Shown: positions 1 through 64,000 of the stretch, piece by piece
Position numbering within the stretch: position 1 is the first letter of the stretch
Layout of the letters: each line of letters opens with the position of its first letter
Origin: Candidatus Korobacter versatilis
GTDB lineage: Bacteria; Acidobacteriota; Terriglobia; Terriglobales; Acidobacteriaceae
Assembly: GCA_016185395.1 (NCBI GenBank)
Contig: JACPNR010000009.1
Location: forward strand, 1 to 64,000
DNA: 64,000 nucleotides
Reading direction: 5' to 3'
Notes under the pieces: model-generated
Databases searched by the model: none
Told to the model about the DNA's origin: nothing
The model's input: the letters and a program-made list of their open reading frames with translations, nothing else
Made by a program: the position numbers and the translations under genes

Positions 1-137
1 CCGAACTTCGCTTTCCAGCGGTAGTAGCTCTCCTTGCTCACTCCGTGCTTGCGGCACAGCTCGCCCACGTTGCCGCCCGCCTCGCCCTCCTTCAGGATCG
101 CGATGATCTGCTCTTCGCTGAACCGGCTCTTGCGCAT
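1..137 (-). CDS. IS3-family transposase OrfA, N-terminal 45 residues (partial)
   Basis: The frame starts at an ATG (135-137) behind a GGAGAGGAG ribosome site and reads MRKSRFSEEQIIAILKEGEA, then a helix-turn-helix with GELCRKHGVS and SYYRWKAKFG. This is the classic N-terminus of IS3/IS911-group OrfA, the DNA-binding subunit normally joined to the DDE-domain OrfB by frameshifting. The gene runs off the left edge, so OrfB cannot be checked. It lies inside the element that truncates the lipoprotein gene next door. Confidence 0.85.
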   Translation of the reverse strand, partial: MRKSRFSEEQIIAILKEGEAGGNVGELCRKHGVSKESYYRWKAKF

Positions 138-207
138 ACACGTCTCCTCTCCATGGTTGAGGGAAAAAGTGTCATTCTACGTGGACCAGTTTTCGGGGGG
201 CAGGTCA
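1..207 (-). mobile_element. IS3-family insertion sequence, left part only (cut by window edge)
   Basis: The minus strand carries the 5' end of an IS3-type OrfA gene. About 70 bp outside its start codon lies a terminal-inverted-repeat-like sequence (minus strand TGACCTGCCCCCC, ending near 207). The lipoprotein reading frame on the same strand runs into this sequence and stops inside it, so the boundary at about 207 is supported by the disrupted gene. The other end and the target-site duplication lie outside the window, so family subgroup and completeness are unknown. Confidence 0.75.
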
Positions 208-503
208 AAAAGCTGGCCGGTCGCGTGATCGGTTACATGGATGTTCGCAGTACCGGACGTGGAGGTCAGCGTCGCGTTACTCGAGGACAGCTGCACAAGG
301 GCCTGCGTAGTGTCGAATGCTGCCACTTCGCTGCCCGTCGGGTCCACTTTCATCGTGATGGTTCCCGAGACACTGATGCCACCTCCAGGAGTTACAGTGA
401 CGTTGCCACTGACTGACTGAACCTGGCATGCGGTTAGTAATGAGAGAACCAAAGCGAGGGCTATTCCTTTGTGTACGAGCGATACTCCGGTGCCGCTTTT
501 CAT
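208..503 (-). pseudogene. Lipoprotein gene truncated by IS insertion
   Basis: The frame begins at an ATG preceded by AGGAG and encodes a lipoprotein signal peptide with lipobox LLTAC (Cys26). A Thr/Ser/Gly-rich, beta-strand-like stretch follows. After about 98 native residues the frame enters the IS end near 207, gains about eight foreign residues (LPPENWST) and stops at 177. The missing 3' part is presumably on the far side of the IS. No known domain is recognisable. An alternative is a small lipoprotein that happens to end here, but the switch to IS terminal sequence argues for disruption. Confidence 0.7.
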
Positions 504-634
504 TAGTTTTCTCCTATCGTGTTGAGAGTAGGGGCAGAAATCCCGGGGAACTCCCGCTTCTGAGATGTGAAGCTAAGCTTTGCCCGAGTGCGGAAGGGTA
601 GGTGCCACTCGACCGCTGTCAAGCAATATTTTAG

Positions 635-659
635 TTTTGTTCTGGAACCAAAACAGGCG
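635..659. repeat. Imperfect dyad repeat, copy 1
   Basis: The sequence TTTTGTTCTGGAACCAAAAC contains the palindromic core GTTCTGGAAC, and ACAGGCG follows. A second copy lies at 748-772. The dyad architecture is operator-like, and a LexA-type or other repressor site is possible, but no regulator is identified in the window. Confidence 0.45.
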
Positions 660-747
660 CAAGCCAGGGCCAGTAACCCGTTCTTTTTCAAGCGTCTAAC
701 CGGCAGGATGCTGGCACCTTCAAAAGTTGGAACTTTCCTCATAGTGG

Positions 748-772
748 TTTTGTTCTAGAATCCGAACAGGCG
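748..772. repeat. Imperfect dyad repeat, copy 2
   Basis: This is the second copy, TTTTGTTCTAGAATCCGAAC followed by AGGCG, in the same orientation and 113 bp after copy 1. It differs from copy 1 at only a few positions and abuts the 3' end of the IS110 transposase remnant, so it could also be a terminal or flanking sequence of old mobile elements. Confidence 0.45.
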
Positions 773-774
773 GG

Positions 775-949
775 TTAGAGAGATGAGAAGCGCGCACCAT
801 CGCCGATGTTCAGCACAAAGGCCAGCGCGGTGATGGGACCGACGCTGCGTCATCAGCAGCCGCGCGTTGGCGTCCTGCTGCGCGGCTTCCAGCACCGCCC
901 GATCCAGCGGCGCGATCTGCTGGTCGCTTGACAAGATTTTCCTCCCCAC
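775..949 (-). pseudogene. IS110-family transposase remnant with frameshift
   Basis: On the minus strand the frame from a GTG at 949 reads RAVLEAAQQDANARLLMTQ. A shift near 845 moves the match to another frame, reading VGPITALAFVLNIGDGARF and ending at a TAA at 775-777. This joins the pre-motif helix region of IS110/IS116/IS902 transposases to the conserved GVGPITA motif of the transposase_20 domain, with the expected Pro-Gly codons lost at the junction. The DEDD catalytic N-terminus is absent. It is clearly a decayed internal fragment. Confidence 0.7.
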
Positions 950-1107
950 CTTTCGCGGGCGCGAAAAAATGTGGCACCCGGCGCCCAGACAAAGCCTCGG
1001 GTAATTCTGAAGCTCAAGATTAAAGAGTCAAGGACCGTGGCCGAGGGCGGCCGCGCCACCAGCCCATCTGATATCGTGAATGGTTTGTTAGAGAAGCAAG
1101 GAGAGGC

Positions 1108-2538
1108 GTGAGCGACACGACGAAGAGCGGGCTGCGGCGGGTGATGGGCTTCTGGGACGTGCTGCTGTTCAACATCGCAGCCGTGCTGGGCCCGCGCTGG
1201 ATCGCGCGCGCCGCGCATGCGGGTGAGTTCTCGCTGAGCCTGTGGCTGCTGGCGGCCGTGTTTTTCTTCCTGCCGACGGCGCTCATCATCGTGGAACTTT
1301 CGACGCGCTATCCCAACGAGGGCGGGCTCTACGTCTGGACGAAGGAAGCCTTCGGCGACTTCCACGGCTTCGTGGCCGGCTGGTGCTACTGGATGTACAC
1401 GTTCTTCTACTTCCCGGGCCTGCTGATGGCGAGCGTGGCGATGTCGGTGTACATCGGCGGGCCGCAGTACGCGTGGCTGGCGGACAACAAGATGTATGCC
1501 GTGGGGGCGTCGCTCGTGGTGCTGGCCATCGCGGTGTGGCTCAACCTGATCGGGCTGAACATCGGCAAGTGGTTGCAGAACGCGGGCGGGGTGGGGACGT
1601 ACCTGCCGCTGATGATGCTGGTGGGGATCGCCGGCATCGTCTACATGAAACAGGGCTCGATGACGCACTTCAGCTTGACCGGGTCGCTGCCCAATTTCGA
1701 CTTCGATACCCTGAATTTCTGGTCGGGCATCGCCTTCGCCTTCACCGGCATGGAGCTGGTGTGTGCGATGAGCGAAGAGGTGAAGGACCCACACAAGACT
1801 TTCCCGCGCTCTATCTATGCATCCACATTCCTGATCGCGCTGATCTACATCCTGGGAACGATCGCGCTGCTGATCCTGGTTCCCACGCAGAACGTGAACA
1901 CGCAGAACGGAGTGTTCCAGGCCATCGGCGTGGGCTCGACGGTCCTGAAGGTCATGTGGTTCGGCGTGCTGGCGGCGCTGCTGGTCACGGTGGGAAACGC
2001 GGGCGGAGTGGGCGCGACGGTGGCGGGCGTGGCGCGCGTGCCGTTCGTCGCCGGCCTCGACCACTATCTGCCGCCGTCGTTCGGAAAGCTGCACCCGAAG
2101 TGGAAGACGCCGTACGTCGCCATCCTGGTGCAGGCGGTGATATCGGCGATCATCCTCGTCCTCTCGAACGTGAACGAGACGCTCTCCGGCGCGTACGAGG
2201 CGCTGATCAACGCGACCATCATCATCTACTTCGTGCCGTTCCTCTATATGTACGCGGCGGCGATCAAGCTGGCATACCGCGCGGACCGCGAGACCGATCC
2301 GCGGGCGGTGCTCGTCCCCGGCGGACGTGCAGGAATGTGGGTCATGGGCATGCTCGGCTTCCTGGTCACGGCCGCTTCCATCGTGTTCTCGCTCATCCCC
2401 AGCAAGGACGTGACCGACAAGTCGCTCTTCGTGGTGAAGGTGGCGGGTGGCACGCTCGTCGCCATCGGCGTGGGGCTGGCGTTGTATTGGCGCGGCGCTC
2501 GAAGGAAGCGGCTGGCGGAGCAAGCCAGCCGGGCCTAG
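1108..2538 (+). CDS. APC-superfamily amino acid permease
   Basis: This is a 476-residue integral membrane protein of the amino acid-polyamine-organocation superfamily, predicted to move an amino acid across the inner membrane with a cation. About twelve hydrophobic segments are visible. The first helix carries the unwound-helix pattern FNIAAVLGPRW, and SEEVKDPHKTFPRS in the first half of the protein is typical of the AA_permease_2 group. The GTG start at 1108 is chosen because AAGGAGAGG precedes it. The gene appears monocistronic, and the substrate cannot be told from sequence. Confidence 0.85.
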   Translation: MSDTTKSGLRRVMGFWDVLLFNIAAVLGPRWIARAAHAGEFSLSLWLLAAVFFFLPTALIIVELSTRYPNEGGLYVWTKEAFGDFHGFVAGWCYWMYTFFYFPGLLMASVAMSVYIGGPQYAWLADNKMYAVGASLVVLAIAVWLNLIGLNIGKWLQNAGGVGTYLPLMMLVGIAGIVYMKQGSMTHFSLTGSLPNFDFDTLNFWSGIAFAFTGMELVCAMSEEVKDPHKTFPRSIYASTFLIALIYILGTIALLILVPTQNVNTQNGVFQAIGVGSTVLKVMWFGVLAALLVTVGNAGGVGATVAGVARVPFVAGLDHYLPPSFGKLHPKWKTPYVAILVQAVISAIILVLSNVNETLSGAYEALINATIIIYFVPFLYMYAAAIKLAYRADRETDPRAVLVPGGRAGMWVMGMLGFLVTAASIVFSLIPSKDVTDKSLFVVKVAGGTLVAIGVGLALYWRGARRKRLAEQASRA

Positions 2539-2900
2539 CAGAGAGCGAGTGGTGTAGCCTTCCTGGCGACCGTTGCGCTTCAAAAGGCTCGAGCCAGGGA
2601 AACGGTAAAAACCTGGCGCCACCACTCGTCTAGTGCTTATGGATGCGCTATCGGTGCGGTCAGGCAGAGCAAATCAACAACTCTGCTTCGGGCTAGGCAA
2701 CTAGACAGGCAGGTTTTACACTCTGTATGAGGACGGCCAGAACTCCCGCCCAAGTCTGGGCAGGCCGAACGAGGGTGGACCGGCCCTAGGTCTAGGTAAG
2801 TCCAGCAGTTACAGCACATTCGCAGGATTTCTACCGGCACTTGTACAACGAAGCAGCTACTTGGGCGCATCTATATGTGGTAGCTGCCTGAAAAGGCGAA
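2539..2900. other. Gene-free gap between permease and sigma factor
   Basis: The first 90 bp hold nested inverted repeats, described separately. The remainder lacks a credible gene; a 77-codon minus-strand frame (2637-2870) has no homology I recognise and no ribosome site. The sigma-factor promoter should lie in the last 100 bp, where TATATG at 2872-2877 is a possible -10 element. Confidence 0.5.
2546..2628. repeat. Nested inverted repeat behind the permease gene
   Basis: Outer arms CGAGTGGTG (2546-2554) and CACCACTCG (2620-2628) are perfect complements. Inside them AGCCTT/AAGGCT and TTCCTGGC/GCCAGGGAA also pair, so a multi-stem fold is possible though not all stems can form at once. There is no uridine tract, so it is not a classical intrinsic terminator. 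It could be a structured 3' UTR or a small palindromic element. Confidence 0.45.
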
Positions 2901-3506
2901 TTGACACAAGCGAAAAAACTGGTTGCACCCGGGCTCTCGGAAGCAGAGGCGATTCAGCGGGCCCAGCGGGGTGACGCGGAGGCTTTTGAAGGCCTGTACG
3001 GCCTGCACAAGCGTCGCGTGTACTCGCTATGCCTGCGCATGACCGGGAACACGGCGGAGGCCGAGGACCTGACGCAGGAAGCGTTCTTGCAGCTTTATCG
3101 CAAGATCGCGACGTTCCGGGGAGAGTCGGCGTTCTCGACCTGGCTGCATCGCCTGGCCGTGAACGTGGTGCTGATGCACCTGCGCAAGAAGGGACTGCCG
3201 GAAGTCTCGCTGGAAGAGACGCTGGAGCCCCAGCAGGAGGACGGCCCGAAGAAAGACATTGGCGCGCGCGATAACGTGCTCGCCGGTTCGATCGACCGGG
3301 TGAATCTGGAGCGTGCGATCGAGAGCCTGCCGCCGGGATATCGCATCATCTTCGTGCTGCACGACATTGAAGGGTACGAACACAACGAGATCGCCGAGAT
3401 GATGGGCTGCTCGATCGGCAACAGTAAATCGCAGCTACATAAAGCCCGCATGAAGCTGCGCGACCTGCTCAAGTTGAGCAAGGCAGAGAAAGCAGCAAGG
3501 CACTGA
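2901..3506 (+). CDS. ECF-type RNA polymerase sigma factor (sigma-70 family)
   Basis: This 201-residue protein has the two conserved sigma domains only. Region 2 spans about residues 27-97, with [16 protein letters not shown] and [11 protein letters not shown] for -10 recognition. Region 4 spans about 140-195, with [17 protein letters not shown] and a helix-turn-helix ending [16 protein letters not shown]. The TTG start at 2901 is preceded by AAAAGG. A putative zinc-type anti-sigma gene follows 82 bp later and then an adhesin-like secreted protein, so this is probably an envelope-responsive, self-regulated operon. Confidence 0.93.
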
Positions 3507-3588
3507 ATCGCAACAAGCCGAGAAGAGCCGCAAAGGCCGCCGGTGAACAGGAAGGCAGAGGACATTCGGGGAGAGGATGTAAAGAGAC

Positions 3589-4224
3589 ATGAACTGTGCA
3601 GAGTTTCAGAAATCGTTGCCGGAGATCATCGATGGGGCCGGCACCGCCGAGCAGGACGCTCACGGCCAGACGTGCCCGGTGTGTTCCGACCTGGTGCGCG
3701 ACCTCCGCTACATAGCAGAACAAGCTAAGCTGCTGATGCCGATGCACGATCCGAGCCCGCGGGTGTGGGCGGGGATCCAGACATCGCTGGCGCAGGAAGG
3801 ATTGGTGCGGCCTTCGGTCGGACGATTTCAGCCGACGGTGATCCCGGGCGGCAATCGTTTCGGGACATATGCGCGCTGGGGCGCGGTGGCAGCGCTGGCA
3901 ATCGTCGCGTTCTGGCTCATCGGTACGCGTACCCCGGGCGCTGGTCCGGAGCAGCCTTCCACGACAGCGAGTGACACCGCCGGCAGCGGCGCGGGCGCGA
4001 TGGACGCGAACGACCAGAAACTGCTGGCTGTGGTATCGCAGCAGGCGCCGGAGCGTGCCGAGGTCTACAAGCGCAGCATGCGCGACGTGAACTCATACAT
4101 TGCCGACGCAAGGAAGAGCCTCGACCAGGACCCCAGCGACGACGAAGCACGCGAGCATCTGTTGCAGGCCTACGACCAGAAAGCGATGTTGTACGACATG
4201 GCGACTTCGGGCCCGAGGGAGTGA
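3589..4224 (+). CDS. Putative anti-sigma factor, membrane-anchored zinc-finger type
   Basis: The protein (211 residues) has an N-terminal H25-x3-C29-x2-C32 motif, as in zinc-binding anti-sigma (ZAS) domains, and one membrane span at about residues 97-112 (GAVAALAIVAFWLIG). A 100-residue Ala/Asp-rich, probably helical domain lies beyond the membrane. This topology and the position right after an ECF sigma gene make it the likely inhibitor of that sigma factor. The extracellular half has no recognised domain and may sense the signal. Pairing with the sigma factor is inferred from position. Confidence 0.8.
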   Translation: MNCAEFQKSLPEIIDGAGTAEQDAHGQTCPVCSDLVRDLRYIAEQAKLLMPMHDPSPRVWAGIQTSLAQEGLVRPSVGRFQPTVIPGGNRFGTYARWGAVAALAIVAFWLIGTRTPGAGPEQPSTTASDTAGSGAGAMDANDQKLLAVVSQQAPERAEVYKRSMRDVNSYIADARKSLDQDPSDDEAREHLLQAYDQKAMLYDMATSGPRE

Positions 4225-4295
4225 AGACCCATCGTGCGACGAGCGGCAGCGAGACACCGAATGGCGCCGCCCCGGCGATCGGCAGGAGAGGAAGT

Positions 4296-5144
4296 ATGGG
4301 CAGGATGAATAACGCACTGCGCACCGCAGCGTTCATGTTCTTGATCGCCGGCGTGGCCTTCGCCGCCGACAATCGCAAGGAATTGAAGTACAACCTAGCA
4401 GCCGGCGGCAGCCTGACCATCGTGAACGAGAACGGTCCGGTGTCCGTCAAGGGCGGTCCCGGCCGCCAGGTGACGGTGGTGGCGACCACGCACTCTGACA
4501 AGGTCGAGGTCGACGGCAATCAGTACGGCAACCGCGTTGATGTCCGCACGCGCGCGCTGCAAAAGGCCAGTGGCAACGATGGCCGCGTGGACTACGAGAT
4601 CACCGTGCCGCAAGACACTTCCATCACGGTGCGTGCCGCAGGCGGTCCCATCACGGTCGAGAAGATGCGCGGCGACGTGATGCTCGAGGGCGATTCGGCG
4701 CAGGTAGAAGTCCGCGATGTAGCGAACGCACACGTCCACGTCCGCACCCTTGCGGGCACGATCACGCTGCGCAGCGTGGAGAACGGCCACATCGAGGTCT
4801 CGTCGGTGAACGGCGACATTCGTCTCAGCAACGTCAATGGACAGAAACTCAGCGTCAACACGACGAAGGGCAACATCGTGTATGACGGCGCGGTCGCGCA
4901 GAACGGCGACTACGACTTCATCACCAACTCGGGCAACATCGACGTCACGCTGCCGGCGAGCGCGTCCGTGTACCTATCGGCCCGCTCGGTGAGCGGCTCG
5001 GTGGAAAACGGTTTTCCGCTGCAGCAAACGCAACCCTCCGTGGCTCCCTCCTCGGCACGGACCTTGGTAGGCACCTCCAACACCGCGGGGTCCGCCGTCA
5101 ACCTCCGTTCCTTCAGTGGTAAAATCCGCGTCAAGAAACAGTGA
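4296..5144 (+). CDS. Secreted DUF4097-like (adhesin-type beta-repeat) protein
   Basis: I chose the ATG at 4296 because GGAGAGGAAG precedes it and it gives a proper signal peptide (NNALRTAAFMFLIAGVAFAA). A GTG at 4221 that overlaps the previous stop would add 25 residues ahead of the signal. The mature part (282 residues total) is a run of short beta-strand repeats such as GHIEVSSVNGDIRLSNVNG and GNIDVTLPASASVYLSARS, typical of DUF4097. Such proteins often sit beside envelope-stress regulators. Third gene of the sigma/anti-sigma operon. Confidence 0.75.
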   Translation: MGRMNNALRTAAFMFLIAGVAFAADNRKELKYNLAAGGSLTIVNENGPVSVKGGPGRQVTVVATTHSDKVEVDGNQYGNRVDVRTRALQKASGNDGRVDYEITVPQDTSITVRAAGGPITVEKMRGDVMLEGDSAQVEVRDVANAHVHVRTLAGTITLRSVENGHIEVSSVNGDIRLSNVNGQKLSVNTTKGNIVYDGAVAQNGDYDFITNSGNIDVTLPASASVYLSARSVSGSVENGFPLQQTQPSVAPSSARTLVGTSNTAGSAVNLRSFSGKIRVKKQ

Positions 5145-5186
5145 CAGAGAGGTGGCGGCGATCGGTCGCCACCTGACGCGCACACG

Positions 5187-5732
5187 ATGACGCCAAGCCG
5201 CGCCATTCTTCTGACTGGATTCATGGGCGCAGGCAAGACGAGCGTCGGAGCGGCGCTGGCCCGCCTGCGCGGGTGTGCGTTCCATGACCTGGACGCGCTC
5301 ATCGCGGAGCAGGCCGGCATGCCGGTGGCGAAGATCTTTGCAACCGCGGGCGAGCCGGAGTTCCGGCGAATGGAGTCCGCGGCCCTGCATGATGTGCTGG
5401 CGCGGGTGGGTGATTCCGGCGGCGTGGTAGCTCTCGGAGGCGGCACGTTGGCCGACACGCAGAACCTGCGGGCTGTCCGCAAAGCCGGGGCATTGCTGGT
5501 CGCATTGGACGCGCCGGTGGAAGTGCTCTTCGAGCGGACGCAACGCGCACGCGGCACACGGCCGCTGGCGATGGACGAAGCCGGCTTTCGCCGGCTGTAC
5601 GAGACACGCAAACCTTTGTACCAGGCGGCAGATCTGGTGGTGGATTCGGGCAGCGGGGGCGTGGAATCTGTCGCGGCGCAGGTGGAGCACTCGATCGCGG
5701 CGCTGATCGGGGAGTGGAGGGAGAAACGGTGA
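5187..5732 (+). CDS. aroK: Shikimate kinase
   Basis: This enzyme phosphorylates shikimate with ATP in the fifth step of the chorismate pathway. The 181-residue length is standard. Visible are the P-loop GFMGAGKTS (residues 11-19), the shikimate-binding DLDALI (D34/D36), Arg60 in PEFRRME, the GGGT loop near 84-87 and the lid arginine in RGTRPLA. The next gene starts within its stop codon (GTGA at 5729), so the two are translationally coupled. Confidence 0.95.
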   Translation: MTPSRAILLTGFMGAGKTSVGAALARLRGCAFHDLDALIAEQAGMPVAKIFATAGEPEFRRMESAALHDVLARVGDSGGVVALGGGTLADTQNLRAVRKAGALLVALDAPVEVLFERTQRARGTRPLAMDEAGFRRLYETRKPLYQAADLVVDSGSGGVESVAAQVEHSIAALIGEWREKR

Positions 5733-6469
5733 AGAGTCTTCGAGTAGGTCTGGTCGTACTTTCGGCGTTCCTCTTTGCGTCCTTCGTGGCCATGGGGGCG
5801 GCGTCGAAGCAGCCGGCGGGCAAGGTCGTCGACTCCGGCACATTCGAGATCGTGGTCGACGGCAAGCGCGTTGGCACGGAAACCTTCACTATCCACGATC
5901 AGGGCGTGAACAACGTCACCACCTCACAGATCAAGATCGCGGCCGGCACCGCCAAGGCCGAGCAGTCCTCGGTGCTGGAGATGACGAACGCGGGCGGACT
6001 GGTGCGTTACTCCTGGAAGGAGACCAGTCCCAGCAAGTCGCAAAGTAACATCGAGGTCACGCAGAACGCCGTGGTGCAGCACATCCTGCTGCCGGAGAAC
6101 AAGAAGCCGCTGGACGTGCCTTACATGGTGTCGCCTTCCACCATGATCCTCGACGATAACGCGTTCGTGCACCGGCAGCTCCTGGTCTGGCGATACCTGC
6201 GCGGCAGTTGCGGGATGAAGGACGGCAAGCAGACCTGCGATACGGTGAAGCTGGGCGTGCTCGTTCCCGCGCAACACGTGATGGCGATCATCAGCGTGGA
6301 ATACGTGGGCAACGAGAAGCTGGCGATCAAGGGCGTGGAGCGCGACCTGGCGCACATCCGGATCATGTCCGACGACGTGGAGTGGGACCTCTGGGCCGAT
6401 CCGGCGGATGCCTACAAGGTAGTCCGCATCTATATCCCATCGAACAAGACGGAAGTGTTGCGCAACTAA
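5729..6469 (+). CDS. Secreted protein of unknown function
   Basis: The GTG at 5729 overlaps the aroK stop codon and has GGAGGGAG upstream. It yields a signal peptide (KSLRVGLVVLSAFLFASFVA) and a 246-residue product. The mature protein looks beta-rich: FEIVVDGKRVGTETFTI recurs in families of periplasmic proteins of unknown role, and SCGMKDGKQTC may form a disulfide. No enzyme motif is recognisable. It sits between aroK and a membrane transporter, close enough to be co-transcribed. Confidence 0.65.
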   Translation: MKSLRVGLVVLSAFLFASFVAMGAASKQPAGKVVDSGTFEIVVDGKRVGTETFTIHDQGVNNVTTSQIKIAAGTAKAEQSSVLEMTNAGGLVRYSWKETSPSKSQSNIEVTQNAVVQHILLPENKKPLDVPYMVSPSTMILDDNAFVHRQLLVWRYLRGSCGMKDGKQTCDTVKLGVLVPAQHVMAIISVEYVGNEKLAIKGVERDLAHIRIMSDDVEWDLWADPADAYKVVRIYIPSNKTEVLRN

Positions 6470-6486
6470 GGTCCAGCAGGAGCCGC

Positions 6487-7506
6487 ATGGCATCGGACCA
6501 ACGTTCCCAGCGTTCCAACATCCTCTTCGCATACGGCGTGGCGCTGTTCCTGGTGTTCCTCTACCTCGCCCGCGACGTCGTCCTGCTGGTCTACATCTCC
6601 GCGTTGTCTGCCGTGGTCATCTTTCCTGGCGTCGAGCAAGTCCAGAAACTGCGCGTGGGAAGCTGGCACCCGAGCCGGGGCCTGGCCATCCTGCTGGTCA
6701 TCGTCGGAGTGCTCGCGCTGCTCACCGTGTTCTTCATTTTCGCGCTGCCGCCTATCTTCCATGACCTGCGCGCCTTGGCTACGGAGGGCCCGGCTCGCAC
6801 GGCGGAACTTTCCGAACGGTTGCGGCGGATCCCGTATGCCGACCGTCTCGACACGAATGCCCTGCAAGGCTATGCCGCGGGCGCGGTTGGCGGGATGCTG
6901 GGACTATTCAAGGGCGTGGCCGGCGGCGTGCTCGCGTTCTTCAGTTGGCTGGTGATGACGGCCTACTTCATCATCGACGGCGAACACGTCTTCGACTGGG
7001 CGATGTCGCTCTCCCCCAAACGCCACCGGCAGCGTCTCGAGCCGACGGTGCGGCGGGCGCAGCGGCGCGTACGCAACTGGCTGATCGGGCAGGGCGCGCT
7101 CATGCTCATCCTCGGCACGGCGGCGTTCATCGTTTTCGGCGCGATGCAGCTGAAGTATTTCTATCTGCTGGCCGTGGTCGCCGGCCTCGCGAACATCATT
7201 CCCATCGTCGGTCCCATCGTGACGGTCGTACTCGCGTCCCTGGTCGCCGCGACCGATAGTTGGACAAAGGTCGGCGGCGTCCTCATCTTCTATCTCGTGT
7301 ATCAGCAGGTGGAGAACGCGTTCCTCACGCCGCGCATCATGAAGTCCACGGTGGACCTGCCGCCGGTGGCGGTCATCGTTGCGCTAGCGTTGGGGGGAGC
7401 CGTGGCCGGGATCGCGGGCGCGCTCATCGCCGTACCCACTGCGGCCTGGGTGGCCGTGCTGATCGACGAGTACGTGGTGAAAGAGAACGAACCGGCGTCG
7501 GCCTGA
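6487..7506 (+). CDS. AI-2E family transporter (UPF0118/TqsA-type)
   Basis: This 339-residue multi-pass protein starts at an ATG behind CAGGAG. It shows the family pattern of two N-terminal spans, a long soluble helix-rich stretch (about 95-145) and C-terminal spans with GLANIIPIVGPIV and a QQVENAFLTPRIM segment, a hallmark of AI-2E permeases. Relatives export the quorum signal AI-2 or act as Na+/H+ antiporters, so the substrate is unknown. It ends 2 bp from the convergent galT. Confidence 0.85.
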   Translation: MASDQRSQRSNILFAYGVALFLVFLYLARDVVLLVYISALSAVVIFPGVEQVQKLRVGSWHPSRGLAILLVIVGVLALLTVFFIFALPPIFHDLRALATEGPARTAELSERLRRIPYADRLDTNALQGYAAGAVGGMLGLFKGVAGGVLAFFSWLVMTAYFIIDGEHVFDWAMSLSPKRHRQRLEPTVRRAQRRVRNWLIGQGALMLILGTAAFIVFGAMQLKYFYLLAVVAGLANIIPIVGPIVTVVLASLVAATDSWTKVGGVLIFYLVYQQVENAFLTPRIMKSTVDLPPVAVIVALALGGAVAGIAGALIAVPTAAWVAVLIDEYVVKENEPASA

Positions 7507-7507
7507 A

Positions 7508-8530
7508 CTACTTCCCTGCCGCCGCCGGCTGCGATTCCGGGACCTTCACGTTGCGCAGGAACTCCGCTGCGGCTTCCGGCAACACCACGTTGATGAACAT
7601 GCCGGACCCGAGCTCAAAGCCAGCGACCTTGGTGAGCCGCGGGATGACGCTGATGTACCAGTGGTAATACTTCACGCCAGCATTCTCCGCCGGAGCGGTA
7701 CGGATGGCGTAGTTGAAATCCGGATTTTCGAGGCCGTGATAAAGCTTCGCGAGCAGCGACTTCATCACCCCTGCGAGGTCGACTACCTCTTCTTCCCTGA
7801 TGTCTCCGAAGCTCGCCATGTGGCGCTTGGGATAGATGTGCGTGACGAACGGCGTGGGCGAGGCGAACTGTTCCATGGCCAGGAAGTGCGGGCTGCTGAT
7901 GACGATGCGCGAGCCCTCGGAAAGCTCTTCCGCATTTAGTTCGCAGAAGACGCACTCGCCGTACTCATCGTAGTGGCGCAGCGCTTCGTGGAAACGTTCG
8001 CGCACCTGGTGCGAGATGACGGGGATGGCGATCAACTGCGAGTGCGGGTGCTCGAGGCTGGCGCCCGCGGTGCCGCCATGGTTCTTGAAGATGATGACCT
8101 GCTGGATGCGCGGGTCCTGGCTGATCTCGTTATAACGCATCTTGTAGGCGCGCAGGATGTTCGCGACGTGGGCCTCGGGAAGCAGCGCGGTGGTGAGGTT
8201 GTGCTGGCGTCCTTCGACAATCACGTCGTGGATACCGACGCCGTTCATGGTCCGGCGCGAGCGCTCGATCTTGCGCGTGGGCTCGCCTTCGCGGGCCAGC
8301 GCGGAGAACTTGTTCGGGACCACGCGGATCTGCCACCTGCCGTCGTGGTCGATGTGCATGATCTCCGGCGGCGCCTGCGCCTCGTTGCCGGCGCAGAAGG
8401 GGCAGTTCTCGGAATACTCCGGCAGCGGCTTGATGTCGCGCTTCACGCTGAGCTGTTCCGGGCGCTTGGCGCGCTCGGTGGCGATGATCACCCACTCCTT
8501 GGTGACCCGGTTCTGGCGTAATTCTGGCAT
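7508..8530 (-). CDS. galT: Galactose-1-phosphate uridylyltransferase
   Basis: GalT swaps UMP between UDP-glucose and galactose-1-phosphate in the Leloir pathway. The 340-residue protein has the active-site HPHSQ within a LEHPHSQLIAIP segment, zinc-ligand cysteines in CPFCAGNE and CVFCELN, and a second HIT-like half with YHWYISVIPRL. The ATG at 8530 is favoured by an upstream GAGG; an upstream in-frame codon adds 12 residues without support. No other Leloir gene is nearby. It is divergent from asd. Confidence 0.92.
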   Translation of the reverse strand: MPELRQNRVTKEWVIIATERAKRPEQLSVKRDIKPLPEYSENCPFCAGNEAQAPPEIMHIDHDGRWQIRVVPNKFSALAREGEPTRKIERSRRTMNGVGIHDVIVEGRQHNLTTALLPEAHVANILRAYKMRYNEISQDPRIQQVIIFKNHGGTAGASLEHPHSQLIAIPVISHQVRERFHEALRHYDEYGECVFCELNAEELSEGSRIVISSPHFLAMEQFASPTPFVTHIYPKRHMASFGDIREEEVVDLAGVMKSLLAKLYHGLENPDFNYAIRTAPAENAGVKYYHWYISVIPRLTKVAGFELGSGMFINVVLPEAAAEFLRNVKVPESQPAAAGK

Positions 8531-8701
8531 GGCAGGCCTCTTTGTCCAGCAAAGCTGGGCCAGCAAAACATTGGGGGCGGCTGGCGGATCGTGCTGCGGA
8601 GCATACCAAATGGGCCCTCCCGAGCGGGCGAAAAATGGCCGCGCGCGGCAGGATGGTAAAATCCTGCTTCACCTCATCGCCATGGCCCCCGGAAAGCACG
8701 C

Positions 8702-9766
8702 ATGCTGACGAGCAAGACTCCTGTTGGGATCCTGGGCGCTACCGGCATCGTCGGACAGCGCTTCATCCAGTTATTGGAGATGCACCCCTGGTTCGAGGTC
8801 GCGTGGCTCGCGGCCTCGGAGCGTTCCGCTGGACTGCCGTGCTCCAAGGCGGCCACCTGGCGGCTCAAGACGCCCATCCCCGAGCGCGTGGCGCAGATGA
8901 CGGTGTCGCCCGCCGACCCGGCTACCGCGCCGAAGATCATCTTCGCAGCGCTCGATTCGAAGGTCGCGCAGGAGCTGGAACCGAAGTTCGCCGAGGCCGG
9001 CTGCGCCGTGATCTCGAACTCGAGCGCGTTCCGCATGCAGGCCGATGTCCCGCTGGTGATCCCCGAGGTCAACCCGACGCACCTCACGCTGATCGATAAG
9101 CAGGCGTGGCGAAAGAAATCCGGCGGCTTCCTGGTGACGAACTCGAACTGCTCGGCGATGGGCCTGGTGCTGGCGCTCGCGCCCTTGCAACAGAAGTTTG
9201 GAATAGAGAAAGTGTTTGTGGTGACGATGCAGGCGGTCTCGGGCGCGGGGTACCCGGGCGTGGCATCGCTCGACATCCTCGGCAACGTCATTCCTTTCAT
9301 CTCCAACGAGGAAGAGAAGCTCGAGATCGAGCCGCGTAAGATGCTGGGCAGCGTGAACGGCACCGGCGCCGTGCTCGCCGACCTGATCGTGAGCGCGCAG
9401 TGCAACCGGGTGGCGGTGGAAGACGGCCACACGGAATCAGTCTCGGTGAAGCTGAAGAAGCCGGCGAGTAAAGAGGAGATCATCGAGGCGTGGACGTCGT
9501 TCCGCGGACTGGCGCAGGAAAAGCGCTTGCCGAGCGCGCCCGACCAGCCCATCTTTTATGACCCCACTCCGGACCGTCCGCAGCCACGGCTCGACGTGGA
9601 GCGCGGCGCCGGGATGAGCACGAGCATCGGCAGGCTGCGGCCGTGTCCGCTGCTCGACTGGAAGTTCACATTGCTATCGCACAACACCGTCCGTGGCGCC
9701 GCCGGCGCTGCTCTGCTGAATGCGGAGCTCCTCTACGCGCAGGGCTACCTGGGTAAACACGAATGA
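8702..9766 (+). CDS. asd: Aspartate-semialdehyde dehydrogenase
   Basis: The enzyme reduces aspartyl-4-phosphate to the semialdehyde, the branch point to lysine/DAP, threonine and methionine. The 354-residue chain has the NADP-binding GILGATGIVGQRF at its start and the catalytic Cys150 in TNSNCSAMG. Its overall form (PEVNPTHL, AVSGAGYPGV) matches the archaeal/fungal-type branch (TIGR00978-like), not the E. coli type. Its stop overlaps the start of lysC (ATGA), so it heads the lysine cluster. Confidence 0.95.
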   Translation: MLTSKTPVGILGATGIVGQRFIQLLEMHPWFEVAWLAASERSAGLPCSKAATWRLKTPIPERVAQMTVSPADPATAPKIIFAALDSKVAQELEPKFAEAGCAVISNSSAFRMQADVPLVIPEVNPTHLTLIDKQAWRKKSGGFLVTNSNCSAMGLVLALAPLQQKFGIEKVFVVTMQAVSGAGYPGVASLDILGNVIPFISNEEEKLEIEPRKMLGSVNGTGAVLADLIVSAQCNRVAVEDGHTESVSVKLKKPASKEEIIEAWTSFRGLAQEKRLPSAPDQPIFYDPTPDRPQPRLDVERGAGMSTSIGRLRPCPLLDWKFTLLSHNTVRGAAGAALLNAELLYAQGYLGKHE

Positions 9767-11136
9767 TCGTGATGAAGTTCGGCGGGACGTCGGTGGAGGA
9801 CGCCGCCGCCATCACGCGCGCGATGAAGATCGTGGAGCCGCGGCTCGGTGAGAAGCCGGTGGTAGTGGTCTCCGCCATGGCCAAGGTGACGGACCAGCTG
9901 GTCGCCTGCGCGAACTCGGCGGGAACAGGCGATCGCGAGGCGGCGCTCGGCATCTCGCGCCGGTTGCGCGAACGCCATTACAGCGCGGCCGGCGAGCTGT
10001 TGGGGACGGGCGTGTTCACGCAATTCCACAGCGAACTGGAGGCCGAGTTCGACGCGCTCGACGAACTCATACGCGGCATCTCGGCCGTCGGGGAACTCAC
10101 CCCACGCACGATCGACAACGTGCTTTCTTTCGGCGAGCGCATCTCCAGCCGCTTGGTGAACGCAGCGTTTTCCGCGCGCGGCATGGACACTTCCCTGGTC
10201 GATTCGCGGCAGTGCATCATCACCGATGACCGCCACACGCGCGCCACGCCGCTGTTCGACGACATCCATGACGCGCTCAAAGACACCGTGCAGCCGCTGC
10301 TGGAGCACGGCCGCGTGCCGGTGATGGGCGGGTTCATCGGCGCGACGAAGGAGGGCGTGCCGACGACCATCGGCCGCGGCGGCTCGGATTTTTCCGCCGC
10401 CATCGTGGGCGCGGGCCTCAACGCTTCCCGCATCGAGATATGGACCGACGTGGACGGCATGAAGACGACCGACCCGAACCTGTGTCCCGGCGCGCACCGC
10501 ATCAAGGTCATCAGCTTCGACGAAGCGGCGGAGCTGGCCTACTTCGGCGCGAAGGTGCTGCATCCGGCGACGCTGCTGCCCGCGGTGCAGAAGAACATTC
10601 CCGTCCTCATTCTCAACTCGCGCAATCCGAAGAATGAAGGCACACGCATCGCGGCGCGCGCTCCCGAGTGCAAGAACGTGTTCAAGGCCATCGCGGCGAA
10701 GAAGCGCATCACCATCGTGGACGTGGTCGCCACCCGCATGCTGGGCGCGCACGGCTTCCTCAAGGCCATCTTCGACATCTTTGACCGCCACCGCTGTGCC
10801 GTGGACGTGGTCTCGACCTCGGAAGTGAGCGTGTCGCTCACGGTGGACTCGAACGAAGCCATCCCGGCCATCGCCGCTGACCTGGGCAAGCTGGCGGACG
10901 TGAAGTACGAAGGGCGCAAGGCCATCGTTTGCTTGGTGGGCGAGAACATCCGCGGGACGCGCGGCCTGGCGGCGAAGGTGTTCGGCACCATCCCCGACGT
11001 GAACGTGCGCATGATCTCGCAGGGCGCGAGCGAGATCAACCTCACGTTCGTGATCGAGGAAGACGATGTGCCGCAGGTCGTGCGGCGCCTGCACGAGACG
11101 TTCTTCGCGGAAGTAGACCCGCGGGTCTTCGATTAG
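9763..11136 (+). CDS. lysC: Aspartate kinase, probably lysine-sensitive (LysC type)
   Basis: The enzyme phosphorylates aspartate, the first committed step of the pathway. The 457-residue length fits monofunctional LysC. The N-terminal kinase domain begins MKFGGTS (K5-S10) and includes GRGGSDFSAAIVGA. The C-terminal third carries tandem ACT domains (TRMLGAHGFLKAIFDIF and ENIRGTRGLAAKVF), the usual site for feedback inhibition. It begins in the ATGA overlap with asd and is followed by dapB after 29 bp. Confidence 0.94.
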   Translation: MIVMKFGGTSVEDAAAITRAMKIVEPRLGEKPVVVVSAMAKVTDQLVACANSAGTGDREAALGISRRLRERHYSAAGELLGTGVFTQFHSELEAEFDALDELIRGISAVGELTPRTIDNVLSFGERISSRLVNAAFSARGMDTSLVDSRQCIITDDRHTRATPLFDDIHDALKDTVQPLLEHGRVPVMGGFIGATKEGVPTTIGRGGSDFSAAIVGAGLNASRIEIWTDVDGMKTTDPNLCPGAHRIKVISFDEAAELAYFGAKVLHPATLLPAVQKNIPVLILNSRNPKNEGTRIAARAPECKNVFKAIAAKKRITIVDVVATRMLGAHGFLKAIFDIFDRHRCAVDVVSTSEVSVSLTVDSNEAIPAIAADLGKLADVKYEGRKAIVCLVGENIRGTRGLAAKVFGTIPDVNVRMISQGASEINLTFVIEEDDVPQVVRRLHETFFAEVDPRVFD

Positions 11137-11141
11137 CCGGA

Positions 11142-11147
11142 TACAAT
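11142..11147 (+). promoter_or_regulatory. Possible -10 box upstream of dapB
   Basis: TACAAT lies in the lysC-dapB gap, 18 nt before the dapB ATG, within GGATACAATCC. No good -35 hexamer is visible at the usual distance. It may be an internal promoter of the lysine cluster. Confidence 0.35.
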
Positions 11148-11165
11148 CCGGAGCTTAGAACAATC

Positions 11166-11861
11166 ATGCGTCTGCTCGTCCTAGGCCGTGGCAAGACCGG
11201 CGCGCTCGTCGCGGAAGTGGCGAAGGAGCGCGGGCATGACGTGCGCGTGCTGGGCGGCGCGGAGAACCCCGGCGGTGCGGCGCTCACTCCGGAGGCGCTC
11301 GCCGGCGTGGACGCGGTGATCGATTTCACCACGCCGCAGGCGGTGATCCCCAACATCATCGGCGCGATGCAGGCGGGCAAACCCATGGTGGTCGGAACCA
11401 CCGGCTGGTACGACAAGCTGGCCACCGTCCGCGAGCTGGTGCGCGAGAGCAACGGCAGCCTGCTGTACGCGCCGAATTTTTCCGTGAGCGTGAACCTGTT
11501 CTTCGAAGCCGCGCGCGCCGCGGCGCTGGCCCTGCAACACGGCTACGCGGCGCACATCGTGGAGCGCCACCACGCCCAGAAGAAGGATGCGCCCTCGGGG
11601 ACGGCCGCTCGCATCCAGCAGGTGGTGAAGGAAGCCAGCGGCAAGGAACTGGAGATCACGAGCATCCGCGAGGGCGACGTGATCGGGACGCACGTGCTGC
11701 TGTTCGATTCTCCCAACGACACCATGATGTTCACCCACGACGCCAAGTCACGCCGCGGATTCGCCGAGGGCGCGGTCATCGGCGCCGAATGGATCGCGGG
11801 CAAGCGCGGCTTCTTCGAGTTCAAGGACGTGCTCGCGCCTTCGCCCGGCCAACCCAAGTAA
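11166..11861 (+). CDS. dapB: 4-hydroxy-tetrahydrodipicolinate reductase
   Basis: DapB reduces hydroxy-tetrahydrodipicolinate with NAD(P)H. The 231-residue product is shorter than the usual 240-270. The nucleotide loop is LVLGRGKTG (residues 4-12) in place of the common GxxGRMG. The substrate motif ERHHAQKKDAPSGTA (133-147) is intact, with the catalytic His pair and Lys. The ATG at 11166 is the first start in frame after lysC. The short N-terminal half is the only oddity. Confidence 0.93.
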   Translation: MRLLVLGRGKTGALVAEVAKERGHDVRVLGGAENPGGAALTPEALAGVDAVIDFTTPQAVIPNIIGAMQAGKPMVVGTTGWYDKLATVRELVRESNGSLLYAPNFSVSVNLFFEAARAAALALQHGYAAHIVERHHAQKKDAPSGTAARIQQVVKEASGKELEITSIREGDVIGTHVLLFDSPNDTMMFTHDAKSRRGFAEGAVIGAEWIAGKRGFFEFKDVLAPSPGQPK

Positions 11862-11864
11862 ACT
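11859..11864 (+). promoter_or_regulatory. Possible -10 box for leaderless dapA transcript
   Basis: TAAACT overlaps the dapB stop codon and ends 6 nt before the dapA ATG. dapA has no Shine-Dalgarno sequence. The same spacing occurs at rph and thiG. Confidence 0.35.
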
Positions 11865-11870
11865 ACGCCT

Positions 11871-12773
11871 ATGAACTTACACGGCTGCGGCACCGCTCTC
11901 GTCACGCCCTTCAAGCAAGATGGCTCGCTCGACGAGGCCGCGCTGCGCTCGCTGGTGAAGTGGCAGGTGGAGAGCGGCATCGACTTCCTGGTCCCCTGCG
12001 GCACGACGGGCGAGACGCCAACGCTTTCGCAGGACGAGTGGACCCGCGTGATCGAGGTCACCATCGAGGCCGCCGGCACGAGCGTGCCCATCGTCGCGGG
12101 AGCGACCTCAAACTCCACGCGCGAGGCGGTGGAGCGCGCCAAGACCGTGGCGAACATCAAGGGCGTGAGCGCCATCCTTACCGCGTCGCCCTACTACAAC
12201 AAGCCGACGCAAGAGGGACAGTACCAGCACTTCAAAGCCATCGCGGAAGCGGTCGACAAGCCGCTGGTGCTCTACAACGTCCCCGGGCGTACGGCGGCGA
12301 ACATCGAGCCGGCGACGCTGGCACGCCTGGCCGAGGTCAAGAACGTTGCCGCGGTGAAGGAAGCGAGCGGCAACATCTCGCAGATCGCGGAAGTCTTCAA
12401 CGCGGTGCCGGATGACTTCCTGGTGTTCTCCGGTGACGACGCCATCACGCTGCCAGTGGTCGCGCTCGGCGGCATCGGCGTGATATCGGTCGCGTCGAAT
12501 GAGATCCCGGCGGAGATGGGCGCGCTGACGCGCGCCGCGCTGGCGGGCAAATGGGAGACGGCGCGGAAGCTGCAACGCAAGTACCTGCCGCTGATGCAGG
12601 CGAACTTCATCGAGTCGAACCCGATGCCGGTGAAAGCGGTGCTCGCGATGATGGGCCGCATCGAAGAGGTCTACCGCCTGCCGATGGTCCCGATGAAGAA
12701 GGATACGCGCGCGCGACTTGAGCAGATCGCGGCGGAGGCGGGACTCATCCAGGGACGCAAGGCGGCGGGTTAA
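11871..12773 (+). CDS. dapA: 4-hydroxy-tetrahydrodipicolinate synthase
   Basis: DapA condenses pyruvate with aspartate semialdehyde. The 300-residue TIM barrel shows PCGTTGETPTL (Thr45/Thr46), the Tyr108-Tyr109 pair in SPYYNKPTQEG, Tyr135/Arg140 in YNVPGRT and the Schiff-base Lys163 in AVKEASGN. It follows dapB by 9 bp without a ribosome site. Its TAA stop overlaps the stop of the convergent glycosyltransferase in the palindrome TTAA, so there is no spacer for a terminator. Confidence 0.96.
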   Translation: MNLHGCGTALVTPFKQDGSLDEAALRSLVKWQVESGIDFLVPCGTTGETPTLSQDEWTRVIEVTIEAAGTSVPIVAGATSNSTREAVERAKTVANIKGVSAILTASPYYNKPTQEGQYQHFKAIAEAVDKPLVLYNVPGRTAANIEPATLARLAEVKNVAAVKEASGNISQIAEVFNAVPDDFLVFSGDDAITLPVVALGGIGVISVASNEIPAEMGALTRAALAGKWETARKLQRKYLPLMQANFIESNPMPVKAVLAMMGRIEEVYRLPMVPMKKDTRARLEQIAAEAGLIQGRKAAG

Positions 12774-13831
12774 CCGGCGGTGGCGAGCAGGTCTTTGCGG
12801 TTACGCCGCACTACCTCGCGATAGAGACGCACGTACCCATCCAACATCATCGTGTGGGAGTGACGCGCGGCCACACGGGCGCGGCAGGCTTCCGGCTCGA
12901 ACTCGTGCATGCGAGCGATGGCCCGCGCCATCTCATCGACGGAATCGACCAAGAAGCCCGTCTCGCCATCGGCGACGATGTGCGCCAGCGCGCCGCAGCG
13001 GAAGGCGATGACTGGAGTGCCGCAGGCCATGGCTTCCATCGCGACCAGCGAACTGGTTTCCGCCACCTCGCTGGAAATGAGGACCGCGCGCGCACGCCGC
13101 AAGAGGTCGAGCTTCGCGGAAAAGGTCGGTTGGCGCACGAAGGACACGCGCCTGCCGTCGAGGTGCGGCGCAACCTCGCGCTCCCAGAAATCCATGTGAT
13201 AGCGGAAGGGATAGACATCGCCGGCAAGGATGATCTTCGTGCTCGCTTGGCGGGCGGCGGCGATGGCGAGGTGCGGTCCCTTCTCTTCGCAGACGCGGCC
13301 GAGCCACAGAACGAAATCGTCCTTCTCATTCCGCACTGGAAAGCGATCGAGCTCGATGCCGTTCTCGACGACGCCGACAAACCCCTGTAAGTCGCGAAAC
13401 TCTTCTGCCTGCGACTGTGATACGCAGTTGAAGAAGACGTTGGCGGGAGTGTCTGCGAACAGCTCGGGCGCATACATGTTCCGCGGCAGGTGTAGCGTGG
13501 CCAGGACCGGTAGCGGGACTTCCACCGCATGCCGCCAGAACGAGCCGCTGTGGTCGTGGATGATGTCGGGCGTTATAGCCCGGCTACGCAGCGCGTTTTG
13601 TATCGCCGACCACTGCTCACGCTCGCGCTGCTCGAGCCGGTCAGGACCATCTGCCGCGTCACCTGCCGGCACGAGCTCACCGGCGCAGCGCGAGCCGGTT
13701 GCCGCCGCCAAGGCCGTGTGATGTCCGCGCGCGTGCATTCCCCGCTCGACCGTGCTCAGTACCTGCTCGGCACCGCCACAGCTCTCCTCCCCCACAGCGA
13801 GCAGCGGATAAGCGATGTAAAGGACGCGCAT
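12770..13831 (-). CDS. GT4-family glycosyltransferase
   Basis: This 353-residue protein has the GT-B fold of retaining glycosyltransferases. It has an N-terminal SCGGAEQVLSTVERGMHARG segment, a C-terminal nucleotide-sugar half beginning LWLGRVCEEKGPHLAI, and the EVAETSSLVAMEAMACG signature. It would transfer a sugar from a nucleotide donor to an unknown acceptor in the cytoplasm. The ATG overlaps the stop of the deacetylase gene upstream (TGATG), so the two are coupled. The N-terminus does not look like BshA or MshA. Confidence 0.88.
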   Translation of the reverse strand: MRVLYIAYPLLAVGEESCGGAEQVLSTVERGMHARGHHTALAAATGSRCAGELVPAGDAADGPDRLEQREREQWSAIQNALRSRAITPDIIHDHSGSFWRHAVEVPLPVLATLHLPRNMYAPELFADTPANVFFNCVSQSQAEEFRDLQGFVGVVENGIELDRFPVRNEKDDFVLWLGRVCEEKGPHLAIAAARQASTKIILAGDVYPFRYHMDFWEREVAPHLDGRRVSFVRQPTFSAKLDLLRRARAVLISSEVAETSSLVAMEAMACGTPVIAFRCGALAHIVADGETGFLVDSVDEMARAIARMHEFEPEACRARVAARHSHTMMLDGYVRLYREVVRRNRKDLLATAG

Positions 13832-14619
13832 CAAGCGTGCTCCATGGGCGCGGCTTTTCCACCGAGGTGCGCCGAGAACGCCGCTGCCACTTCACTGCCG
13901 GTGATTCCCCACCGCCATGCCTCGTAGTTGAGCACGCCTGGATGCGGTGGCGCGGTGTAGTCATAGGCGGCGAGCGGACGGAAACTCTCCGTCGCGGCGA
14001 GGAAATGGTGCAGCACCTCGCGCTGCGAGACGTATTCGCCGAACATGCGCAGCTTCTTGTCCCATTCCTCCGGCGTGGGCTGGATGACGACCTCGGCGCC
14101 GGTGAGCGCGCGAAACGCCTGATTGACCAGCGCGCCATCGGTGGAGCGGTGATAAAGCGGAAACTCCCACACGGGCGCGCCGACGCGCCGAGCGGCAAGG
14201 AAGCCGAGCAGGCTGGCGGCATCGTGGTCGGGATGTCCGCCCTCGAAGGCGGTAACGAGCAACGCCTGCGGACGGACCTCGGCGACAACGGCATCGAGCC
14301 AGCGCTGCGCGTGCTCCAAGCTGCGGAAGAGTTCCTGATCGACCACGCCGTCGCAGAACCGCGCGCCGACAACGCCGGCGAGCGCGGCCGCCGCTTGCGC
14401 TTCGCGCCGGCGCATTGCGGCGTAGGCCAGGCGCGAGCCGTGGCGTGCCCAGAAATTGCGCAGGTGGGGAGCGCCATCGGTGAGGAACGCGACGGTAGGT
14501 TCGCGCATGCGCTGCAGCAGTATGCCGCAGCCCGCCGCTTCGTCATCGGGATGAGGAGCGAGCAGGAGAGTGCGTCCGAGTAGCGGGGCCAGCGCCGCGG
14601 CCGGGTCGTTCATTGCCAT
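13831..14619 (-). CDS. PIG-L (LmbE-like) family N-deacetylase
   Basis: PIG-L enzymes are zinc-dependent and remove acetyl groups from N-acetylglucosamine-type sugars. The zinc motif APHPDDEAAG (HPDDE at 23-27) and the second-half HPDH (129-132) are both present. The start is uncertain: ATG codons at 14619 and 14613 give a protein beginning just before the fold, whereas the longest frame reaches 14706 and would overlap divergent dapD. Translational coupling to the GT4 gene suggests sequential glycosylation and deacetylation of one glycoconjugate. Confidence 0.87.
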   Translation of the reverse strand: MAMNDPAAALAPLLGRTLLLAPHPDDEAAGCGILLQRMREPTVAFLTDGAPHLRNFWARHGSRLAYAAMRRREAQAAAALAGVVGARFCDGVVDQELFRSLEHAQRWLDAVVAEVRPQALLVTAFEGGHPDHDAASLLGFLAARRVGAPVWEFPLYHRSTDGALVNQAFRALTGAEVVIQPTPEEWDKKLRMFGEYVSQREVLHHFLAATESFRPLAAYDYTAPPHPGVLNYEAWRWGITGSEVAAAFSAHLGGKAAPMEHA

Positions 14620-14672
14620 TTTGGATGCAAACGGCAGCTCGGGTGCGGCTTTGTCCGCCAGAAACCGGCCTG

Positions 14673-14678
14673 TATACT
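14673..14678 (+). promoter_or_regulatory. Possible -10 box for leaderless dapD transcript
   Basis: TATACT lies 7 nt before the dapD ATG, within the short divergent region shared with the PIG-L gene. No ribosome site precedes dapD, so transcription from here would give an mRNA starting at or next to the ATG. Confidence 0.4.
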
Positions 14679-14685
14679 GCGCCGG

Positions 14686-15543
14686 ATGCCGGAAGCGCGT
14701 CTCCAAGAGATCCGCCAGCAGATCGAGCAGCTATTTTCCGCGACGACGCCCTCGGGCGACGCCTTGACCGGCGCGCGCGAAGTCTTTGGCGCCTTCCGGC
14801 AAGCGCTGGAACACGGCCAAATACGGGCGGCGGAGCCGGACGGCGCGGGCGGATGGCGCGTGAACGCGTGGGTGAAGCAAGGCATCCTACTCGGCTTCCG
14901 CCTGGGCGAACTGCTCGAGATGGGCGACCCGGGCGTGCTGAGCTTCGTGGACAAAGACACCTTCCCTGCGCGCGCGCTGCGTGTGGGCGACGGCGTGCGC
15001 GTCGTTCCCGGCGGTTCCGCGGTGCGGACCGGCGCGTACGTGGCGAAGTCCGTCATCTGCATGCCGCCGATGTACATCAACGTGGGCGCCTACGTGGACG
15101 AAGGCAGCCTGGTCGATTCGCACGCGCTCATCGGCAGTTGCGCGCAGATCGGCAAGCGCGTGCACGTGAGCGCGGCGGCGCAGATCGGCGGGGTGCTCGA
15201 GCCCGTGAACGCTTCTCCGGTGATCGTGGAGGATGACGCGCTCATCGGCGGCAACTGCGGCGTCTACGAAGGCACGCAAGTGAAGCGCCGCGCAGTGCTC
15301 GGCGCCGGCGTCGTCCTCACGCGGTCTACGCCGCTGTTCGATACCGTCCGCGGCGAGATCTATCGCGCGACGGAGGCGCAGCCGCTCATCGTCCCGGAGA
15401 ACGCAGTCGTCGTCCCCGGCGCTCGCGCGGTGACGAAGGGCAAAGGCAAGGACTGGGGACTCTCGCTCTACACTCCCGTCATCGTGAAGTATCGCGACGA
15501 GAAGACCGACCGCGGCGTGGAACTCGAGGACATCCTCCGCTAA
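14686..15543 (+). CDS. dapD: 2,3,4,5-tetrahydropyridine-2,6-dicarboxylate N-succinyltransferase
   Basis: DapD attaches succinyl from succinyl-CoA to tetrahydrodipicolinate, which places this organism on the succinylase branch of DAP synthesis. The 285-residue protein has the N-terminal helical domain (WRVNAWVKQGILLGFRLG) and then a left-handed beta-helix of hexapeptide repeats (about 105-205, including YINVGAYVDEGSLVDSHALIG and IGGNCGVYEG). Its TAA stop overlaps the ATG of the symporter gene (TAATG). Confidence 0.94.
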   Translation: MPEARLQEIRQQIEQLFSATTPSGDALTGAREVFGAFRQALEHGQIRAAEPDGAGGWRVNAWVKQGILLGFRLGELLEMGDPGVLSFVDKDTFPARALRVGDGVRVVPGGSAVRTGAYVAKSVICMPPMYINVGAYVDEGSLVDSHALIGSCAQIGKRVHVSAAAQIGGVLEPVNASPVIVEDDALIGGNCGVYEGTQVKRRAVLGAGVVLTRSTPLFDTVRGEIYRATEAQPLIVPENAVVVPGARAVTKGKGKDWGLSLYTPVIVKYRDEKTDRGVELEDILR

Positions 15544-16967
15544 TGCCTGAAGCAAACTCTTCGACCTCGGCGGGGCGCGACACGACACGCAATCCAGCCC
15601 TCTTCCCCACGCTGGTCCTTTTCGGCATCGCCGCCGTTTTGCTGGTGGTGAACGAGCTGCGCCCCGAGACGCTGCCGCATTCCGTGCTGATGGCTTCGCG
15701 CTGGATCGCGATCGCGGCACTGATGGCCTACGCGTGGCTGCGCAAGTCGCTGACCACATGGATCCTCGTCGCGATGGTCGCCGGCGCCGAGGTCGGTCAC
15801 GACTTCCCCAACGCCGCCGTCAACCTGCGCGTGCTCAGCCTGGTCTTCCTGCGGCTGATCAAGACCATCATCGCGCCGCTGATCTTCGCCACGCTCGTCG
15901 TGGGCATCGCCGGACACTCGAACCTGAAGCAGGTCGGGCGCATGGGCATCAAGGCGCTGATCTACTTTGAAGTCGTCACCACGTTCGCGTTGTTCATCGG
16001 ACTAGCGGCCATCAACATCAGCAAGGCCGGCCTCGGCGTGAATCCGCCGCCGCAGATGCACGAAGCCCTACCGCCGGTGGTGAAGCAGAGCGCGGCGGAC
16101 ATCATCCTGCATGCCTTCCCCGAGAACGTGGCGAAATCGGTGGCCGAGGGACAAGTGCTGCAAGTGGTGGTGTTCAGCATCCTCTTCGGCATCGCGCTCG
16201 CGCTCATCAGCGAGCAGAAGCGCAAGCCGATGCTGGCGTTCTGCGAGAGCCTTTCCGAGACGATGTTCAAGTTCACCAACATCGTGATGATGTTCGCGCC
16301 CGTGGGCGTGGGCGCCGCCATCGCCTACAGCGTAGGACACATGGGACTCGGCATCCTGGTGAACCTGTTCAAGCTGCTGGCCACGCTCTACGTCGCGCTC
16401 ATCGCGTTTCTGCTGTTCGTACTGCTGCCCATCGCGCTCGCGGCCCGCGTGCCGTTGCGCAGGTTCCTGCGCGCCATCGCGGAGCCGGTGTCGATCGCCT
16501 TCGCCACCACGAGTTCCGAAGCCGCGCTACCGCGCGCGATGGAGGCGATGGAGGCCATCGGCGTCCCGCGGCAGATGGTGGCGTTCGTCATGCCGACGGG
16601 CTACAGCTTCAACCTCGACGGCAGCACGCTCTACCTGTCGCTGGCGACCATCTTCGTGGCGCAGGCGGCGAACATCCATCTCACGCTCGGGCAGCAACTG
16701 GTGATCGTCTTCACGCTGATGCTGACGTCGAAGGGCGTGGCCGGCGTGCCGCGCGCTACGCTGGTCATCCTGCTGGGGACCGCTGCCTCGTTCAACCTGC
16801 CGGAGTGGCCGATCTTCATCATCCTAGGCATCGACGAGCTGATGGACATGGCGCGGACCTCCGTGAACGTGATCGGCAACTGTCTCGCCACCGTCGTGAT
16901 CGCGCGCTGGGAGGGCGAGTTCGGCAAGGAGCAGCCCTCGGCCGTGGTTGCGGACGCGCTCGAGTAG
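15543..16967 (+). CDS. Dicarboxylate/amino acid:cation symporter (DAACS family)
   Basis: This 474-residue inner-membrane protein belongs to the GltP/GltT/DctA family, which imports glutamate, aspartate or C4-dicarboxylates with Na+ or H+. The serine-rich re-entrant loop is visible as ATTSSEAALPRAMEAME, followed by GYSFNLDGSTLYLSLA and the second hairpin TSKGVAGVPRAT. The family's C-terminal DELMDMARTSVNVIGN motif is intact. It starts within the dapD stop. Aspartate uptake would feed the lysine pathway, which is an inference from position only. Confidence 0.9.
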   Translation: MPEANSSTSAGRDTTRNPALFPTLVLFGIAAVLLVVNELRPETLPHSVLMASRWIAIAALMAYAWLRKSLTTWILVAMVAGAEVGHDFPNAAVNLRVLSLVFLRLIKTIIAPLIFATLVVGIAGHSNLKQVGRMGIKALIYFEVVTTFALFIGLAAINISKAGLGVNPPPQMHEALPPVVKQSAADIILHAFPENVAKSVAEGQVLQVVVFSILFGIALALISEQKRKPMLAFCESLSETMFKFTNIVMMFAPVGVGAAIAYSVGHMGLGILVNLFKLLATLYVALIAFLLFVLLPIALAARVPLRRFLRAIAEPVSIAFATTSSEAALPRAMEAMEAIGVPRQMVAFVMPTGYSFNLDGSTLYLSLATIFVAQAANIHLTLGQQLVIVFTLMLTSKGVAGVPRATLVILLGTAASFNLPEWPIFIILGIDELMDMARTSVNVIGNCLATVVIARWEGEFGKEQPSAVVADALE

Positions 16968-17039
16968 CGACCGCGGGCGGGGCCGCCCGCTCCACCCGGC
17001 CTCGGTGGTGTTAGCATCATCTGTTCGTGAGCCCTTCTG

Positions 17040-18707
17040 ATGCCTACAGGCAAACTCCAAGTCGTCCCTCTCGGCGGACTCGGCGAGTTCGGCATGAACT
17101 GCATGGCCGTGCGCTGGGGCGACGACATCATCGTCATCGACGCCGGGCTCATGTTCCCGGAGAGCGAGCTGCTCGGCGTGGACATCGTCGTGCCGGACAT
17201 CACTTACCTGCTCGAGAACCGGAGCAAGGTACGCGCGATCGTGCTCACCCACGGACACGAGGACCACATTGGCGGACTGCCGTGGATCCTGAGTGAACTC
17301 AACGTCCCGGTGTGGGGGACGGAGTTCACGCTCGCGTACGTGGAGAACAAGCTCGAGGAACATGGCCTGCTCGACAACGCCATCCTCGAGGAGATCGTTC
17401 CCGGCGAACGCTTCCAGATCGGGACGTTCACCATCGACCCGATCCAGGTCACGCACTCGCTGGTGGATTGCGTGGCGCTGGCGGTGCACACGCCGGTCGG
17501 CGTCATCATTCATACCGGCGACTTCAAGGTCGACCCCACGCCCACGGACAATCGTCTCTTCGACCTGCATACGTTTGCGGAATACGGCAAGCAGGGCGTG
17601 CTGGCGCTCTTCCAGGATTCCACGAACGTGGAGCGTCCCGGCTACACGCCGAGCGAGCGCGCGGTGCGGCGCAAGTTCGACGATGTGTTTCGCGCGACCA
17701 AGCGGCGGCTGTTCATTTCCTGCTTCTCGTCGTCGATCCACCGCATCAAGCTGGCCATCGACATGGCCTTCGAGTACAACCGCAAGGTCGCGCTCGTCGG
17801 ACGCTCGATGAATGAGTCCACCGAGATCGCGCAGGACCTGGGCTATCTCGACATCCCCGAGGGGCTGCTCATCCATCCCGGGCAGATCAAGGACTTCCCG
17901 CCCGAGCGCGTGTGCGTGATGATCAGCGGGACGCAGGGCGAACCGATGTCCGGCCTCTCGCGCGCCGCGGTCGACCAGCACAAGCACGCCAAGATCGAGC
18001 GCGACGACACGGTTGTGCTCTCTTCCCGCATCATCCCCGGCAACGAGAAGGCCATCTACCGGATGATCGACCACCTCTTCCGCCGCGAAGCGCACGTCAT
18101 CTATGAAGACGGCTCGTCGCCGCCGGTGCACGTCTCCGGGCACGCCAGCCAGGAAGAGCTCAAGCTCATCATCAACCTGGTGAAGCCGCGGTATTTCATC
18201 CCTGTCCACGGCGAGTACCGGCAACTGCGCCGCCACGGCGAGATGGCCGCCGCCATGCACGGCGCCGTGGGCAGCGTGATCCAGATCGAGAGCGGTGACG
18301 TGCTCGAGTTCGATGAACTCGGCGCCCGCAAGGCCGGCAAGGTCACCGTGGGGCGCATCTGCATCGATTCCGGCTCGCGCACCGACGTGGTGGAAGATTT
18401 GATCATCAAGGACCGCAGGCACCTCTCCGAGGACGGCATCGTGCTGCCCATCATCGCCATCAACAAGCTGACGGGGCAGGTGGAATCCGCGCCCGAGATC
18501 GTGACGCGCGGCTTTGCCGCCGGCGGCGAAAACGGATTCATGCAGGAGGCCCGCGGCGTGGTGATGAAGACGCTCGACGAATCCACGCAAGAGGAAAAGG
18601 GCGATTACGGCGTGATCAAAGAGAAGATACGCGCCGACCTGAAGCGCTACATCGTGAAGAACACACAGCGCCGGCCGCTGATCATGCCGGTCATCCTCGA
18701 GGTCTGA
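17040..18707 (+). CDS. rnj: Ribonuclease J
   Basis: RNase J is a metallo-beta-lactamase/beta-CASP ribonuclease with endo- and 5'-3' exonuclease activity in mRNA decay and rRNA maturation. The 555-residue protein has LTHGHEDHIGG (the HxHxDH metal motif), HTGDFKVDPTP, FQDSTNVERPGYTPSE, the beta-CASP motif ISGTQGEPMSGLSR and the late SGHASQEELK and PVHGEYRQL histidine motifs, then a C-terminal domain. The ATG at 17040 has only a weak ribosome site. Confidence 0.94.
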   Translation: MPTGKLQVVPLGGLGEFGMNCMAVRWGDDIIVIDAGLMFPESELLGVDIVVPDITYLLENRSKVRAIVLTHGHEDHIGGLPWILSELNVPVWGTEFTLAYVENKLEEHGLLDNAILEEIVPGERFQIGTFTIDPIQVTHSLVDCVALAVHTPVGVIIHTGDFKVDPTPTDNRLFDLHTFAEYGKQGVLALFQDSTNVERPGYTPSERAVRRKFDDVFRATKRRLFISCFSSSIHRIKLAIDMAFEYNRKVALVGRSMNESTEIAQDLGYLDIPEGLLIHPGQIKDFPPERVCVMISGTQGEPMSGLSRAAVDQHKHAKIERDDTVVLSSRIIPGNEKAIYRMIDHLFRREAHVIYEDGSSPPVHVSGHASQEELKLIINLVKPRYFIPVHGEYRQLRRHGEMAAAMHGAVGSVIQIESGDVLEFDELGARKAGKVTVGRICIDSGSRTDVVEDLIIKDRRHLSEDGIVLPIIAINKLTGQVESAPEIVTRGFAAGGENGFMQEARGVVMKTLDESTQEEKGDYGVIKEKIRADLKRYIVKNTQRRPLIMPVILEV

Positions 18708-18711
18708 GGAC

Positions 18712-18717
18712 TAAAAT
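18712..18717 (+). promoter_or_regulatory. Possible -10 box for leaderless thiG transcript
   Basis: TAAAAT begins 5 nt after the RNase J stop and ends 6 nt before the thiG ATG. thiG has no clear Shine-Dalgarno, so transcription started here would give a leaderless message. No -35 consensus is apparent. Confidence 0.4.
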
Positions 18718-18723
18718 AGGCTT

Positions 18724-19494
18724 ATGGACCCCTTAGTCATTGCAGGCCGCGAGTTCCGCTCGCGGCTGATCGTTGGCACCGGCAAGTACAAGTCCGGGCA
18801 AGAGACGGCGCGCGCACTCGAAGCCAGTGGCGCTGAGATGGTCACGGTCGCCGTGCGGCGCGTGAACCTCGACCGCTCGAAGGAATCGCTGCTCGACTTC
18901 ATCGACACTAAGAAATACTTCCTGCTGCCGAATACCGCGGGCTGCTACACCGCGGACGAAGCCATCCGCACCGCGCGCCTCGGGCGGGGGGTCGGACTCT
19001 CCGACTGGGTAAAGATCGAGGTCATCGGCGACCAGGCCACGCTCTATCCCGACGTGCAGGCCACGGTCGAAGTCACGCGCGTGCTGGTGAAGGAAGGCTT
19101 CACCGTGCTGCCCTACACCACCGACGACATCGTGGTAGCGAAGCGATTGCTCGACGCGGGCGCGTCGGCCATCATGCCGCTGGGCGCGCCCATCGGCAGC
19201 GGCATGGGGATACAGAACACGGCGAACATCCGCATCCTGCGCGAGTTCATCACCGGGGTGCCGCTCATCGTGGACGCCGGCGTGGGCACGGCGAGTGACG
19301 CAGCGCTTGCGATGGAGCTTGGCGCCGACGCAGTGCTGATGAATACCGGCATCGCCGCGGCGGAAGACCCTATCCTGATGGCGGAAGCGATGAAGCACGG
19401 CGTAATCGCCGGACGCGCCGCCTACCTTGCCGGGCGAATGCCGAAGAAGCTCTACGCCACCGCGAGTTCGCCCCTCGAAGGCGTGGTGCGGTAA
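18724..19494 (+). CDS. thiG: Thiazole synthase
   Basis: ThiG forms the thiazole phosphate of thiamine from deoxyxylulose phosphate, dehydroglycine and ThiS-thiocarboxylate. The 256-residue barrel begins [20 protein letters not shown], carries the Schiff-base Lys97 in [10 protein letters not shown], and has the phosphate-binding [14 protein letters not shown] and [14 protein letters not shown] segments. Usual partners thiS, thiE, thiF and thiH are not adjacent: RNase J lies 16 bp upstream and a terminator follows, so it stands alone. Confidence 0.95.
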
Positions 19495-19515
19495 AGGGCA
19501 CAGGCAAAAGAAGAA

Positions 19516-19539
19516 GGGCGGTCGGCTGGCCGCCCTTTT
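19516..19539. terminator. Intrinsic terminator after thiG, probably bidirectional
   Basis: GGGCGG (19516-19521) pairs perfectly with CCGCCC (19530-19535) across an 8-nt loop, followed by TTTT on the plus strand. On the minus strand the hairpin is followed by TTCTTCTTTTG, so it can also end the convergent secreted-protein gene. Confidence 0.8.
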
Positions 19540-19555
19540 GATTTGTACGGAGAGT

Positions 19556-19948
19556 TCAGCTCTTCGGAGCTTCCGCGGCCATCTTCATGCTGGCGATGTG
19601 GATGGAGTTCTTGGTGGTATCGAGGTGGCCGGTCACGGTGACGTGATGACCTTCATGACCTTTGATCGCGTCGGCATTGTCGATCGCCCAGACCTTGCCG
19701 TCGGCATCGTTGACCAGCACGGCGTGCGCGCCGCCGGCGATGCACTTCTTGGTGCAGGCTTCGCCCTTGGCGTTCGCGCCCTTGGCGCCGCACTTGTCGT
19801 CGGTGATCCAACCGGTGACGGTGGTGGCGCCCGCGCTGGCCTTCGCCGCGGTCGCGGGTTTGGCGCCCTTATCGGACGCCCCATTCGCCCAAGCGGCCAC
19901 GCCGAGTGCGAGCGTTAATACCAGTACTACCAAAACGATCCGCTTCAT
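19556..19948 (-). CDS. Small secreted protein (DUF5818-like)
   Basis: The 130-residue product starts at the ATG at 19948, which sits 6 nt after AGGAG; the ATG two codons earlier touches the ribosome site directly. A signal peptide (MKRIVLVVLVLTLALGVAAWA) and an Ala/Thr-rich linker precede a beta-rich domain. That domain has TGWITDDKCGAKGA, CTKKCIAGG and a VTVTGHLD strand pattern, resembling small OB-fold-like secreted acidobacterial proteins. Four cysteines could form disulfides or bind metal. Function is unknown. Confidence 0.7.
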   Translation of the reverse strand: MKRIVLVVLVLTLALGVAAWANGASDKGAKPATAAKASAGATTVTGWITDDKCGAKGANAKGEACTKKCIAGGAHAVLVNDADGKVWAIDNADAIKGHEGHHVTVTGHLDTTKNSIHIASMKMAAEAPKS

Positions 19949-20081
19949 ATCCATCTCCTAAGGGCGGCCGAAAGCCGCAAGAAATCCGCTGAGTACTTCC
20001 GTGAGTACGCTGACCGGAAGCAAACAGATTTCTACTCCGTCAGGGCCGGGGATGCAAGCGGCACACCCGCTAACCGAGTAT

Positions 20082-20456
20082 TCACTGCTTCTTGGCGGTA
20101 GCGGTGGCCAGGGCGGTCTGCGGCGCGGGGGCGGGGACGGTGTAGACGACCTCGCCGGGACGCGCGTACTTCAACTGCTCACGCGCTTCCTTTTCAATCG
20201 CTTTCGGGTCGGACTTCAAGCTCTGGATGTGTTCCTGGAGCTTCTGGTTCTCGAGCTGGAGTTGGTCGGTCTCCTGCTGCAGCTTGCGATACTCGGACCG
20301 CTTCTCGTGATAGACGAGGGCGCCATTGGCACCGAAGATAACGTGCCAGGCGAGCTGGATGGCAAGGACCGCCACCGCGCCGGTCGCCAGCTTGCGCCGG
20401 GAACGGTAGAGCCACTCCCAGGAACCTTTGATCCACGTCGTCAACTGAAGACCCAT
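20082..20456 (-). CDS. FtsB/DivIC-like septum formation protein
   Basis: This 124-residue bitopic membrane protein has a short cytoplasmic N-terminus, one span (about 24-41), a periplasmic coiled coil (about 52-85, EYRKLQQETDQLQLENQKL) and a tail with AREQLKYARPGEVVY, the diagnostic end of the DivIC/FtsB family. These proteins bridge FtsL and FtsQ in the divisome. The chosen ATG overlaps the last 16 nt of the phosphohexomutase gene, implying co-transcription. Confidence 0.8.
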   Translation of the reverse strand: MGLQLTTWIKGSWEWLYRSRRKLATGAVAVLAIQLAWHVIFGANGALVYHEKRSEYRKLQQETDQLQLENQKLQEHIQSLKSDPKAIEKEAREQLKYARPGEVVYTVPAPAPQTALATATAKKQ

Positions 20457-21847
20457 TCCTTTGCCGCCGCGTTCAGCGTCGAGCGGTCGGCCTCGGCGCG
20501 CGCTTCCGTGTACGCCCGCACCACCGGTTCCGTGCCACTGAGCCGGTAGCAGACCCACGCGCCGTCCTCGAGCACGAGCTTGAGTCCGTCCGTTCGGACG
20601 ATGCTCGCGACTTTTCGGCCGGCAAACTCGCGCGGCTCCTGCTTCAGCTTCCCAGTTAACTTCTCTTTCACCTCAGGCGTCAATCGGAAGTTCTGCCGGT
20701 CGGGGTAAAAGGAACCAACTTGGTCAAATAATCGCTGTAATTGTTCCCTTAGCGACTTGCCGCGGCGGGCGACCATCTCGCAACAGAGCAACCCTGCCAG
20801 CACGCCGTCTTTTTCCGGGACGTGGTGCCGGATGGAAAGCCCGGCGCTCTCTTCCCCGCCGATGGCGATCTTGTCCTGCTGGATGAGTTCGCCGATGTAC
20901 TTGAAGCCGACCGGCGTTTCGTAGAGCGGGACGCCAAACTTCTCCGCCAAAGCGTTCACCATATTGGTGGTGACGACGGACTTCGCCACGCCGTTCTTCC
21001 AGCCGCGCGTCTCGACCAGGTAGTCGAACAGCAGCGCGATGATGTAGTTGGGCGAGATGAACGTGCCATCGCGGTCGACGATGCCGAAGCGATCGGCGTC
21101 GCCGTCCGTCGAGATGCCGAGCTGCGCGCCGCTCTGCTTCATTGCCGCACGAAGATCATTGAGCAGATCGCCGTCCGGCTCGGGTGCGTGTCCGCCGAAG
21201 AGCACGTCGCGGAAATCGTGGACGGTGGCACAGTCGACGCCGGCGTCCCGCAGCACAGCATCGGGATATCCCCGGCCCGCGCCCCACAACGGGTCGTAAG
21301 CGACCTTGAGTCCAGCCTTCTTGATCACGGTAAGGTCGATGATCTCTTTGATGCGCGAGAGGTAGAGCGACTTCACCTCGATGCTCTGCCGCTCGATGCC
21401 GCTCCGCTGCTCGCCGGAAGACGGGTCGCGGTCATACGCCTCCACCGCCGCCTCGATCTGCCTCGTGACCTCGGGAAGCGCCGGTGCGCCATCGGGCGTG
21501 GAAAACTTGATGCCGTTGTATTCGGCGGGATTATGCGAGGCGGTGAAGTTGATGGCGCCATCGGCCTGCGCGCGCCGGACCTCGAAGGCGATCGCCGGGG
21601 TGGGCGCCGCCTCGGTGATGACCAGCGGCGTGATGCCGTGCGCGGCGAGGACGTTCGCCGCCATGTCGACGAACGTCTCGCCCAGGAAGCGCGGGTCGCG
21701 TCCAACGATTACGCGGGCGCCTTGCGGCTTTTTGCTCGCGACGTAACGGGCCACGCCTTCCACGGCGCGGCGCACGTTAGCGAAAGTGAAGTCTTCCGCC
21801 ATCACGGCACGCCATCCCGAGGTACCGAACTTGATCTGCACCGGCAT
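20441..21847 (-). CDS. Phosphoglucomutase/phosphomannomutase family protein
   Basis: This 468-residue alpha-D-phosphohexomutase moves phosphate between C1 and C6 of a hexose via a phosphoserine. Landmarks are FGTSGWRA at the N-terminus, the phosphoserine loop TASHNP (Ser104), the Mg-binding DGDADRFG (about 246-253), the sugar loop GEESAG and the phosphate loop RLSGTEP. Substrate (glucose, mannose or glucosamine phosphate) cannot be told apart here. It is upstream of and overlaps the ftsB-like gene. Confidence 0.9.
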   Translation of the reverse strand: MPVQIKFGTSGWRAVMAEDFTFANVRRAVEGVARYVASKKPQGARVIVGRDPRFLGETFVDMAANVLAAHGITPLVITEAAPTPAIAFEVRRAQADGAINFTASHNPAEYNGIKFSTPDGAPALPEVTRQIEAAVEAYDRDPSSGEQRSGIERQSIEVKSLYLSRIKEIIDLTVIKKAGLKVAYDPLWGAGRGYPDAVLRDAGVDCATVHDFRDVLFGGHAPEPDGDLLNDLRAAMKQSGAQLGISTDGDADRFGIVDRDGTFISPNYIIALLFDYLVETRGWKNGVAKSVVTTNMVNALAEKFGVPLYETPVGFKYIGELIQQDKIAIGGEESAGLSIRHHVPEKDGVLAGLLCCEMVARRGKSLREQLQRLFDQVGSFYPDRQNFRLTPEVKEKLTGKLKQEPREFAGRKVASIVRTDGLKLVLEDGAWVCYRLSGTEPVVRAYTEARAEADRSTLNAAAKEWVFS

Positions 21848-21860
21848 GAGACTCTCCGCC

Positions 21861-21885
21861 GCGGATTTTCGCGGATGACGCGGAT
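21861..21885. repeat. Triple GCGGAT direct repeat
   Basis: Three GCGGAT units (21861, 21871 and 21880) lie just upstream of the minus-strand phosphohexomutase start. The pattern CGCGGATTTTCGCGGATGAC looks like a piece of a dispersed intergenic repeat, but only this copy is seen in the window. Confidence 0.4.
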
Positions 21886-21968
21886 AGAATGCGAGACGCC
21901 TGAAACGAACGCCGAATCAGTGAACCAAGATGCTAGAACCTCGGAAGCATTGTGTATAGAGGATGCCT

Positions 21969-22301
21969 ATGACGATGACGGATGCCCGCATCATTCTTTC
22001 TACCGCCGGCTCGCGCGAAGAGGCCGATCGGCTGGCCAGTGCGCTGGTCGAGCAGCGCCTGGCGGCGTGCGTCAACGTCGTTGGGCCGGTGGCCTCCACT
22101 TATCGGTGGCAGGACAAGGTGGAGCGGGCGGAGGAATTCCTGCTGGTCATCAAGACGAGCGCGGCACGCTTCCCGGAAGTCGCCGCCGCCATCAAGGGAC
22201 TGCATTCCTACGAACTGCCGGAGTGCATCGAGTTCGCGGTCACAGCCGGAAGCGATGCCTACCTGGAGTGGCTCACCGCTAACGTTTCGGCGCCTAAATA
22301 G
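21969..22301 (+). CDS. cutA: CutA1-like divalent cation tolerance protein
   Basis: CutA proteins are small trimeric cytoplasmic proteins linked to copper tolerance, with a debated biochemical role. The 110-residue chain shows the family core: STAGSREEADRLASALVEQ, RLAACVNVVGPVASTYRW and ELPECIEFAVTAGSDAYLEWL. The second of two close ATGs (21969, 6 nt after AGAGG) is preferred over 21963. The 3' end overlaps the convergent PLP-enzyme gene by 8 bp. Confidence 0.9.
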   Translation: MTMTDARIILSTAGSREEADRLASALVEQRLAACVNVVGPVASTYRWQDKVERAEEFLLVIKTSAARFPEVAAAIKGLHSYELPECIEFAVTAGSDAYLEWLTANVSAPK

Positions 22302-23454
22302 CCTTCAGCGCGTTGTCGAGGTCGGCCATGATGTCTTCCACGTCCTCGATGCCCACGGAGATGCGCACCATGCCGTCGGTGAGTCCGATGGCCTTTCTGC
22401 CCTTTTCGCCGAGCGCAGCGTGCGTCATGGTCGCCGGATGCGAGATGAGCGTCTCCACGCCGCCGAGCGATTCTCCCAGCGAACACACGCGGACCTTCGC
22501 GAGCATGCGCTTGGCGTGCTTCAGCGAGCCGGTCTCGAACGTGATCATCGCGCCGAAGCCGGTCATCTGTTTCTTCGCCAGCTCGTGCTGCGGATGCGTT
22601 TTCAGGCCGGGATAAAAGACCTTCTCGACCTTGGGGTGCGCGGCGAGGAACGCGGCGATGGCGCGACCGTTGCGGTCGTGTTGCTCCATGCGGACAGCGA
22701 GCGTCTTCACTCCACGCAGCACCAGCCAGCATTCGAAGGGCGAGAGGATGGCGCCGGAACATTTCTGTATGAACGCAAAGCGCTCGGCGTGCTCGGGCTT
22801 GGTGCCGATGACGACGCCGCCAAGACCGTCGGAGTGTCCATTGAGGAACTTGGTGGTCGAATGGACGACCATGTCGGCGCCGAGGGCGAGCGGCTGCTGG
22901 AAGTACGGGGACATGAACGTGTTGTCCACGATGACTTCCACGTCGCGCTTATGGCAGAGCCGGCTGATGGCGGCGATGTCAGAGATGGTCATCAGCGGGT
23001 TCGTCGGCGTCTCCACGTAGATGAACTTCGTCCGGCGCCGCAGCGCGCGCTCGACCTGTGCCACGTCGGATGTATCCACGTAGCTGAACTCGAGGCCGTA
23101 GTTCGCCAACACCTGGTTGAACAGCCGAGGCACGCCGCCGTAGACGTTGTCCGAACAGATGACGTGGTCGCCAGCCTTGAGCATCGTGCAGAGCGCGGTC
23201 ACCGCAGCCATGCCGCTGGCAAATACGTGCGCCGACGTTCCGCCTTCGAGCGCGGCAAGGTTCTGCTGCAACCGGTCACGCGTGGGGTTCGAGACGCGCG
23301 CGTATTCGTATCCCTTGTTCTTCCCCAGCTCCTCCTGCACGTACGTGGAGGTGGCGTGGATGGGAACGGCCACCGAGCCGGTCGAGGGGTCGGGCTCCTG
23401 CCCCACGTGGATGGCCTTGCTGGCAAAGCCGCGAATGTTACTGTTCTCTTTCAT
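22294..23454 (-). CDS. Cystathionine gamma-lyase/synthase (Cys/Met metabolism PLP enzyme)
   Basis: This 386-residue fold-type I PLP enzyme has YEYARVSNPTRD (Tyr51/Arg53), the PLP-stacking segment, DNTFMSPYFQQPLALGAD and the Schiff-base Lys202 in HSTTKFLNGHSD. The family includes cystathionine gamma-synthase (MetB), gamma-lyase and beta-lyase, which sequence reading alone cannot separate. It follows a cysteine-synthase-type gene by 24 bp on the same strand, which favours a cystathionine beta-synthase/gamma-lyase pair turning homocysteine into cysteine. Confidence 0.9.
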   Translation of the reverse strand: MKENSNIRGFASKAIHVGQEPDPSTGSVAVPIHATSTYVQEELGKNKGYEYARVSNPTRDRLQQNLAALEGGTSAHVFASGMAAVTALCTMLKAGDHVICSDNVYGGVPRLFNQVLANYGLEFSYVDTSDVAQVERALRRRTKFIYVETPTNPLMTISDIAAISRLCHKRDVEVIVDNTFMSPYFQQPLALGADMVVHSTTKFLNGHSDGLGGVVIGTKPEHAERFAFIQKCSGAILSPFECWLVLRGVKTLAVRMEQHDRNGRAIAAFLAAHPKVEKVFYPGLKTHPQHELAKKQMTGFGAMITFETGSLKHAKRMLAKVRVCSLGESLGGVETLISHPATMTHAALGEKGRKAIGLTDGMVRISVGIEDVEDIMADLDNALKAI

Positions 23455-23478
23455 CGTCTCCCTTGGGGACCGGGCAGC

Positions 23479-24429
23479 TTAGACGCCGCCTTCAAAGATT
23501 TTCTTCGACATATACCGTTCCGCCAGGTCGGGGATCACGGTGACCACACGCTTGCCTGCGCCCAGTCGCTTCGCCACCTGGACGGCAGCGAAGGCGTTCG
23601 CGCCGGCGCTCGAGCCGCCGAGCACGCCTTCCTTGCCGGCAAGGTCCTTCACCATCTGGAACGCGTCCACGTCGGTGACCATGATGATCTCGTCCGCGAG
23701 CGCGCGATCAAAGCTCTTGGGCATGAAGCTCGCGCCGATGCCTTCCACCTTGTGCTCGCCGGGCGGGCCGCCGCCCAACACGGAACCTTCCGTCTCGACG
23801 GCGATGCAGCGAACACCTTTCAGCCGCTCTTTCATATAGCGCGCCACGCCGGAGAAAGTTCCGCCCGTGCCCACGCCCACGACGACGGCATCGATGCGGC
23901 CTTCCATCTGGTCGAAGATCTCGGCGGCCGTGGTGCGGTAATGAAAGGCAGGGTTCGCGGGGTTCTCGAACTGGAGGGCGACGAACGCGTTAGGAGTCTC
24001 GGCAGCGTGTTGCTTGGCGCGGGCGATGGCGCCCTGCATCCCCTCGGCGTCAGGTGTGCGGACCACCTTGGCGCCAAGTGCCTCCATGATCTTGATCTTC
24101 TCCATCGAGAAGCGCTGCGGGACGAAGAACACCACCTTGTATCCCTTGTTCACGCCGATGAGCGCGAGGCCCACGCCGGTGTTTCCCGCGGTCGCTTCCA
24201 CGATGGTGCCGCCCGGCTTGAGCTTTCCTGACCGCTCGGCTTCTTCGATCATGCCAATGGCGGCGCGGTCCTTCACGCTGCCGCCCGGGTTCATGTACTC
24301 GAGCTTGGCGTAGACGTCCGCCGCGCCCGCCGGCACGAGCCGCCGCAGGTGAAGGATAGGGGTCGCGCCGACCAGCTCCGTGATGTTCTCGGCGACGCGC
24401 AGGTGGTGGGCCGCTTCGGTCGTCTTCAT
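23479..24429 (-). CDS. Cysteine synthase / cystathionine beta-synthase family protein
   Basis: This 316-residue fold-type II PLP enzyme begins ENITELVGATPILHLRR and has the PLP lysine in GGSVKDRAA (Lys53), the phosphate-binding ATAGNTGVG loop, GVGTGGTFSGVARYMK and GVLGGSSAGANAFAA. There is no C-terminal CBS regulatory domain. It could use O-acetylserine plus sulfide (CysK) or serine plus homocysteine (MccA-like). The downstream gamma-lyase-type partner makes the second role plausible. The ATG at 24429 is chosen because upstream sequence is non-conserved. Confidence 0.88.
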   Translation of the reverse strand: MKTTEAAHHLRVAENITELVGATPILHLRRLVPAGAADVYAKLEYMNPGGSVKDRAAIGMIEEAERSGKLKPGGTIVEATAGNTGVGLALIGVNKGYKVVFFVPQRFSMEKIKIMEALGAKVVRTPDAEGMQGAIARAKQHAAETPNAFVALQFENPANPAFHYRTTAAEIFDQMEGRIDAVVVGVGTGGTFSGVARYMKERLKGVRCIAVETEGSVLGGGPPGEHKVEGIGASFMPKSFDRALADEIIMVTDVDAFQMVKDLAGKEGVLGGSSAGANAFAAVQVAKRLGAGKRVVTVIPDLAERYMSKKIFEGGV

Positions 24430-24505
24430 TATTTGTCTTCTGTCGAGCGGTTGACTAGCAAGGGTAACGGCGAGTGCCGCAGAGGTCAAATGTGCTGGAA
24501 AAACA

Positions 24506-24533
24506 AAAGAGACGGGCGAGTGCCCGTCTCTTT
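24506..24533 (-). terminator. Intrinsic terminator of the VWA gene pair
   Basis: AAAGAGACGGGC (24506-24517) and GCCCGTCTCTTT (24522-24533) form a perfect 12-bp stem with a 4-nt loop. On the minus strand TTTTGTTTTTCC follows. It lies 14 bp beyond the stop of the VWA gene at 24548. Confidence 0.88.
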
Positions 24534-24547
24534 GGAAACGCGCCCTT

Positions 24548-25639
24548 CTACTGCTGCTGCTTCGCAGCGCGCTGCTGCTCGGCGTAGTAGCCGCTACGGG
24601 TCCGCACCTGGAGCTTGCCGTAGCCGCTGGCGCGCGCTTCCACCTTCACGGTGCGGTAGCCGCCGCGGCTCTGCGGGTTGGTGGGCTTGTAGCCGATGAT
24701 GTACTGGTTGCGGATGTCGTGCGCCACGGCGCGGCTGATCTCATCCACTTCCGTAGCGTCCTTGGGGACGAAGTAGACGCCGCCGGTCTCGAGCGCGAGC
24801 TGCGTGAGGGCGCGCTTGGCGCGGCGCGCTTCGCGATCGTCGCCCAGGATGCCAATGGTATACACGACCGGGCCGTTCTCATCCTGCAGCGTGCGCACGG
24901 CGCGCTCCAGGGATTCGCGGCTCGCGTTGTCTTCGCCGTCGGTGACGACGATGAGGACCTTCTTGTCCTTGGTGCCGTTCTTCGAGAGGTGGTCGGCGGA
25001 TGCGATCACGGCGTCATACAGCGCCGTGCCGCCGCGCGAATCCACTTTCTCGAGCGCCTCTTTCATCTGCCCGATGTTGGCGGTGAAATCCTGGTCGAGC
25101 CAGTACTCATCGTTGAAGTTGACGACGAACACTTCGTCCTGCGGGTTTGAAGCGCGCACCAGGTTGAGCGCGGCATTGTTCACCGCGGAACGCTTGTCGC
25201 GCATGGAGCCGGAATTGTCGATCACGATGCCGAGGGACACGGGCACGTCCATCAGCCGGAAGCTGGTGATCTGCTGCGCCTGATTGTCTTCGAACACGGC
25301 AAAGTCGTTGCGGTTCAGGTTCGTGATCATGCGCTGCTTCTGGTCGTAGACAGTGGCGTAGAGCTGGACCTCCTGCACTTCTTTGCGGATGAGGTAGCCC
25401 TCGCCGCGCTGCTCCACCTGACCGGTGGTCCCGCGCGTGATTCCGGGCTGGGGCTGCGGGGCAGGGCTGGTCGCTGCTGGCTGCGGCGTAGTCTCCACGG
25501 TGGAGGTGGTAGCGCGCGGCAGCCGTTCCAGTTCCTCCGGCGTGACCTGGTCTTGTTGCTGCGCGAATGCGAGAGTGGCCGGCAGCACAAGGGCTGCGAT
25601 CAGGGCCGCGAGAAGGAGCCGGTTATTCCGTGGGTGCAT
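24548..25639 (-). CDS. Secreted VWA-domain protein, VWFA-related acidobacterial type
   Basis: The 363-residue product has a signal peptide (residues 1-26), a Pro/Gln-rich linker (about 30-75), a beta-sandwich segment (LYATVYDQKQRMITNLNRND) and a von Willebrand A domain. Its metal site is intact: DNSGS (D141-x-S143-x-S145) and a later VTDGEDN loop. It ends with the family motif NQYIIGYKPTNP. The ATG at 25639 overlaps the previous VWA gene by 17 bp. Such proteins are typical of Acidobacteriota and of unknown ligand. Confidence 0.88.
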   Translation of the reverse strand: MHPRNNRLLLAALIAALVLPATLAFAQQQDQVTPEELERLPRATTSTVETTPQPAATSPAPQPQPGITRGTTGQVEQRGEGYLIRKEVQEVQLYATVYDQKQRMITNLNRNDFAVFEDNQAQQITSFRLMDVPVSLGIVIDNSGSMRDKRSAVNNAALNLVRASNPQDEVFVVNFNDEYWLDQDFTANIGQMKEALEKVDSRGGTALYDAVIASADHLSKNGTKDKKVLIVVTDGEDNASRESLERAVRTLQDENGPVVYTIGILGDDREARRAKRALTQLALETGGVYFVPKDATEVDEISRAVAHDIRNQYIIGYKPTNPQSRGGYRTVKVEARASGYGKLQVRTRSGYYAEQQRAAKQQQ

Positions 25640-26669
25640 AGTAGCCCATCTTCGAGTAGACATGCAGCTGGGGGAGTCCTTTCGGCGGAAGCAGTTTCAC
25701 TTTTATCTTCCGCCACTTGCCGTCTTTCGTCGGGTTCTTTGGACGGTATCCGAGAACATATTGGTTGCGCAGCTCGATGCCTATCTTCGTGGCGACGTCG
25801 GTGAGTTCGCTGGGGCTATCGATGCTGAACGTCCGGCCGCCGGTGACCTCGGTGATCTCGCTGAGCAGTTCCGGGCCGAGGCGCTCTTCCTGCGTGGCGG
25901 CGAAGGCGTCGAAGATGCCGATGGCGTAGATCTGCACGTCGGCTTCCTTCACCAGCGACTTGATCTCGCCTTCGGTGTAGCGGCTGCGATTGTCGCCGCC
26001 GTCGGAGATGATGAGCAGCGCCTTCTTGCTGTTGTGGCCGTCGCGCATCTTGTTCATGCCGAGATAGATGGCGTCGAGCAGCGAAGTGCGCCCCTTGGGG
26101 ACGGCGTATACCAGCCTGCCCTGCACGTCTTCCACCGAACGCGTGAAGTCGGCCAACAGTTCGGGACGCTCCGAAAAACTCACCAGGAAGAATTCATCCT
26201 GCGGGTTCGCGGTCTTGAAGAACTCGACCACCGCTTCCTTCGCTTTATCGATCTTGTTCGACATCGAACCGGAGACATCGAAGATCACGCCCAGCGAGAT
26301 GGGCGCGTCCTCATTGGAGAAGTGCCGGATGTCCATCTGGTCCTTGCCCTCGTAGAGCAGGAAGTTGTCGCGCTCCAGGCCGGTGACGAGACGGTTCCAG
26401 TCGTCCGTGATGGTGACGGGCACGAGTACGAGGTCCACGTCGACTTTCATCGGCCTGGTGTGTGTCTTGAGCGAGGGGTCGCTGGAAACATCAGGCGGCT
26501 TCGGTGTGGGCTGCGGCAGCGGCTTCACATGGACGTTCTGCTCCTCGCCCTGCGCCCAAATGAGTCCCGGGCAAGCAATCAACACCAGGAGGATGAAAAC
26601 GAGCAGACGCCCACGGACGAGGGCGCGACCTTCGCGCGCAACCAGCGGCAGCGGACCAGAGGTCAGCAT
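25623..26669 (-). CDS. Secreted VWA-domain protein, second copy of tandem pair
   Basis: This 348-residue paralogue has the same order: signal anchor (about 20-40, RLLVFILLVLIACPGLIWAQ), Pro-rich linker, beta-strand region (VLVPVTITDDWNRLVTGLE), VWA domain with DVSGSMS (D131/S133/S135) and ISDGGDN, and the ending NQYVLGYRPKNP. The start is uncertain: ATG 26669 is used, and TTG 26693 adds eight residues. The first 20 residues are unusually long and charged for a signal peptide. Upstream member of the pair; divergent from the DUF1015 gene. Confidence 0.86.
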   Translation of the reverse strand: MLTSGPLPLVAREGRALVRGRLLVFILLVLIACPGLIWAQGEEQNVHVKPLPQPTPKPPDVSSDPSLKTHTRPMKVDVDLVLVPVTITDDWNRLVTGLERDNFLLYEGKDQMDIRHFSNEDAPISLGVIFDVSGSMSNKIDKAKEAVVEFFKTANPQDEFFLVSFSERPELLADFTRSVEDVQGRLVYAVPKGRTSLLDAIYLGMNKMRDGHNSKKALLIISDGGDNRSRYTEGEIKSLVKEADVQIYAIGIFDAFAATQEERLGPELLSEITEVTGGRTFSIDSPSELTDVATKIGIELRNQYVLGYRPKNPTKDGKWRKIKVKLLPPKGLPQLHVYSKMGYYAPTE

Positions 26670-26865
26670 TGGGGGAACCCGGCCCGCAACCAAAGCGGAC
26701 CTTGGATTATTCCTCGATTTCAGCGAATGTTACCACACCGGACACTGCCCGCTTAAGGCGTACCTCGCTCCATCCGGCGGTCTGGCGAGCGTCTCTGCAC
26801 TATGTAAGATGGCATCGCGAACCAGCAGGTTTTCTGCTTAAACCGGCGCCTTCCGATTCCTTTGC

Positions 26866-26871
26866 TACAAT
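26866..26871 (+). promoter_or_regulatory. Possible -10 box of the DUF1015-to-rph gene run
   Basis: TACAAT lies 16 nt before the DUF1015 ATG in the divergent region with the VWA gene. No convincing -35 box. It is the likely promoter of the five-gene envelope operon because the next genes overlap one another. Confidence 0.4.
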
Positions 26872-26887
26872 CGCGCCTAAGTCCCCG

Positions 26888-28180
26888 ATGGCAAGCCTGT
26901 TCCCGTTCCGCGCCCTGCGCTACGACCCCGACCGCGCCCGGCTTGCTGACGTCGTCACCCAACCCTACGACAAGATCACTCCCGCCATGCAGGAGCGGTA
27001 CTACGCCGCCAGCCCGTATAACCTGGTGCGGCTGGAATTAGGAAAGCGCGAGACGGAAGGCGACGTCTACCCTGCCGCTGCCCGCCACTTGGCCGACTGG
27101 CGCAAGGCAGGCATTCTCCGCCAGGACGAACGCCCCAGCTTTTACGCCTATTCGCAACGCTTCCGCGTCCCGGGCAGCGAGCAGCATTTTGAGCGGCGCG
27201 GCGTGATCGCGGCAGTGAAGCTCGAGGACTACGACCGCGGGGTCATCTTTCGCCACGAGCAGACGCTCTCCGGCCCCAAGGCCGACCGGCTCAATCTGCT
27301 GCGCGCCACCCGCACCAGCTTCGGCCAGCTCTTCATGCTGTACAGCGATCCCGCGCAGGCGGTGGAACGGCTGCTGTTCCCTGCGTCGGGGCAGCAACCA
27401 GAAGCCGAAGTGACCGACGAATACGGCGTCGTCCACCGATTGTGGGTGGTGAACGACCCCAAGGCCATCGCGCAGGCGCAGGCGCTCATGGCGGAGAAGC
27501 AGCTCATCATCGCGGATGGCCACCATCGCTACGAGACGGCTTTGACTTACCGCAACGAGCGTCGCGCCGCCGCCGGCTCGGCGGGTGAGAATGCGGGCTA
27601 CGAGCGCGCGATGATGACGCTCGTCAATGTGGATGCAGAAGGGCTCGTCGTCCTGCCTACGCATCGCGTGGTCCACGGCCTGGCGATGTTCGATCCGGAG
27701 CAGTTGCTGCGCGGCGCGAAGCGCTACTTCGACGTTGAGCCGCTGCCGGCTGAGCTTGACGCCGCCGCGGCCATGAAAGCGCTGGCGCCTGCGGACGGCG
27801 AGATGCGCTTCCTCGCCTTCTGCGGCCAGCGCAACTTCCTCTTCCGCGCGCGTCCGGAAGCGCTTGCCGCCCTGCTGCCCGACGTTTCTCCGCGGCAACG
27901 CGCACTCGACGTTGTGGTACTGCACCGCGTGCTGCTGCAGAAGGTGCTCGGCATCTCCGAAGCGGCCATCCGCGAGCAGCGTAATCTTGCTTACGTCCGC
28001 GAGGCCGGTGAGGCCATCGCGCGTGTTCGCGAAGGCCGGGCCGACGCCGCCTTCCTGATGAATCCCGTGCGCATCGAGCAAATGCGCGAGGTCGCGCTCG
28101 CCGGCGAAGTGATGCCGCAGAAATCCACCGACTTCTATCCCAAACTGCTGAGCGGACTGGCGGGCTATGCGATGGAATAG
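26888..28180 (+). CDS. DUF1015 family protein
   Basis: This 430-residue soluble protein of the DUF1015 family starts at an ATG with MASLFPFRALRYDPDRARLA. Signature segments are VVTQPYDKITPAMQERYY, NLVRLELGK and the highly conserved IADGHHRYETALTYRNER, whose histidines suggest a catalytic or ligand site. The C-terminal segment AAFLMNPVRIEQMREVALAG is also conserved. Family members have been proposed as kinases, but no activity is assigned here. It overlaps the amidase gene by 14 bp. Confidence 0.88.
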   Translation: MASLFPFRALRYDPDRARLADVVTQPYDKITPAMQERYYAASPYNLVRLELGKRETEGDVYPAAARHLADWRKAGILRQDERPSFYAYSQRFRVPGSEQHFERRGVIAAVKLEDYDRGVIFRHEQTLSGPKADRLNLLRATRTSFGQLFMLYSDPAQAVERLLFPASGQQPEAEVTDEYGVVHRLWVVNDPKAIAQAQALMAEKQLIIADGHHRYETALTYRNERRAAAGSAGENAGYERAMMTLVNVDAEGLVVLPTHRVVHGLAMFDPEQLLRGAKRYFDVEPLPAELDAAAAMKALAPADGEMRFLAFCGQRNFLFRARPEALAALLPDVSPRQRALDVVVLHRVLLQKVLGISEAAIREQRNLAYVREAGEAIARVREGRADAAFLMNPVRIEQMREVALAGEVMPQKSTDFYPKLLSGLAGYAME

Positions 28181-29609
28181 GACTGCTCTCGCTGCCGCGA
28201 CCATCGCCGCGATGCTACTCCTGCGTCCCGCCGTGCCCTCCGCCGACGACAAGCGATTGGTGGTGTTCGCGCCGCAGACGAGCTATTCCGTCGCCATCAC
28301 CGACCACGACGGACGCGCCTATGTCCAGCTCAACGAACTCATCGCTCCACTCGGACATCCCGAAGTGCGCCTCGAGGGAAATAAGCTCCACATCCGCGCC
28401 GGACAGGTGACCGCAGAACTGCGCGATGGAAACAGCAAAGTCAAGCTCGGCCGTGGCGAGTTGGACCTCGGGGGAAAGGTAGTGCTCGAAGGTGACCGCG
28501 CGCTCGTACCACTCCACACCGTGCCACAGCTGCTGAGCCGCGTGCTGGGATCGAGTTCCGATCTGCACGAGAGCGCGCACCGTCTCTTCATCGCCGGCAC
28601 CGCCGTGCACTTCGTGGCCGAGATGAAGAAAGCCGACCCTCCCACCCTGGTGCTCACCTTCTCCGCGCCGGTGAATCCTTCCGTCTCGACCGAGCCCGGT
28701 CGTCTGAAACTCGTTTTCGGACGCGACCCTGTCGTCAGCGGCAGTGAGAGCTTTAAGTTCGATGACGCCACTATCCCCGCGGCGAGCTACAGCGAGAGTG
28801 GTGGCGCGGCGGAACTGGAGATCAGCGGCAAGGCGCCTTTACTCGCGACCTTCGCTGACGGTGGCAAGACCATCGTCATCACGCCGGCCCCGGGCGCGAC
28901 GGCCCAAGCGCCCGCGCATCCCAATCCGGCAAGCTCGACGCAACCGTCGGCGGAGACGCCCTTGCCGGCACAAGCCGGAAGCGCGCAGCCGGCGCCGCTC
29001 ACCAGCGGAAGCCCGCGCACGCGCTATCTGGTGGTCATCGACCCCGGCCATGGCGGCGACGATCCCGGCGCCAGGTTCAGCGACAAGCTGGTCGAGAAAG
29101 AAGTGACCATGGCATTCGCCCGCCGCTTGCGGGCGGCGCTGGGCGAACGCGGCATCAGCGCGCATCTGTTGCGCGATGGTGATCCGACCATCAACAATGA
29201 ACAGCGCGCGGCGTCGGCGAACAATCTGCACGCCTCCGTCTTCGTCACTGTGCACGCGAGCGCGCCGGGCTCCGGCATTCGGCTTTACACCTCCATGCTC
29301 GCGGAAGCCGAGAAATCGCCCGCGGCCTTCTATCCCTGGGAAACTGCACAATCGTTCTTTCTTCGTCCCAGCCGCATCGTGGCGCAGGCGACGGTCGAGG
29401 AGTTGGGCAAGCGCAAGATCGGCGTGCTGCTGATGCCGGCGAATGTGCGCCCGATGAATAACGTGGCTGCTGCCGTGATCGGCGTGGAATTGGCGACGCC
29501 CTCCAGCGATCCCGAGCGCGTGACGTCGGGGAAATATCAGGACCCGATCGCCGCCGCCGTGGCGCAAGGCATTGCGAACGCGCGCAACGCGCTGGAGGGC
29601 CCCCAGTGA
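28167..29609 (+). CDS. N-acetylmuramoyl-L-alanine amidase (Amidase_3 type)
   Basis: The enzyme cuts the amide bond between MurNAc and the peptide in peptidoglycan, in the periplasm. Domains in order are a signal peptide (1-26), a copper-amine-oxidase-N-like/AMIN-like region (about 30-220), a Pro/Ala-rich linker (240-290) and the catalytic domain. Zinc ligands are visible in DPGHGGDDPGA and VTVHAS, and the catalytic glutamate in AAVIGVELA. The 480-residue length suits AmiC-like enzymes. It overlaps its neighbours, so it belongs to the DUF1015-murI operon. Confidence 0.9.
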   Translation: MRWNRTALAAATIAAMLLLRPAVPSADDKRLVVFAPQTSYSVAITDHDGRAYVQLNELIAPLGHPEVRLEGNKLHIRAGQVTAELRDGNSKVKLGRGELDLGGKVVLEGDRALVPLHTVPQLLSRVLGSSSDLHESAHRLFIAGTAVHFVAEMKKADPPTLVLTFSAPVNPSVSTEPGRLKLVFGRDPVVSGSESFKFDDATIPAASYSESGGAAELEISGKAPLLATFADGGKTIVITPAPGATAQAPAHPNPASSTQPSAETPLPAQAGSAQPAPLTSGSPRTRYLVVIDPGHGGDDPGARFSDKLVEKEVTMAFARRLRAALGERGISAHLLRDGDPTINNEQRAASANNLHASVFVTVHASAPGSGIRLYTSMLAEAEKSPAAFYPWETAQSFFLRPSRIVAQATVEELGKRKIGVLLMPANVRPMNNVAAAVIGVELATPSSDPERVTSGKYQDPIAAAVAQGIANARNALEGPQ

Positions 29610-30190
29610 TCCCGCGCCACGTCTCTATCGCCGTCGCGCTGCTTATGGTCGTCGTGTTTCTCACCGGCTTCTACGTGCTGCAGTTGAAGCAGAAAGCGGA
29701 ACAAGCAGCGCAGCGCACGGACACGCGTCCGGTCGCGCCGCCTGCCGCCGGGCCGGAAGAGCCGGTCACGCTGACCATCGCCTATGACGACGACGCCGTC
29801 TTTCGCCGGCGCCAGGTCTCAGTCCCGCTGCCGCCGGAGCGCACCGAGCGCGCGCGCGAGGTGTTGCGCGCATTGCTCGCCGAATACACGCAGAAGCCGT
29901 CACCGCACCCCCTTGCCGACGGAGCCGACATCCGCGAGGTCTTTCTTGTCGACGACCTCGCCATCGTCGACTTGAACCCCATTGTCGCGGACTCGCACCG
30001 CTCCGGCGCGTTCGTGGAGACGCTGACCGTTACTTCCCTGGTCGAGACGCTCTCACAGAACGTGCCCGGCATCCGCCGCGTGCGTTTTCTGGTGGATGGC
30101 AAGGAGCGCGAGACGCTCGCCGGCCACGCCGACCTCATGGCCACGTACGATGTAAAGCAGGTGGACGAACTGGTGCGAGGATTGCAGTAG
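29606..30190 (+). CDS. GerMN-domain membrane-anchored protein
   Basis: This 194-residue protein has one N-terminal span (about 8-26) and a periplasmic GerMN domain, with the family pattern ALLAEYTQKPSPHPLADGADIREVFLVDDLAIVDLN and SLVETLSQNVPGIRRVRFLVDGKERETL, split here only for length. GerMN domains occur in sporulation and envelope lipoproteins, often beside amidases and murI, and probably bind cell-wall partners. The GTG start lies in the amidase stop (GTGA), and its stop overlaps the murI start. Confidence 0.85.
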   Translation: MIPRHVSIAVALLMVVVFLTGFYVLQLKQKAEQAAQRTDTRPVAPPAAGPEEPVTLTIAYDDDAVFRRRQVSVPLPPERTERAREVLRALLAEYTQKPSPHPLADGADIREVFLVDDLAIVDLNPIVADSHRSGAFVETLTVTSLVETLSQNVPGIRRVRFLVDGKERETLAGHADLMATYDVKQVDELVRGLQ

Positions 30191-30987
30191 TGAAGATCGG
30201 CGTCTTCGATTCCGGAGTGGGCGGACTCACCGTGCTGCGTGAGTTGGTGAAGCTCGTGCCGCAGGCCGATTATCTTTACTTCGGAGACACGGCCCGCCTC
30301 CCCTACGGCTCGAAATCGGTCGAGACCATCCAGAAGTATGCCGTCTCGGCGACCAAGTATCTCGAACAGCAAGGCGCGGAGATGCTGGTCATCGCGTGCA
30401 ACACGGCGACTGCGCTCGCGCTCGACGCCATCAAGGCATCGACGAAACTTGCCGTCGCCGGGGTGATCGAGCCCGGCGCCGAAGCGGCGGCTGCCGCCAC
30501 GAAGAAGAAGAACGTCCTCGTCATTGGCACCGAGGCCACCATCGGTAGTCACGCATACCGCACCGCGCTGGAAAAACGCGGCGTGAGGGCCGCCGAGAAG
30601 GCGTGTCCGCTGTTCGTGCCGCTGATCGAAGAAGGCTGGGCGGAGCACGACATCACGCAGCGTGTGGCCCACGTCTACCTCGACGAATTCTTTCAAGACC
30701 CGGACCGCAGTCCCGACCTCATGGTCCTCGGCTGCACCCACTACCCGCTCATCAAGCCCATGCTGCGCGCAGTCGCCCCCTGGCGTGTGGAGATCGTAGA
30801 TTCCGCCGAAGCGACGGCAGCGGTCGTTGCCAAACAGCTTTCTTCACCCGGACACTCGCAGCTTGCAACTCGCAGCTCGCAACTGAGATTCTTCGCCACC
30901 GACTCCGTGGAAAAGTTCCGCCGCCTGGGCGAGCGCTTCATGGGACGCGCCATCGCCAACGTCGAACACGTGGATATCGAAGCCTAG
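30190..30987 (+). CDS. murI: Glutamate racemase with in-frame heptamer repeat
   Basis: MurI makes D-glutamate for peptidoglycan. [11 protein letters not shown] carries the substrate Asp7/Ser8, and the two catalytic cysteines are Cys70 (IACNTAT) and Cys182 (GCTHYPL) with His184. The GTG start overlaps the previous stop. Between VVAKQL and RFFATDS, residues 221-232 ([12 protein letters not shown]) are encoded by tandem heptamers at 30854-30888, in a region that is a variable linker in the family. It keeps the frame and probably tolerates the insert. Confidence 0.94.
30854..30888 (+). repeat. Heptanucleotide tandem repeat inside murI
   Basis: Units ACTCGCA, GCTTGCA, ACTCGCA, GCTCGCA and a decayed ACTGAGA follow one another without spacers. 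The unit matches the ACTCGAA unit in guaA in the same orientation relative to the coding strand, which points to a common repeat family. Confidence 0.8.
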
Positions 30988-30991
30988 GATT

Positions 30992-30997
30992 TACAAT
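30992..30997 (+). promoter_or_regulatory. Possible -10 box for leaderless rph transcript
   Basis: TACAAT ends 6 nt before the rph ATG in the 16-bp murI-rph gap. rph has no Shine-Dalgarno. Transcription from here would begin at the initiation codon. Confidence 0.4.
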
Positions 30998-31003
30998 CCC
31001 GCC

Positions 31004-31741
31004 ATGTTCTATCGCTCTGACAATCGCTCGCCCGACCAGATGCGTCCGGTGAACATCATCCCCGACTTCATTTCCACCGCGGAAGGTTCGGCGCTCATCG
31101 AGATCGGCAACACGCGCGTGATCTGCACCGCTTCCATCGAGCAGACCGTGCCGGTCTTTCTCCGCAACAGCGGCAAGGGATGGATCACCAGCGAGTACGC
31201 CATGATCCCGCGCGCCACGCTCACGCGCACGCCGCGCGAAGTGGTGAAGGGCCGCCCCAGCGGGCGCACCCACGAGATCCAGCGCCTCATCGGCCGCGCG
31301 CTGCGCGCCGTGACCGACCTGAAGCGCCTGGGCGAGCGCACCATCTGGATCGACTGCGACGTCATCCAGGCGGACGGCGGCACGCGCACCGCGTCCATCA
31401 CCGGCGCATTTATCGCGATGGGATTGGCGCTACAGAAGCTCGTCGAAGCGGGCACGCTCACGTCGGCGCCGGTGCGCGACTTCATCGCCGCCACCAGCGT
31501 GGGCATCGTCGAGGGCGAAGTGCTGCTCGACCTCGCCTACGATGAGGACTCTCGCGCCGAGGTCGACCTCAACCTGGTGATGACCGGCAGCAAGAAGATC
31601 GTGGAGATACAGGCGACCGCCGAGCAGCATCCCTTCGACGACGCGCAGCTCAAGAAGATGATGGACTACGCGCGCGCCGGTATCGAGTCGCTGGTGACCA
31701 AACAGCAGGCTGTGCTCAAAGGGCTGGCGCTGCGGCAGTAG
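31004..31741 (+). CDS. rph: Ribonuclease PH
   Basis: RNase PH trims tRNA 3' ends using phosphate. The 245-residue protein has the family start [53 protein letters not shown] (phosphate-binding arginines), [20 protein letters not shown] and [20 protein letters not shown]. Length and all blocks are normal. It follows murI by 16 bp and is followed by a strong palindromic repeat, shared with the convergent amidohydrolase. Confidence 0.96.
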
Positions 31742-31762
31742 GCTTGCCTTCCTTTTTAATTA

Positions 31763-31842
31763 CACCCCGAGCGTAGCGAGGGAGCCCTATCGCCACGAAG
31801 AAGCTTGGTGAAGGTAGGGTTCCCTCGCTTCGCTCGGGATGT
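31763..31842. repeat. Palindromic intergenic element PAL-A, copy 1
   Basis: Arms CCCGAGCGTAGCGAGGGAGC... (31766-31789) and its complement (31815-31838) match at 22 of 24 positions around a 25-nt loop. A related sequence lies at 43768-43850. It sits tail-to-tail between rph and the amidohydrolase, so its hairpin could also act as a transcription end, though no T-tract follows. PAL-A is a label used here only. Confidence 0.75.
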
Positions 31843-31862
31843 AAAACAAATGCAGAGAACCA

Positions 31863-33194
31863 TCAACGGCGAAGCTCATCCTTGTAGACCTTTCCGCCCT
31901 TCATCACCCACTGCACGTGCTCGAGCGTCTTCACGTCCGCGAGCGGGTCGCCGGAGACCGCGATGATGTCCGCATACTTTCCTGCGTCGAGCGAGCCAAT
32001 GTCCTTGCTGCGGCCAAGCAGGTCGGCGGCGTTCATGGTGGCGGCGCGGATCGCCTCCGCCGGCGTCATGCCGTACTTCACCATCACGGCGAACTGGCGC
32101 GCGTTGTCGCCGTGCGGATACACGCCGGCATCGGTGCCGAACGCCATCTTCACGCCGGCCTGGTGCGCCTTGCGGAAGTTGTCGCGCTGCAACTGCCCGA
32201 CCACCTTCTCCTTGTTGACCTTCTCTTCCGAGAGTCCGAATTTGATCGCCTCGCCGAGCAGGTAGTCGTCGTTGTAGATGTCCATCACGAAGTACGTGCC
32301 GTGCTGCTTGGCGAGGCGGATGCCTTCATCGTCCACCAGCGAAGCGTGCTCGATGGAGTCGATGCCAGCATTGATCGCGTTCTTGATGCCTTCGGGACCG
32401 TGCGCGTGGGCGGCGATCTTGCGTCCACCGGCGTGGGCTTCGTCGGCTGCGGCTTTCAATTCCGCCAGCGAGAACTGTGGCGCACCCGGTTTGTCTCCGC
32501 GCGAGAGCACGCCGCCAGTGGCGATGATCTTGATCACGTCCACGCCGTATTTTTCCTGCGCGCGCACCACGTGGATGACCTGATCCACGCCGTCGGCGAT
32601 GCCAAAGCCGCGCTCTTCCGGGAACATGGTCACGCGGGTCTGGGGCGAATAGTTGTTCAGGTCGCCGTGCCCGCCGGTGATGGAGATGCCGGGGCCGCTC
32701 GCCACCACGCGCGGGCCGGGAATGAATCCTTCATTGATCGAGTTGCGCAGGTCCACAGCGAGGAACGGAAGCGAGCCTACGTCGCGGACGGTGGTAAAGC
32801 CGGCCTCGAGCGTCTTCTCCGCGTTCACCACACCCGCGAAGGCGGAGTTGAATGGCGTATCGCGGAAGTCGTACAGCTCGTCGTAGCGGTCGGCACGGGA
32901 GCCAAGGTGGGTGTGGCAGTCGATCAGACCAGGCAACAGCGTGGCGTTGCCCAAGTCGATGGCCTCGGCGTTGGGCGCTTGCGTCGCAAGCTGCTCGGCG
33001 GACCCGATGGACTTGATGCGGTCGCCCTCGATCAGCACCGCGACACCGCTCTTGTACTGTCCCGTCGCGACATCGAGCAGCCGCGCGGCCTTCACGATGA
33101 CGACCTTCGGCGCCGGCTTGGCGGCGGGCTGGGATTGTGCAAACGAGAGGCACGACAACAACGCCAAAGCGAATACCACTCCGCGCATGCGCAT
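31863..33194 (-). CDS. Secreted amidohydrolase (imidazolonepropionase/prolidase-like)
   Basis: This 443-residue metal-dependent hydrolase starts at an ATG 6 nt after AGGAG. Its signal peptide (about 1-20, ALALLSCLSFAQS) could alternatively be a lipobox at Cys15. The barrel has HTH after LLPGLIDC (His94/His96), KIIATGGVLSRG, the histidine pairs AAHAHG and SIEHASL, and the catalytic Asp in AFGTDAGVYPHGDN. Relatives hydrolyse Xaa-Pro or Xaa-Lys/Arg dipeptides or cyclic amides; the substrate is open. Divergent from the aldolase gene. Confidence 0.88.
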   Translation of the reverse strand: MRMRGVVFALALLSCLSFAQSQPAAKPAPKVVIVKAARLLDVATGQYKSGVAVLIEGDRIKSIGSAEQLATQAPNAEAIDLGNATLLPGLIDCHTHLGSRADRYDELYDFRDTPFNSAFAGVVNAEKTLEAGFTTVRDVGSLPFLAVDLRNSINEGFIPGPRVVASGPGISITGGHGDLNNYSPQTRVTMFPEERGFGIADGVDQVIHVVRAQEKYGVDVIKIIATGGVLSRGDKPGAPQFSLAELKAAADEAHAGGRKIAAHAHGPEGIKNAINAGIDSIEHASLVDDEGIRLAKQHGTYFVMDIYNDDYLLGEAIKFGLSEEKVNKEKVVGQLQRDNFRKAHQAGVKMAFGTDAGVYPHGDNARQFAVMVKYGMTPAEAIRAATMNAADLLGRSKDIGSLDAGKYADIIAVSGDPLADVKTLEHVQWVMKGGKVYKDELRR

Positions 33195-33288
33195 GAGAAG
33201 CTCCTGGGTAGACGATAGGAACCGTCAGAAAGCGGGGATTCTAGCAGCCACGGGCCGGAATCGCTTACACCGCGCTCATCCCATCGTT

Positions 33289-33294
33289 TACAAT
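33289..33294 (+). promoter_or_regulatory. Possible -10 box upstream of the lacD-like gene
   Basis: TACAAT in the 205-bp divergent gap lies about 105 nt before the aldolase ATG. If used it leaves a leader of roughly 100 nt, in contrast to the leaderless candidates elsewhere. Confidence 0.3.
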
Positions 33295-33399
33295 CCATGC
33301 CGTCATTCGCGGGAGACGCGCTTTGCGCTGACGCCGCCAGCGCGCACTGCGGCGTATCCAGCAGTCCGCAAACATTAGACGCTCACTAGGAGACCAGCC

Positions 33400-34410
33400 A
33401 TGAAACTTACCCCAGGAAAACTTGCCGGCATGAAGGCCGTCAGCGACGCGCGCGGCGTGATCGCCGCTGCCGCCATGGACCAGCGCGGCTCACTGCAGAA
33501 GTCCCTCGCCAAAGAAAAGGGCAGCGACATCGGCGACCGCGAGATGGAAGAATTCAAAAGCCTGGTGACGGAAGTGCTCACCAAGCACGCCAGCGCCATC
33601 CTGCTCGACCCCGAGTGGGGGCTGCCGGCGTCGAAAAAGCGCGCCAAGAATGCCGGCCTGCTCCTCGCCTACGAGAAGACGGGATACGACAAGACCGGCC
33701 CCGGCCGCCTGCCCGACCTGCTCGACAACTGGTCCGTGCGCCGGCTGAAGGAAGCGGGCGCCGATTGCCTGAAGATCCTGCTCTACTACACGCCCTTCGA
33801 TGGCGAAAAGATCAACGACATCAAGCACGCCTGGGTGGAGCGCATCGGCGATGAGTGCCGCGCCAACGACATCCCCTTCTTCCTCGAGTTCGTGACCTAC
33901 GAGGAAGGCGCGGACGAGAAGGGACTGGACTTTGCCAGGAAGAAGCCGCAGGCCGTGATCGGCGCGATGAAGGAGTTCTCCAAGGACCGCTACGGCGTGG
34001 ACGTGCTCAAAGTCGAGATCCCCATCAACATGAAGTTCGTCGAGGGCATGAAGGCATGCGGCGGGCAGAAGGCGTACTCCAAGCAGGACGCGATCAAGCT
34101 CTTCCAGCAGGCCGCCGCCGTCACGACCAAGCCGTTCATCTATCTTTCCGCCGGCGTCTCGAACGCGGAGTTCACCGAATCGCTCGAGCTGGCGGCGGAG
34201 TCCGGCGTGAAGTTCAACGGCGTGCTCTGCGGACGCGCGACGTGGAAAGACGGCATCCCGGTGTACGCGAAGCAGGGTGGGGACGCCTTCCGCAAGTGGC
34301 TGGAATCGGAAGGCGTGAAGAACATCGAGAACGTGAACGCGCGCCTCAAGGCCGCCACGCCGTGGTTCGAGATCTATGGCGTGAAAGAAGCGGCGCTGGT
34401 CGGCGCGTAA
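33400..34410 (+). CDS. Tagatose 1,6-bisphosphate aldolase-like class I aldolase (LacD family)
   Basis: LacD cleaves tagatose-1,6-bisphosphate to dihydroxyacetone phosphate and glyceraldehyde-3-phosphate through a lysine Schiff base. The 336-residue protein contains AMDQRGSLQK (Asp27), LKILLYYTPFD (Lys125 region), LKVEIPIN with the likely Schiff-base Lys204, and FIYLSAGVSNAEF. The ATG follows TAGGAG. No lacA, lacB or lacC is nearby, so it may serve another ketose phosphate. The cupin gene follows after 38 bp. Confidence 0.86.
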   Translation: MKLTPGKLAGMKAVSDARGVIAAAAMDQRGSLQKSLAKEKGSDIGDREMEEFKSLVTEVLTKHASAILLDPEWGLPASKKRAKNAGLLLAYEKTGYDKTGPGRLPDLLDNWSVRRLKEAGADCLKILLYYTPFDGEKINDIKHAWVERIGDECRANDIPFFLEFVTYEEGADEKGLDFARKKPQAVIGAMKEFSKDRYGVDVLKVEIPINMKFVEGMKACGGQKAYSKQDAIKLFQQAAAVTTKPFIYLSAGVSNAEFTESLELAAESGVKFNGVLCGRATWKDGIPVYAKQGGDAFRKWLESEGVKNIENVNARLKAATPWFEIYGVKEAALVGA

Positions 34411-34448
34411 GCCCGGCGCGTAGTCAATTCATTCCGGAGGAAGCGAAC

Positions 34449-34997
34449 ATGAAGAAATCTGTGCAGTGGGTCATGCTGCTCGCCTTGTGCGGCCTGGCGT
34501 TCGCGCAAGCCATGAAGACGCAAGGCACCAAGAAAGACGATCACAAGGTGGCGCCCATGGCCGACCACAAGATCGTCCAGCCGCAAGACATTCAGTGGGG
34601 CGACCCGCCGCCGGTGTTGCCGGCGGGCGGAAGAATGGCCGTCCTAAGTGGCGATCCCGCCAAGCCCGGTATCTTCGTCATCCGGCTGAAGGCGCCGGAT
34701 GGCTACCGCATCAATCCGCACTGGCATCCGGCCGCCGAGTACGCCACGGTCATCTCGGGCACGTTCATCGTCGGCATGGGCGACAAGTGGGATGACAAGG
34801 CGATGATGAAACTCGGCCCCGGCAGCTACGTGAGCCTGAACGCGAAGACGCGCCACTACGCCACGACCAAAGGCGAGACCATCGTCCAGGTCGTCGGCAT
34901 GGGACCGTTCGTGCTGAACTACGTCGATCCGAAGGACGACCCCACCAAGAAGGCCGCTGCTGCGAAGCCCGCGGCGGCGCCGGCGAAGAAGAAATAG
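34449..34997 (+). CDS. Secreted cupin-domain protein
   Basis: This 182-residue exported protein has a signal peptide (MKKSVQWVMLLALCGLAFAQ), one cupin barrel and a Lys/Ala/Pro-rich tail. The barrel's metal motif is visible as INPHWHPAAEYATVISG (HxH plus Glu) with a later histidine in AKTRHYATTK. Cupins of this type are common as single genes in Acidobacteriota, with no fixed role. CCGGAGGAAG precedes the ATG, and a strong terminator follows the gene. Confidence 0.82.
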   Translation: MKKSVQWVMLLALCGLAFAQAMKTQGTKKDDHKVAPMADHKIVQPQDIQWGDPPPVLPAGGRMAVLSGDPAKPGIFVIRLKAPDGYRINPHWHPAAEYATVISGTFIVGMGDKWDDKAMMKLGPGSYVSLNAKTRHYATTKGETIVQVVGMGPFVLNYVDPKDDPTKKAAAAKPAAAPAKKK

Positions 34998-35014
34998 CCT
35001 GCGCTTGCTACGAC

Positions 35015-35041
35015 GGGCGCGGCGAGAGCCGCGCCCTTTTT
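35015..35041 (+). terminator. Intrinsic terminator after the cupin gene
   Basis: A perfect 9-bp stem GGGCGCGGC/GCCGCGCCC with a GAGA loop is followed by TTTTT. It lies 17 bp after the cupin stop and ends the lacD-like/cupin unit. Confidence 0.92.
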
Positions 35042-35094
35042 CTTTGTTCCAACCGAGCGCCGCAACCACTGATCCGAGCAGAACCGCTGTTGCC

Positions 35095-35415
35095 TTAGTG
35101 GAAGGGTCCAAGCGAAGCAAACCACGCCACGAATCCGAACGGTATCCCAAGCGCAACTCCGATCAGCAGATACCTACGGCGGGGCTTTGACGCGCTAAAT
35201 GCACCGGCAAAGAAAAGCAGGATTGAGAACGGAATCATCCACCCTTCACCAGCACGGAGCAGGAAGACGGAAGTGACGAACACCAACAGAAACGCGAGCG
35301 CGACATGCAGACTCTTTTGGGGTCGCTGCAGCACAACGGTGGTCTGCGCAGACATGGAATCGGGAGGCGCCAGGAGACGCCGGAGCCACTGGTCCACCGT
35401 CTTGAAAGTGCCCAT
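35095..35415 (-). CDS. Small membrane protein of unknown function
   Basis: This 106-residue protein has about three hydrophobic helices (roughly 38-54, 58-74 and 84-102) after a charged N-terminus. It starts 3 bp after the guaA stop with GGGAG at good spacing, so it is very likely co-transcribed and translated with guaA. No family is recognisable. Composition fits its neighbours, and membrane segments are well formed, which supports a real gene. Confidence 0.6.
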   Translation of the reverse strand: MGTFKTVDQWLRRLLAPPDSMSAQTTVVLQRPQKSLHVALAFLLVFVTSVFLLRAGEGWMIPFSILLFFAGAFSASKPRRRYLLIGVALGIPFGFVAWFASLGPFH

Positions 35416-35418
35416 CGC

Positions 35419-37056
35419 TTACTCCCACTCAATGGTTCCCGGGGGCTTGCTCGTGGTGTCGTAGACGACGCGGTTGATCCCTTTGACCTCGTTGACGATG
35501 CGGGTGGAGATGCGCTTGAGCACGTCCCAGGGCAGCTCGACGATGTCTGCCGTCATGCCGTCTTCGGAGTGCACGCAGCGGATGGCGCAGGTGTAAGCGT
35601 AGGTGCGCATGTCGCCCATCACGCCGACCGTCATCACCGGCAGCAGCACGGCGAATGACTGCCATATCTTCGTGTACAGATCGGCCTGCTTGATCTCCGC
35701 GACCACGATCTCGTCCGCCTCCTGCAGCATGGCCACGCGCTCGGCGGTGACTTCTCCCAGGATGCGCACCGCCAAGCCGGGGCCGGGGAATGGCTGGCGC
35801 TGGAGCAGCTCGTCGGGCAGGCCTAAGTCCTTGCCTATCCTTCGGACCTCATCCTTAAACAAGTCCTTTAAGGGCTCGATGAGCTTCAGCTTCATCTTCT
35901 CCGGCAGGCCGCCGACGTTGTGGTGCGTCTTGATCGTCTGCGAAGGACCGCGCACCGAACGCGATTCGATCACGTCCGGATAGAGCGTTCCCTGCACCAG
36001 AAAATCTATAGTTTCGAGTTTCGAGTTTCGAGTTTCGAGTGGCCGCCCGTCGCATTGGACAAGGCCCTTTTCATTTGCGACCACCGTGGCGTTGTGCGGC
36101 AGGTCACCCTGGAGCAGGTGCTCGACCGCGTCGTCGAAGACGGCGATGAACTCGTTCCCGATGTTCTTGCGCTTCTTCTCCGGCTCGGTCACGCCGGCGA
36201 GCTTCGCGAGAAAGCGCTTGCCCGCGTCCACGGCGACGACGTTCAGGCCAAGCTTGTCGCGCAGGTTCTTCTGGACCTTGGCGAACTCGTCCTTGCGTAG
36301 CACGCCGTTGTTCACGAAGACGCAGGTGAGCCGGTCGCCGATTGCCTGGTGCACGAGCGCGGCGGCGACGGAAGAATCCACACCGCCGGAGAGCCCGCAG
36401 ATGGCGCTTCCCTTTTCCCCGACCTGCTTGCGCACCTGCTCCACGGTGGACTGGATAAAATGTGCCGGCGTCCAATCGCCGCGCGCGCCGCAGATATCGA
36501 AAACGAAATTGTGCAGCAGCTCTTTCCCGAGTTTGGTGTGATGGACCTCGGGGTGGAACTGCACCGCCCAGATCTTCTTTGCGGGATTCTCGATCGCCGC
36601 GACCGCGTTCGCCGTCTTCGCCACCAGGCTGAAGCCCGCCGGCAGCTCCTGCGCTTCATCACCGTGCGACATCCACACGCTCATCTCGCGCGGCAGTCCG
36701 GCGAAAAGGCTCGAGCCGTTCAACACCTGGATGTCCGCGTGGCCGTATTCGCGCTTGGTCGCGGGCACGACCTTCCCGCCCAGCTTGTACGCGATGACTT
36801 GCAGTCCGTAGCAGATGCCGAGGATGGGAGCGCCGAGCGTGAGGACGCGGTCGTCCATCGGCGGCGCGTCCTTGTCGTACACCGACGACGGCCCGCCCGA
36901 CAGGATGATGCCGATGGGTCGGTAGGCCTGGATCTCCGCGAGCGATGCCGTGCACGGCAGGACGACGGAGTGGACCTTCTGGTCGCGGACGCGGCGCGCG
37001 ATGAGCTGCGAGTACTGCGCACCGAAGTCAAGGATGACGATGGATTGCGTTTCCAT
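35419..37056 (-). CDS. guaA: GMP synthase (glutamine-hydrolysing) with inserted segment
   Basis: GuaA aminates XMP to GMP. The N-terminal glutaminase has Cys82 in GICYGLQ and His168/Glu170 in QFHPEV. The ATP pyrophosphatase has SGGVDS (223-228), and the dimerisation domain ends PPGTIEWE. Between AVFDDAVEHL and FLVQGTLYPD lies an extra run of about 30-35 residues (about 315-350) absent from E. coli-type GuaA, partly encoded by ACTCGAA heptamers (residues 340-349). All catalytic motifs remain, so it is probably active. Confidence 0.95.
   Translation of the reverse strand: METQSIVILDFGAQYSQLIARRVRDQKVHSVVLPCTASLAEIQAYRPIGIILSGGPSSVYDKDAPPMDDRVLTLGAPILGICYGLQVIAYKLGGKVVPATKREYGHADIQVLNGSSLFAGLPREMSVWMSHGDEAQELPAGFSLVAKTANAVAAIENPAKKIWAVQFHPEVHHTKLGKELLHNFVFDICGARGDWTPAHFIQSTVEQVRKQVGEKGSAICGLSGGVDSSVAAALVHQAIGDRLTCVFVNNGVLRKDEFAKVQKNLRDKLGLNVVAVDAGKRFLAKLAGVTEPEKKRKNIGNEFIAVFDDAVEHLLQGDLPHNATVVANEKGLVQCDGRPLETRNSKLETIDFLVQGTLYPDVIESRSVRGPSQTIKTHHNVGGLPEKMKLKLIEPLKDLFKDEVRRIGKDLGLPDELLQRQPFPGPGLAVRILGEVTAERVAMLQEADEIVVAEIKQADLYTKIWQSFAVLLPVMTVGVMGDMRTYAYTCAIRCVHSEDGMTADIVELPWDVLKRISTRIVNEVKGINRVVYDTTSKPPGTIEWE
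36011..36038 (-). repeat. Perfect (ACTCGAA)4 heptamer repeat inside guaA
   Basis: Four perfect units read ACTCGAA on the coding (minus) strand, followed by ACTATAG. It encodes part of the extra loop in GMP synthase. Being perfect, it looks more recent than the murI copy. A one-unit gain or loss would break the frame. Confidence 0.9.
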
Positions 37057-37100
37057 GTATCAGCTTCTCAGGGCCGGGCATCTCTGTAAAGCAAAACCTA

Positions 37101-37160
37101 CCACAGAGACACAGAGGACCGGCTGCCGGTTTTCTATGTGTCTCTGTGACGCTGTGGTGG
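37101..37160. repeat. CACAGAG-type inverted repeat upstream of guaA
   Basis: CACAGAGACACAGAG (37102-37116) pairs with CTATGTGTCTCTGTG (37134-37148) with one mismatch. The loop carries its own small hairpin ACCGGCTGCCGGT. It lies between guaA and the membrane-protein gene, both on the minus strand. Confidence 0.7.
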
Positions 37161-37169
37161 AATTGGCTT

Positions 37170-38105
37170 TCAGACGCCGATCGGAACCTTGGAGCTGGCC
37201 GGCTCAGCCATGGAGGCTGCCGACGGAAGACTGCCTTCCACGATGTCCGCATGGACGATGCGCGCGTACGCCGCCAGCTTCACTGCATAGAGCCAATCGG
37301 AAACCGCGAAGTACACGAGAGTGACCAAAACGAACACCGCCCACAGTACTTTGCCGGGGACGACGCCGATGCCCGGCAGCAGCGCGAACGAAATGCCCGT
37401 GACCACGCCCATGAGCACGATGCGGATGACACCCACGATCGTTCCCACGCTCATGAATTCTCCGGAGCGCCGCTTGAAACCGCGCACCGCCTCGCCGAAG
37501 CCGCGTCCGGCAGGACGTCCCTCGGCGGCATAGACGTTGGCCAGCAGCAGGAACCAGTTGATGCGCGAGCGGATGGCGGTGAACAACACCGCCAGCGGAA
37601 AGAACACGGCCATGAAGATGAGCGGCTGCGGCGGCTCGCTCTTCGCCATCAGCACCACGCCGAGCGCAAACGACGCCACGATGCCGGCGAACGCCAGCAC
37701 CCCCACGACCACGCGCCAGAGATGCAGCGCGAACGTCCGGCCGAGCAGGCCCTTGCCGTTTCCGACCAACGCCCGCAGCGAGGCGGCGCGTCCGAAGGTC
37801 GCGGCAGAGATCCAGAGCACGATCGCCGCCGGCGCCACGATGATGCCGAGCCGCAGCACGGTCGGCCCGCTGCCGCTGAAGATATGCACGATGGCGTCCG
37901 CCATCCACTGCGGGTTCCCCGAGCTGAGCCGGAACTGGTCGTACTTTGAGACGGTGAGCGAATGCAGGTAGCCGGCGGCGGCAAACCACGCGATCAGCAG
38001 CACCGAGCCGCCCCACACCCAACGCCACGCGATCTCCGCGAGCGCGAGCGAAGGCCCGCGCCAGACGGTGCGGAATCCGTAGCGGACGGGAGATTCAGTG
38101 GGCAT
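37170..38105 (-). CDS. Multi-pass membrane protein of unknown function
   Basis: This 311-residue protein has about six hydrophobic helices (for example WGGSVLLIAWFAAAGYL, LRLGIIVAPAAIVLWISAA and VVVGVLAFAGIVASFALGVV). An amphipathic stretch AGRGFGEAVRGFKRRSGEF lies in the middle. The pattern resembles predicted membrane proteins that accompany housekeeping genes, but I recognise no family. It is flanked by inverted-repeat elements on both sides, separating it from guaA and leuS. Confidence 0.65.
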   Translation of the reverse strand: MPTESPVRYGFRTVWRGPSLALAEIAWRWVWGGSVLLIAWFAAAGYLHSLTVSKYDQFRLSSGNPQWMADAIVHIFSGSGPTVLRLGIIVAPAAIVLWISAATFGRAASLRALVGNGKGLLGRTFALHLWRVVVGVLAFAGIVASFALGVVLMAKSEPPQPLIFMAVFFPLAVLFTAIRSRINWFLLLANVYAAEGRPAGRGFGEAVRGFKRRSGEFMSVGTIVGVIRIVLMGVVTGISFALLPGIGVVPGKVLWAVFVLVTLVYFAVSDWLYAVKLAAYARIVHADIVEGSLPSAASMAEPASSKVPIGV

Positions 38106-38134
38106 GGAGCGTCAGGATACATCGAAAAATGAAA

Positions 38135-38205
38135 ACCGCAGAGGACGCGGATGAGGCAGAGGTTTTTCTGTTTCTTTCCTCTGCGTCCCTGGCGTCCTCT
38201 GCGGT
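38135..38205. repeat. CGCAGAGGAC-type inverted repeat between membrane gene and leuS
   Basis: ACCGCAGAGGACGC (38135-38148) and GCGTCCTCTGCGGT (38192-38205) are perfect 14-bp complements. Inner AGGCAGAGG/CCTCTGCGT pair almost fully. It sits just downstream of leuS on the minus strand and could also act as a transcription end or mRNA stabiliser. Confidence 0.75.
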
Positions 38206-38221
38206 CGTGATTCGACCTGCT

Positions 38222-40762
38222 CTACTTCACCACCACGTTGACCAGCTTGCCGGGCACCACGATGGCCTTCACGATCTGTTTGCCGTCGAGCGCGGCTTTT
38301 ACTCTTTCATCCGCCAGCGCGCGGGTGCGGACCTGGTCCTCGGTGGCGTCTGCCGCGACCGAAAGTCGGCTGCGCAACTTGCCATTCACCTGCACCGCGA
38401 TCTCGATCTCGTCTTCCTTGGCCAGCGCGGGATCGTACTTCGGCCAGTTGTCGCGCAGCAGGCTCGAGGTCTCGCCGAGCGTCTCCCACAATTCGTGCGC
38501 CACGTAGGGCGCGAGCGGCGCGAGCAGCAGCACCAGGTTGCGATTGATCTCGCGCACGAGCGCCGCCGGGACTTTCCCGGACGCGATCGTTTCTTCCGCC
38601 GCGTAGAGATCGTTCACCAGTTCCATGATGGCGGAGATAGAAGTGTTGAAGTGCCAACGTGCGGCAAAGTCATCCGACACGCGCTTGATGGTCTGGTGCA
38701 ACTTGCGCTGGAGAGCGCGGGCTTCGGGCGAAAGTTGGCCTGGGATCGCTCCCGCGGCGGCGTTCGCATGCCGCGTGACGAACCGGTACGCGCGGCTGAG
38801 GAAGCGGCTCACGCCTTCCACCCCCATGTCCTGCCAGTCGAGGTCACGATCCGGAGGCGCGGCGAAGAGCGTGTAGAGACGCGTGGCGTCGGCGCCATAC
38901 TTCGCGATCATGTCGTCGGGCGAGACCACGTTGCCCAGCGACTTCGACATCTTGGCGCCGCCCTTGATGACCATGCCCTGCGTGAACAGCCGCGCCGCCG
39001 GCTCATCGTTCTTCACGATGCCCATGTCGCGCATCACTTTCGTCCAGAAGCGCGAGTAGATAAGGTGCAGGATGGCGTGCTCCACCCCGCCGATGTACTG
39101 GTCGATGGGAAACCAGTAGCCGATGGTCGCGGTGTCGAGCGGGCGGTCAGCGAGTTTCGGATCGGTGTAGCGATAGAAGTACCAGGAGGAGTCGACGAAC
39201 GTGTCCATGGTGTCGGTCTCGCGGCGCGCGTTGCCGCCGCACTTCGGACACTTCGTGTTCACCCACTCCGACACGCGGGCGAGCGGCGAGCCACCCTCCA
39301 GGGTTATCTCCACGTTGTCCGGCAGCACGACCGGCAAGTCCTTCTCCGGTACCGGCACGATGCCGCACTTCTCGCAGTACAGCATGGGGATGGGCGTCCC
39401 CCAATAGCGCTGGCGCGAGATGCCCCAATCCTTCAGGCGGTAGGTGACCGCTTTCTTGCCGAATCCATTCTCCTCCGCGAACTCGGCCATCTTCTGCTGG
39501 CCTTCGCGGCAACTCATTTCGTTCCACTCACCCGAGTTGATGAGCAGCGAATCCTCGCCGGTGTAGGGCAGCACGTCGGAGTCGCCGCTGTCGGCGTCCG
39601 GTACGTCTCCCATGCGCCGCGGCAGCACCACGATGCGGATCTCCAGACCATACTTCTTCGCGAATTCGTGATCGCGCTCGTCGTGTGCGGGCACGGACAT
39701 GATCGCGCCCGTGCCGTAATCCATCACCACGTAGTTCGCCACCCAGATGGGGACCTTCTCGCGGTTGAACGGATTGATGGCGAACTTCCCGGTCGGGACG
39801 GCCCGCTTCTCCACCGCGCCCAGGTCGCCGGACTCCTTGGCTTTGCGTTGCTGCGCGACCAGCTCGGTGACCTTGCCGACGAGTTCGGGATCGTCGCCGA
39901 CGAGGTGTTCGACCAGCGGATGCCCCGGCGCGAGCACGACCGCCGTTGCGCCATAGATGGTGTCGATGCGCGTGGTGAACACGCTGATCTGGTCGTCACG
40001 CTTGCCGGCCGGGGCCGCGAGCTGGAAGTTGACGTACGCGCCCTCGCTGCGGCCGATCCAGTTGCGCTGCATCGTCCGGACTTTTTCCGGCCAGCCCTGG
40101 AGCTTTTCCAGCTCCGCGTTCAGTTCTTCGGCATAGTTTGTCGTGCGCAGGAACCATTGCTCGAGCTCGCGCTGTTCGACGGGCGTGGTCTCGTGGCGCC
40201 AGCAGCAGCCGCCCACGACCTGCTCGTTCGCCAGCACGGTCGCGCATTCCGGACACCAGTTCACCCGGCTCTTCTTGCGATACGCCAGCCCGCGCTCGTA
40301 CATCCTCAGAAAGAACCACTGGTTCCACCGGTAGTACTCGGGCAGGCAGGTGGCCACTTCCTTTGCCCAGTCGTAGGCGTAACCGAGGCGCTTCATCTGC
40401 GACTTCATGTGCGCGATGTTGGAGAGCGTCCACTGCCGCGGATGGACCTTCGCCTTGATGGCGGCGTTCTCGGCGGGCAGGCCGAAGGCGTCCCATCCCA
40501 TGGGATGAAGCACGTTGTAGCCGCGCATCCACATGTGGCGCGCGAGCGCGTCGCCGATGGAGTAGTTGCGCACGTGCCCCATGTGCAGCGCGCCCGAGGG
40601 ATACGGCAGCATCTCGAGCACGTAATATTTCTTCCGCTTCGACGTCGACGGCTCAGCGGCGTAGAGCTTGGGATCGGCCTCGAAGCGCGCAAACCACTTC
40701 TCTTCGATCCTCTGCGGCTCGTAGCGCACGAGTTCTTCGCGGGTTGTTTTTTCCTCTGCCAT
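38222..40762 (-). CDS. leuS: Leucyl-tRNA synthetase
   Basis: LeuRS charges tRNA-Leu. The 846-residue class I synthetase has HMGH in [15 protein letters not shown], the editing (CP1) domain with the [10 protein letters not shown] segment, a four-cysteine zinc region near CPKCGG, the KMSKS loop in [12 protein letters not shown] and the anticodon-binding C-terminus. I use the ATG at 40762 ([20 protein letters not shown]); a TTG three codons upstream is less likely. No leader or T-box element is seen. Confidence 0.97.
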
Positions 40763-40776
40763 CGAAGTCAAAAGCT

Positions 40777-40830
40777 CACCACAAAGGACACGAAGGTTTC
40801 ACAAAGGTACTCATGAGGTCCTTCGTGGTG
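40777..40830. repeat. CACAAAGGAC-type inverted repeat upstream of leuS
   Basis: CACCACAAAGGA (40777-40788) pairs with TCCTTCGTGGTG (40819-40830) with one mismatch. CACGAAGG (40789-40796) could alternatively pair with the same right arm. It resembles the elements at 37101 and 38135 in purine-rich arm composition and intergenic placement. Confidence 0.65.
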
Positions 40831-40980
40831 TGACGCGGCGCCACTTGCGGTGGTGTGTTCAGGAGGTCTGTTCCTGGGCCAGACGTCTCTTTACGACGCT
40901 GCGCGGCACGGCTGAATCAAATATTCTAGCACGCAGAAAAATGGCATCTTAGGGAGGGAAGGACTCGATCCAGATCCCGG

Positions 40981-42570
40981 CTATTGCACCTTCAGCGGCG
41001 CCAGCACGCTGCCGGTTCGGCCCGTCAAGTTGTCCCGCACCACGAAGCGCACCTGATAGTCTCCAGGTGTTACTACGACCGCGTTGTTGTAATTGAGGCC
41101 CTCTTGTCGCAGTCGTGTCAGAATCGCTGGCTTGAGATTGCCTTCGATGTGCTGACCAAAGTGATCGACGTCCTTACCCCGACCGTCCCGGACCACCGCC
41201 ACGAACTCGAGATTCATAGCATTGTTCTGGGACTCATCGGCAAAAATGCCTGACGGCGCCACGCTGATCTGAAACCTGGCTGTCTTGCTTGCCCCGGAAC
41301 CGCTCGGTGCTCCGAGCCAGCGGACTGCGATCGGCAGGGACGTATAGTTGAGTGGCGAGACCAGGGCCATGTCGATTTCGAGCCTCCGTCTCTCTGCGAC
41401 TTCCTTCTCTCCCTTTGGCGGGGCGACTGTGAAGAAGCCGTTGCGGGCTCGGGCCGCCCTGCCGCTGCCCGTCACCTTCACTTTCAGTTCGTGCCATCCT
41501 GGTTTCAAGTCCGCCGGCAGGTAGTAGGCAAGCATGTAGTAATCCGCGCAATCATCCGCGGCTTTCTGGAAAAGACCCGAAAGGTCGTTGTTCTCGGAGA
41601 AGAAGCGGCCACCAGTCATGTCGGCAAGTACCTGCATTCCAGCCCTCGGGTTGCTATACGCAATGTTGTGGGTCCCTGTCACGCCGCGAGGATCCACGGG
41701 ATACACCGCCACATTCGCCTGGTTCAATGCCTGGAAGGTCTGCGAGTAAAGCAGCCGAAAATCTCTGGTCGTCGTTGGTTCCCAGTTCCTTCCACCGAAC
41801 CGATTCAGCCCTACCGGTTCCTCCGTCTGGAATGGGATGCCCCCGCTGATCCAGATCAAGGACTTACGTCCTGGAATCGCGGCGAACGCCTGCGAAATAT
41901 GCTGCAAGGCCTGCAATGTGGCGTCGATCCGCGTCGGCAATGTAGCGACTTGATGCTGGAACTCGAGGTTCTGGTAGAGGCTCTGGTAAAGGCTCGCGCC
42001 TACAACTTCGCTCATCGGTAGTTTGCCGTCAAACCTCTTGAGTACTGCAATCAGCACCTTTGGGTCTTCGGTGAAGTCGTGCAGAACCCGTGTACCGCCG
42101 CTGCTGATTGTCAGCAACGCTACAGGCTCATCCTGTATCACCTCGCGCGACAAGTACTTGATCAGCTCTGAGCGGGCGTAGGCCTGATCAGGAAACGCGG
42201 TGTTCAGCGTGTCGAGCACGATGATTGTCAGCCGCTTTCCCGCGGCGCTCCCGATGACCTGATTGTCGTAGACCCCTGGTGCCCCGGGCCTGTATTGCAC
42301 CCGCTCCTTGGTCGTTCGAATCTCCTCAAAGACCGCAAGGTTCTGTTTGTCCCGGTCCTGAAGTAACTCGAAGTCATCGCGCTTCAGGCCTACGACTGGT
42401 TTCCCATGCGTGTCGAGTACGACGACCGGCACCTCCACCAGCCGCGTCTGTGTTCGGATAACGGTGAGTGGCTCCTGCTGAGCCGCTCCCTGAGGCGGGG
42501 TGGTTTGGGCTGTGACGCTGAGCGAGAATCCAACAAGCAGAAAACAGAGACGACGAGGAAAAGGTCGCAT
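40981..42570 (-). CDS. Secreted VWFA-related protein with degenerate metal site
   Basis: This 529-residue exported protein starts at an ATG behind AGAGGA and a signal peptide ending SLSVTAQ. It has the N-terminal beta region of acidobacterial VWFA-related proteins (TRLVEVPVVVLDTHGKPVVG) and then a VWA-like fold. The metal-site DxSxS is replaced by LDTLNTAF. C-terminal blocks are ADDCADYYMLAYYLP and a further beta-sandwich. It is longer than the 24.5-26.7 kb pair. The long upstream extension of the frame is non-coding. Confidence 0.82.
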   Translation of the reverse strand: MRPFPRRLCFLLVGFSLSVTAQTTPPQGAAQQEPLTVIRTQTRLVEVPVVVLDTHGKPVVGLKRDDFELLQDRDKQNLAVFEEIRTTKERVQYRPGAPGVYDNQVIGSAAGKRLTIIVLDTLNTAFPDQAYARSELIKYLSREVIQDEPVALLTISSGGTRVLHDFTEDPKVLIAVLKRFDGKLPMSEVVGASLYQSLYQNLEFQHQVATLPTRIDATLQALQHISQAFAAIPGRKSLIWISGGIPFQTEEPVGLNRFGGRNWEPTTTRDFRLLYSQTFQALNQANVAVYPVDPRGVTGTHNIAYSNPRAGMQVLADMTGGRFFSENNDLSGLFQKAADDCADYYMLAYYLPADLKPGWHELKVKVTGSGRAARARNGFFTVAPPKGEKEVAERRRLEIDMALVSPLNYTSLPIAVRWLGAPSGSGASKTARFQISVAPSGIFADESQNNAMNLEFVAVVRDGRGKDVDHFGQHIEGNLKPAILTRLRQEGLNYNNAVVVTPGDYQVRFVVRDNLTGRTGSVLAPLKVQ

Positions 42571-42703
42571 CGTAAAGGTCCTCTGAAGCTCCCGGGGCGT
42601 TGATTCTAGCATTGCCTCTTTTTGAACGTCGGGCCGCCTGCGGCTCGGAGCGGGGTAACCTTTTGCTAAACTAGGGACTTCACCAGAGTCCACGGGAGAA
42701 CCC

Positions 42704-43753
42704 ATGCTCATCGTGATGCAGGCGCACGCCACTGAAGAACAGGTGCGCGCGGTCTGCGACAAAGTCTCGTCCCTCGGCCTGAAGGCGCACCCTATCCCGG
42801 GAGCGCAGCGCACCGCCATCGGCATCACCGGCAACCAGGGCGCGGTCGAGATCGGCGTGTTCGACGATATGGCCGGAGTCGGCGAGGTCATCCGCGTCTC
42901 CAAGCCCTACAAGCTCGTCAGCCGCGACATCAAGGAAGACAACACCATCATCCGTTTCCCTGCCCTCGACGCCTCCATCGGCGGCCAGGAGTTGGCCATC
43001 ATGGCCGGACCGTGTGCCATCGAGAGCCGCGAACAGGCATTCACCGTGGCAGAGCGCGTTCGCCGTGCGGGCGCAAAATTCTTTCGCGGCGGCGCCTACA
43101 AGCCCCGGACTTCTCCGTATTCGTTTCAAGGACTCGGCGAGGAAGGCCTGCGCATCATGGCCGAGGTCCGCGACAAGTTCGGCATGGTCATCGTGACCGA
43201 GGCCATCGACCACGAGTCGCTCGACCTGGTGGAGCAATATGCGGACGTCATCCAGATCGGCGCGCGCAACATGCAGAACTTCTCGCTGCTCAAGAAAGCC
43301 GGGCGCGCGCAGAAGCCCGTGCTGCTCAAGCGCGGCATGTCCGCCACGCTCGAAGAGTTCCTCATGGCGGCGGAGTACGTGATGGCCGAAGGCAACTACA
43401 ACATCATCCTGTGCGAGCGCGGCGTGCGTACCTTTGCCGACCATACCCGCAACACGCTCGACCTCTCGCTCGTCCCCGCCGTGCAGCGCCTGAGCCATTT
43501 GCCCATCGTCGTGGACCCGAGCCACGGCACCGGCAAGCGCAACAAAGTCCTGCCGCTCTCGCGTGCGTCCATCGCCGTGGGCGCCGACGGCCTGATGGTG
43601 GAGGTGCACAACGATCCCGACCGCGCGCTCTCTGACGGGCCGCAGTCCATCTTCCCCGATCAGTTCGACCAGTTGATGAACGAAGTGCGGCAGATCGCTG
43701 GCGTCGTCCACCGGAGCGTTGCAGCGCAGCAGGCAGTCGCCGCCGTCCGATAA
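42704..43753 (+). CDS. 3-deoxy-7-phosphoheptulonate synthase with ferredoxin-like domain
   Basis: DAHP synthase joins phosphoenolpyruvate and erythrose-4-phosphate, the first step towards aromatic amino acids. The 349-residue protein has an N-terminal ferredoxin-like regulatory domain (about 1-68) and then the barrel. Barrel landmarks are [12 protein letters not shown] (metal Cys), [31 protein letters not shown] and [11 protein letters not shown] (metal His). This arrangement matches the Thermotoga-type AroF/AroG family. GGGAG precedes the ATG. Together with aroK it covers two shikimate steps in the window. Confidence 0.93.
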
Positions 43754-43767
43754 GGCCCGGTTCCAAA

Positions 43768-43850
43768 CATCCCCGAGCACAGCGAGCGAGCCCTATGCTC
43801 ACGAAAATTCGTGGTTGGGTAGGGATTCCTCGGCCGTCGGCCTGGGAATG
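43768..43850. repeat. Palindromic element PAL-A, copy 2, overlapping a lipoprotein start
   Basis: This copy aligns over its whole length with 31763-31842: CCCCGAGC, AGCGAG, GAGCCCTAT, CACGAA and GGTAGGG recur at matching spacing. The right arm is more diverged. It begins 15 bp after the DAHP synthase stop and covers the ATG (43795) and about 18 codons of the next gene. Confidence 0.7.
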
Positions 43851-44979
43851 TGTTCGAGCGACCGCGCTGCTGCTGCTCGTGTTTTTCCTTCTTTCCTGCG
43901 ACCCCAAGCTTCCCAACTATCCGCCCGCCTACCGCGAGTACGCCTACGTGACGAATGGCGCGAGCGACAGCGTGAGCGTGATCGACCTGCTCCACTTCCG
44001 TCTCGAGAAGAGCGTTGCCGTTGGAAAAGGCCCCACCGGCGTGGCGGTGAATCCGATGAAGAACGAGGTCTATATCGTCAACTCGGATTCCGCCAACGTG
44101 AGCGTGCTCGATGCCGAGACCAACGCGATTACGTTCACCATCGGCGTGCACGGCCATCCTTATTTCATCGACGTCTCCGCCGACGGCAAGCGCGCCTACG
44201 TTGCGAACTCCGGCTCAGCCAACGTCAGCGTGCTCGACCTCGACCGGCACACGTTGCTCGCTACCATCGGCGTGGGCGCGCAACCCGGCCTCGCGCGCGT
44301 CTCGCCGGATGGCGCTACCGTGGTGGTGACGAATCGCGCCGGCAATTCCGTCTCTCTCATCGACGCCGCGAAGCTCGCGGTGCGGGCGACCGTGCCGGTG
44401 TGCCAGTCGCCCGAGCAGATCGCCATCCTGCCCGATTCCACCAAAGCCTTCGTGTCCTGCTCGGCCTCGAACCAGGTCGCGGCCATCGACTTGAAAAGCG
44501 GCACTGTGCTGGCGCTGCTCGACGTGGGCCAGTCGCCTGTGAGCCTCACGCTCAAGCCCGATGGCGGCCAGCTCTTCGTGGAGAACTTCGGTTCGCAGTC
44601 CATCTCGGACATCAACACGCAGACGAACGAGGTCGGCGGCACGTACCTGATCGGGCAAGGCCCGGTGCGCGGCGTGGTCTCGACCGACAACGCACGACTC
44701 TACGTCAGCAACTTCGGCTCCGATTCGGTGGCCGTCTACACCATCACCACCGGCAAGGTGACCGCGTCGGTGCAGGTCGGCTCGAAGCCAGACGCGCTCG
44801 CACTCACGCCAAACCAAACCTATCTTCTCGTTTGCGACACCGCCGCCGGCGACGTGGCGGTCGTGCGCACCCGCGTCACCTCCACCAGTATCCCCGTGCT
44901 GCTGACGATGATCCCGGTGGGACGCGAGCCGCGACAGATCGCGGTAAAGAACTTCATGCTGCGCAAACCGCCGCGATAG
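43795..44979 (+). CDS. YncE-like beta-propeller lipoprotein
   Basis: The product (394 residues) is a lipoprotein with lipobox LLSC (Cys35). It is followed by about seven YVTN-type beta-propeller blades such as EYAYVTNGASDSVSVIDL, VYIVNSDSANVSVLD and LYVSNFGSDSVAVYTI. Such surface or periplasmic propellers bind partners or cofactors of unknown kind. No alternative ATG/GTG/TTG gives a full signal peptide, so the start lies inside palindromic element PAL-A copy 2, which encodes roughly the first 18 residues. Confidence 0.83.
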   Translation: MLTKIRGWVGIPRPSAWECVRATALLLLVFFLLSCDPKLPNYPPAYREYAYVTNGASDSVSVIDLLHFRLEKSVAVGKGPTGVAVNPMKNEVYIVNSDSANVSVLDAETNAITFTIGVHGHPYFIDVSADGKRAYVANSGSANVSVLDLDRHTLLATIGVGAQPGLARVSPDGATVVVTNRAGNSVSLIDAAKLAVRATVPVCQSPEQIAILPDSTKAFVSCSASNQVAAIDLKSGTVLALLDVGQSPVSLTLKPDGGQLFVENFGSQSISDINTQTNEVGGTYLIGQGPVRGVVSTDNARLYVSNFGSDSVAVYTITTGKVTASVQVGSKPDALALTPNQTYLLVCDTAAGDVAVVRTRVTSTSIPVLLTMIPVGREPRQIAVKNFMLRKPPR

Positions 44980-45078
44980 TCGTTAGCGCAGCCACGAGCA
45001 GCCGGACTGGGATTTCCGAAGCACGGAACTGCCGAGGTGCCGAATTGTTTTCAATCCCGCAATTCCGCAATCGTTCGG

Positions 45079-45084
45079 TATGCT
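45079..45084 (+). promoter_or_regulatory. Possible -10 box for leaderless murB transcript
   Basis: TATGCT ends 7 nt before the ATG at 45092. The earlier in-frame ATG at 45080 lies inside this box, so if the box is real, initiation is at 45092. Confidence 0.3.
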
Positions 45085-45091
45085 TGCGCCA

Positions 45092-46147
45092 ATGAACATT
45101 GCAGAAAACATCCCGCTTGCGCCGCTCACTACGTTCCGCGTTGGGGGCGCGGCGCGCTGGTTCGCCGAAGCGCGCAGCGCTGAAGAAGTGCTGCGAGCGG
45201 TGGACACGGCGCGCGCCAACAACTGGCGTCTCTTCGTCCTCGGCGGCGGCAGCAACCTGGTGGTCGCGGATACCGGTTTCCACGGCCTCGTCCTGCGCAT
45301 CGCCATCACCGGCATCGACGACAAGATGGAAGACGGCAAGCGCGTGTTCGAGGCCGGCGCGGGAGAAGACTGGGACAAACTCGTCGCCCACGCGGTCGCG
45401 CGCGATTGCGCCGGCGTGGAATGCCTGAGCGGCATCCCAGGAACCGTCGGCGGCACGCCCGTGCAGAACGTGGGTGCGTACGGTCAGGAAGTCGCCGACA
45501 CCATCAGCGCCGTCCAGGTCTTCGACATGCAGCGCGGCGTCGTACGCGACATCTGCGCCGAAGCGTGCGGCTTCGGCTATCGCACGTCCATCTTCAATAC
45601 CAGCGAGCGCGGGCGCTTCATCGTGCTGAAAGTCTCTTATGCGCTTCGACCGGGCGGCGTGCCGACCCTGGAGTACGCCGACCTGAAGAAGCACTTCGCC
45701 GGAAGCGACGGCACGCCGACGCTCGCCGCCGTGCGTGACGCCGTCCGGCAGATACGCCACTCCAAGGCGATGGTCATCGTCGAAGGCGACCCGGACTGCC
45801 GCAGCGCCGGCTCGTTCTTCAAGAACCCCATCGTCGACGGGGCGACCGACGCGCGCATCCAGCAAGTCGCCACCGAACGCGGCCTCACCCCGCCTCGCTT
45901 CGCCACGCCCGAAGGCACGAAGCTCTCCGCCGCCTGGCTCGTCGAGCAGTCGGGATTCCACAAGGGATACACGCGTGGCGCGGTCGGACTCTCGTCGAAG
46001 CACACCTTGGCCATCGTGAACCGCGGTGGGGCCAAAGCCACCGAGATCGTAGCGCTCAAGGATGAAATACAGCAGCGCGTCCACGGGACGTGGGGCATCG
46101 ATCTCCATCCCGAGCCGGTCTTCGTCGGCTTCGACGACGCGCCTTAG
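45092..46147 (+). CDS. murB: UDP-N-acetylenolpyruvoylglucosamine reductase
   Basis: MurB reduces UDP-GlcNAc-enolpyruvate to UDP-MurNAc using FAD and NADPH. The 351-residue chain has PLTTFRVGGAARW, the FAD loop GGGSNLVVAD, SGIPGTVGGTPVQNVGAYG, the active-site serine region GSFFKNPIV and LSSKHTLAIVNRGGA. The ending GIDLHPEPVFVG is normal. I prefer ATG 45092 to 45080 because of the possible -10 box, with four residues of difference. It stands away from other mur genes. Confidence 0.95.
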   Translation: MNIAENIPLAPLTTFRVGGAARWFAEARSAEEVLRAVDTARANNWRLFVLGGGSNLVVADTGFHGLVLRIAITGIDDKMEDGKRVFEAGAGEDWDKLVAHAVARDCAGVECLSGIPGTVGGTPVQNVGAYGQEVADTISAVQVFDMQRGVVRDICAEACGFGYRTSIFNTSERGRFIVLKVSYALRPGGVPTLEYADLKKHFAGSDGTPTLAAVRDAVRQIRHSKAMVIVEGDPDCRSAGSFFKNPIVDGATDARIQQVATERGLTPPRFATPEGTKLSAAWLVEQSGFHKGYTRGAVGLSSKHTLAIVNRGGAKATEIVALKDEIQQRVHGTWGIDLHPEPVFVGFDDAP

Positions 46148-46232
46148 CCTCCCTCAAGATTTGCATTGACCCGTCGCAGCCGGCCTCCATACCATGGCGC
46201 ACCCCCTTCGACACTCCTACTTGGAGGTCCCA

Positions 46233-47876
46233 ATGCGTCGCCTTCCGTTGCTTCTTCTGCTGATCGCAAGCTCCACGGGATTGTTTGCCCAGTCCGCCGG
46301 AAAGGTGGACCGCCTCGTCCCCGCGGGATTCATCGCGCGCGGCGCCAACAGCGCCGAAGCCAAGCAGGCCGACCCGGTGCAGTGGAACGACATCCTGCGC
46401 ACCAACGACGCCGGACGCATGCGCGTGGCGCTCGAGGATGGCTCCATGCTCTCCATCGGCGCGCACAGCGAGTTGCGCGTCGTGAAGCACGACGTGCAAT
46501 CGAACCAAACTCTCATCGAGATGCTTTACGGCAAGGCGCGCGCCAACGTCGTGCCCATCCGCAAGAACGGCGGCAGCTTCCAGGTGCGCACACCGACGGC
46601 GGTCATCGGCGTACTCGGCACCACGGTTACCGTCGAGACCACGCTCATGGACCGCGCTTCGGTGCAGTCGGTCGGAACGGTCACGAGGGAGGACATCCAG
46701 AACCTGCCAACGTCACGCCAAAACATCTCCGACCTGTTGCAGCTCGCGCCCGGCGCCATGCCCGACAAGAACGCGCCGGACAAGCCCAGCATCATGGACT
46801 ACAGCGTCGTCGACGGCACCATCGTCACCAGCCTCGACCACATCGTCGGCGTGCGCAACATCGATCCCGAGATCGTGAAGACGGTCTTCCTGTTGCCGGG
46901 CCAGTACACCTACGTCGGCCGAGGCCAACCCCCCACCGATCCGCAGTTCGGCAACCCGCACGCCGAAGACTGCTCGAAACCCGGAGTCTGCGACTGCACG
47001 GGTTCCTCCTGTTCCGACTTCTATTCCAACGCGCAACCGCAGGTCGACAAATCGCGTGCCGAACGGCCTGCGTTGACGCAGAAGGGCGTCCGCTTCCCGG
47101 CCATATGCGATTTCGAGAGCCTAACCGTTGCACTCGACAACGCGACGGCGGCCACAGGCCCCGGCCACTCCGGAGTGTCACGCGTCTTCGCTGACCAGAT
47201 CCATTACGAGATCACTGGGCGCGGAACCTCGACCGGCAACGTGTTCGACGTGACCGTAGAGAACGATAGCGAGTGCCCGCTCAAGCTGCAGATCCCGGCC
47301 GGCGTCGTGCTCGAGCCCACGGGATACACCGAACGTCTGGTCAAAGGCATCCTCCTGGGCGGCGGCATGCCTCCGCTCAAGGATTACCAAGTGATGATCG
47401 CCGAGGGCGGTTTCGGCGAGGTTCCAGCGCAAGGCGGCGCGTCTGACCTGCCCGTGATGTATTACTTTTTGCCTCCGGGCACTGAAAAAACGACCTTCAC
47501 GCTGCGCGGCTACTGCCTCGAAATCCACAAACTCGCGCCGCACCAGAAGACGAAGTACAAGTTCGCCGACGCGGACGAGGCGAAGCGCCTCTCCGCTCCC
47601 AACCTGAAGATCATGGAGACCGCCAACAAACTCTTCTTCACCGGCCAGGCGAACCCGCCCAACGCCTCGCTCGACAGCCTGGTGCAGTGGTCGCTATGGG
47701 CGAGCCGCGAAGGCCTTACCGACGGCAAAAAGTTCGAAGAGCAGTACGTCGGTCTCGTCGAGCGCAACTACAAGGCGCAGAACAAGAAGTTTGATAAGAA
47801 GACCAAGGAGAACGTGGAGCAGGTCGCGCAAGGATTCTGGCCGTACGTGCAGAAAGTCCTCGCCGCCTCGAAGTAA
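46233..47876 (+). CDS. Secreted FecR-domain protein with TonB-plug-like insert
   Basis: This exported 547-residue protein starts at an ATG behind TTGGAGG. It has a signal peptide (1-19) and a FecR-like beta domain (about 25-225) with MRVALEDGSMLSIGAHSEL and FQVRTPTAVIGVLGTTVTV. Residues 143-175 (VQSVGTVTREDIQNLPTSRQ...) resemble the plug motif of acidobacterial TonB-dependent receptors. A four-Cys cluster lies at 247-260, followed by an unrecognised C-terminal half with an alpha-helical end. No FecI-type sigma gene or receptor lies next to it. Confidence 0.72.
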   Translation: MRRLPLLLLLIASSTGLFAQSAGKVDRLVPAGFIARGANSAEAKQADPVQWNDILRTNDAGRMRVALEDGSMLSIGAHSELRVVKHDVQSNQTLIEMLYGKARANVVPIRKNGGSFQVRTPTAVIGVLGTTVTVETTLMDRASVQSVGTVTREDIQNLPTSRQNISDLLQLAPGAMPDKNAPDKPSIMDYSVVDGTIVTSLDHIVGVRNIDPEIVKTVFLLPGQYTYVGRGQPPTDPQFGNPHAEDCSKPGVCDCTGSSCSDFYSNAQPQVDKSRAERPALTQKGVRFPAICDFESLTVALDNATAATGPGHSGVSRVFADQIHYEITGRGTSTGNVFDVTVENDSECPLKLQIPAGVVLEPTGYTERLVKGILLGGGMPPLKDYQVMIAEGGFGEVPAQGGASDLPVMYYFLPPGTEKTTFTLRGYCLEIHKLAPHQKTKYKFADADEAKRLSAPNLKIMETANKLFFTGQANPPNASLDSLVQWSLWASREGLTDGKKFEEQYVGLVERNYKAQNKKFDKKTKENVEQVAQGFWPYVQKVLAASK

Positions 47877-47900
47877 CCGCTCAATATGCGACCATAGGCC

Positions 47901-49118
47901 ATGCCCTTGGCCGCCATGCCCACGGAAGCAGCACGGACCGCGCCCGAGCCTGGAGCGCGCCCGCGCATCCGCTTCGACCGCAACGAATTCTCCGGCGCCT
48001 TCGGCGACATCGGCACCGACTTCCCTCTTATCACCGGCATGATCCTCGCGGCCGGGCTGAACCCCGCCAGCGTCCTCACCATGTTCGGCGCGATGCAGGT
48101 CCTCACCGGACTGCTCTACGGCATGCCCATGCCGGCGCAACCGCTCAAGGCCATGGCGGTGCTCGTCATCAGCCAGAAAGCGAGCGGACCGGTGTTGTAC
48201 GGCGCAGGCCTGGCCATCGGCCTCATCATGCTCGTGCTCGCGTCGACCGGATTGCTGACGGTCCTCGCCAACGCCGTCCCGAAGTCGGTCGTCCGCGGCA
48301 TCCAGTTCGGGCTTGGCCTGCAACTCGCCACGCTCGCGCTGCGCGACTACGTCCCGGCGGAAGGGACCTCCGGGTTCCTGCTCGCCGGCGCGGCATTCCT
48401 GCTCACGCTGCTGCTGCTCGGAAACCGCCGCTTCCCTCCTGCCCCGTTCGTCCTCGCACTCGGATTCGCGTTCGCCCTGCTTTTCCGCGTCCACCCGAAG
48501 CTACTCATCGAGGGCATCCAGTTCGTGCCGCCTGCGGTCTACGTGCCCACGCGCAACGACATCTGGGTGGGACTCTACCTGCTTGCCATCCCGCAGCTCG
48601 CGCTCTCGTTCGGTAACTCCATCCTTGCCTCGCGCCAGGTCGCTGCCGACCTTTTTCCGGACCGTCCGCTCTCCATCCGCAAGATCGGACTCACCTATTC
48701 CCTGATGAACCTCATCAACCCGTTCTTCGGCGGCGTGCCCACCTGCCACGGCTCCGGCGGCATCGCCGGCCACTACACCTTCGGGGCGCGCACCGGAGGC
48801 TCGGTCATCATCTACGGCTTCTTCTACCTGATACTCGGGCTCTTCTTCTCGCTCGCTTTCCAGCAGGTCATCCCGCTGTTCCCGCGGCCGGTGCTGGGCG
48901 TCATGCTGCTGTTCGAGGCGCTGGCTTTGATGCTGCTCTGCCGGGACATGGCCGCTTCCGTCGCCGACTTGGCCGTGGTCCTCGTCGTTGGCGTGAGCGC
49001 TCTCGCACTCCCCTACGGATACGTCGTCGGGCTGCTGCTCGGCCTTCTCCTGCACTACCTGCTTCTCTCGCGGTTGCGGCGGTTGAGCCGCACCGATTGC
49101 GCGGCGGGCATCCAATAG
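47901..49118 (+). CDS. MOT1-type molybdate/sulfate transporter
   Basis: This 405-residue protein has about eleven spans and both signatures of the MOT1 (SulP-related) group: GMPMPAQPLKAMAVL in the first half and PTCHGSGGIAGHYTFGARTGG in the second. GAFGDIGTDFPLI opens the transport fold. MOT1 proteins take up molybdate with high affinity in plants and algae; bacterial members are presumed to do likewise. The molybdoenzyme gene msrP lies 3.7 kb downstream. The start could be 47901 or 47916. Confidence 0.85.
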   Translation: MPLAAMPTEAARTAPEPGARPRIRFDRNEFSGAFGDIGTDFPLITGMILAAGLNPASVLTMFGAMQVLTGLLYGMPMPAQPLKAMAVLVISQKASGPVLYGAGLAIGLIMLVLASTGLLTVLANAVPKSVVRGIQFGLGLQLATLALRDYVPAEGTSGFLLAGAAFLLTLLLLGNRRFPPAPFVLALGFAFALLFRVHPKLLIEGIQFVPPAVYVPTRNDIWVGLYLLAIPQLALSFGNSILASRQVAADLFPDRPLSIRKIGLTYSLMNLINPFFGGVPTCHGSGGIAGHYTFGARTGGSVIIYGFFYLILGLFFSLAFQQVIPLFPRPVLGVMLLFEALALMLLCRDMAASVADLAVVLVVGVSALALPYGYVVGLLLGLLLHYLLLSRLRRLSRTDCAAGIQ

Positions 49119-49264
49119 CAGAGAGACGAAGCCGGCTGCAGCTCTGCTGCTTTGACCACAACTTTCACGCTGCCGGGGTGTTTAATAGAGTGTTGGGCTA
49201 CGTTCTCTGCGCTCGTAAGGTATTCATAAGCAAGCTGTTCATACCAAAGCCTCGAAGGACGCCG

Positions 49265-50719
49265 ATGCTGACGAAACGCAATCTCCTGATCCTCGGTCTG
49301 GTTCTGGTCGGAATCGCCATCCTGGCAGCCTTCAAGTTCCGTGGCGGCAACGACCAGCAGTACTTCACCTCCAAGGTGGAAAAAGGCGACATCCGCCAGG
49401 TCGTCGACGCCACCGGCACCATCAACGCCGTCACCACCGTGCAGGTGGGGTCGCAGGTTTCCGGCACCATCGCCAAGCTCAACGTGGACTTCAACTCCCA
49501 CGTGAAGAAGGGGCAGGTCATCGCCCAGATCGATTCTTCTCTCTTCCAAGGAGCGGTGCAGCAGGCGAGTGCTGATCTCGAAAGCGCGCGCGCTAATCTC
49601 GCCGCCGCCCGAGCGAACGCCGAAAAATCGAAAGCCAACGCCGCGCAGGCCACAGCGGACTACAACCGGACGCAGGCCCTCTCCAAAGAAGGCGTGATGA
49701 GCCAGCAGCAACTGGATGTCTCTCGCGCCGCCGCCCAATCCGCCACCGCGCAAGTGAGCGCCGACCAGTCCGCCGTGGCGCAGGCGCAGGGCCAAGTCGC
49801 GCAGAAGGCCGCCGCGCTCGGCGTCGCGCAAACGAACCTGAGCCACACCACCATCATCGCGCCCATCGACGGCGTAGTCGTCGCGCGTTCGGTCGACGTC
49901 GGACAGACGGTCGCCGCGTCCCTGCAGGCGCCCACGCTGTTCACCATCGCCGAGGACCTCACCAAGATGCAGGTCTACGCCAAAACGGACGAGAGCGACG
50001 TCGGCCAGATCCGTCCCGGACAACGCGTCAGCTTCAAAGTCGACGCCTTCCCCAACCAGACTTTCTATGGCCAGGTGCTGCAGGTGCGCATGAACCCGAC
50101 GACCGTGCAGAACGTGGTGACCTACGACACCGTCGTCAACTTCGATAATCCTGACATGAAGCTTTTCCCCGGCATGACCGCGTACGTCACCATCCCGGTC
50201 GCGCAAGCCAACGACGTGATCAAGGTCCCCAACGGCGCGTTGCGTTACAAGCCCGACCTCCCCGCCGACCAGGTCCGCGCACTCTATAAGAAGTACGGCA
50301 TCGACTTCGGCAGCATGCAGCGGCAAGCCTCAGCGGGCCAGGGACAACCCGTCGACGTGCAGCAATCGGCGCAGGGCGGCGGACAAGCCAAAGCCGGCTC
50401 CGGCGGCGGACGCCGCTATCAGCGGCCGAGTGCTCCCGGTGGCGGCGAACCGGCAACGCAGGAAGCCGGTGGCGCCATGCCGCAGGCGCGCGAGCGCCGG
50501 CAGGACGTGGCCATCGTATGGAAGCTGCTGCCCGATAAATCCATCGAGCCGGTGCAGATCAAGACTGGCATCACCGACCACACCGTGACCGAACTCTCGC
50601 AGGCCCTGCGCGGCCAGCTGAACGAGGGTGACGAGGTCATCACCGGCTCCTCGAAGAGCGGCGGCCAGAGCGGCGCCGCCCGCGCGCCCGGAGCCCCCGG
50701 AGCAACGCGCGGCCGGTAA
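49265..50719 (+). CDS. MacA-like periplasmic adaptor subunit (HlyD family)
   Basis: MacA-type proteins link an inner-membrane ABC exporter to an outer-membrane channel. The 484-residue protein has an N-terminal anchor (6-24), split lipoyl halves (GTINAVTTVQVGSQVSGTI and IIAPIDGVVVARSVDVGQTV) flanking an Ala/Gln-rich coiled-coil hairpin (about 95-185), and then barrel domains. Residues 345-412 form an unusual Gly/Gln/Ala-rich low-complexity insert. ATP-binding and permease genes follow at once. The ATG at 49265 is favoured; the longer upstream frame lacks a signal sequence. Confidence 0.9.
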   Translation: MLTKRNLLILGLVLVGIAILAAFKFRGGNDQQYFTSKVEKGDIRQVVDATGTINAVTTVQVGSQVSGTIAKLNVDFNSHVKKGQVIAQIDSSLFQGAVQQASADLESARANLAAARANAEKSKANAAQATADYNRTQALSKEGVMSQQQLDVSRAAAQSATAQVSADQSAVAQAQGQVAQKAAALGVAQTNLSHTTIIAPIDGVVVARSVDVGQTVAASLQAPTLFTIAEDLTKMQVYAKTDESDVGQIRPGQRVSFKVDAFPNQTFYGQVLQVRMNPTTVQNVVTYDTVVNFDNPDMKLFPGMTAYVTIPVAQANDVIKVPNGALRYKPDLPADQVRALYKKYGIDFGSMQRQASAGQGQPVDVQQSAQGGGQAKAGSGGGRRYQRPSAPGGGEPATQEAGGAMPQARERRQDVAIVWKLLPDKSIEPVQIKTGITDHTVTELSQALRGQLNEGDEVITGSSKSGGQSGAARAPGAPGATRGR

Positions 50720-50738
50720 CGCTGCGAAAGTGAAAGCC

Positions 50739-51530
50739 ATGGCCACGTTCATCGAACCCGGGATCACGGACCGACCGAGCTTCATCGCCGGCGAGTCCGT
50801 CATCCAGATCGTCGACGTCCACAAGACGTATGAGATGGGTGAGCAAAAGGTGCACGCCCTGCGCGGCGTCTCCACCGAGATCCGGCGCAGCGAGTTCGTC
50901 GCCATCATGGGCGCGAGCGGCAGCGGGAAGTCCACCTTCATGAACATCCTGGGCTGCCTCGACAAGCCCACCAGCGGGCACTACCTCCTCGAAGGCACCG
51001 ACGTCTCTGAGCTGACCAAGCGCGACCTCGCGAAGATCCGCAATCAGAAGATCGGTTTCGTCTTTCAGGGATTCAACCTGCTTTCGCGCACCACCGCCCT
51101 CGAGAACACCGAACTGCCCACGCTCTACGCGCAGCTTCCAAAAGAAGAACGCGCGAAGCGCGCCCGCGAAGCGCTCGCCATGGTCGGGCTCGCCGACCGC
51201 GAAGACCACTTCCCGTCGCAGCTCTCCGGGGGACAGCAGCAGCGTGTTGCCATCGCACGCGCGCTCGTGAACCGCCCCGCCATCCTGCTCGCCGACGAGC
51301 CCACCGGCAACCTCGACAGCCGCACCTCGGTCGAGATCATGGACATCTTCCAGAAGCTCAACGAGGAGCGCGGCATCACCATCGTGCTCGTCACGCACGA
51401 GACTGACATCGCCCAGTTCGCCAAGCGCAACATCATCTTCCGCGACGGCAAGATCAAGACCGACACCACCGTCGCCAACCGGCCGCGCGCCACCGAAGTG
51501 CTGCGCACCATGCCGACGGTAGAGGACTAG
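50739..51530 (+). CDS. MacB/LolD-type ABC transporter ATP-binding protein
   Basis: This 263-residue ATPase powers the pump. Walker A is GASGSGKST (58-66), then a Q-loop (GFVFQGFNLL), signature LSGGQQQRVAIARAL, Walker B ILLADEPTGNLDS and the switch His in LVTHE. The LENTELPTLYA segment is typical of the MacB/LolD group. It follows macA by 19 bp and precedes the permease by 3 bp. In E. coli MacB, ATPase and permease are one chain; here they are separate. Confidence 0.93.
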   Translation: MATFIEPGITDRPSFIAGESVIQIVDVHKTYEMGEQKVHALRGVSTEIRRSEFVAIMGASGSGKSTFMNILGCLDKPTSGHYLLEGTDVSELTKRDLAKIRNQKIGFVFQGFNLLSRTTALENTELPTLYAQLPKEERAKRAREALAMVGLADREDHFPSQLSGGQQQRVAIARALVNRPAILLADEPTGNLDSRTSVEIMDIFQKLNEERGITIVLVTHETDIAQFAKRNIIFRDGKIKTDTTVANRPRATEVLRTMPTVED

Positions 51531-51533
51531 CCC

Positions 51534-52754
51534 ATGGACGTGATGGCCATCATCCGGATCGCGATGCGAGCGCTGGCACGCAACAAGATGCGCTCCGGCC
51601 TGACCATGCTTGGCATCATCATCGGCGTGGGCGCCGTCATCGCCATGGTCGGCATCGGCCAGGGCGCGCAGCAGCAGGTGCAGCAGCAGATCGCCGCCAT
51701 GGGCTCCAACATCCTGTTCGTCTCGAGCGGCACGGTGAACCGCGGCGGCATGCGCATGGGTTGGGGCGCCACCAAGACGCTCGTCTATGACGACATGCGC
51801 GCCATCATGCGCGAGGCTCCCGCCGTCCGGATGGCCGCGCCCGGAAGCCAGACGACGGCGCAGGTCGTCTTCGGCAACGACAACTGGTCCACCAACATCA
51901 ACGGCACCGAGCCGCAGTATCTCGATATCCGCAACTGGCCGCTGCAGGAAGGTTCGAACTTCACGCAGAACGACGTGGACATGGCGGCGAACGTCGCCAT
52001 CGTCGGCGAGACGGTGCGCAAGAACCTTTTCGGCGCCACCGACTCGGTCGGGCAGACCATCCGCATCAAGAGCCTCCCGTTCAAGGTCGTGGGCGTGCTC
52101 GTGCCGAAAGGGCAATCCGCCGCGATGGGCCAGGACCAGGACGACACCATCATCATCCCCATCACCACGCTGCAGAAGAAGATGACGGGCGACACCTGGC
52201 TGCGCTGGATCATGGTCTCCGCCGACTCGAAGGAGGCCAGCTACGCCGCGCAACAACAGATCGAAGGCCTGCTGCGTGACCGGCACCGCATCCGGCCGGG
52301 AACGGATGACGACTTCTTCGTCCGCAACCTCGCCGACATCGCCGACCTTCAGGACCAGGCCAGCCAGGTCTTCACCCTGCTGCTCGCCGCCATCGCAAGC
52401 GTCTCGTTGCTCGTCGGCGGTATCGGCATCATGAACATCATGCTCGTCTCGGTCACGGAACGCACCCGCGAGATCGGTATCCGCATGGCCATCGGCGCCA
52501 CCGAATCAGACGTGCAGCGGCAGTTCCTCATCGAGGCCGTGGTGCTCAGCCTCATCGGCGGCGGCATCGGGATACTCTTCGGCCTCAGTTCGGGCTTCCT
52601 CATCTCTGCCCTGCTGCACTGGCCGGTGCTCATCTCGCCGCTTTCCATCGTCGTGGCGGCCATCTTCTCGGCCGCGGTCGGGATATTCTTCGGCTTCTAT
52701 CCCGCACGCAAGGCCGCGCGCCTCGACCCCATCGAAGCCCTTCGCTACGAGTAG
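51534..52754 (+). CDS. MacB-like ABC transporter permease
   Basis: This 406-residue permease of the FtsX/MacB type has the first span after RNKMRSGLTMLGIIIGVG, a large periplasmic domain (about 50-270) and three C-terminal spans. Motifs include GGIGIMNIMLVSVTERTREI and FYPARKAARLDPIEALRYE, the conserved ending that couples to the ATPase. It completes the inner-membrane part of a tripartite efflux system. An outer-membrane TolC partner is not in the window. Confidence 0.93.
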   Translation: MDVMAIIRIAMRALARNKMRSGLTMLGIIIGVGAVIAMVGIGQGAQQQVQQQIAAMGSNILFVSSGTVNRGGMRMGWGATKTLVYDDMRAIMREAPAVRMAAPGSQTTAQVVFGNDNWSTNINGTEPQYLDIRNWPLQEGSNFTQNDVDMAANVAIVGETVRKNLFGATDSVGQTIRIKSLPFKVVGVLVPKGQSAAMGQDQDDTIIIPITTLQKKMTGDTWLRWIMVSADSKEASYAAQQQIEGLLRDRHRIRPGTDDDFFVRNLADIADLQDQASQVFTLLLAAIASVSLLVGGIGIMNIMLVSVTERTREIGIRMAIGATESDVQRQFLIEAVVLSLIGGGIGILFGLSSGFLISALLHWPVLISPLSIVVAAIFSAAVGIFFGFYPARKAARLDPIEALRYE

Positions 52755-52841
52755 CCCGGCCTAACTTCCGCCTGGACGTAACTTTTCGCCGGGGCCACAA
52801 TCTAATCGTTTGACTGGCTGCGTACGTTCGGTGAGGGACTC

Positions 52842-53807
52842 ATGCTGATCAAGAAGCCTGCGGACATTCCGTCCTCCGAGATCACGCCACAGTCGGCCTA
52901 CGTGAGCCGTCGCAAGTTCATGGTGACGGCCGCAGTCGCGCTCGGCGCGGCTGCGGTGGCCTGCAACAAGGCAGCGGAAATGGCCTCCCCGCAAAAGGCG
53001 GAGGCCGCGGCGGCGAAGCTGCAGTTCACCAGGAACTCCGCGCTCTCGACCAGTGAGAAACCGAACAGCCTGAAAGAGATCTCCACCTACAACAATTTCT
53101 ACGAGTACGGCACCGACAAAAGCGACCCGGCGGAAAACGCCTGGAAGCTCCGCACGCGCCCGTGGACGGTGAGCATCGAAGGCGAAGTCAAAAAGCCGAA
53201 GACCTACGACATCGACCAGCTCACCAAGCTCGCGCCGCTCGAAGAGCGCATCTATCGCCATCGCTGTGTCGAGGGATGGTCGATGGTGATGCCCTGGCTC
53301 GGTTACTCGCTCTCCAATTTCATCAAGCAGTGCGAGCCCACGTCGAAAGCGAAGTACGTGCAGTTCGTCACCTTACAGGACCCGGAACAGATGCCGGGAC
53401 AAAAGACCGGCGTGCTCGACTGGCCCTACGTCGAAGGCCTGCGCATGGATGAAGCCATGCACCCGCTCGCGCTGCTTTGTTTCGGACTCTACGGCGAAGT
53501 CCTGCCCAACCAGAACGGCGCGCCCGTCCGCATGATCCTGCCGTGGAAGTACGGCTTCAAGAGCGGCAAGTCCATCGTGAAGTTCCGCTTCGTGGAGAAG
53601 CAGCCGCCGACCACGTGGAACATCTCCGCGCCCAGCGAGTACGGTTTTTATTCCAACGTGAATCCCGCCGTCGACCATCCGCGCTGGAGCCAGAAGACCG
53701 AGCGCCGCATCGGCGAGTTCCGCCGCCGCGACACGCTCATGTTCAACGGCTACGCCGGCCAGGTCGCTTCCCTCTACAGCGGCATGGACCTGCGGGCGAA
53801 TTACTGA
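52842..53807 (+). CDS. msrP: Methionine sulfoxide reductase catalytic subunit (molybdopterin, MsrP)
   Basis: MsrP (YedY) reduces methionine sulfoxide in exported proteins with molybdopterin. The 321-residue protein has a twin-arginine signal (SRRKF at 22-26 before [11 protein letters not shown]), the cofactor-ligand Cys142 in [11 protein letters not shown], and [13 protein letters not shown] and [19 protein letters not shown] for cofactor and substrate contacts. A second Cys41 could mimic a lipobox. It is coupled to msrQ by a TGATG overlap. Confidence 0.94.
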
Positions 53808-54469
53808 TGGCCTTCAACCTTCGCTGGCGCTGGTCGAAGGTCGTCGTGTTCCTGCTGTGCCTCCTACCGGCACTGGAGCTCGCGCTGCGCGCTTGGAACC
53901 AGTCGCGCGGCGTCGAACCCGACCTCGGCGTCAACCCGCTCGAGCACATCACGCGCGCGACCGGCGACTGGACGCTCCGCTTCCTCCTCATCACGCTCGC
54001 AATCACGCCGTTGCGCAAATTGCTGCAGCGGCCGGCGCTCATCCACTTCCGCCGCATGGCCGGGCTCTTCGCATTTTTCTATGGCTCGCTCCACTTCACG
54101 ACCTATCTCTGGTTCGACAAGGCGTTCGCGTGGAGCGAGATATTGCCAGACGTCGCCAAGCGCCGCTTCATCGCCGTCGGCTTCACCGCCTTCGTCCTGA
54201 TGCTGCCGCTGGCCATCACCTCGACCGGAGGATGGATACGCCGCCTGGGCGGCAAGCGCTGGCAGTGGCTGCACCGCCTCGTCTACTTCAGCGCGCTCGC
54301 CGGAGTCATCCACTACTGGTGGCTGGTGAAGTCGGATATCCGCAAACCGGCGATCTACGCCGGCATCCTCGCCGCCCTGCTGGTATACCGGATGGTCGTT
54401 TGGGTGCTGCCGTCGCAGCAGCACCATGCGGGAGCGCGCAAGCTCGCGACCGCGGAAACGGTGGAATAA
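53807..54469 (+). CDS. msrQ: Heme-binding membrane subunit MsrQ
   Basis: MsrQ (YedZ) carries electrons from the quinone pool to MsrP. The 220-residue protein has about six helices, with heme-ligand histidine candidates in GSLHFTTYLWFD, WQWLHRLVYF and AGVIHYWWLV, and the conserved NPLEHITRATGDWTL and LITLAITPLR blocks. Start codon ATG shares two bases with the msrP stop. Length and motifs are normal. Confidence 0.93.
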   Translation: MAFNLRWRWSKVVVFLLCLLPALELALRAWNQSRGVEPDLGVNPLEHITRATGDWTLRFLLITLAITPLRKLLQRPALIHFRRMAGLFAFFYGSLHFTTYLWFDKAFAWSEILPDVAKRRFIAVGFTAFVLMLPLAITSTGGWIRRLGGKRWQWLHRLVYFSALAGVIHYWWLVKSDIRKPAIYAGILAALLVYRMVVWVLPSQQHHAGARKLATAETVE

Positions 54470-54570
54470 CCCCTCGCGCGCTACCTGCACTCTCTCCGCT
54501 AAGTAGCTGATATCACAGACCGTTTCGTCGCTGCCGATTGGCGACGCCGATTTCCTGCAAAAGAAACTTC

Positions 54571-54598
54571 TTGCGCCGTTCTGGCTGTGACCTAGAAT
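54571..54598 (+). promoter_or_regulatory. Possible promoter of the DUF2339 gene
   Basis: TTGCGC (54571-54576) and TAGAAT (54593-54598) are separated by 16 bp and lie 33 bp before the TTG start of the DUF2339 gene. It is the best -35/-10 pair I saw in the window, but the -35 matches the consensus only in its first half. Confidence 0.4.
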
Positions 54599-54631
54599 CT
54601 GCCTTCCGTTCACAGGTAGAGGGAGCTCAGC

Positions 54632-57600
54632 TTGGGCGATGTTGCGGCAATCCTATTTGTCGTCGCTCTGATCGTTCTTGGCCCGTGGGTCATCGTCATC
54701 GTCATGGGTGTCCGCCGCCGGCGCGAGCGCCGCGAGACGGAAGCGCGTTTCGCCACGCTGACGCAGCGCATCTACGGCGTCGAGCAGCGCCTCAAGGAGA
54801 TCGTCCAGCGCGGTGTCTCCGTGCCGCCCGCCGCAGAAGCCCCGCCAGCCTCTGCCCCTCGACCTGCGCCTGCGCCCGCGCCAGTTGCGACGCCCGCTCC
54901 TGCTCCGCTCGCCACACCGCCGGCTGCTCCCTCGGCGAAGCCCGAGCCGCCGCAGCAGCCATGGCCGAAGCCGGCCGAGTCACCGTTCTTCCCGCGTGCT
55001 GTCACGCCGCCGTCCACGCTTTCGCCCGCGCCAGCGCCTGCCACAGCAACGCCACCGCCACCGCCGGTGGCCGTACCGGCAGCTCCGGTCGCTGCACGCG
55101 TAGCGGTCACAGCGCCGCCCGCGATCGCGCAACGCGTGGCGCCCCCACCACCGCCCATGCCTCCGCCTCCGCGCAAGCGTTCCGGCGTGGAAGAACTCAT
55201 CGCCGGGAACTGGCTGGTCTTCATCGGCATCGCGCTGCTGGTCTTCGGTATCGCGTTCGGTCTCTCCGTCTTCTGGGAGAAACTCGGCCCGTTCGGCAAA
55301 GTCTCCATCGGATTGCTCTCCGGCACTGCCCTGCTCGGCGCTGGCCTGTGGATGGAAAAGAAGGACGAGCGCTACAAGCTCTTCGCGCGTGCCGGCATCG
55401 GCGGCGGATGGGCCGTGCTCTTCTTCACCACGTATGCCATGCACCACGTCGAGGCCACGCGCATCATCGCTTCACAAGCTGTCGACCTCGCGCTGCTTCT
55501 CGTCGTCGCCGGCGCGATGGTCGCGCACACCTTGCGCTACAACTCGCAAGTCGTCACCGGCGTGGCGTTCCTGCTCGCGTTCTCCACTGTCACCATCAGC
55601 CGCGACAACGTCTACTCGCTTGGAGCGAGCGCCATCCTCGCGCTGGCATTGGCGGCCATCGTCGTCCGCCGTCGCTGGTTCGAGTTGGAGGTCTTCGGCA
55701 TCCTCGCGTCTTACCTGAACCACTGGTGGTGGCTGCGCTCGATCATCGAGCCGATGCAGGGCCACAAGCAGATGTTCCCCGAGTTCTTCCCCAGCGCCGC
55801 CATCCTCATCCTGTATTGGGCGGCGTATCGCGGGTCCTACGTGCTGCGCTCGATCGATTCGCACAGCAGCGAGGGTGACCGGGCGGAACGCGTCTCGACC
55901 GTCGCCGCCATCCTCAACACCGGGCTGCTGCTCTTTGTCCTGAAGTACCAGTCGGTCACGCCGAAGTACGCTTTCTACGCGCTGCTCGCGCTCGGCGCCA
56001 TCGAACTTGTCCTCGGACTGATGATGCGCGGGCGCGAGCGCCGCGCTGCCTTCGTCGTGCTGGCCTCGATGGGCGCGTCGCTCTTCGTGGCCGCTTTCCC
56101 CTTCAAGTTCTCAGGCGGCGATCTTTCCGTGATCTGGCTCATCGTCGCCGAAATGTTCTACCTCTCCGGCGTGTTCACCGACGAGCTGCTCTTCCGCCGC
56201 TTCGGGCGCCTCGCCGAGCTCGTCGTTGTCGTGCAGCTCTACTACGCGCATCCGCTGGACGCGCCCAAGTCCTGGCAGAACGCCCTTGTCTTCGCGTTCG
56301 CGGCGGTGCTCTTCGGTGCGAACTCGCACCTCGTCCCGTGGCGCTGGCCGAAGATCTTCGAGACGCAGTGGGAGCGCTTTGGCGTGCGCCTGGTCTCGTG
56401 GCTCGGCGTCGCCATGGCGATGACCGCCATCTGGCTTGCGGTCCCCGAAGCCTGGAACGCCGTGGGATGGGCCGCGCTCGCTTTCTGGCTGGCATTCGCC
56501 GGCTACACCCTCGCGCAGGAAGAACTCTCCTACCAGGCCAACGTCGTCGCCATCGCGGCGAGTATCTGCACGCTCATCGTGAACCTCAAAGACGATCGCC
56601 TCTGGCATGGCGTGACGATGCGGCTCGTCACCGTGTCCATCGTCGCTCTGCTGCTCTATGCCACGGCGCGCTTCAGCATCACGCCACGGATGGCGAAGGC
56701 CAGCGCCGGCGCCATCCGATTGCGGCCGATCTACACCTGGTCGGCGGCGGTGCTCATCGCGCTGCTTGCGGTCGACGAACTGACCGAGGCCTGGGTCGCG
56801 CCGGTGTGGGTCCTCTTCGCGCTCGCGCTCGCTTTCCTTGGCCAACGGCAGAGGCTCAAAGACTTCGTCCTGCAAGCCAACATCCTCGCCATTCTCGCGT
56901 TCCTGTTGACGCTGATCGCGACCACCACGCACGGCGAAGCGCTGCGCTTCGGCATGACGGTCCGCCTCGTCAGCACCGCCATCGTGATCGCTGCTCTTTA
57001 CACGCAGACGCGGTGGAGCGAAGTCGCCGACTGGTCGTGGACCCGCGGACTCGGCACCGTCCACGCCTGGGCAGCATCGTTTCTTGTCTGCTGGCTGATG
57101 TGGTACGAGCTGCATCCGGTCGCGGTCGCGGTGGGTTGGGCGCTGTTCGGAGTCGGTCTGCTCGAGCTTGGCATGGCGCGTCCGGACTCGAACAAGGACT
57201 GGCGCGCGCAGGCATACATCGCCCTGGTGGCTGCGTTCCTGCGCATCTTCTTCGTGAACCTGAACGCCGCCGGCGTCCCCGGCGAGATCAGCCCGCGCGT
57301 GTACACCACCGTCCCCATCGCATTGCTGCTCTTCTACGCCTACACCCGTCTCGAAAGCGCGGAGCTGGACGCCAAGGAGCTCACCCGCCGCGCTTCCACG
57401 CTCTTTGCCTGGATGGGCACCATCTCGGTAGTCGCGCTCATCCGCTTTGAGTTGCCGCTCGCCTGGGTCGTGGCCGCGTGGGCCGCGCTCGTCGTCATCC
57501 TGCTGAGCGTCGCCTGGACCACCGGACGCACCACGTTCACCGCGCAGGCGCTGCTGCTGACGCTGGCCCTCGCCTTCCGCGCCTCGATGTACAACTTCGC

Positions 57601-58090
57601 GCAGCACAGCTACTTCGCCACGCTGAGCTGGGAGCAGCGTTGGCTGCCGGTCGGCGCGACCATCGCGCTGCTGTTCGCCGCGTTCTATCCCGCGTTCCGC
57701 GTCCGCGCCGCCAGCGCCGTTTCGAACGCCACCGGGTTCCGCCGCCTCGCCGGCGCACTGCTGCGCCGTCCCGAGCAGACGCTCTTCTTCGTTGCCGTCG
57801 GCCTGCTGACGGTGCTGCTCTACCTGGAAGTAGCGCACGCTCTGGTCACCGTGGCTTGGGGTGTGGAAGCCGTCGCGCTGTTCGTCTTCGCGCTGGTCGT
57901 GAGGGAGCGCAGCTTCCGCATCACCGGCCTCGTCATCCTGCTGATGGGCATCGCCAAGATCCTGGTCTTCGACGTGTGGAGCTTCACCGTGGTGCAGAAG
58001 TTCGTCACCTTCATGGTGTTGGGCGTCGTGACCATCGCCATCTCGCTCCTCTATACCAGGAACAAAGACGCGCTCAAGGAGTACCTGTGA
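54632..58090 (+). CDS. Giant DUF2339 polytopic membrane protein
   Basis: This 1152-residue protein starts at TTG 54632 behind GAGGGAG. An N-terminal span (4-25) and charged coiled stretch are followed by a Pro/Ala-rich linker (about 67-180). Then SGVEELIAGNWLVFIGIALL opens a run of some 25 or more membrane helices to the C-terminus. This layout fits DUF2339, a family of very large predicted membrane proteins with unknown role. The conserved WEKLGPFGKVSIGLLSG segment is present. It overlaps the M48 protease start by 4 bp. Confidence 0.85.
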   Translation: MGDVAAILFVVALIVLGPWVIVIVMGVRRRRERRETEARFATLTQRIYGVEQRLKEIVQRGVSVPPAAEAPPASAPRPAPAPAPVATPAPAPLATPPAAPSAKPEPPQQPWPKPAESPFFPRAVTPPSTLSPAPAPATATPPPPPVAVPAAPVAARVAVTAPPAIAQRVAPPPPPMPPPPRKRSGVEELIAGNWLVFIGIALLVFGIAFGLSVFWEKLGPFGKVSIGLLSGTALLGAGLWMEKKDERYKLFARAGIGGGWAVLFFTTYAMHHVEATRIIASQAVDLALLLVVAGAMVAHTLRYNSQVVTGVAFLLAFSTVTISRDNVYSLGASAILALALAAIVVRRRWFELEVFGILASYLNHWWWLRSIIEPMQGHKQMFPEFFPSAAILILYWAAYRGSYVLRSIDSHSSEGDRAERVSTVAAILNTGLLLFVLKYQSVTPKYAFYALLALGAIELVLGLMMRGRERRAAFVVLASMGASLFVAAFPFKFSGGDLSVIWLIVAEMFYLSGVFTDELLFRRFGRLAELVVVVQLYYAHPLDAPKSWQNALVFAFAAVLFGANSHLVPWRWPKIFETQWERFGVRLVSWLGVAMAMTAIWLAVPEAWNAVGWAALAFWLAFAGYTLAQEELSYQANVVAIAASICTLIVNLKDDRLWHGVTMRLVTVSIVALLLYATARFSITPRMAKASAGAIRLRPIYTWSAAVLIALLAVDELTEAWVAPVWVLFALALAFLGQRQRLKDFVLQANILAILAFLLTLIATTTHGEALRFGMTVRLVSTAIVIAALYTQTRWSEVADWSWTRGLGTVHAWAASFLVCWLMWYELHPVAVAVGWALFGVGLLELGMARPDSNKDWRAQAYIALVAAFLRIFFVNLNAAGVPGEISPRVYTTVPIALLLFYAYTRLESAELDAKELTRRASTLFAWMGTISVVALIRFELPLAWVVAAWAALVVILLSVAWTTGRTTFTAQALLLTLALAFRASMYNFAQHSYFATLSWEQRWLPVGATIALLFAAFYPAFRVRAASAVSNATGFRRLAGALLRRPEQTLFFVAVGLLTVLLYLEVAHALVTVAWGVEAVALFVFALVVRERSFRITGLVILLMGIAKILVFDVWSFTVVQKFVTFMVLGVVTIAISLLYTRNKDALKEYL

Positions 58091-59004
58091 AGCACCGCGC
58101 AGTCTTCGTGGTGATCGCCATCGCTGCCATCGCCGCCATCGTGGTGGCGCAACGCCGCAAGGCGCAGGCCAACGTCGGCCCGGACGCCATCGTGCACTTC
58201 ATCGCCGACACCGAGCACGAGCTCAGCCGCCTTCCCGCCCAGTCCACCCGCATGTCGGACGCGGAAGAGATCGCCATCGGCGACCAGATCGCGCGCGACC
58301 ACCTCGGCGAGCTCGGCGACCAAGGCAACACGCCGATGGCGGAGTATGTCGGACACGTCGGACGCGAGGTCGCCGCGCGCGCGCACCGCAAGCTTCCCTA
58401 CACGATCCACTTCGTTCAGGACGACACCTTCGTGAACGCCTTCGCACTGCCCGGCGGCCACGTCTTCATCGGCTCCGGCCTCGTCAACCTCATGGACACC
58501 GAAGACGAACTCGCCAGCGTCCTCGGCCACGAGGTCGAGCACATCGACCATTACCACTGCGCCGAGCGCTATCAGCTCGAAGCCCGCCTGCGCCGCATCG
58601 GCATCGGCGACCTCGCCGGCATCGCCGAACTGCCGCTCAGCATCTTCCGCGCGGGATACTCCAAGGACCAGGAACTTGAAGCCGATCGCGAGGGCACCCG
58701 TCTCGCCGTGATGGCCGGCTATTCCCCGCTCGGCGCCGTCCGTTTGTTCGAAGCGTTCGAGCGCATGGAGCGGCATCGCTCCGCGCCGCCTGCCACTCCG
58801 GCGGACGAAGCTACGCGCATCGCCCTGGGCACGCTCTCCGGCTACTTCCAGTCGCATCCCTACGCCGCCGAGCGCAAGGCGCAGATCGAGCGCATGATCG
58901 CCAGCGAAGGCTGGGGTGCAAAGCTCCAGGAAAAACCGCTGGAGATGGGCGGCGTCAACGCCTCCCGCCCGCCGGGGACCGCTCCGATGATCGGCAATCG
59001 TTAG
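58087..59004 (+). CDS. M48-family zinc metalloprotease, membrane-anchored
   Basis: This 305-residue protein has one N-terminal span (4-21) and a peptidase M48 domain. Landmarks are FVNAFALPGGHVFIGSGL, the zinc motif HEVEH (His148, Glu149, His152) and the third ligand in QELEADREGTRLA. Relatives such as BepA, LoiP and YcaL handle misfolded envelope proteins in the periplasm. GTG starts within the DUF2339 stop (GTGA), so production is coupled to that protein. Confidence 0.9.
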   Translation: MKHRAVFVVIAIAAIAAIVVAQRRKAQANVGPDAIVHFIADTEHELSRLPAQSTRMSDAEEIAIGDQIARDHLGELGDQGNTPMAEYVGHVGREVAARAHRKLPYTIHFVQDDTFVNAFALPGGHVFIGSGLVNLMDTEDELASVLGHEVEHIDHYHCAERYQLEARLRRIGIGDLAGIAELPLSIFRAGYSKDQELEADREGTRLAVMAGYSPLGAVRLFEAFERMERHRSAPPATPADEATRIALGTLSGYFQSHPYAAERKAQIERMIASEGWGAKLQEKPLEMGGVNASRPPGTAPMIGNR

Positions 59005-59082
59005 GGTCCGGCTCGCGGATGCATCTGCGATGCGCCTCGCGTATCATGTCCCGTACCGTCAATCCACAGGAGACAACAGGCG

Positions 59083-59583
59083 ATGAATCCCAGCATCGTG
59101 CGGCGCTTTGTGCGCATGGTACCCATCTTCTTCGTACTGGTCTTCGCCAGCGTGGTTTCGGCGCAAGAGATACTGCCCATGAGCGTGGTGCCGAACGTCG
59201 TGCCCGGCGGCGGCAGCAAGCACAAGCTGTTCCTCACGCTCGGCAATCGCAACATCATTGGCATGGACACCCTGAAGATCAAGGTGGTCACTGCGAGCGG
59301 CGAAGCGAACTTCGCCACGCTCGAGACCCTGAATCCCAGCCAGTGGCAAACGCTGAGCGGTGACATTGCGGACGACGACGGCGTAGTGGTCGTCGAGTAC
59401 GTGGCCAACGACAAGCCGCAGAAAGTCTCGGTGCGCCTTGGTCAGCCGACAGCAGCAGTCGGCGCGCCAGGACCGATCTCCTCCACGCGCGGCATGCCGT
59501 CGGCCGCGTGGCTTGCGGGTGCAGCTCTGCTCGGCGCCATCGTGACCCTCGCCGGCGCGACCATCGGGCGGCGCGGGCGCTAG
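59083..59583 (+). CDS. Secreted protein with C-terminal membrane tail, unknown function
   Basis: The 166-residue product has a signal peptide (about 1-27, ending VVSAQ), a beta-rich middle (SKHKLFLTLGNRNIIGMD; DDDGVVVVEYVANDKPQKVS) and a C-terminal span (AAWLAGAALLGAIVTLAGATIG) followed by RRGR. This looks like an exported domain retained in the membrane. ACAGGAGACAACAGGCG precedes the ATG. The glycosyltransferase gene begins 4 bp after its stop. Confidence 0.62.
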   Translation: MNPSIVRRFVRMVPIFFVLVFASVVSAQEILPMSVVPNVVPGGGSKHKLFLTLGNRNIIGMDTLKIKVVTASGEANFATLETLNPSQWQTLSGDIADDDGVVVVEYVANDKPQKVSVRLGQPTAAVGAPGPISSTRGMPSAAWLAGAALLGAIVTLAGATIGRRGR

Positions 59584-59586
59584 AGA

Positions 59587-61425
59587 ATGCCGCCGGTGGG
59601 CCCGAACGATCTGCCGTTCCCGCGCCGTATGCAGGTCCTGGTGCTGCTCGCGCTCGCCGCCGTCATCTATCTTGGCACCGCATCCTGGCCGCCGCTGATC
59701 GATGACGCCGACGCCTCCCACGCGCTTGTCTCCCGCGAGATGAACGCCACCGGCGACTACGTCGTCATGCGCCTCGACGGCGTCCGCTACCTGCAAAAAG
59801 CTCCGCTGCATTACTGGATGGTCGCCGGTCTCTTCCGCGTGCTCGGCGAGAATGCCTTCGCCACCCGCCTGCCGGACGCGCTCGCCATGCTCGCCCTCGT
59901 CCTCATGGTCTACCTCTTCGGCCGCCGCTTCTTCGGCGACCGCGCCGGATTCTATGGCGGGCTCGCCACCGCCACCGGCATCGGCTTCTGGATGTTCACC
60001 CGCATCATGATCCCGGAAGCCATCTACACCTTCTTCTTCGTCGTCATCTTTTACTTGTTCCTGCGCGCTTGGACCGGAAGCCTCGACCCGCGCATCGGCT
60101 ATTGGGGCGCGGCCGCCGCGATGGCACTCGCCGTACTCACGCGTGCCCTGATTGCGGTCATCTTTCCCTTGGCCATCGTCTTCCTTTTTCTGGTCGCGAC
60201 CGGAGGCTGGCGCCGCTGGCGCGAGCTGCGCATTTTCTCGAGTGCCGGCATCTTCCTGCTCATCGCGGCGCCCTGGCATATCATGGCCGAGCTGCGCGCG
60301 CCCGGCTTTGCCTGGTGGTACTTCATCAATGAGCATTTCAAGCGCGCGGTCGGTTCGCGCTGGCCACCGGACTACGACGCTGTCCCGCTCTGGGCGTGGC
60401 TGCTCGCGCACCTCGCCTGGTGGTTCCCGTGGAGCATCTTCCTTGTGCTCCTGGCCAAACTTTTTCCCGCGCCCCGAAAGTGGCGCGACTTGGACGCGGC
60501 GGGACAAGCGCGCCTGCTGCTCTTCATCTGGGCGGGATTCATTCTCTTCTTTTTCTCGATGACCGGCGGCTCGCGCATGGAGTACTACGCCTTCGCCGCC
60601 TGGCCCGCGGTAACGGCGCTGCTGGGGTTGGCTATTGCGCGTGCGGAAGAGGAAGGCTCGCCCTGGCTACGGCGTTCGCAGGCCGCGCTCGCGGCGCTTG
60701 GCCTCGTGATCGCGGCAGGGCTCGGCTACGCCGTGTGGGCGTCGTTCGACGTGAGTTCGACCACGGACATCTCCAAGCTGCTCCAGACCCGCGAGACGGA
60801 TTTCTACCGCGTCTCCATGGCCCACTTGCTCGATCTGCGACCGCGTGCGTTCGCCGTGTTGCGTGGCCCAGCCATCGGCGCGGCACTGTCGTTCCTGCTC
60901 GGCTTTGGCCTGGCGTGGCTCCTGCGCAGAAGGGCGCGCCACGTGGCCGCAACGCTCGCCGTTGCTCTGGCGATGGCCGGCTTCGCCATCTCCGCAAACT
61001 TTGCGTTCAAGCAGTTCGGGCCGCACATGTCATCGCATGAACTCGCGCGCGCGGTCGTACCCTTCTTGCGGTCGCAGGACCAGCTCGTGGTCGTCGAATT
61101 CGATTCCGCCTCCAGCCTCGTCTTCTACACCGGGCGCCGCCGCGCCTACGTCTGGCGCGAGGCCTACCACACCCTCGAGTCCATGGCGAAGATGTTCCCC
61201 GACTCGCCCAAGATATTCCTCGACGACCCCGCGCTCGCGGCCATGTGGCGCGGCCCGACGCGTGTGTTCTTGTCTGTTCCGGCGGAATTACAGGAGAAGA
61301 CGCTCGCCGAACTGCCCGCCGACAGCATGTTCCTGCTGGAGGAATTCGGCGGCAAGGCCATCTACGTGAATGAACGCGTGCGGCCGGAGATGCGCAGCGT
61401 TGCGGAACTCGCCCAGCGCCGCTAG
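59587..61425 (+). CDS. ArnT-like membrane glycosyltransferase (GT39/GT83 family)
   Basis: This 612-residue multi-span protein has the C-family glycosyltransferase pattern. The first loop carries the acidic LIDDADASHALVSREM motif (catalytic Asp/Glu). HYWMVAGLFRVLGENAFATRLP follows, then about eleven further spans and a C-terminal periplasmic domain (about 470-612). Relatives use undecaprenyl-phosphate sugars to modify lipid A or proteins. The acceptor here is unknown. Its stop codon overlaps that of the convergent membrane protein in CTAG. Confidence 0.83.
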   Translation: MPPVGPNDLPFPRRMQVLVLLALAAVIYLGTASWPPLIDDADASHALVSREMNATGDYVVMRLDGVRYLQKAPLHYWMVAGLFRVLGENAFATRLPDALAMLALVLMVYLFGRRFFGDRAGFYGGLATATGIGFWMFTRIMIPEAIYTFFFVVIFYLFLRAWTGSLDPRIGYWGAAAAMALAVLTRALIAVIFPLAIVFLFLVATGGWRRWRELRIFSSAGIFLLIAAPWHIMAELRAPGFAWWYFINEHFKRAVGSRWPPDYDAVPLWAWLLAHLAWWFPWSIFLVLLAKLFPAPRKWRDLDAAGQARLLLFIWAGFILFFFSMTGGSRMEYYAFAAWPAVTALLGLAIARAEEEGSPWLRRSQAALAALGLVIAAGLGYAVWASFDVSSTTDISKLLQTRETDFYRVSMAHLLDLRPRAFAVLRGPAIGAALSFLLGFGLAWLLRRRARHVAATLAVALAMAGFAISANFAFKQFGPHMSSHELARAVVPFLRSQDQLVVVEFDSASSLVFYTGRRRAYVWREAYHTLESMAKMFPDSPKIFLDDPALAAMWRGPTRVFLSVPAELQEKTLAELPADSMFLLEEFGGKAIYVNERVRPEMRSVAELAQRR

Positions 61426-61778
61426 GTCCCGATGTGAGCGAACGCCCAGGTGATCAACGCGCAGATGCCCATCATCAGCGAGATCGCAGAAAGAAAAACA
61501 GTGTCGGTCACACGCTGAAAAACTTTGCGCTTCGCCGGATCGGTCGCTTTGAGCGTTAGGAATGAGAACACGCAGGCCAGCAGGAACAGGATTCCGTCGA
61601 TGGCTACGAGGTCGTCCGCCATGGTGCGGTACCCTTTTACTTCGATGATCAGCCGCAGCACGCCGATCACGGTGAGGCAAACGCCGACCATGGCGCCGCC
61701 CAGCGCGAACATCTGTGTGTAGAGCTGGACCGTCAGTTCCCTTTCCATCTCCCGCTCTTCGCGGTCTGGTTTTGCCAT
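61422..61778 (-). CDS. Small three-span membrane protein of unknown function
   Basis: This 118-residue protein, with an ATG at 61778, has a charged N-terminus (MAKPDREEREMEREL) and about three helices (ALGGAMVGVCLTVIGVLRLI; LVAIDGILFLLACVFSFLTL; ISLMMGICALITWAFA). No motif is known to me. The longer frame to 61922 would extend into the divergent promoter region and is rejected. It stands alone, between a glycosyltransferase (convergent) and a DinB-like gene (divergent). Confidence 0.6.
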   Translation of the reverse strand: MAKPDREEREMERELTVQLYTQMFALGGAMVGVCLTVIGVLRLIIEVKGYRTMADDLVAIDGILFLLACVFSFLTLKATDPAKRKVFQRVTDTVFLSAISLMMGICALITWAFAHIGT

Positions 61779-61858
61779 AGGATGAAACTTATCCCAATTC
61801 CACCGGGTGCGCATTATGGTTTTGCCGGTGGTATCGGCCTTGCAACTGGAGGAAGACC

Positions 61859-62323
61859 ATGAGCGCGCATCTCCAGCAATTCCTTGCCTACGACGACTGG
61901 GCCAACCGCGAGGCGGCCGCATCGCTCCTCAGTGCCGGAGCAGCCGCGCCGCAGAAGGCGGGCAAGCTGCTCGCGCACATCATCGGCGCGCAGTGGCTCT
62001 GGTACGCGCGCGTGCGGGGCAGAGCGAACAAGATGGCGGTCTGGCCCGAACTCACGGCGGAGCAGTCCAGCGCCGAATCACGGCTGCTGCTCGCTGCGTG
62101 GAGCGAACTCGTGCTGGCCGCGGGCGAAGCCGGCCTCGACCGCTCCGTGAGCTACAAGAACAGCAAGGGCGAGCCATGGACGAGCACCGTCCGCGAGATC
62201 ATCACCCACCTCACCATGCACGGAGCGCACCACCGCGGCCAGATCGCCACGCTGCTGCGCGAGAGCGGTCATGAGCCTGCTTACACGGATTACATCCACG
62301 CCGTCCGCACCGGCAGGCTCTAG
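61859..62323 (+). CDS. DinB-family protein
   Basis: This 154-residue four-helix-bundle protein has the DinB/YfiT layout. His40 sits in LLAHIIGAQWLWYARVRG, and the C-terminal HLTMHGAHHRGQIATLLRE supplies the other two histidines of the metal triad. Members act as thiol transferases or are of unknown role; some bacillithiol-dependent transferases belong here. GGAGGAAGACC precedes the ATG. No thiol-biosynthesis gene is adjacent. Confidence 0.88.
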   Translation: MSAHLQQFLAYDDWANREAAASLLSAGAAAPQKAGKLLAHIIGAQWLWYARVRGRANKMAVWPELTAEQSSAESRLLLAAWSELVLAAGEAGLDRSVSYKNSKGEPWTSTVREIITHLTMHGAHHRGQIATLLRESGHEPAYTDYIHAVRTGRL

Positions 62324-62394
62324 CGGCAAACAGCCTTCCAGCGGCAGGACGCATCTATTCAAGGGCTGTCCGGCTCTTCAGCTCTTTCCTGCCC

Positions 62395-63378
62395 ATGACA
62401 ACGAAACTCCACGTCGGCTCCATGCAGGCCGCAGTGCTGGTCGCGCCCCGCCACCTTGAGATCCGCGAGGTCCCTCGCCCCACGCCGGCCGCGGGACAGG
62501 TGCGCGTGCGGCTGGAGGGCTGCGGCGTCTGCGCCTCGAACCTGGCGATGTGGGAGGGCATGCCGTGGTCGCGCTATCCCACCGCGCCGGGCGACATGGG
62601 ACACGAAAGCTGGGGGACCATCGACGCAGTCGCTCGCGGCGTGACGAACGTCAAGGAAGGCGACCGGGTTGCGATGCTTTCCTATAAAGCCTACGCGCAT
62701 TGCGACGTCGCGCCGGCCACCGCCGTGGTTGCGCTCCCCAAGTCGCTCGACGGCGCGCCTTTCCCTGGCGAGGCCTTCGGCTGCGCCATGAACATCTTCG
62801 CGCGCAGCGACATCCAGCGTGGCCACACCGTCGCCATCGTCGGCATCGGCTTTCTCGGCGCCATCCTCACACGCCTCGCCGCGCAGGCCGGCGCGCGCGT
62901 CATCGCCATCTCGCGCCGTCCGTATTCGCTTGCAGTCGCGAGCCAGATGGGGGCGCACGAGACCATTCCCATGGAGGACCATCACCGCATCATCGCGCGC
63001 GTCGCCGGCCTGACCAACGGCGCGATGTGCGAGCGGGTCATCGAGGCGGTCGGGAAACAGTGGCCGCTCGACCTCGCGGCCGAGCTGACCGCCACGCGCG
63101 CGCGGCTCATCGTGGCCGGTTACCACCAGGATGGCCCGCGCCAGGTCAACATGCAGCTCTGGAACTGGCGCGGACTCGACGTCATCAACGCGCACGAGCG
63201 TGAGCCGGAGCGCTACATCGCCGGCATGCGTGCGGCTGTCGCCGCGACCGAGGCCGGCGTGTTCGACCCCCGCGCGTTGTGCACTCATTCGTTCCCGTTG
63301 CAACAGCTCGGCGATGCGCTCGATGCGGCCCTCGAGCGTCCCGAGGGTTTCCTGAAAGCGGTGGTGCGGTGTGAGTGA
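62395..63378 (+). CDS. Zinc-type medium-chain dehydrogenase (MDR family)
   Basis: This 327-residue protein has the GroES-like N-terminal domain with catalytic zinc ligands in GCGVCASN and DMGHESWG, and a Rossmann domain with VAIVGIGFLGAILTRLAAQ. The four-cysteine structural zinc lobe of classical alcohol dehydrogenases is missing. Such short forms often oxidise sugars or polyols. The oxidoreductase gene that follows overlaps it by 8 bp, suggesting consecutive steps on one sugar-like substrate. Confidence 0.82.
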   Translation: MTTKLHVGSMQAAVLVAPRHLEIREVPRPTPAAGQVRVRLEGCGVCASNLAMWEGMPWSRYPTAPGDMGHESWGTIDAVARGVTNVKEGDRVAMLSYKAYAHCDVAPATAVVALPKSLDGAPFPGEAFGCAMNIFARSDIQRGHTVAIVGIGFLGAILTRLAAQAGARVIAISRRPYSLAVASQMGAHETIPMEDHHRIIARVAGLTNGAMCERVIEAVGKQWPLDLAAELTATRARLIVAGYHQDGPRQVNMQLWNWRGLDVINAHEREPERYIAGMRAAVAATEAGVFDPRALCTHSFPLQQLGDALDAALERPEGFLKAVVRCE

Positions 63379-64000
63379 GACACGGGCCATCCCTGCGCCG
63401 CTCGCGGGCGAGTCGCCTCCTACTGCTCGGCAAGTCTCGCGTCGCCCTCGTCTCGGCTTTCTTGGCGTCGGCTGGATCGGCCAGGACCGCATGCAGGCCA
63501 TCGCCAGCAGCGGCTCCGCGGAAGTAGCGCTCATCTGCGACGCCTCGCCGGAGATAGCCGGGAAAGCGCTCGCCACGGTTCCCGGCGCAGCTCCGGCTGC
63601 CTGCTTTCGCGACCTGCTCCGTGCCGGACTCGACGGTATCGTCATCGCTACGCCCAGCGCCTTGCATGCGGAACAATCGCTCGCCGCGCTCGAATCGGGC
63701 CTAGCAGTGTTCTGCCAAAAGCCGCTCGGACGCACCGCGGCCGAAGCCGGCGCCGTGATCGCTGCGGCCAGGCGCGCCCACAGACTCCTCGCCGTCGACT
63801 TCTCTTATCGCTTCACCGCCGCTTTGCAGACGGTCCGCGGCCTCGTGCGCTCGGGTGCATTGGGCGAGGTCTACGCCGCCAACGTGCTGTTCCACAACGC
63901 CTACGGACCGGACAAGCAATGGTTCTACGACCCGGCGCTCTCCGGCGGCGGCTGCGTGATGGACTTAGGCGTCCACCTGGTCGATGCCGCGCTCTGGATA
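63371..64000 (+). CDS. Gfo/Idh/MocA-family oxidoreductase (N-terminal 210 residues, partial)
   Basis: An open frame from GTG 63371 runs to the window end without a stop. It reads RLGFLGVGWIGQDRMQAIA (NAD(P)-binding loop), then VALICDASPE, the family motif CQKPLG (EKP-type lysine), DFSYRF and the C-terminal-domain entry DLGVHLVD. These enzymes oxidise or reduce sugars, inositols or similar compounds. The start overlaps the stop of the MDR gene, so they are coupled. The substrate is not predictable from half a protein. Confidence 0.85.
   Translation, partial: MSETRAIPAPLAGESPPTARQVSRRPRLGFLGVGWIGQDRMQAIASSGSAEVALICDASPEIAGKALATVPGAAPAACFRDLLRAGLDGIVIATPSALHAEQSLAALESGLAVFCQKPLGRTAAEAGAVIAAARRAHRLLAVDFSYRFTAALQTVRGLVRSGALGEVYAANVLFHNAYGPDKQWFYDPALSGGGCVMDLGVHLVDAALWI

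Follow-up and report, generated by a model that had tools for sequence, protein, structure and literature searches.

The window analyzed here comprises the first 64 kb (64,000 nucleotides) of one contig in the 2.48 Mb, 15-contig genome of a soil-type member of the Acidobacteriota (G000; the sole congener compared is labelled G001, and L numbers denote individual loci). On its + strand lie an aroF-type 3-deoxy-7-phosphoheptulonate synthase (DAHP synthase) gene at 42704-43753 (PF00793, NCBIfam PRK08673), an ATG-initiated ORF of 394 aa at 43795-44979 that encodes YNCE/YVTN-type beta-propeller repeats (PF21783 YNCE, TIGR02276) and, downstream, a murB-like gene recognized by its domain matches (45080-46147). 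In translation, a hydrophobic core and an LLSC motif are encoded at 43867-43899 (+) and were aligned with VLGC of the G001 orthologue. We take LLSC (residues 32-35, after the hydrophobic run), assigned by motif only, to be a lipobox ending in Cys35, the presumably lipidated residue (codon 43897-43899, +). With a hydrophobic run followed by a lipobox that ends in Cys, the 394-aa propeller is a predicted bacterial lipoprotein, and the relatives traced through its orthologues were Acidobacteriota/Terriglobia MAGs and Granulicella. Scans of 43500-44000 for promoters and terminators found none, the RNA fold of 43740-43930 was not unusual (z 0.10), the single Rfam match was sub-threshold and by chance, and PHROGs gave one weak match, to an entry of unknown function. 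A further inverted repeat was observed in the window at 38128-38212 (35 nt, 77% complementary, 15-nt loop).

The window contains two copies of a dispersed palindromic DNA repeat, PAL-A, usually 83-115 bp long (lengths of the 16 best-scoring places). Copy 1 (31760-31844), located between ORFs 31004-31741 (+) and 31863-33194 (-), is a near-perfect hairpin (RNA fold of -63 kcal/mol, z -11), and its sequence matches many sites across its own genome. A model, R1, was built from an alignment of 11 full PAL-A copies with copy 2 held out; copy 1, which is in the training set, scored 98 bits. At least 18 distinct places were detected in the 2.48 Mb genome at E<=1e-3 and at least 19 at E<=0.01, 11 of the latter being training copies; the genome-wide search scored 150 of 1612 first-look candidates, and PAL-A copy numbers are lower bounds. 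R1 matches (E<=0.001) were present in 13 of the 37 genomes searched, own genome included, corresponding to 13/23 genomes of the same family and 0/14 genomes of the order outside the family. The ends of PAL-A pair as TTACAT...ATGTAA and, by its terminal inverted repeats, its length within 70-300 bp and its lack of coding capacity of its own, the repeat has the predicted structure of a MITE. Inspection of the flanks by eye revealed no consistent target-site duplication; GTTC occurs on both sides of copy 2 (43760-43763 and 43852-43855), which may be chance. Compensatory base changes were found in 0/22 pairs of the PAL-A alignment, which argues for a DNA repeat and against a conserved RNA structure.

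Copy 2 lies at the front of the lipoprotein gene. The original prediction had placed a palindromic element there, at 43768-43850, and its presence was confirmed by the held-out model, which matched at 35.2 bits on the + strand and 34.4-34.5 bits on the - strand; the location was right and the extent slightly wider (43765-43853). E-values, which are rough, were 1.3e-5 genome-wide and 3.5e-7 within the window. Copy 2 was 76% identical to copy 1 over 63 nt by blastn, and its alignment to a PAL-A consensus written by hand from the repeat alignment scored 62 forward and 70 reverse, while the best score among 4,959 random 89-mers from the window was 32. By score it ranked 16th among the at least 19 genome places at E<=0.01, with RNA fold z-scores of -2.5 and -3.5 vs. 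-11 in copy 1. Judged by these comparisons, copy 2 is a genuine but decayed member of PAL-A.

The reading frame of the lipoprotein is open back to an in-frame stop at 43633-43635. Between this stop and the lipobox, the sole ATG, GTG or TTG codons are ATG 43795, within copy 2, and GTG 43879, within the hydrophobic core, which bears out the earlier claim that no other usable start precedes the lipobox, ATG 43795 being the only conventional one ahead of the core. Near-cognate codons occur at ATA 43750 (end of aroF, the sole one upstream of the repeat), ATT 43807 and ATT 43825 (in the repeat) and CTG 43867-43873 (core). Given these positions, any plausible start with an n-region sits in the repeat. 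The repeat would supply the start codon and about 19.7 codons (43795-43853, +; MLTKIRGWVGIPRPSAWEC and part of V); the ATG was thus correctly predicted to lie inside the element, and the count of about 18 codons was not. The N-terminal stretch expected from ATG 43795 is MLTKIRGWVGIPRPSAWE, and the odd residues quoted earlier for it were exact. The repeat-derived n-region carries K4, R6 and R13 and is followed by VRAT and then by the native core and lipobox. These data support the derivation of both the sole conventional start and the signal-peptide n-region from a PAL-A copy, as read from the sequence. At the start site the PAL-A consensus reads CCCTATC and copy 2 CCCTATG, so that the ATG represents one small change; a single further copy, L173, shares this ATG, with 18 open codons. 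The ATG is 41 nt from the aroF stop and falls in a predicted stem, and no Shine-Dalgarno-like GGAGG was visible upstream of it by inspection.

Orthologues of the lipoprotein were found in 57 of the 61 genomes searched, own genome included (E<=1e-20). Further loci from named genomes were added, 70 (L091-L160) of the 80 returned being used and the final ten, from other phyla for the most part, omitted; once identical loci were dropped, 96 distinct loci remained, including that of the window, leaving 95 for comparison. The original prediction named orthologues that share the N-terminal residues yet lack the element as the evidence that would speak against it, and these numbered 0/95: no orthologue resembled MLTKIRGWVGIPRPSAWECV beyond shuffles at p<=0.01 (best p 0.065). 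In the 300 nt that precede the core, DNA like copy 2 was likewise found in 0/95 orthologues, the best score (29) being lower than 32, the random maximum for the PAL-A consensus. One group of loci (L106, L109, L110, L119 and L123) has longer n-regions, and pairwise matches reach residue 8 in L106, L119 and L123; a shared N-terminus was rejected for L106, L110, L119 and L123, which showed no similarity beyond shuffles (individual p 0.55-0.97), and L109 was among the 95 compared. The remainder of the ORF is intact, residues 28-394 being 78% identical between the window and G001.

The n-region of many family members consists of a few residues (L/M-R-K-L-L), with apparent TTG starts near or overlapping the aroF stop (at -4 nt to this stop in L072, L092 and L097). 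Such TTG starts, abutting or overlapping the stop in these three loci and others, suggest that translation of the propeller gene is coupled to that of aroF. The lipobox Cys is absent from many orthologues, which resemble N-terminal membrane anchors, so the mode of anchoring varies within one family. In L143, the spacer upstream of the core contains a terminator-like hairpin (z -4.4) and, after it, a T run, which together overlap the region predicted to encode the signal peptide.

The aroF gene was found upstream in 67 of the 96 distinct orthologous loci, and within 300 nt in 50 of those 67. Counts were based on start-independent distances only, since the heuristic used for starts (the start closest to the core at a distance of 20 codons or more) was wrong for several rows. 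In the window, the aroF stop is 176 nt from the conserved core (residue 46), or 87 nt once the 89-nt repeat is subtracted, and the aroF-to-core distance was 82-134 nt in 35/50 loci with aroF less than 300 nt away (that of the window included). As 87 nt falls in the usual range, the spacing fits a clean insertion, after which the native start was lost or displaced, better than a replacement, and the former appears the simpler account. It had been predicted that an insertion replaced the native 5' end; insertion is the better supported part, and replacement is less well supported. Alignment to G001 points to GTT 43852 and GCG 43858 as candidate relics of the native start. Copy 2 is strongly decayed, yet the gene body is intact, which suggests an old insertion. 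The empty site was found in other genera only, the single congener examined holding another repeat.

In G001, the aroF-lipoprotein spacer measures 242 nt, or 84 nt without its repeat, a different palindromic element of 158 bp (GGGTCAT...ATGACCC) that recurs at two other sites of this genome with 81% and 78% identity (query 12-172) and at many more as partial matches. The nearest in-frame ATG of the G001 lipoprotein (MTLVGGFALLVLGC) is the ATG of the terminal ATGACCC of this repeat; other in-frame starts are a GTG three codons inward, an ATG within the repeat and an ATG just left of it. Directly left of the 158-bp repeat lies ATTATGAC, so the G001 start may be native and preserved through matching ends. 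From GCG ACC in G000 and ATG ACC in G001, the 14 codons to the Cys align gap-free. Searched with R1, 99 orthologue loci gave 11 matches at E<=1, spread over 6 of them, and the sole match between aroF and the gene, a weak one of 30.7 bits, was at 2685-2780 of L067 (G028), where the palindromic repeat lies upstream of a separate, intact TTG start. A dispersed repeat was therefore identified in the spacer in 3/50 close-linked loci (G000, G001 and L067), carrying a start in 2. These sequences raise the tentative idea, which we consider less likely than not, that unrelated palindromic repeats independently entered the same spacer in two species of one genus, each now carrying the start, so that a gene once translationally coupled to aroF would begin inside a hairpin.

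PAL-A copies do not appear especially prone to supply starts. Among 16 copies, 33/96 exit frames supply a start (15 of them ATG), vs. 50% of exit frames in shuffled sequences (ATG in 21%), leaving a special ability of the repeat unsupported. As in-frame starts are no more frequent in PAL-A than in shuffled DNA, ATG 43795 may be incidental. When 20 ORFs from 11 of the 15 loci with other PAL-A copies (L171-L185) were scanned against Pfam, no second clear case of a gene with a PAL-A start was detected; the first ATG of a TldD-like ORF (L172:1542-3083) lies in the repeat, and two more in-frame ATGs precede the domain, so that it does not qualify as one.

The reading that we favor, with a probability of about 0.65, is that a PAL-A copy was inserted in the short aroF-lipoprotein spacer, at the native start or a short way upstream of it, that this start was lost, and that translation now begins at ATG 43795 with residues of the repeat as n-region. 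The native start, a TTG near or overlapping the aroF stop in many relatives, would have been parted from aroF by the insertion and then lost. The left half of the repeat, with ATG 43795, would have taken over initiation; from this codon the frame is open through the right end of the repeat, and the repeat-encoded residues would form a tolerated, positively charged n-region, with the hydrophobic core and lipobox behind it still native. The signal peptidase of lipoproteins cleaves before the lipobox Cys, and a cut before Cys35 would remove every repeat-derived residue and leave the mature lipoprotein unchanged, which would explain why the repeat is tolerated. What we infer here is that the repeat was inserted and did not replace the native 5' end, that the native start disappeared, that ATG 43795 is used and that cleavage occurs. 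With no Shine-Dalgarno motif visible and the ATG in a stem, this start is predicted to be weak or to rely on ribosomes coming from aroF.

The same two features are compatible with a repeat that disabled initiation, so that the gene is silenced or decaying and ATG 43795 is merely an incidental open frame, the more so as about half of the shuffled exit frames acquire a start by chance and 21% an ATG; the whole 394-aa frame is intact, however, and its identity to G001 over residues 28-394 (78%) makes such decay rather improbable. About equally improbable is initiation at a non-standard codon at or after the edge of the repeat (GTT 43852, GCG 43858 or CTG 43867), with the repeat as 5' untranslated sequence. 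The short n-regions of the relatives and the gap-free alignment of 14 codons between G000 and G001 would agree with it, as would the caveat that Di Nocera et al. 2013 (PMC3733652) state for many REPs at predicted N-termini, but no ATG, GTG or TTG occurs there before GTG 43879, and CTG starts would leave no n-region. As for a native N-terminus that merely resembles the repeat by chance, the rank of copy 2 (16th of at least 19) and its modest fold z-score might suggest it, whereas the held-out R1 match (E 1.3e-5 genome-wide), consensus scores of 62-70 (at most 32 for random 89-mers) and the presence of the residues in 0/95 orthologues make it extremely improbable; it was rejected on the basis of held-out R1 and the random 89-mers.

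The insertion of a PAL-A copy as proposed would resemble several described systems. The predicted signal peptide of YPO1552 of Yersinia pestis is partly RU-2/YPAL (Delihas 2007, PMC2759123, PMC2229807), and homologues from other genera carry signals unrelated to it (PMC2759123). As in that case, the lipoprotein gene has an in-frame repeat at the N-terminus, whose sequence holds the one conventional start available; RU-2 belongs to a different repeat family and phylum than PAL-A, and its frame has its own hydrophobic cluster, whereas PAL-A would provide only the start and n-region, ahead of a native core and lipobox. Rickettsia palindromic elements (RPE; Ogata et al. 2000) are palindromes of 105-146 bp found in frame inside protein genes; 19 reading frames are described as carrying such fusions, and an RPE-containing guanylate kinase was studied as protein (PMC2229807). 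For PAL-A, by comparison, one N-terminal case was found, in a part of the protein expected to be cleaved off. REP families (GTAG/CGTC) and the terminal inverted repeats of Y1-transposase (TIRYT) genes, Koribacter included, form a third case, and Acidobacteria are listed among hosts of such transposases (Di Nocera et al. 2013, PMC3733652). According to the same source, REPs lie mostly downstream of genes, between unidirectional or convergent ORFs, and sometimes at ORF N-termini; many of the latter may be extragenic, with translation possibly starting further downstream (PMC3733652). The lack of a conventional start downstream of copy 2 answers this warning in part. PAL-A (about 85 bp or more) is longer than REPs as described there and, unlike the Y1 transposase-linked REP/TIRYT elements, gave no R1 match at E<=1 around Y1_Tnp loci (8 Y1_Tnp matches in its own genome and 3 in G001).

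A published acidobacterial case of a repeat-derived gene front was not found in the open-licence library searched; repeats becoming the front ends of genes are a known kind of event, and the acidobacterial lipoprotein example appears to be new. It would extend to a gene of Acidobacteriota a pattern printed for enterobacteria and Rickettsia, and offers a clean, testable case of dispersed palindromic repeats rewriting gene fronts. Because nearly any sequence is accepted as a signal-peptide n-region, which is then removed, a repeat can enter there without altering the mature protein. The congener, whose corresponding spacer contains another repeat, provides a natural comparison for start rewiring. 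Elsewhere in the genome, many PAL-A copies in L171-L185 are flanked by converging mechanical ORFs, as for REP elements, and at L182 (1566-1585) an M24 peptidase ORF gets its final codons and its stop codon from a PAL-A copy.

Follow-up and report, generated by a model that had tools for sequence, protein, structure and literature searches.

FecR-type sigma regulators have an N-terminal anti-sigma domain and a single transmembrane helix, and in the published system their CJM and STN subdomains contact the N-terminal signalling domain of the receptor, with no contact to the plug (PMC7186176). The STN subdomain is C-terminal, and genes for an ECF sigma factor and a receptor lie next to that of the regulator. 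The window (the whole 64,000-nucleotide stretch of DNA analysed here) encodes a protein with a FecR domain (Table 1). Pfam recognises this domain (PF04773) with an E-value of 1e-14 and 55.1 bits, against a curated cut-off of 24, over positions 46392–46640 (profile positions 2–82 of 97). The most likely start codon is the ATG at 46233, although translation could also begin further upstream, at the ATG at 46194 (open reading frame 46194–47876). I checked the translation, which includes ...VETTLMDRASVQSVGTVTREDIQNLPTSRQNISDLLQLAPGAMPDKNAPDKPSIMDYSVVDGTIV..., and a hydrophobic signal peptide is apparent in the sequence at approximately residues 1–21. An exported FecR-domain protein is the favoured reading, as predicted from this signal peptide.

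The signal-peptide-like N-terminus leads directly into the FecR domain, and Pfam identified no anti-sigma domain in the protein. No transmembrane helix was found in it, and neither the protein nor its orthologue has a Pfam match to the STN subdomain. Pfam likewise revealed no sigma factor or receptor gene among the eight neighbours at 43.8–54.5 kb and two further open reading frames; the neighbours that it identified are murB, a molybdate transporter, a HlyD/ABC/MacB set and an MsrPQ-like pair. A classical FecR regulator is ruled out on these grounds, and the premise of the original prediction, that FecR proteins regulate TonB-dependent receptors, does not carry over to this signal-peptide-bearing protein. 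The MsrPQ-like pair (52842–54469) comprises a molybdopterin oxidoreductase and a ferric-reductase-like membrane protein, and in the same-genus genome G001 a similar oxidoreductase adjoins the FecR gene. Elsewhere in the genome of the window, a further FecR match of 26 bits lies inside a 1069-amino-acid open frame (L137, G000:C7:170284–170508).

Table 1. Features of the FecR-domain gene and of its insert, in window coordinates.
Feature	Position	Strand	Basis
FecR-domain protein, 547 aa	46233..47876	+	Signal peptide; start agrees with that of the orthologue
N-terminal part of the FecR beta-domain, to strand VTVET, ~residues 41–137	46353..46643	+	PF04773; strands in the AF2 model
Plug-like insert, ~residues 138–195, between two FecR strands	46644..46817	+	Absent in 19 FecR homologues; profile matches to receptor plug N-termini
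Similarity core QSVGTVTREDIQNLPTSRQNISDLLQLAPGAMPDKN, equivalent to the first part of the TonB plug	46665..46772	+	Profile alignments; Pfam Plug on the segment
C-terminal FecR strands (TIVTSLDHIVGVRN...LLPGQYTYVGRG)	46818..46928	+	Joined to the N-terminal part in insert-free homologues L063/L048; AF2 model
C-terminal domain, predicted beta part and helices	47193..47873	+	Common to G001, G025, G130 and G152; other N-termini in G535 and G588

In order to place the insert relative to the FecR fold, 23 FecR domains were aligned. At the insert site, 19 homologues show a turn of a few residues, and the two halves of the domain are contiguous in the insert-free homologue L063. The best FecR paralogue in the same genome matches PF04773 over positions 1–96; the match in the window protein ends where the insert starts. 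Since 19 homologues carry a short turn instead, a native FecR loop is ruled out. The absence of the segment from these homologues, together with the point where the profile match stops, indicates an insertion into the FecR hairpin.

AF2 modelled the protein poorly over its full length (pLDDT 47), and the FecR domain was therefore refolded with a deeper alignment, that of the 23 FecR domains, giving a pTM of 0.81 and a mean pLDDT of 82.5. In this model the insert is located between a strand ending near residue 138 and one starting near residue 193, and EDIQN and SRQN within it each form a short helix. Its first part is modelled with a pLDDT of 42, and its second half with values of 76–84. A Foldseek search with the FecR-domain model returned 4m0h, a putative anti-sigma factor (E = 1.6e-6), and PupR 6ovk (E = 1.6e-5), which identifies the predicted host fold as a periplasmic domain of the FecR/PupR anti-sigma type.

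The insert is ∼57 residues long, of which ∼45 carry the similarity to receptors. The Pfam Plug model (PF07715) matches it below threshold, with E = 0.014 for the whole window protein, 0.0032 for the segment alone, and 0.0019 at the same place in the orthologue L003 (16.3–19.1 bits for the window protein and the orthologue, against a curated cut-off of 23.9). This low score is attributable to the limited sensitivity of the model, as true receptors score alike: for genuine Oar-like receptors the E-values range from 9e-6 to 0.013, one of five has no match at E ≤ 0.1, and several true receptors of this lineage also fall under the curated cut-off. I also searched unselected genome targets. With a family profile of the whole gene, the matches in 398 genomes include, besides FecR proteins, three receptor open reading frames (E = 6e-7 to 4e-6), aligned at model positions 115–197. 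Of 100 related genomes, 90 contain receptor-sized open reading frames that an insert-only profile, built from two sequences, matches at E ≤ 0.01, with a best E-value of 5.5e-8. All five matched frames that were tested in Pfam possess OMP_b-brl_4 and CarboxypepD_reg domains, and four of them a Plug match, which confirms them as Oar-like receptors. In the receptor L095, the pre-plug strand is followed by GTVSEKQIASLPLNGRNVYDLIQLSPGAV; L003 has GTVSEKELENVPASRRNVADLINLVPGAM at this place, and the window protein GTVTREDIQNLPTSRQNISDLLQLAPGAM.

When the columns of the insert profile were shuffled 200 times, no shuffle scored above 16.3 bits, whereas the real profile reached 31.8, in a target set enriched by earlier matches; the reversed profile had no matches in that same set. 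Taken together, these alignments make it very probable that the insert is homologous to the start of a TonB receptor plug. The presence of such a segment within a FecR-domain protein, as originally predicted, is thus borne out by the Plug and FecR profiles, the insert-only profile and the controls, and the 19 homologues place it outside the normal FecR fold. Its location at 46647–46811 was also correctly assigned, but not its exact boundaries, as the insert is slightly wider. No beta-barrel match was found by Pfam in the window protein, and the insert has no relative among PDB sequences. A donor receptor was sought in the same genome, and none there fits the insert profile at E ≤ 0.01; the five Plug matches of this genome are located away from the FecR gene, and only two of these are Oar-like.

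The protein L003, from the same-genus genome G001, is an orthologue with 63% identity over the full length, and retains the entire insert with 52–57% identity. Two species of another genus (G025 and G130, group g25) encode an orthologous protein in which the insert is shortened, to INTLADLTPGALPGPNMQQPTLADF in G025. These retain LxxLxPGALP...QPTxADF and are devoid of GTVTREDIQNLPTSR, such that the most plug-like half is missing. LxPGAxP and the P..xD of the next stretch are conserved in four orthologues; full orthologues number only four. Between the window gene and L003, dN/dS (NG86) is about as high in the insert (0.57) as in the FecR C-terminal part (0.58), and lower in the FecR N-terminal part (0.24) and the C-terminal domain (0.26). 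These values were computed on diverged, GC-biased sequences and are hence weak evidence of constraint. The insert appears to be under purifying selection, weakly so, and its GC3 matches that of the host gene. A search of the phylum with a profile of FecR plus insert yielded no further chimera; apart from one additional receptor, all that it retrieved were FecR proteins of the ordinary kind.

These observations are best explained if a fragment of an Oar-like receptor gene, encoding the start of the plug, was inserted in the beta-hairpin of a secreted FecR protein before the split of the window genus (g1) and g25. Capture may have occurred by illegitimate recombination, where the pre-plug strand of the receptor (V.V.GT.V.V.T) resembles the FecR strand VIGVLGTTVTVET, and the g25 form would have arisen by shortening of the insert. 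A captured receptor fragment is, with good confidence, the origin of the insert. The data thus fit the gene fusion that had been proposed as one possibility, and more exactly a receptor fragment placed inside a FecR hairpin. The fragment would now form a flap, folded in part, that packs against the FecR beta domain and has a local structural or binding role in the exported protein rather than one in receptor regulation. For capture and a retained role of this kind jointly, the balance of evidence is favourable, by less than for the origin taken by itself.

The main functional rival is that the fragment, captured in a permissive hairpin, is a tolerated and eroding relic devoid of function. The higher dN/dS of the insert compared to the FecR N-terminal part is consistent with this, as is the shorter g25 form. 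However, the dN/dS of the insert lies below 1, and between the two species it is conserved at a level near that of the FecR C-terminal part and the linker. A portion of the insert is also predicted to lie packed against the FecR domain, and the motifs described above persist in four orthologues. I consider a relic unlikely.

A relative from a third genus is encoded in genome G152 (group g89), the sole match in scans of genome contigs. It is a 1375-amino-acid open reading frame (L088, G152:C317) on the minus strand of JAFAIN010000316.1, which shares the FecR N-terminal part and the C-terminal domain with the window protein. A CarboxypepD_reg domain (Pfam, E = 3e-13) is found straight after the same FecR strand, and a duplicated hairpin shows 43% identity over 54 residues to the barrel region of a receptor-sized open reading frame. 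No plug trace was found in this protein. Since its FecR domain is recognised only weakly at the end, it is likely, but short of proof, that its receptor pieces occupy the same loop as the insert of the window protein. GC3 is even along the frame, with no sign of misassembly. The CarboxypepD_reg domain and the tandem barrel-like hairpin span approximately residues 505–1064, between the FecR and shared C-terminal domains, and the long N-terminus of the protein includes a Pro/Ala-rich stretch.

Because both lineages have parts of a receptor after the same FecR strand, a single larger receptor insertion in the common ancestor of g1, g25 and g89 could be envisaged, with different remnants kept in each (the plug start in one, CarboxypepD_reg and the barrel hairpin in the other). 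This seems rather improbable, given that G152 carries no plug trace, that the g1 and g25 proteins have no CarboxypepD_reg or barrel match, that the FecR end in G152 is poorly recognised, and that only one of the two g89 genomes has the gene. It is also very doubtful, if conceivable, that the FecR hairpin of this protein family serves, time and again, as a platform for the display of TonB receptor pieces (the plug start in g1 and g25, CarboxypepD_reg and the barrel hairpin in g89), as an exported decoy or assembly partner.

The C-terminal domain that these proteins share has no Pfam match and no PDB sequence relative. It is rare, occurring in five of the 398 family genomes; a 58-amino-acid open reading frame on the minus strand in G115 (L087, G115:C2) matches its last 40 residues only (E = 1e-8), and is a possible gene remnant. 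In two genomes from another family of the phylum (G535 and G588), it is present in three proteins, attached to different, unrelated N-termini.

There is also little to recommend a receptor mimic, in which the insert would imitate the start of the plug, and the exported protein would bind the receptor barrel or its partners, so as to compete with the plug or modulate the receptor. Two species of the genus retain the plug-like residues, other pieces of a receptor come directly after the same strand in G152, and the FecR fold is that of receptor-coupled sigma regulators such as PupR. The published contact, however, is between CJM/STN and the receptor signalling domain and does not involve the plug (PMC7186176). 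Searches of the window protein gave no STN, no transmembrane helix and no anti-sigma domain, and none of its neighbours was recognised as a receptor or sigma gene. In addition, the g25 proteins are without the most plug-like half, and none of the five Plug matches in the genome, only two of them Oar-like, fits the insert profile at E ≤ 0.01. Least probable of all is convergence of a native loop on a plug-like sequence, which the shortness of the segment and the sub-threshold Plug scores would permit, but which is disfavoured by the specificity for receptor-sized frames across genomes, the negative shuffles and the similar Plug scores of true receptors.

Under the preferred reading of a captured receptor fragment, a piece of an outer-membrane receptor smaller than a domain was taken up by an unrelated beta domain, and kept across the divergence of genera. 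A fragment of this size and similarity falls below the Pfam cut-off, and is overlooked by standard domain annotation; I found no paper on FecR-plug fusions. If the receptor pieces are functional, they would suggest that a type of receptor partner exists beyond the known sigma-regulator system.

Compared with known systems, the window protein resembles the FecR, PupR and FpvR sigma regulators in sequence and in predicted fold (4m0h/4m0n and PupR 6ovk), but is exported by a signal peptide, is devoid of the regulator parts, and carries the additional residues in its hairpin. The FecR domain is common to secreted Acidobacteriota proteins (L002, L038 and L048, 40–46% identity), which differ in having no insert and other C-terminal regions. 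L088 of G152 has in common with it the C-terminal domain, the FecR N-terminal part and receptor-like sequence after the same strand, and differs in the nature of the receptor pieces and in its long, unrelated N-terminus. With the plug of Oar-like receptors (PF07715, in the arrangement CarboxypepD_reg, plug and OMP_b-brl_4), the insert shares the motif GTV..xxIxNLPxxxRNxxDLxxLxPGA, its register and its spacing; of this receptor architecture the window gene clearly has the plug start only, held inside another domain.
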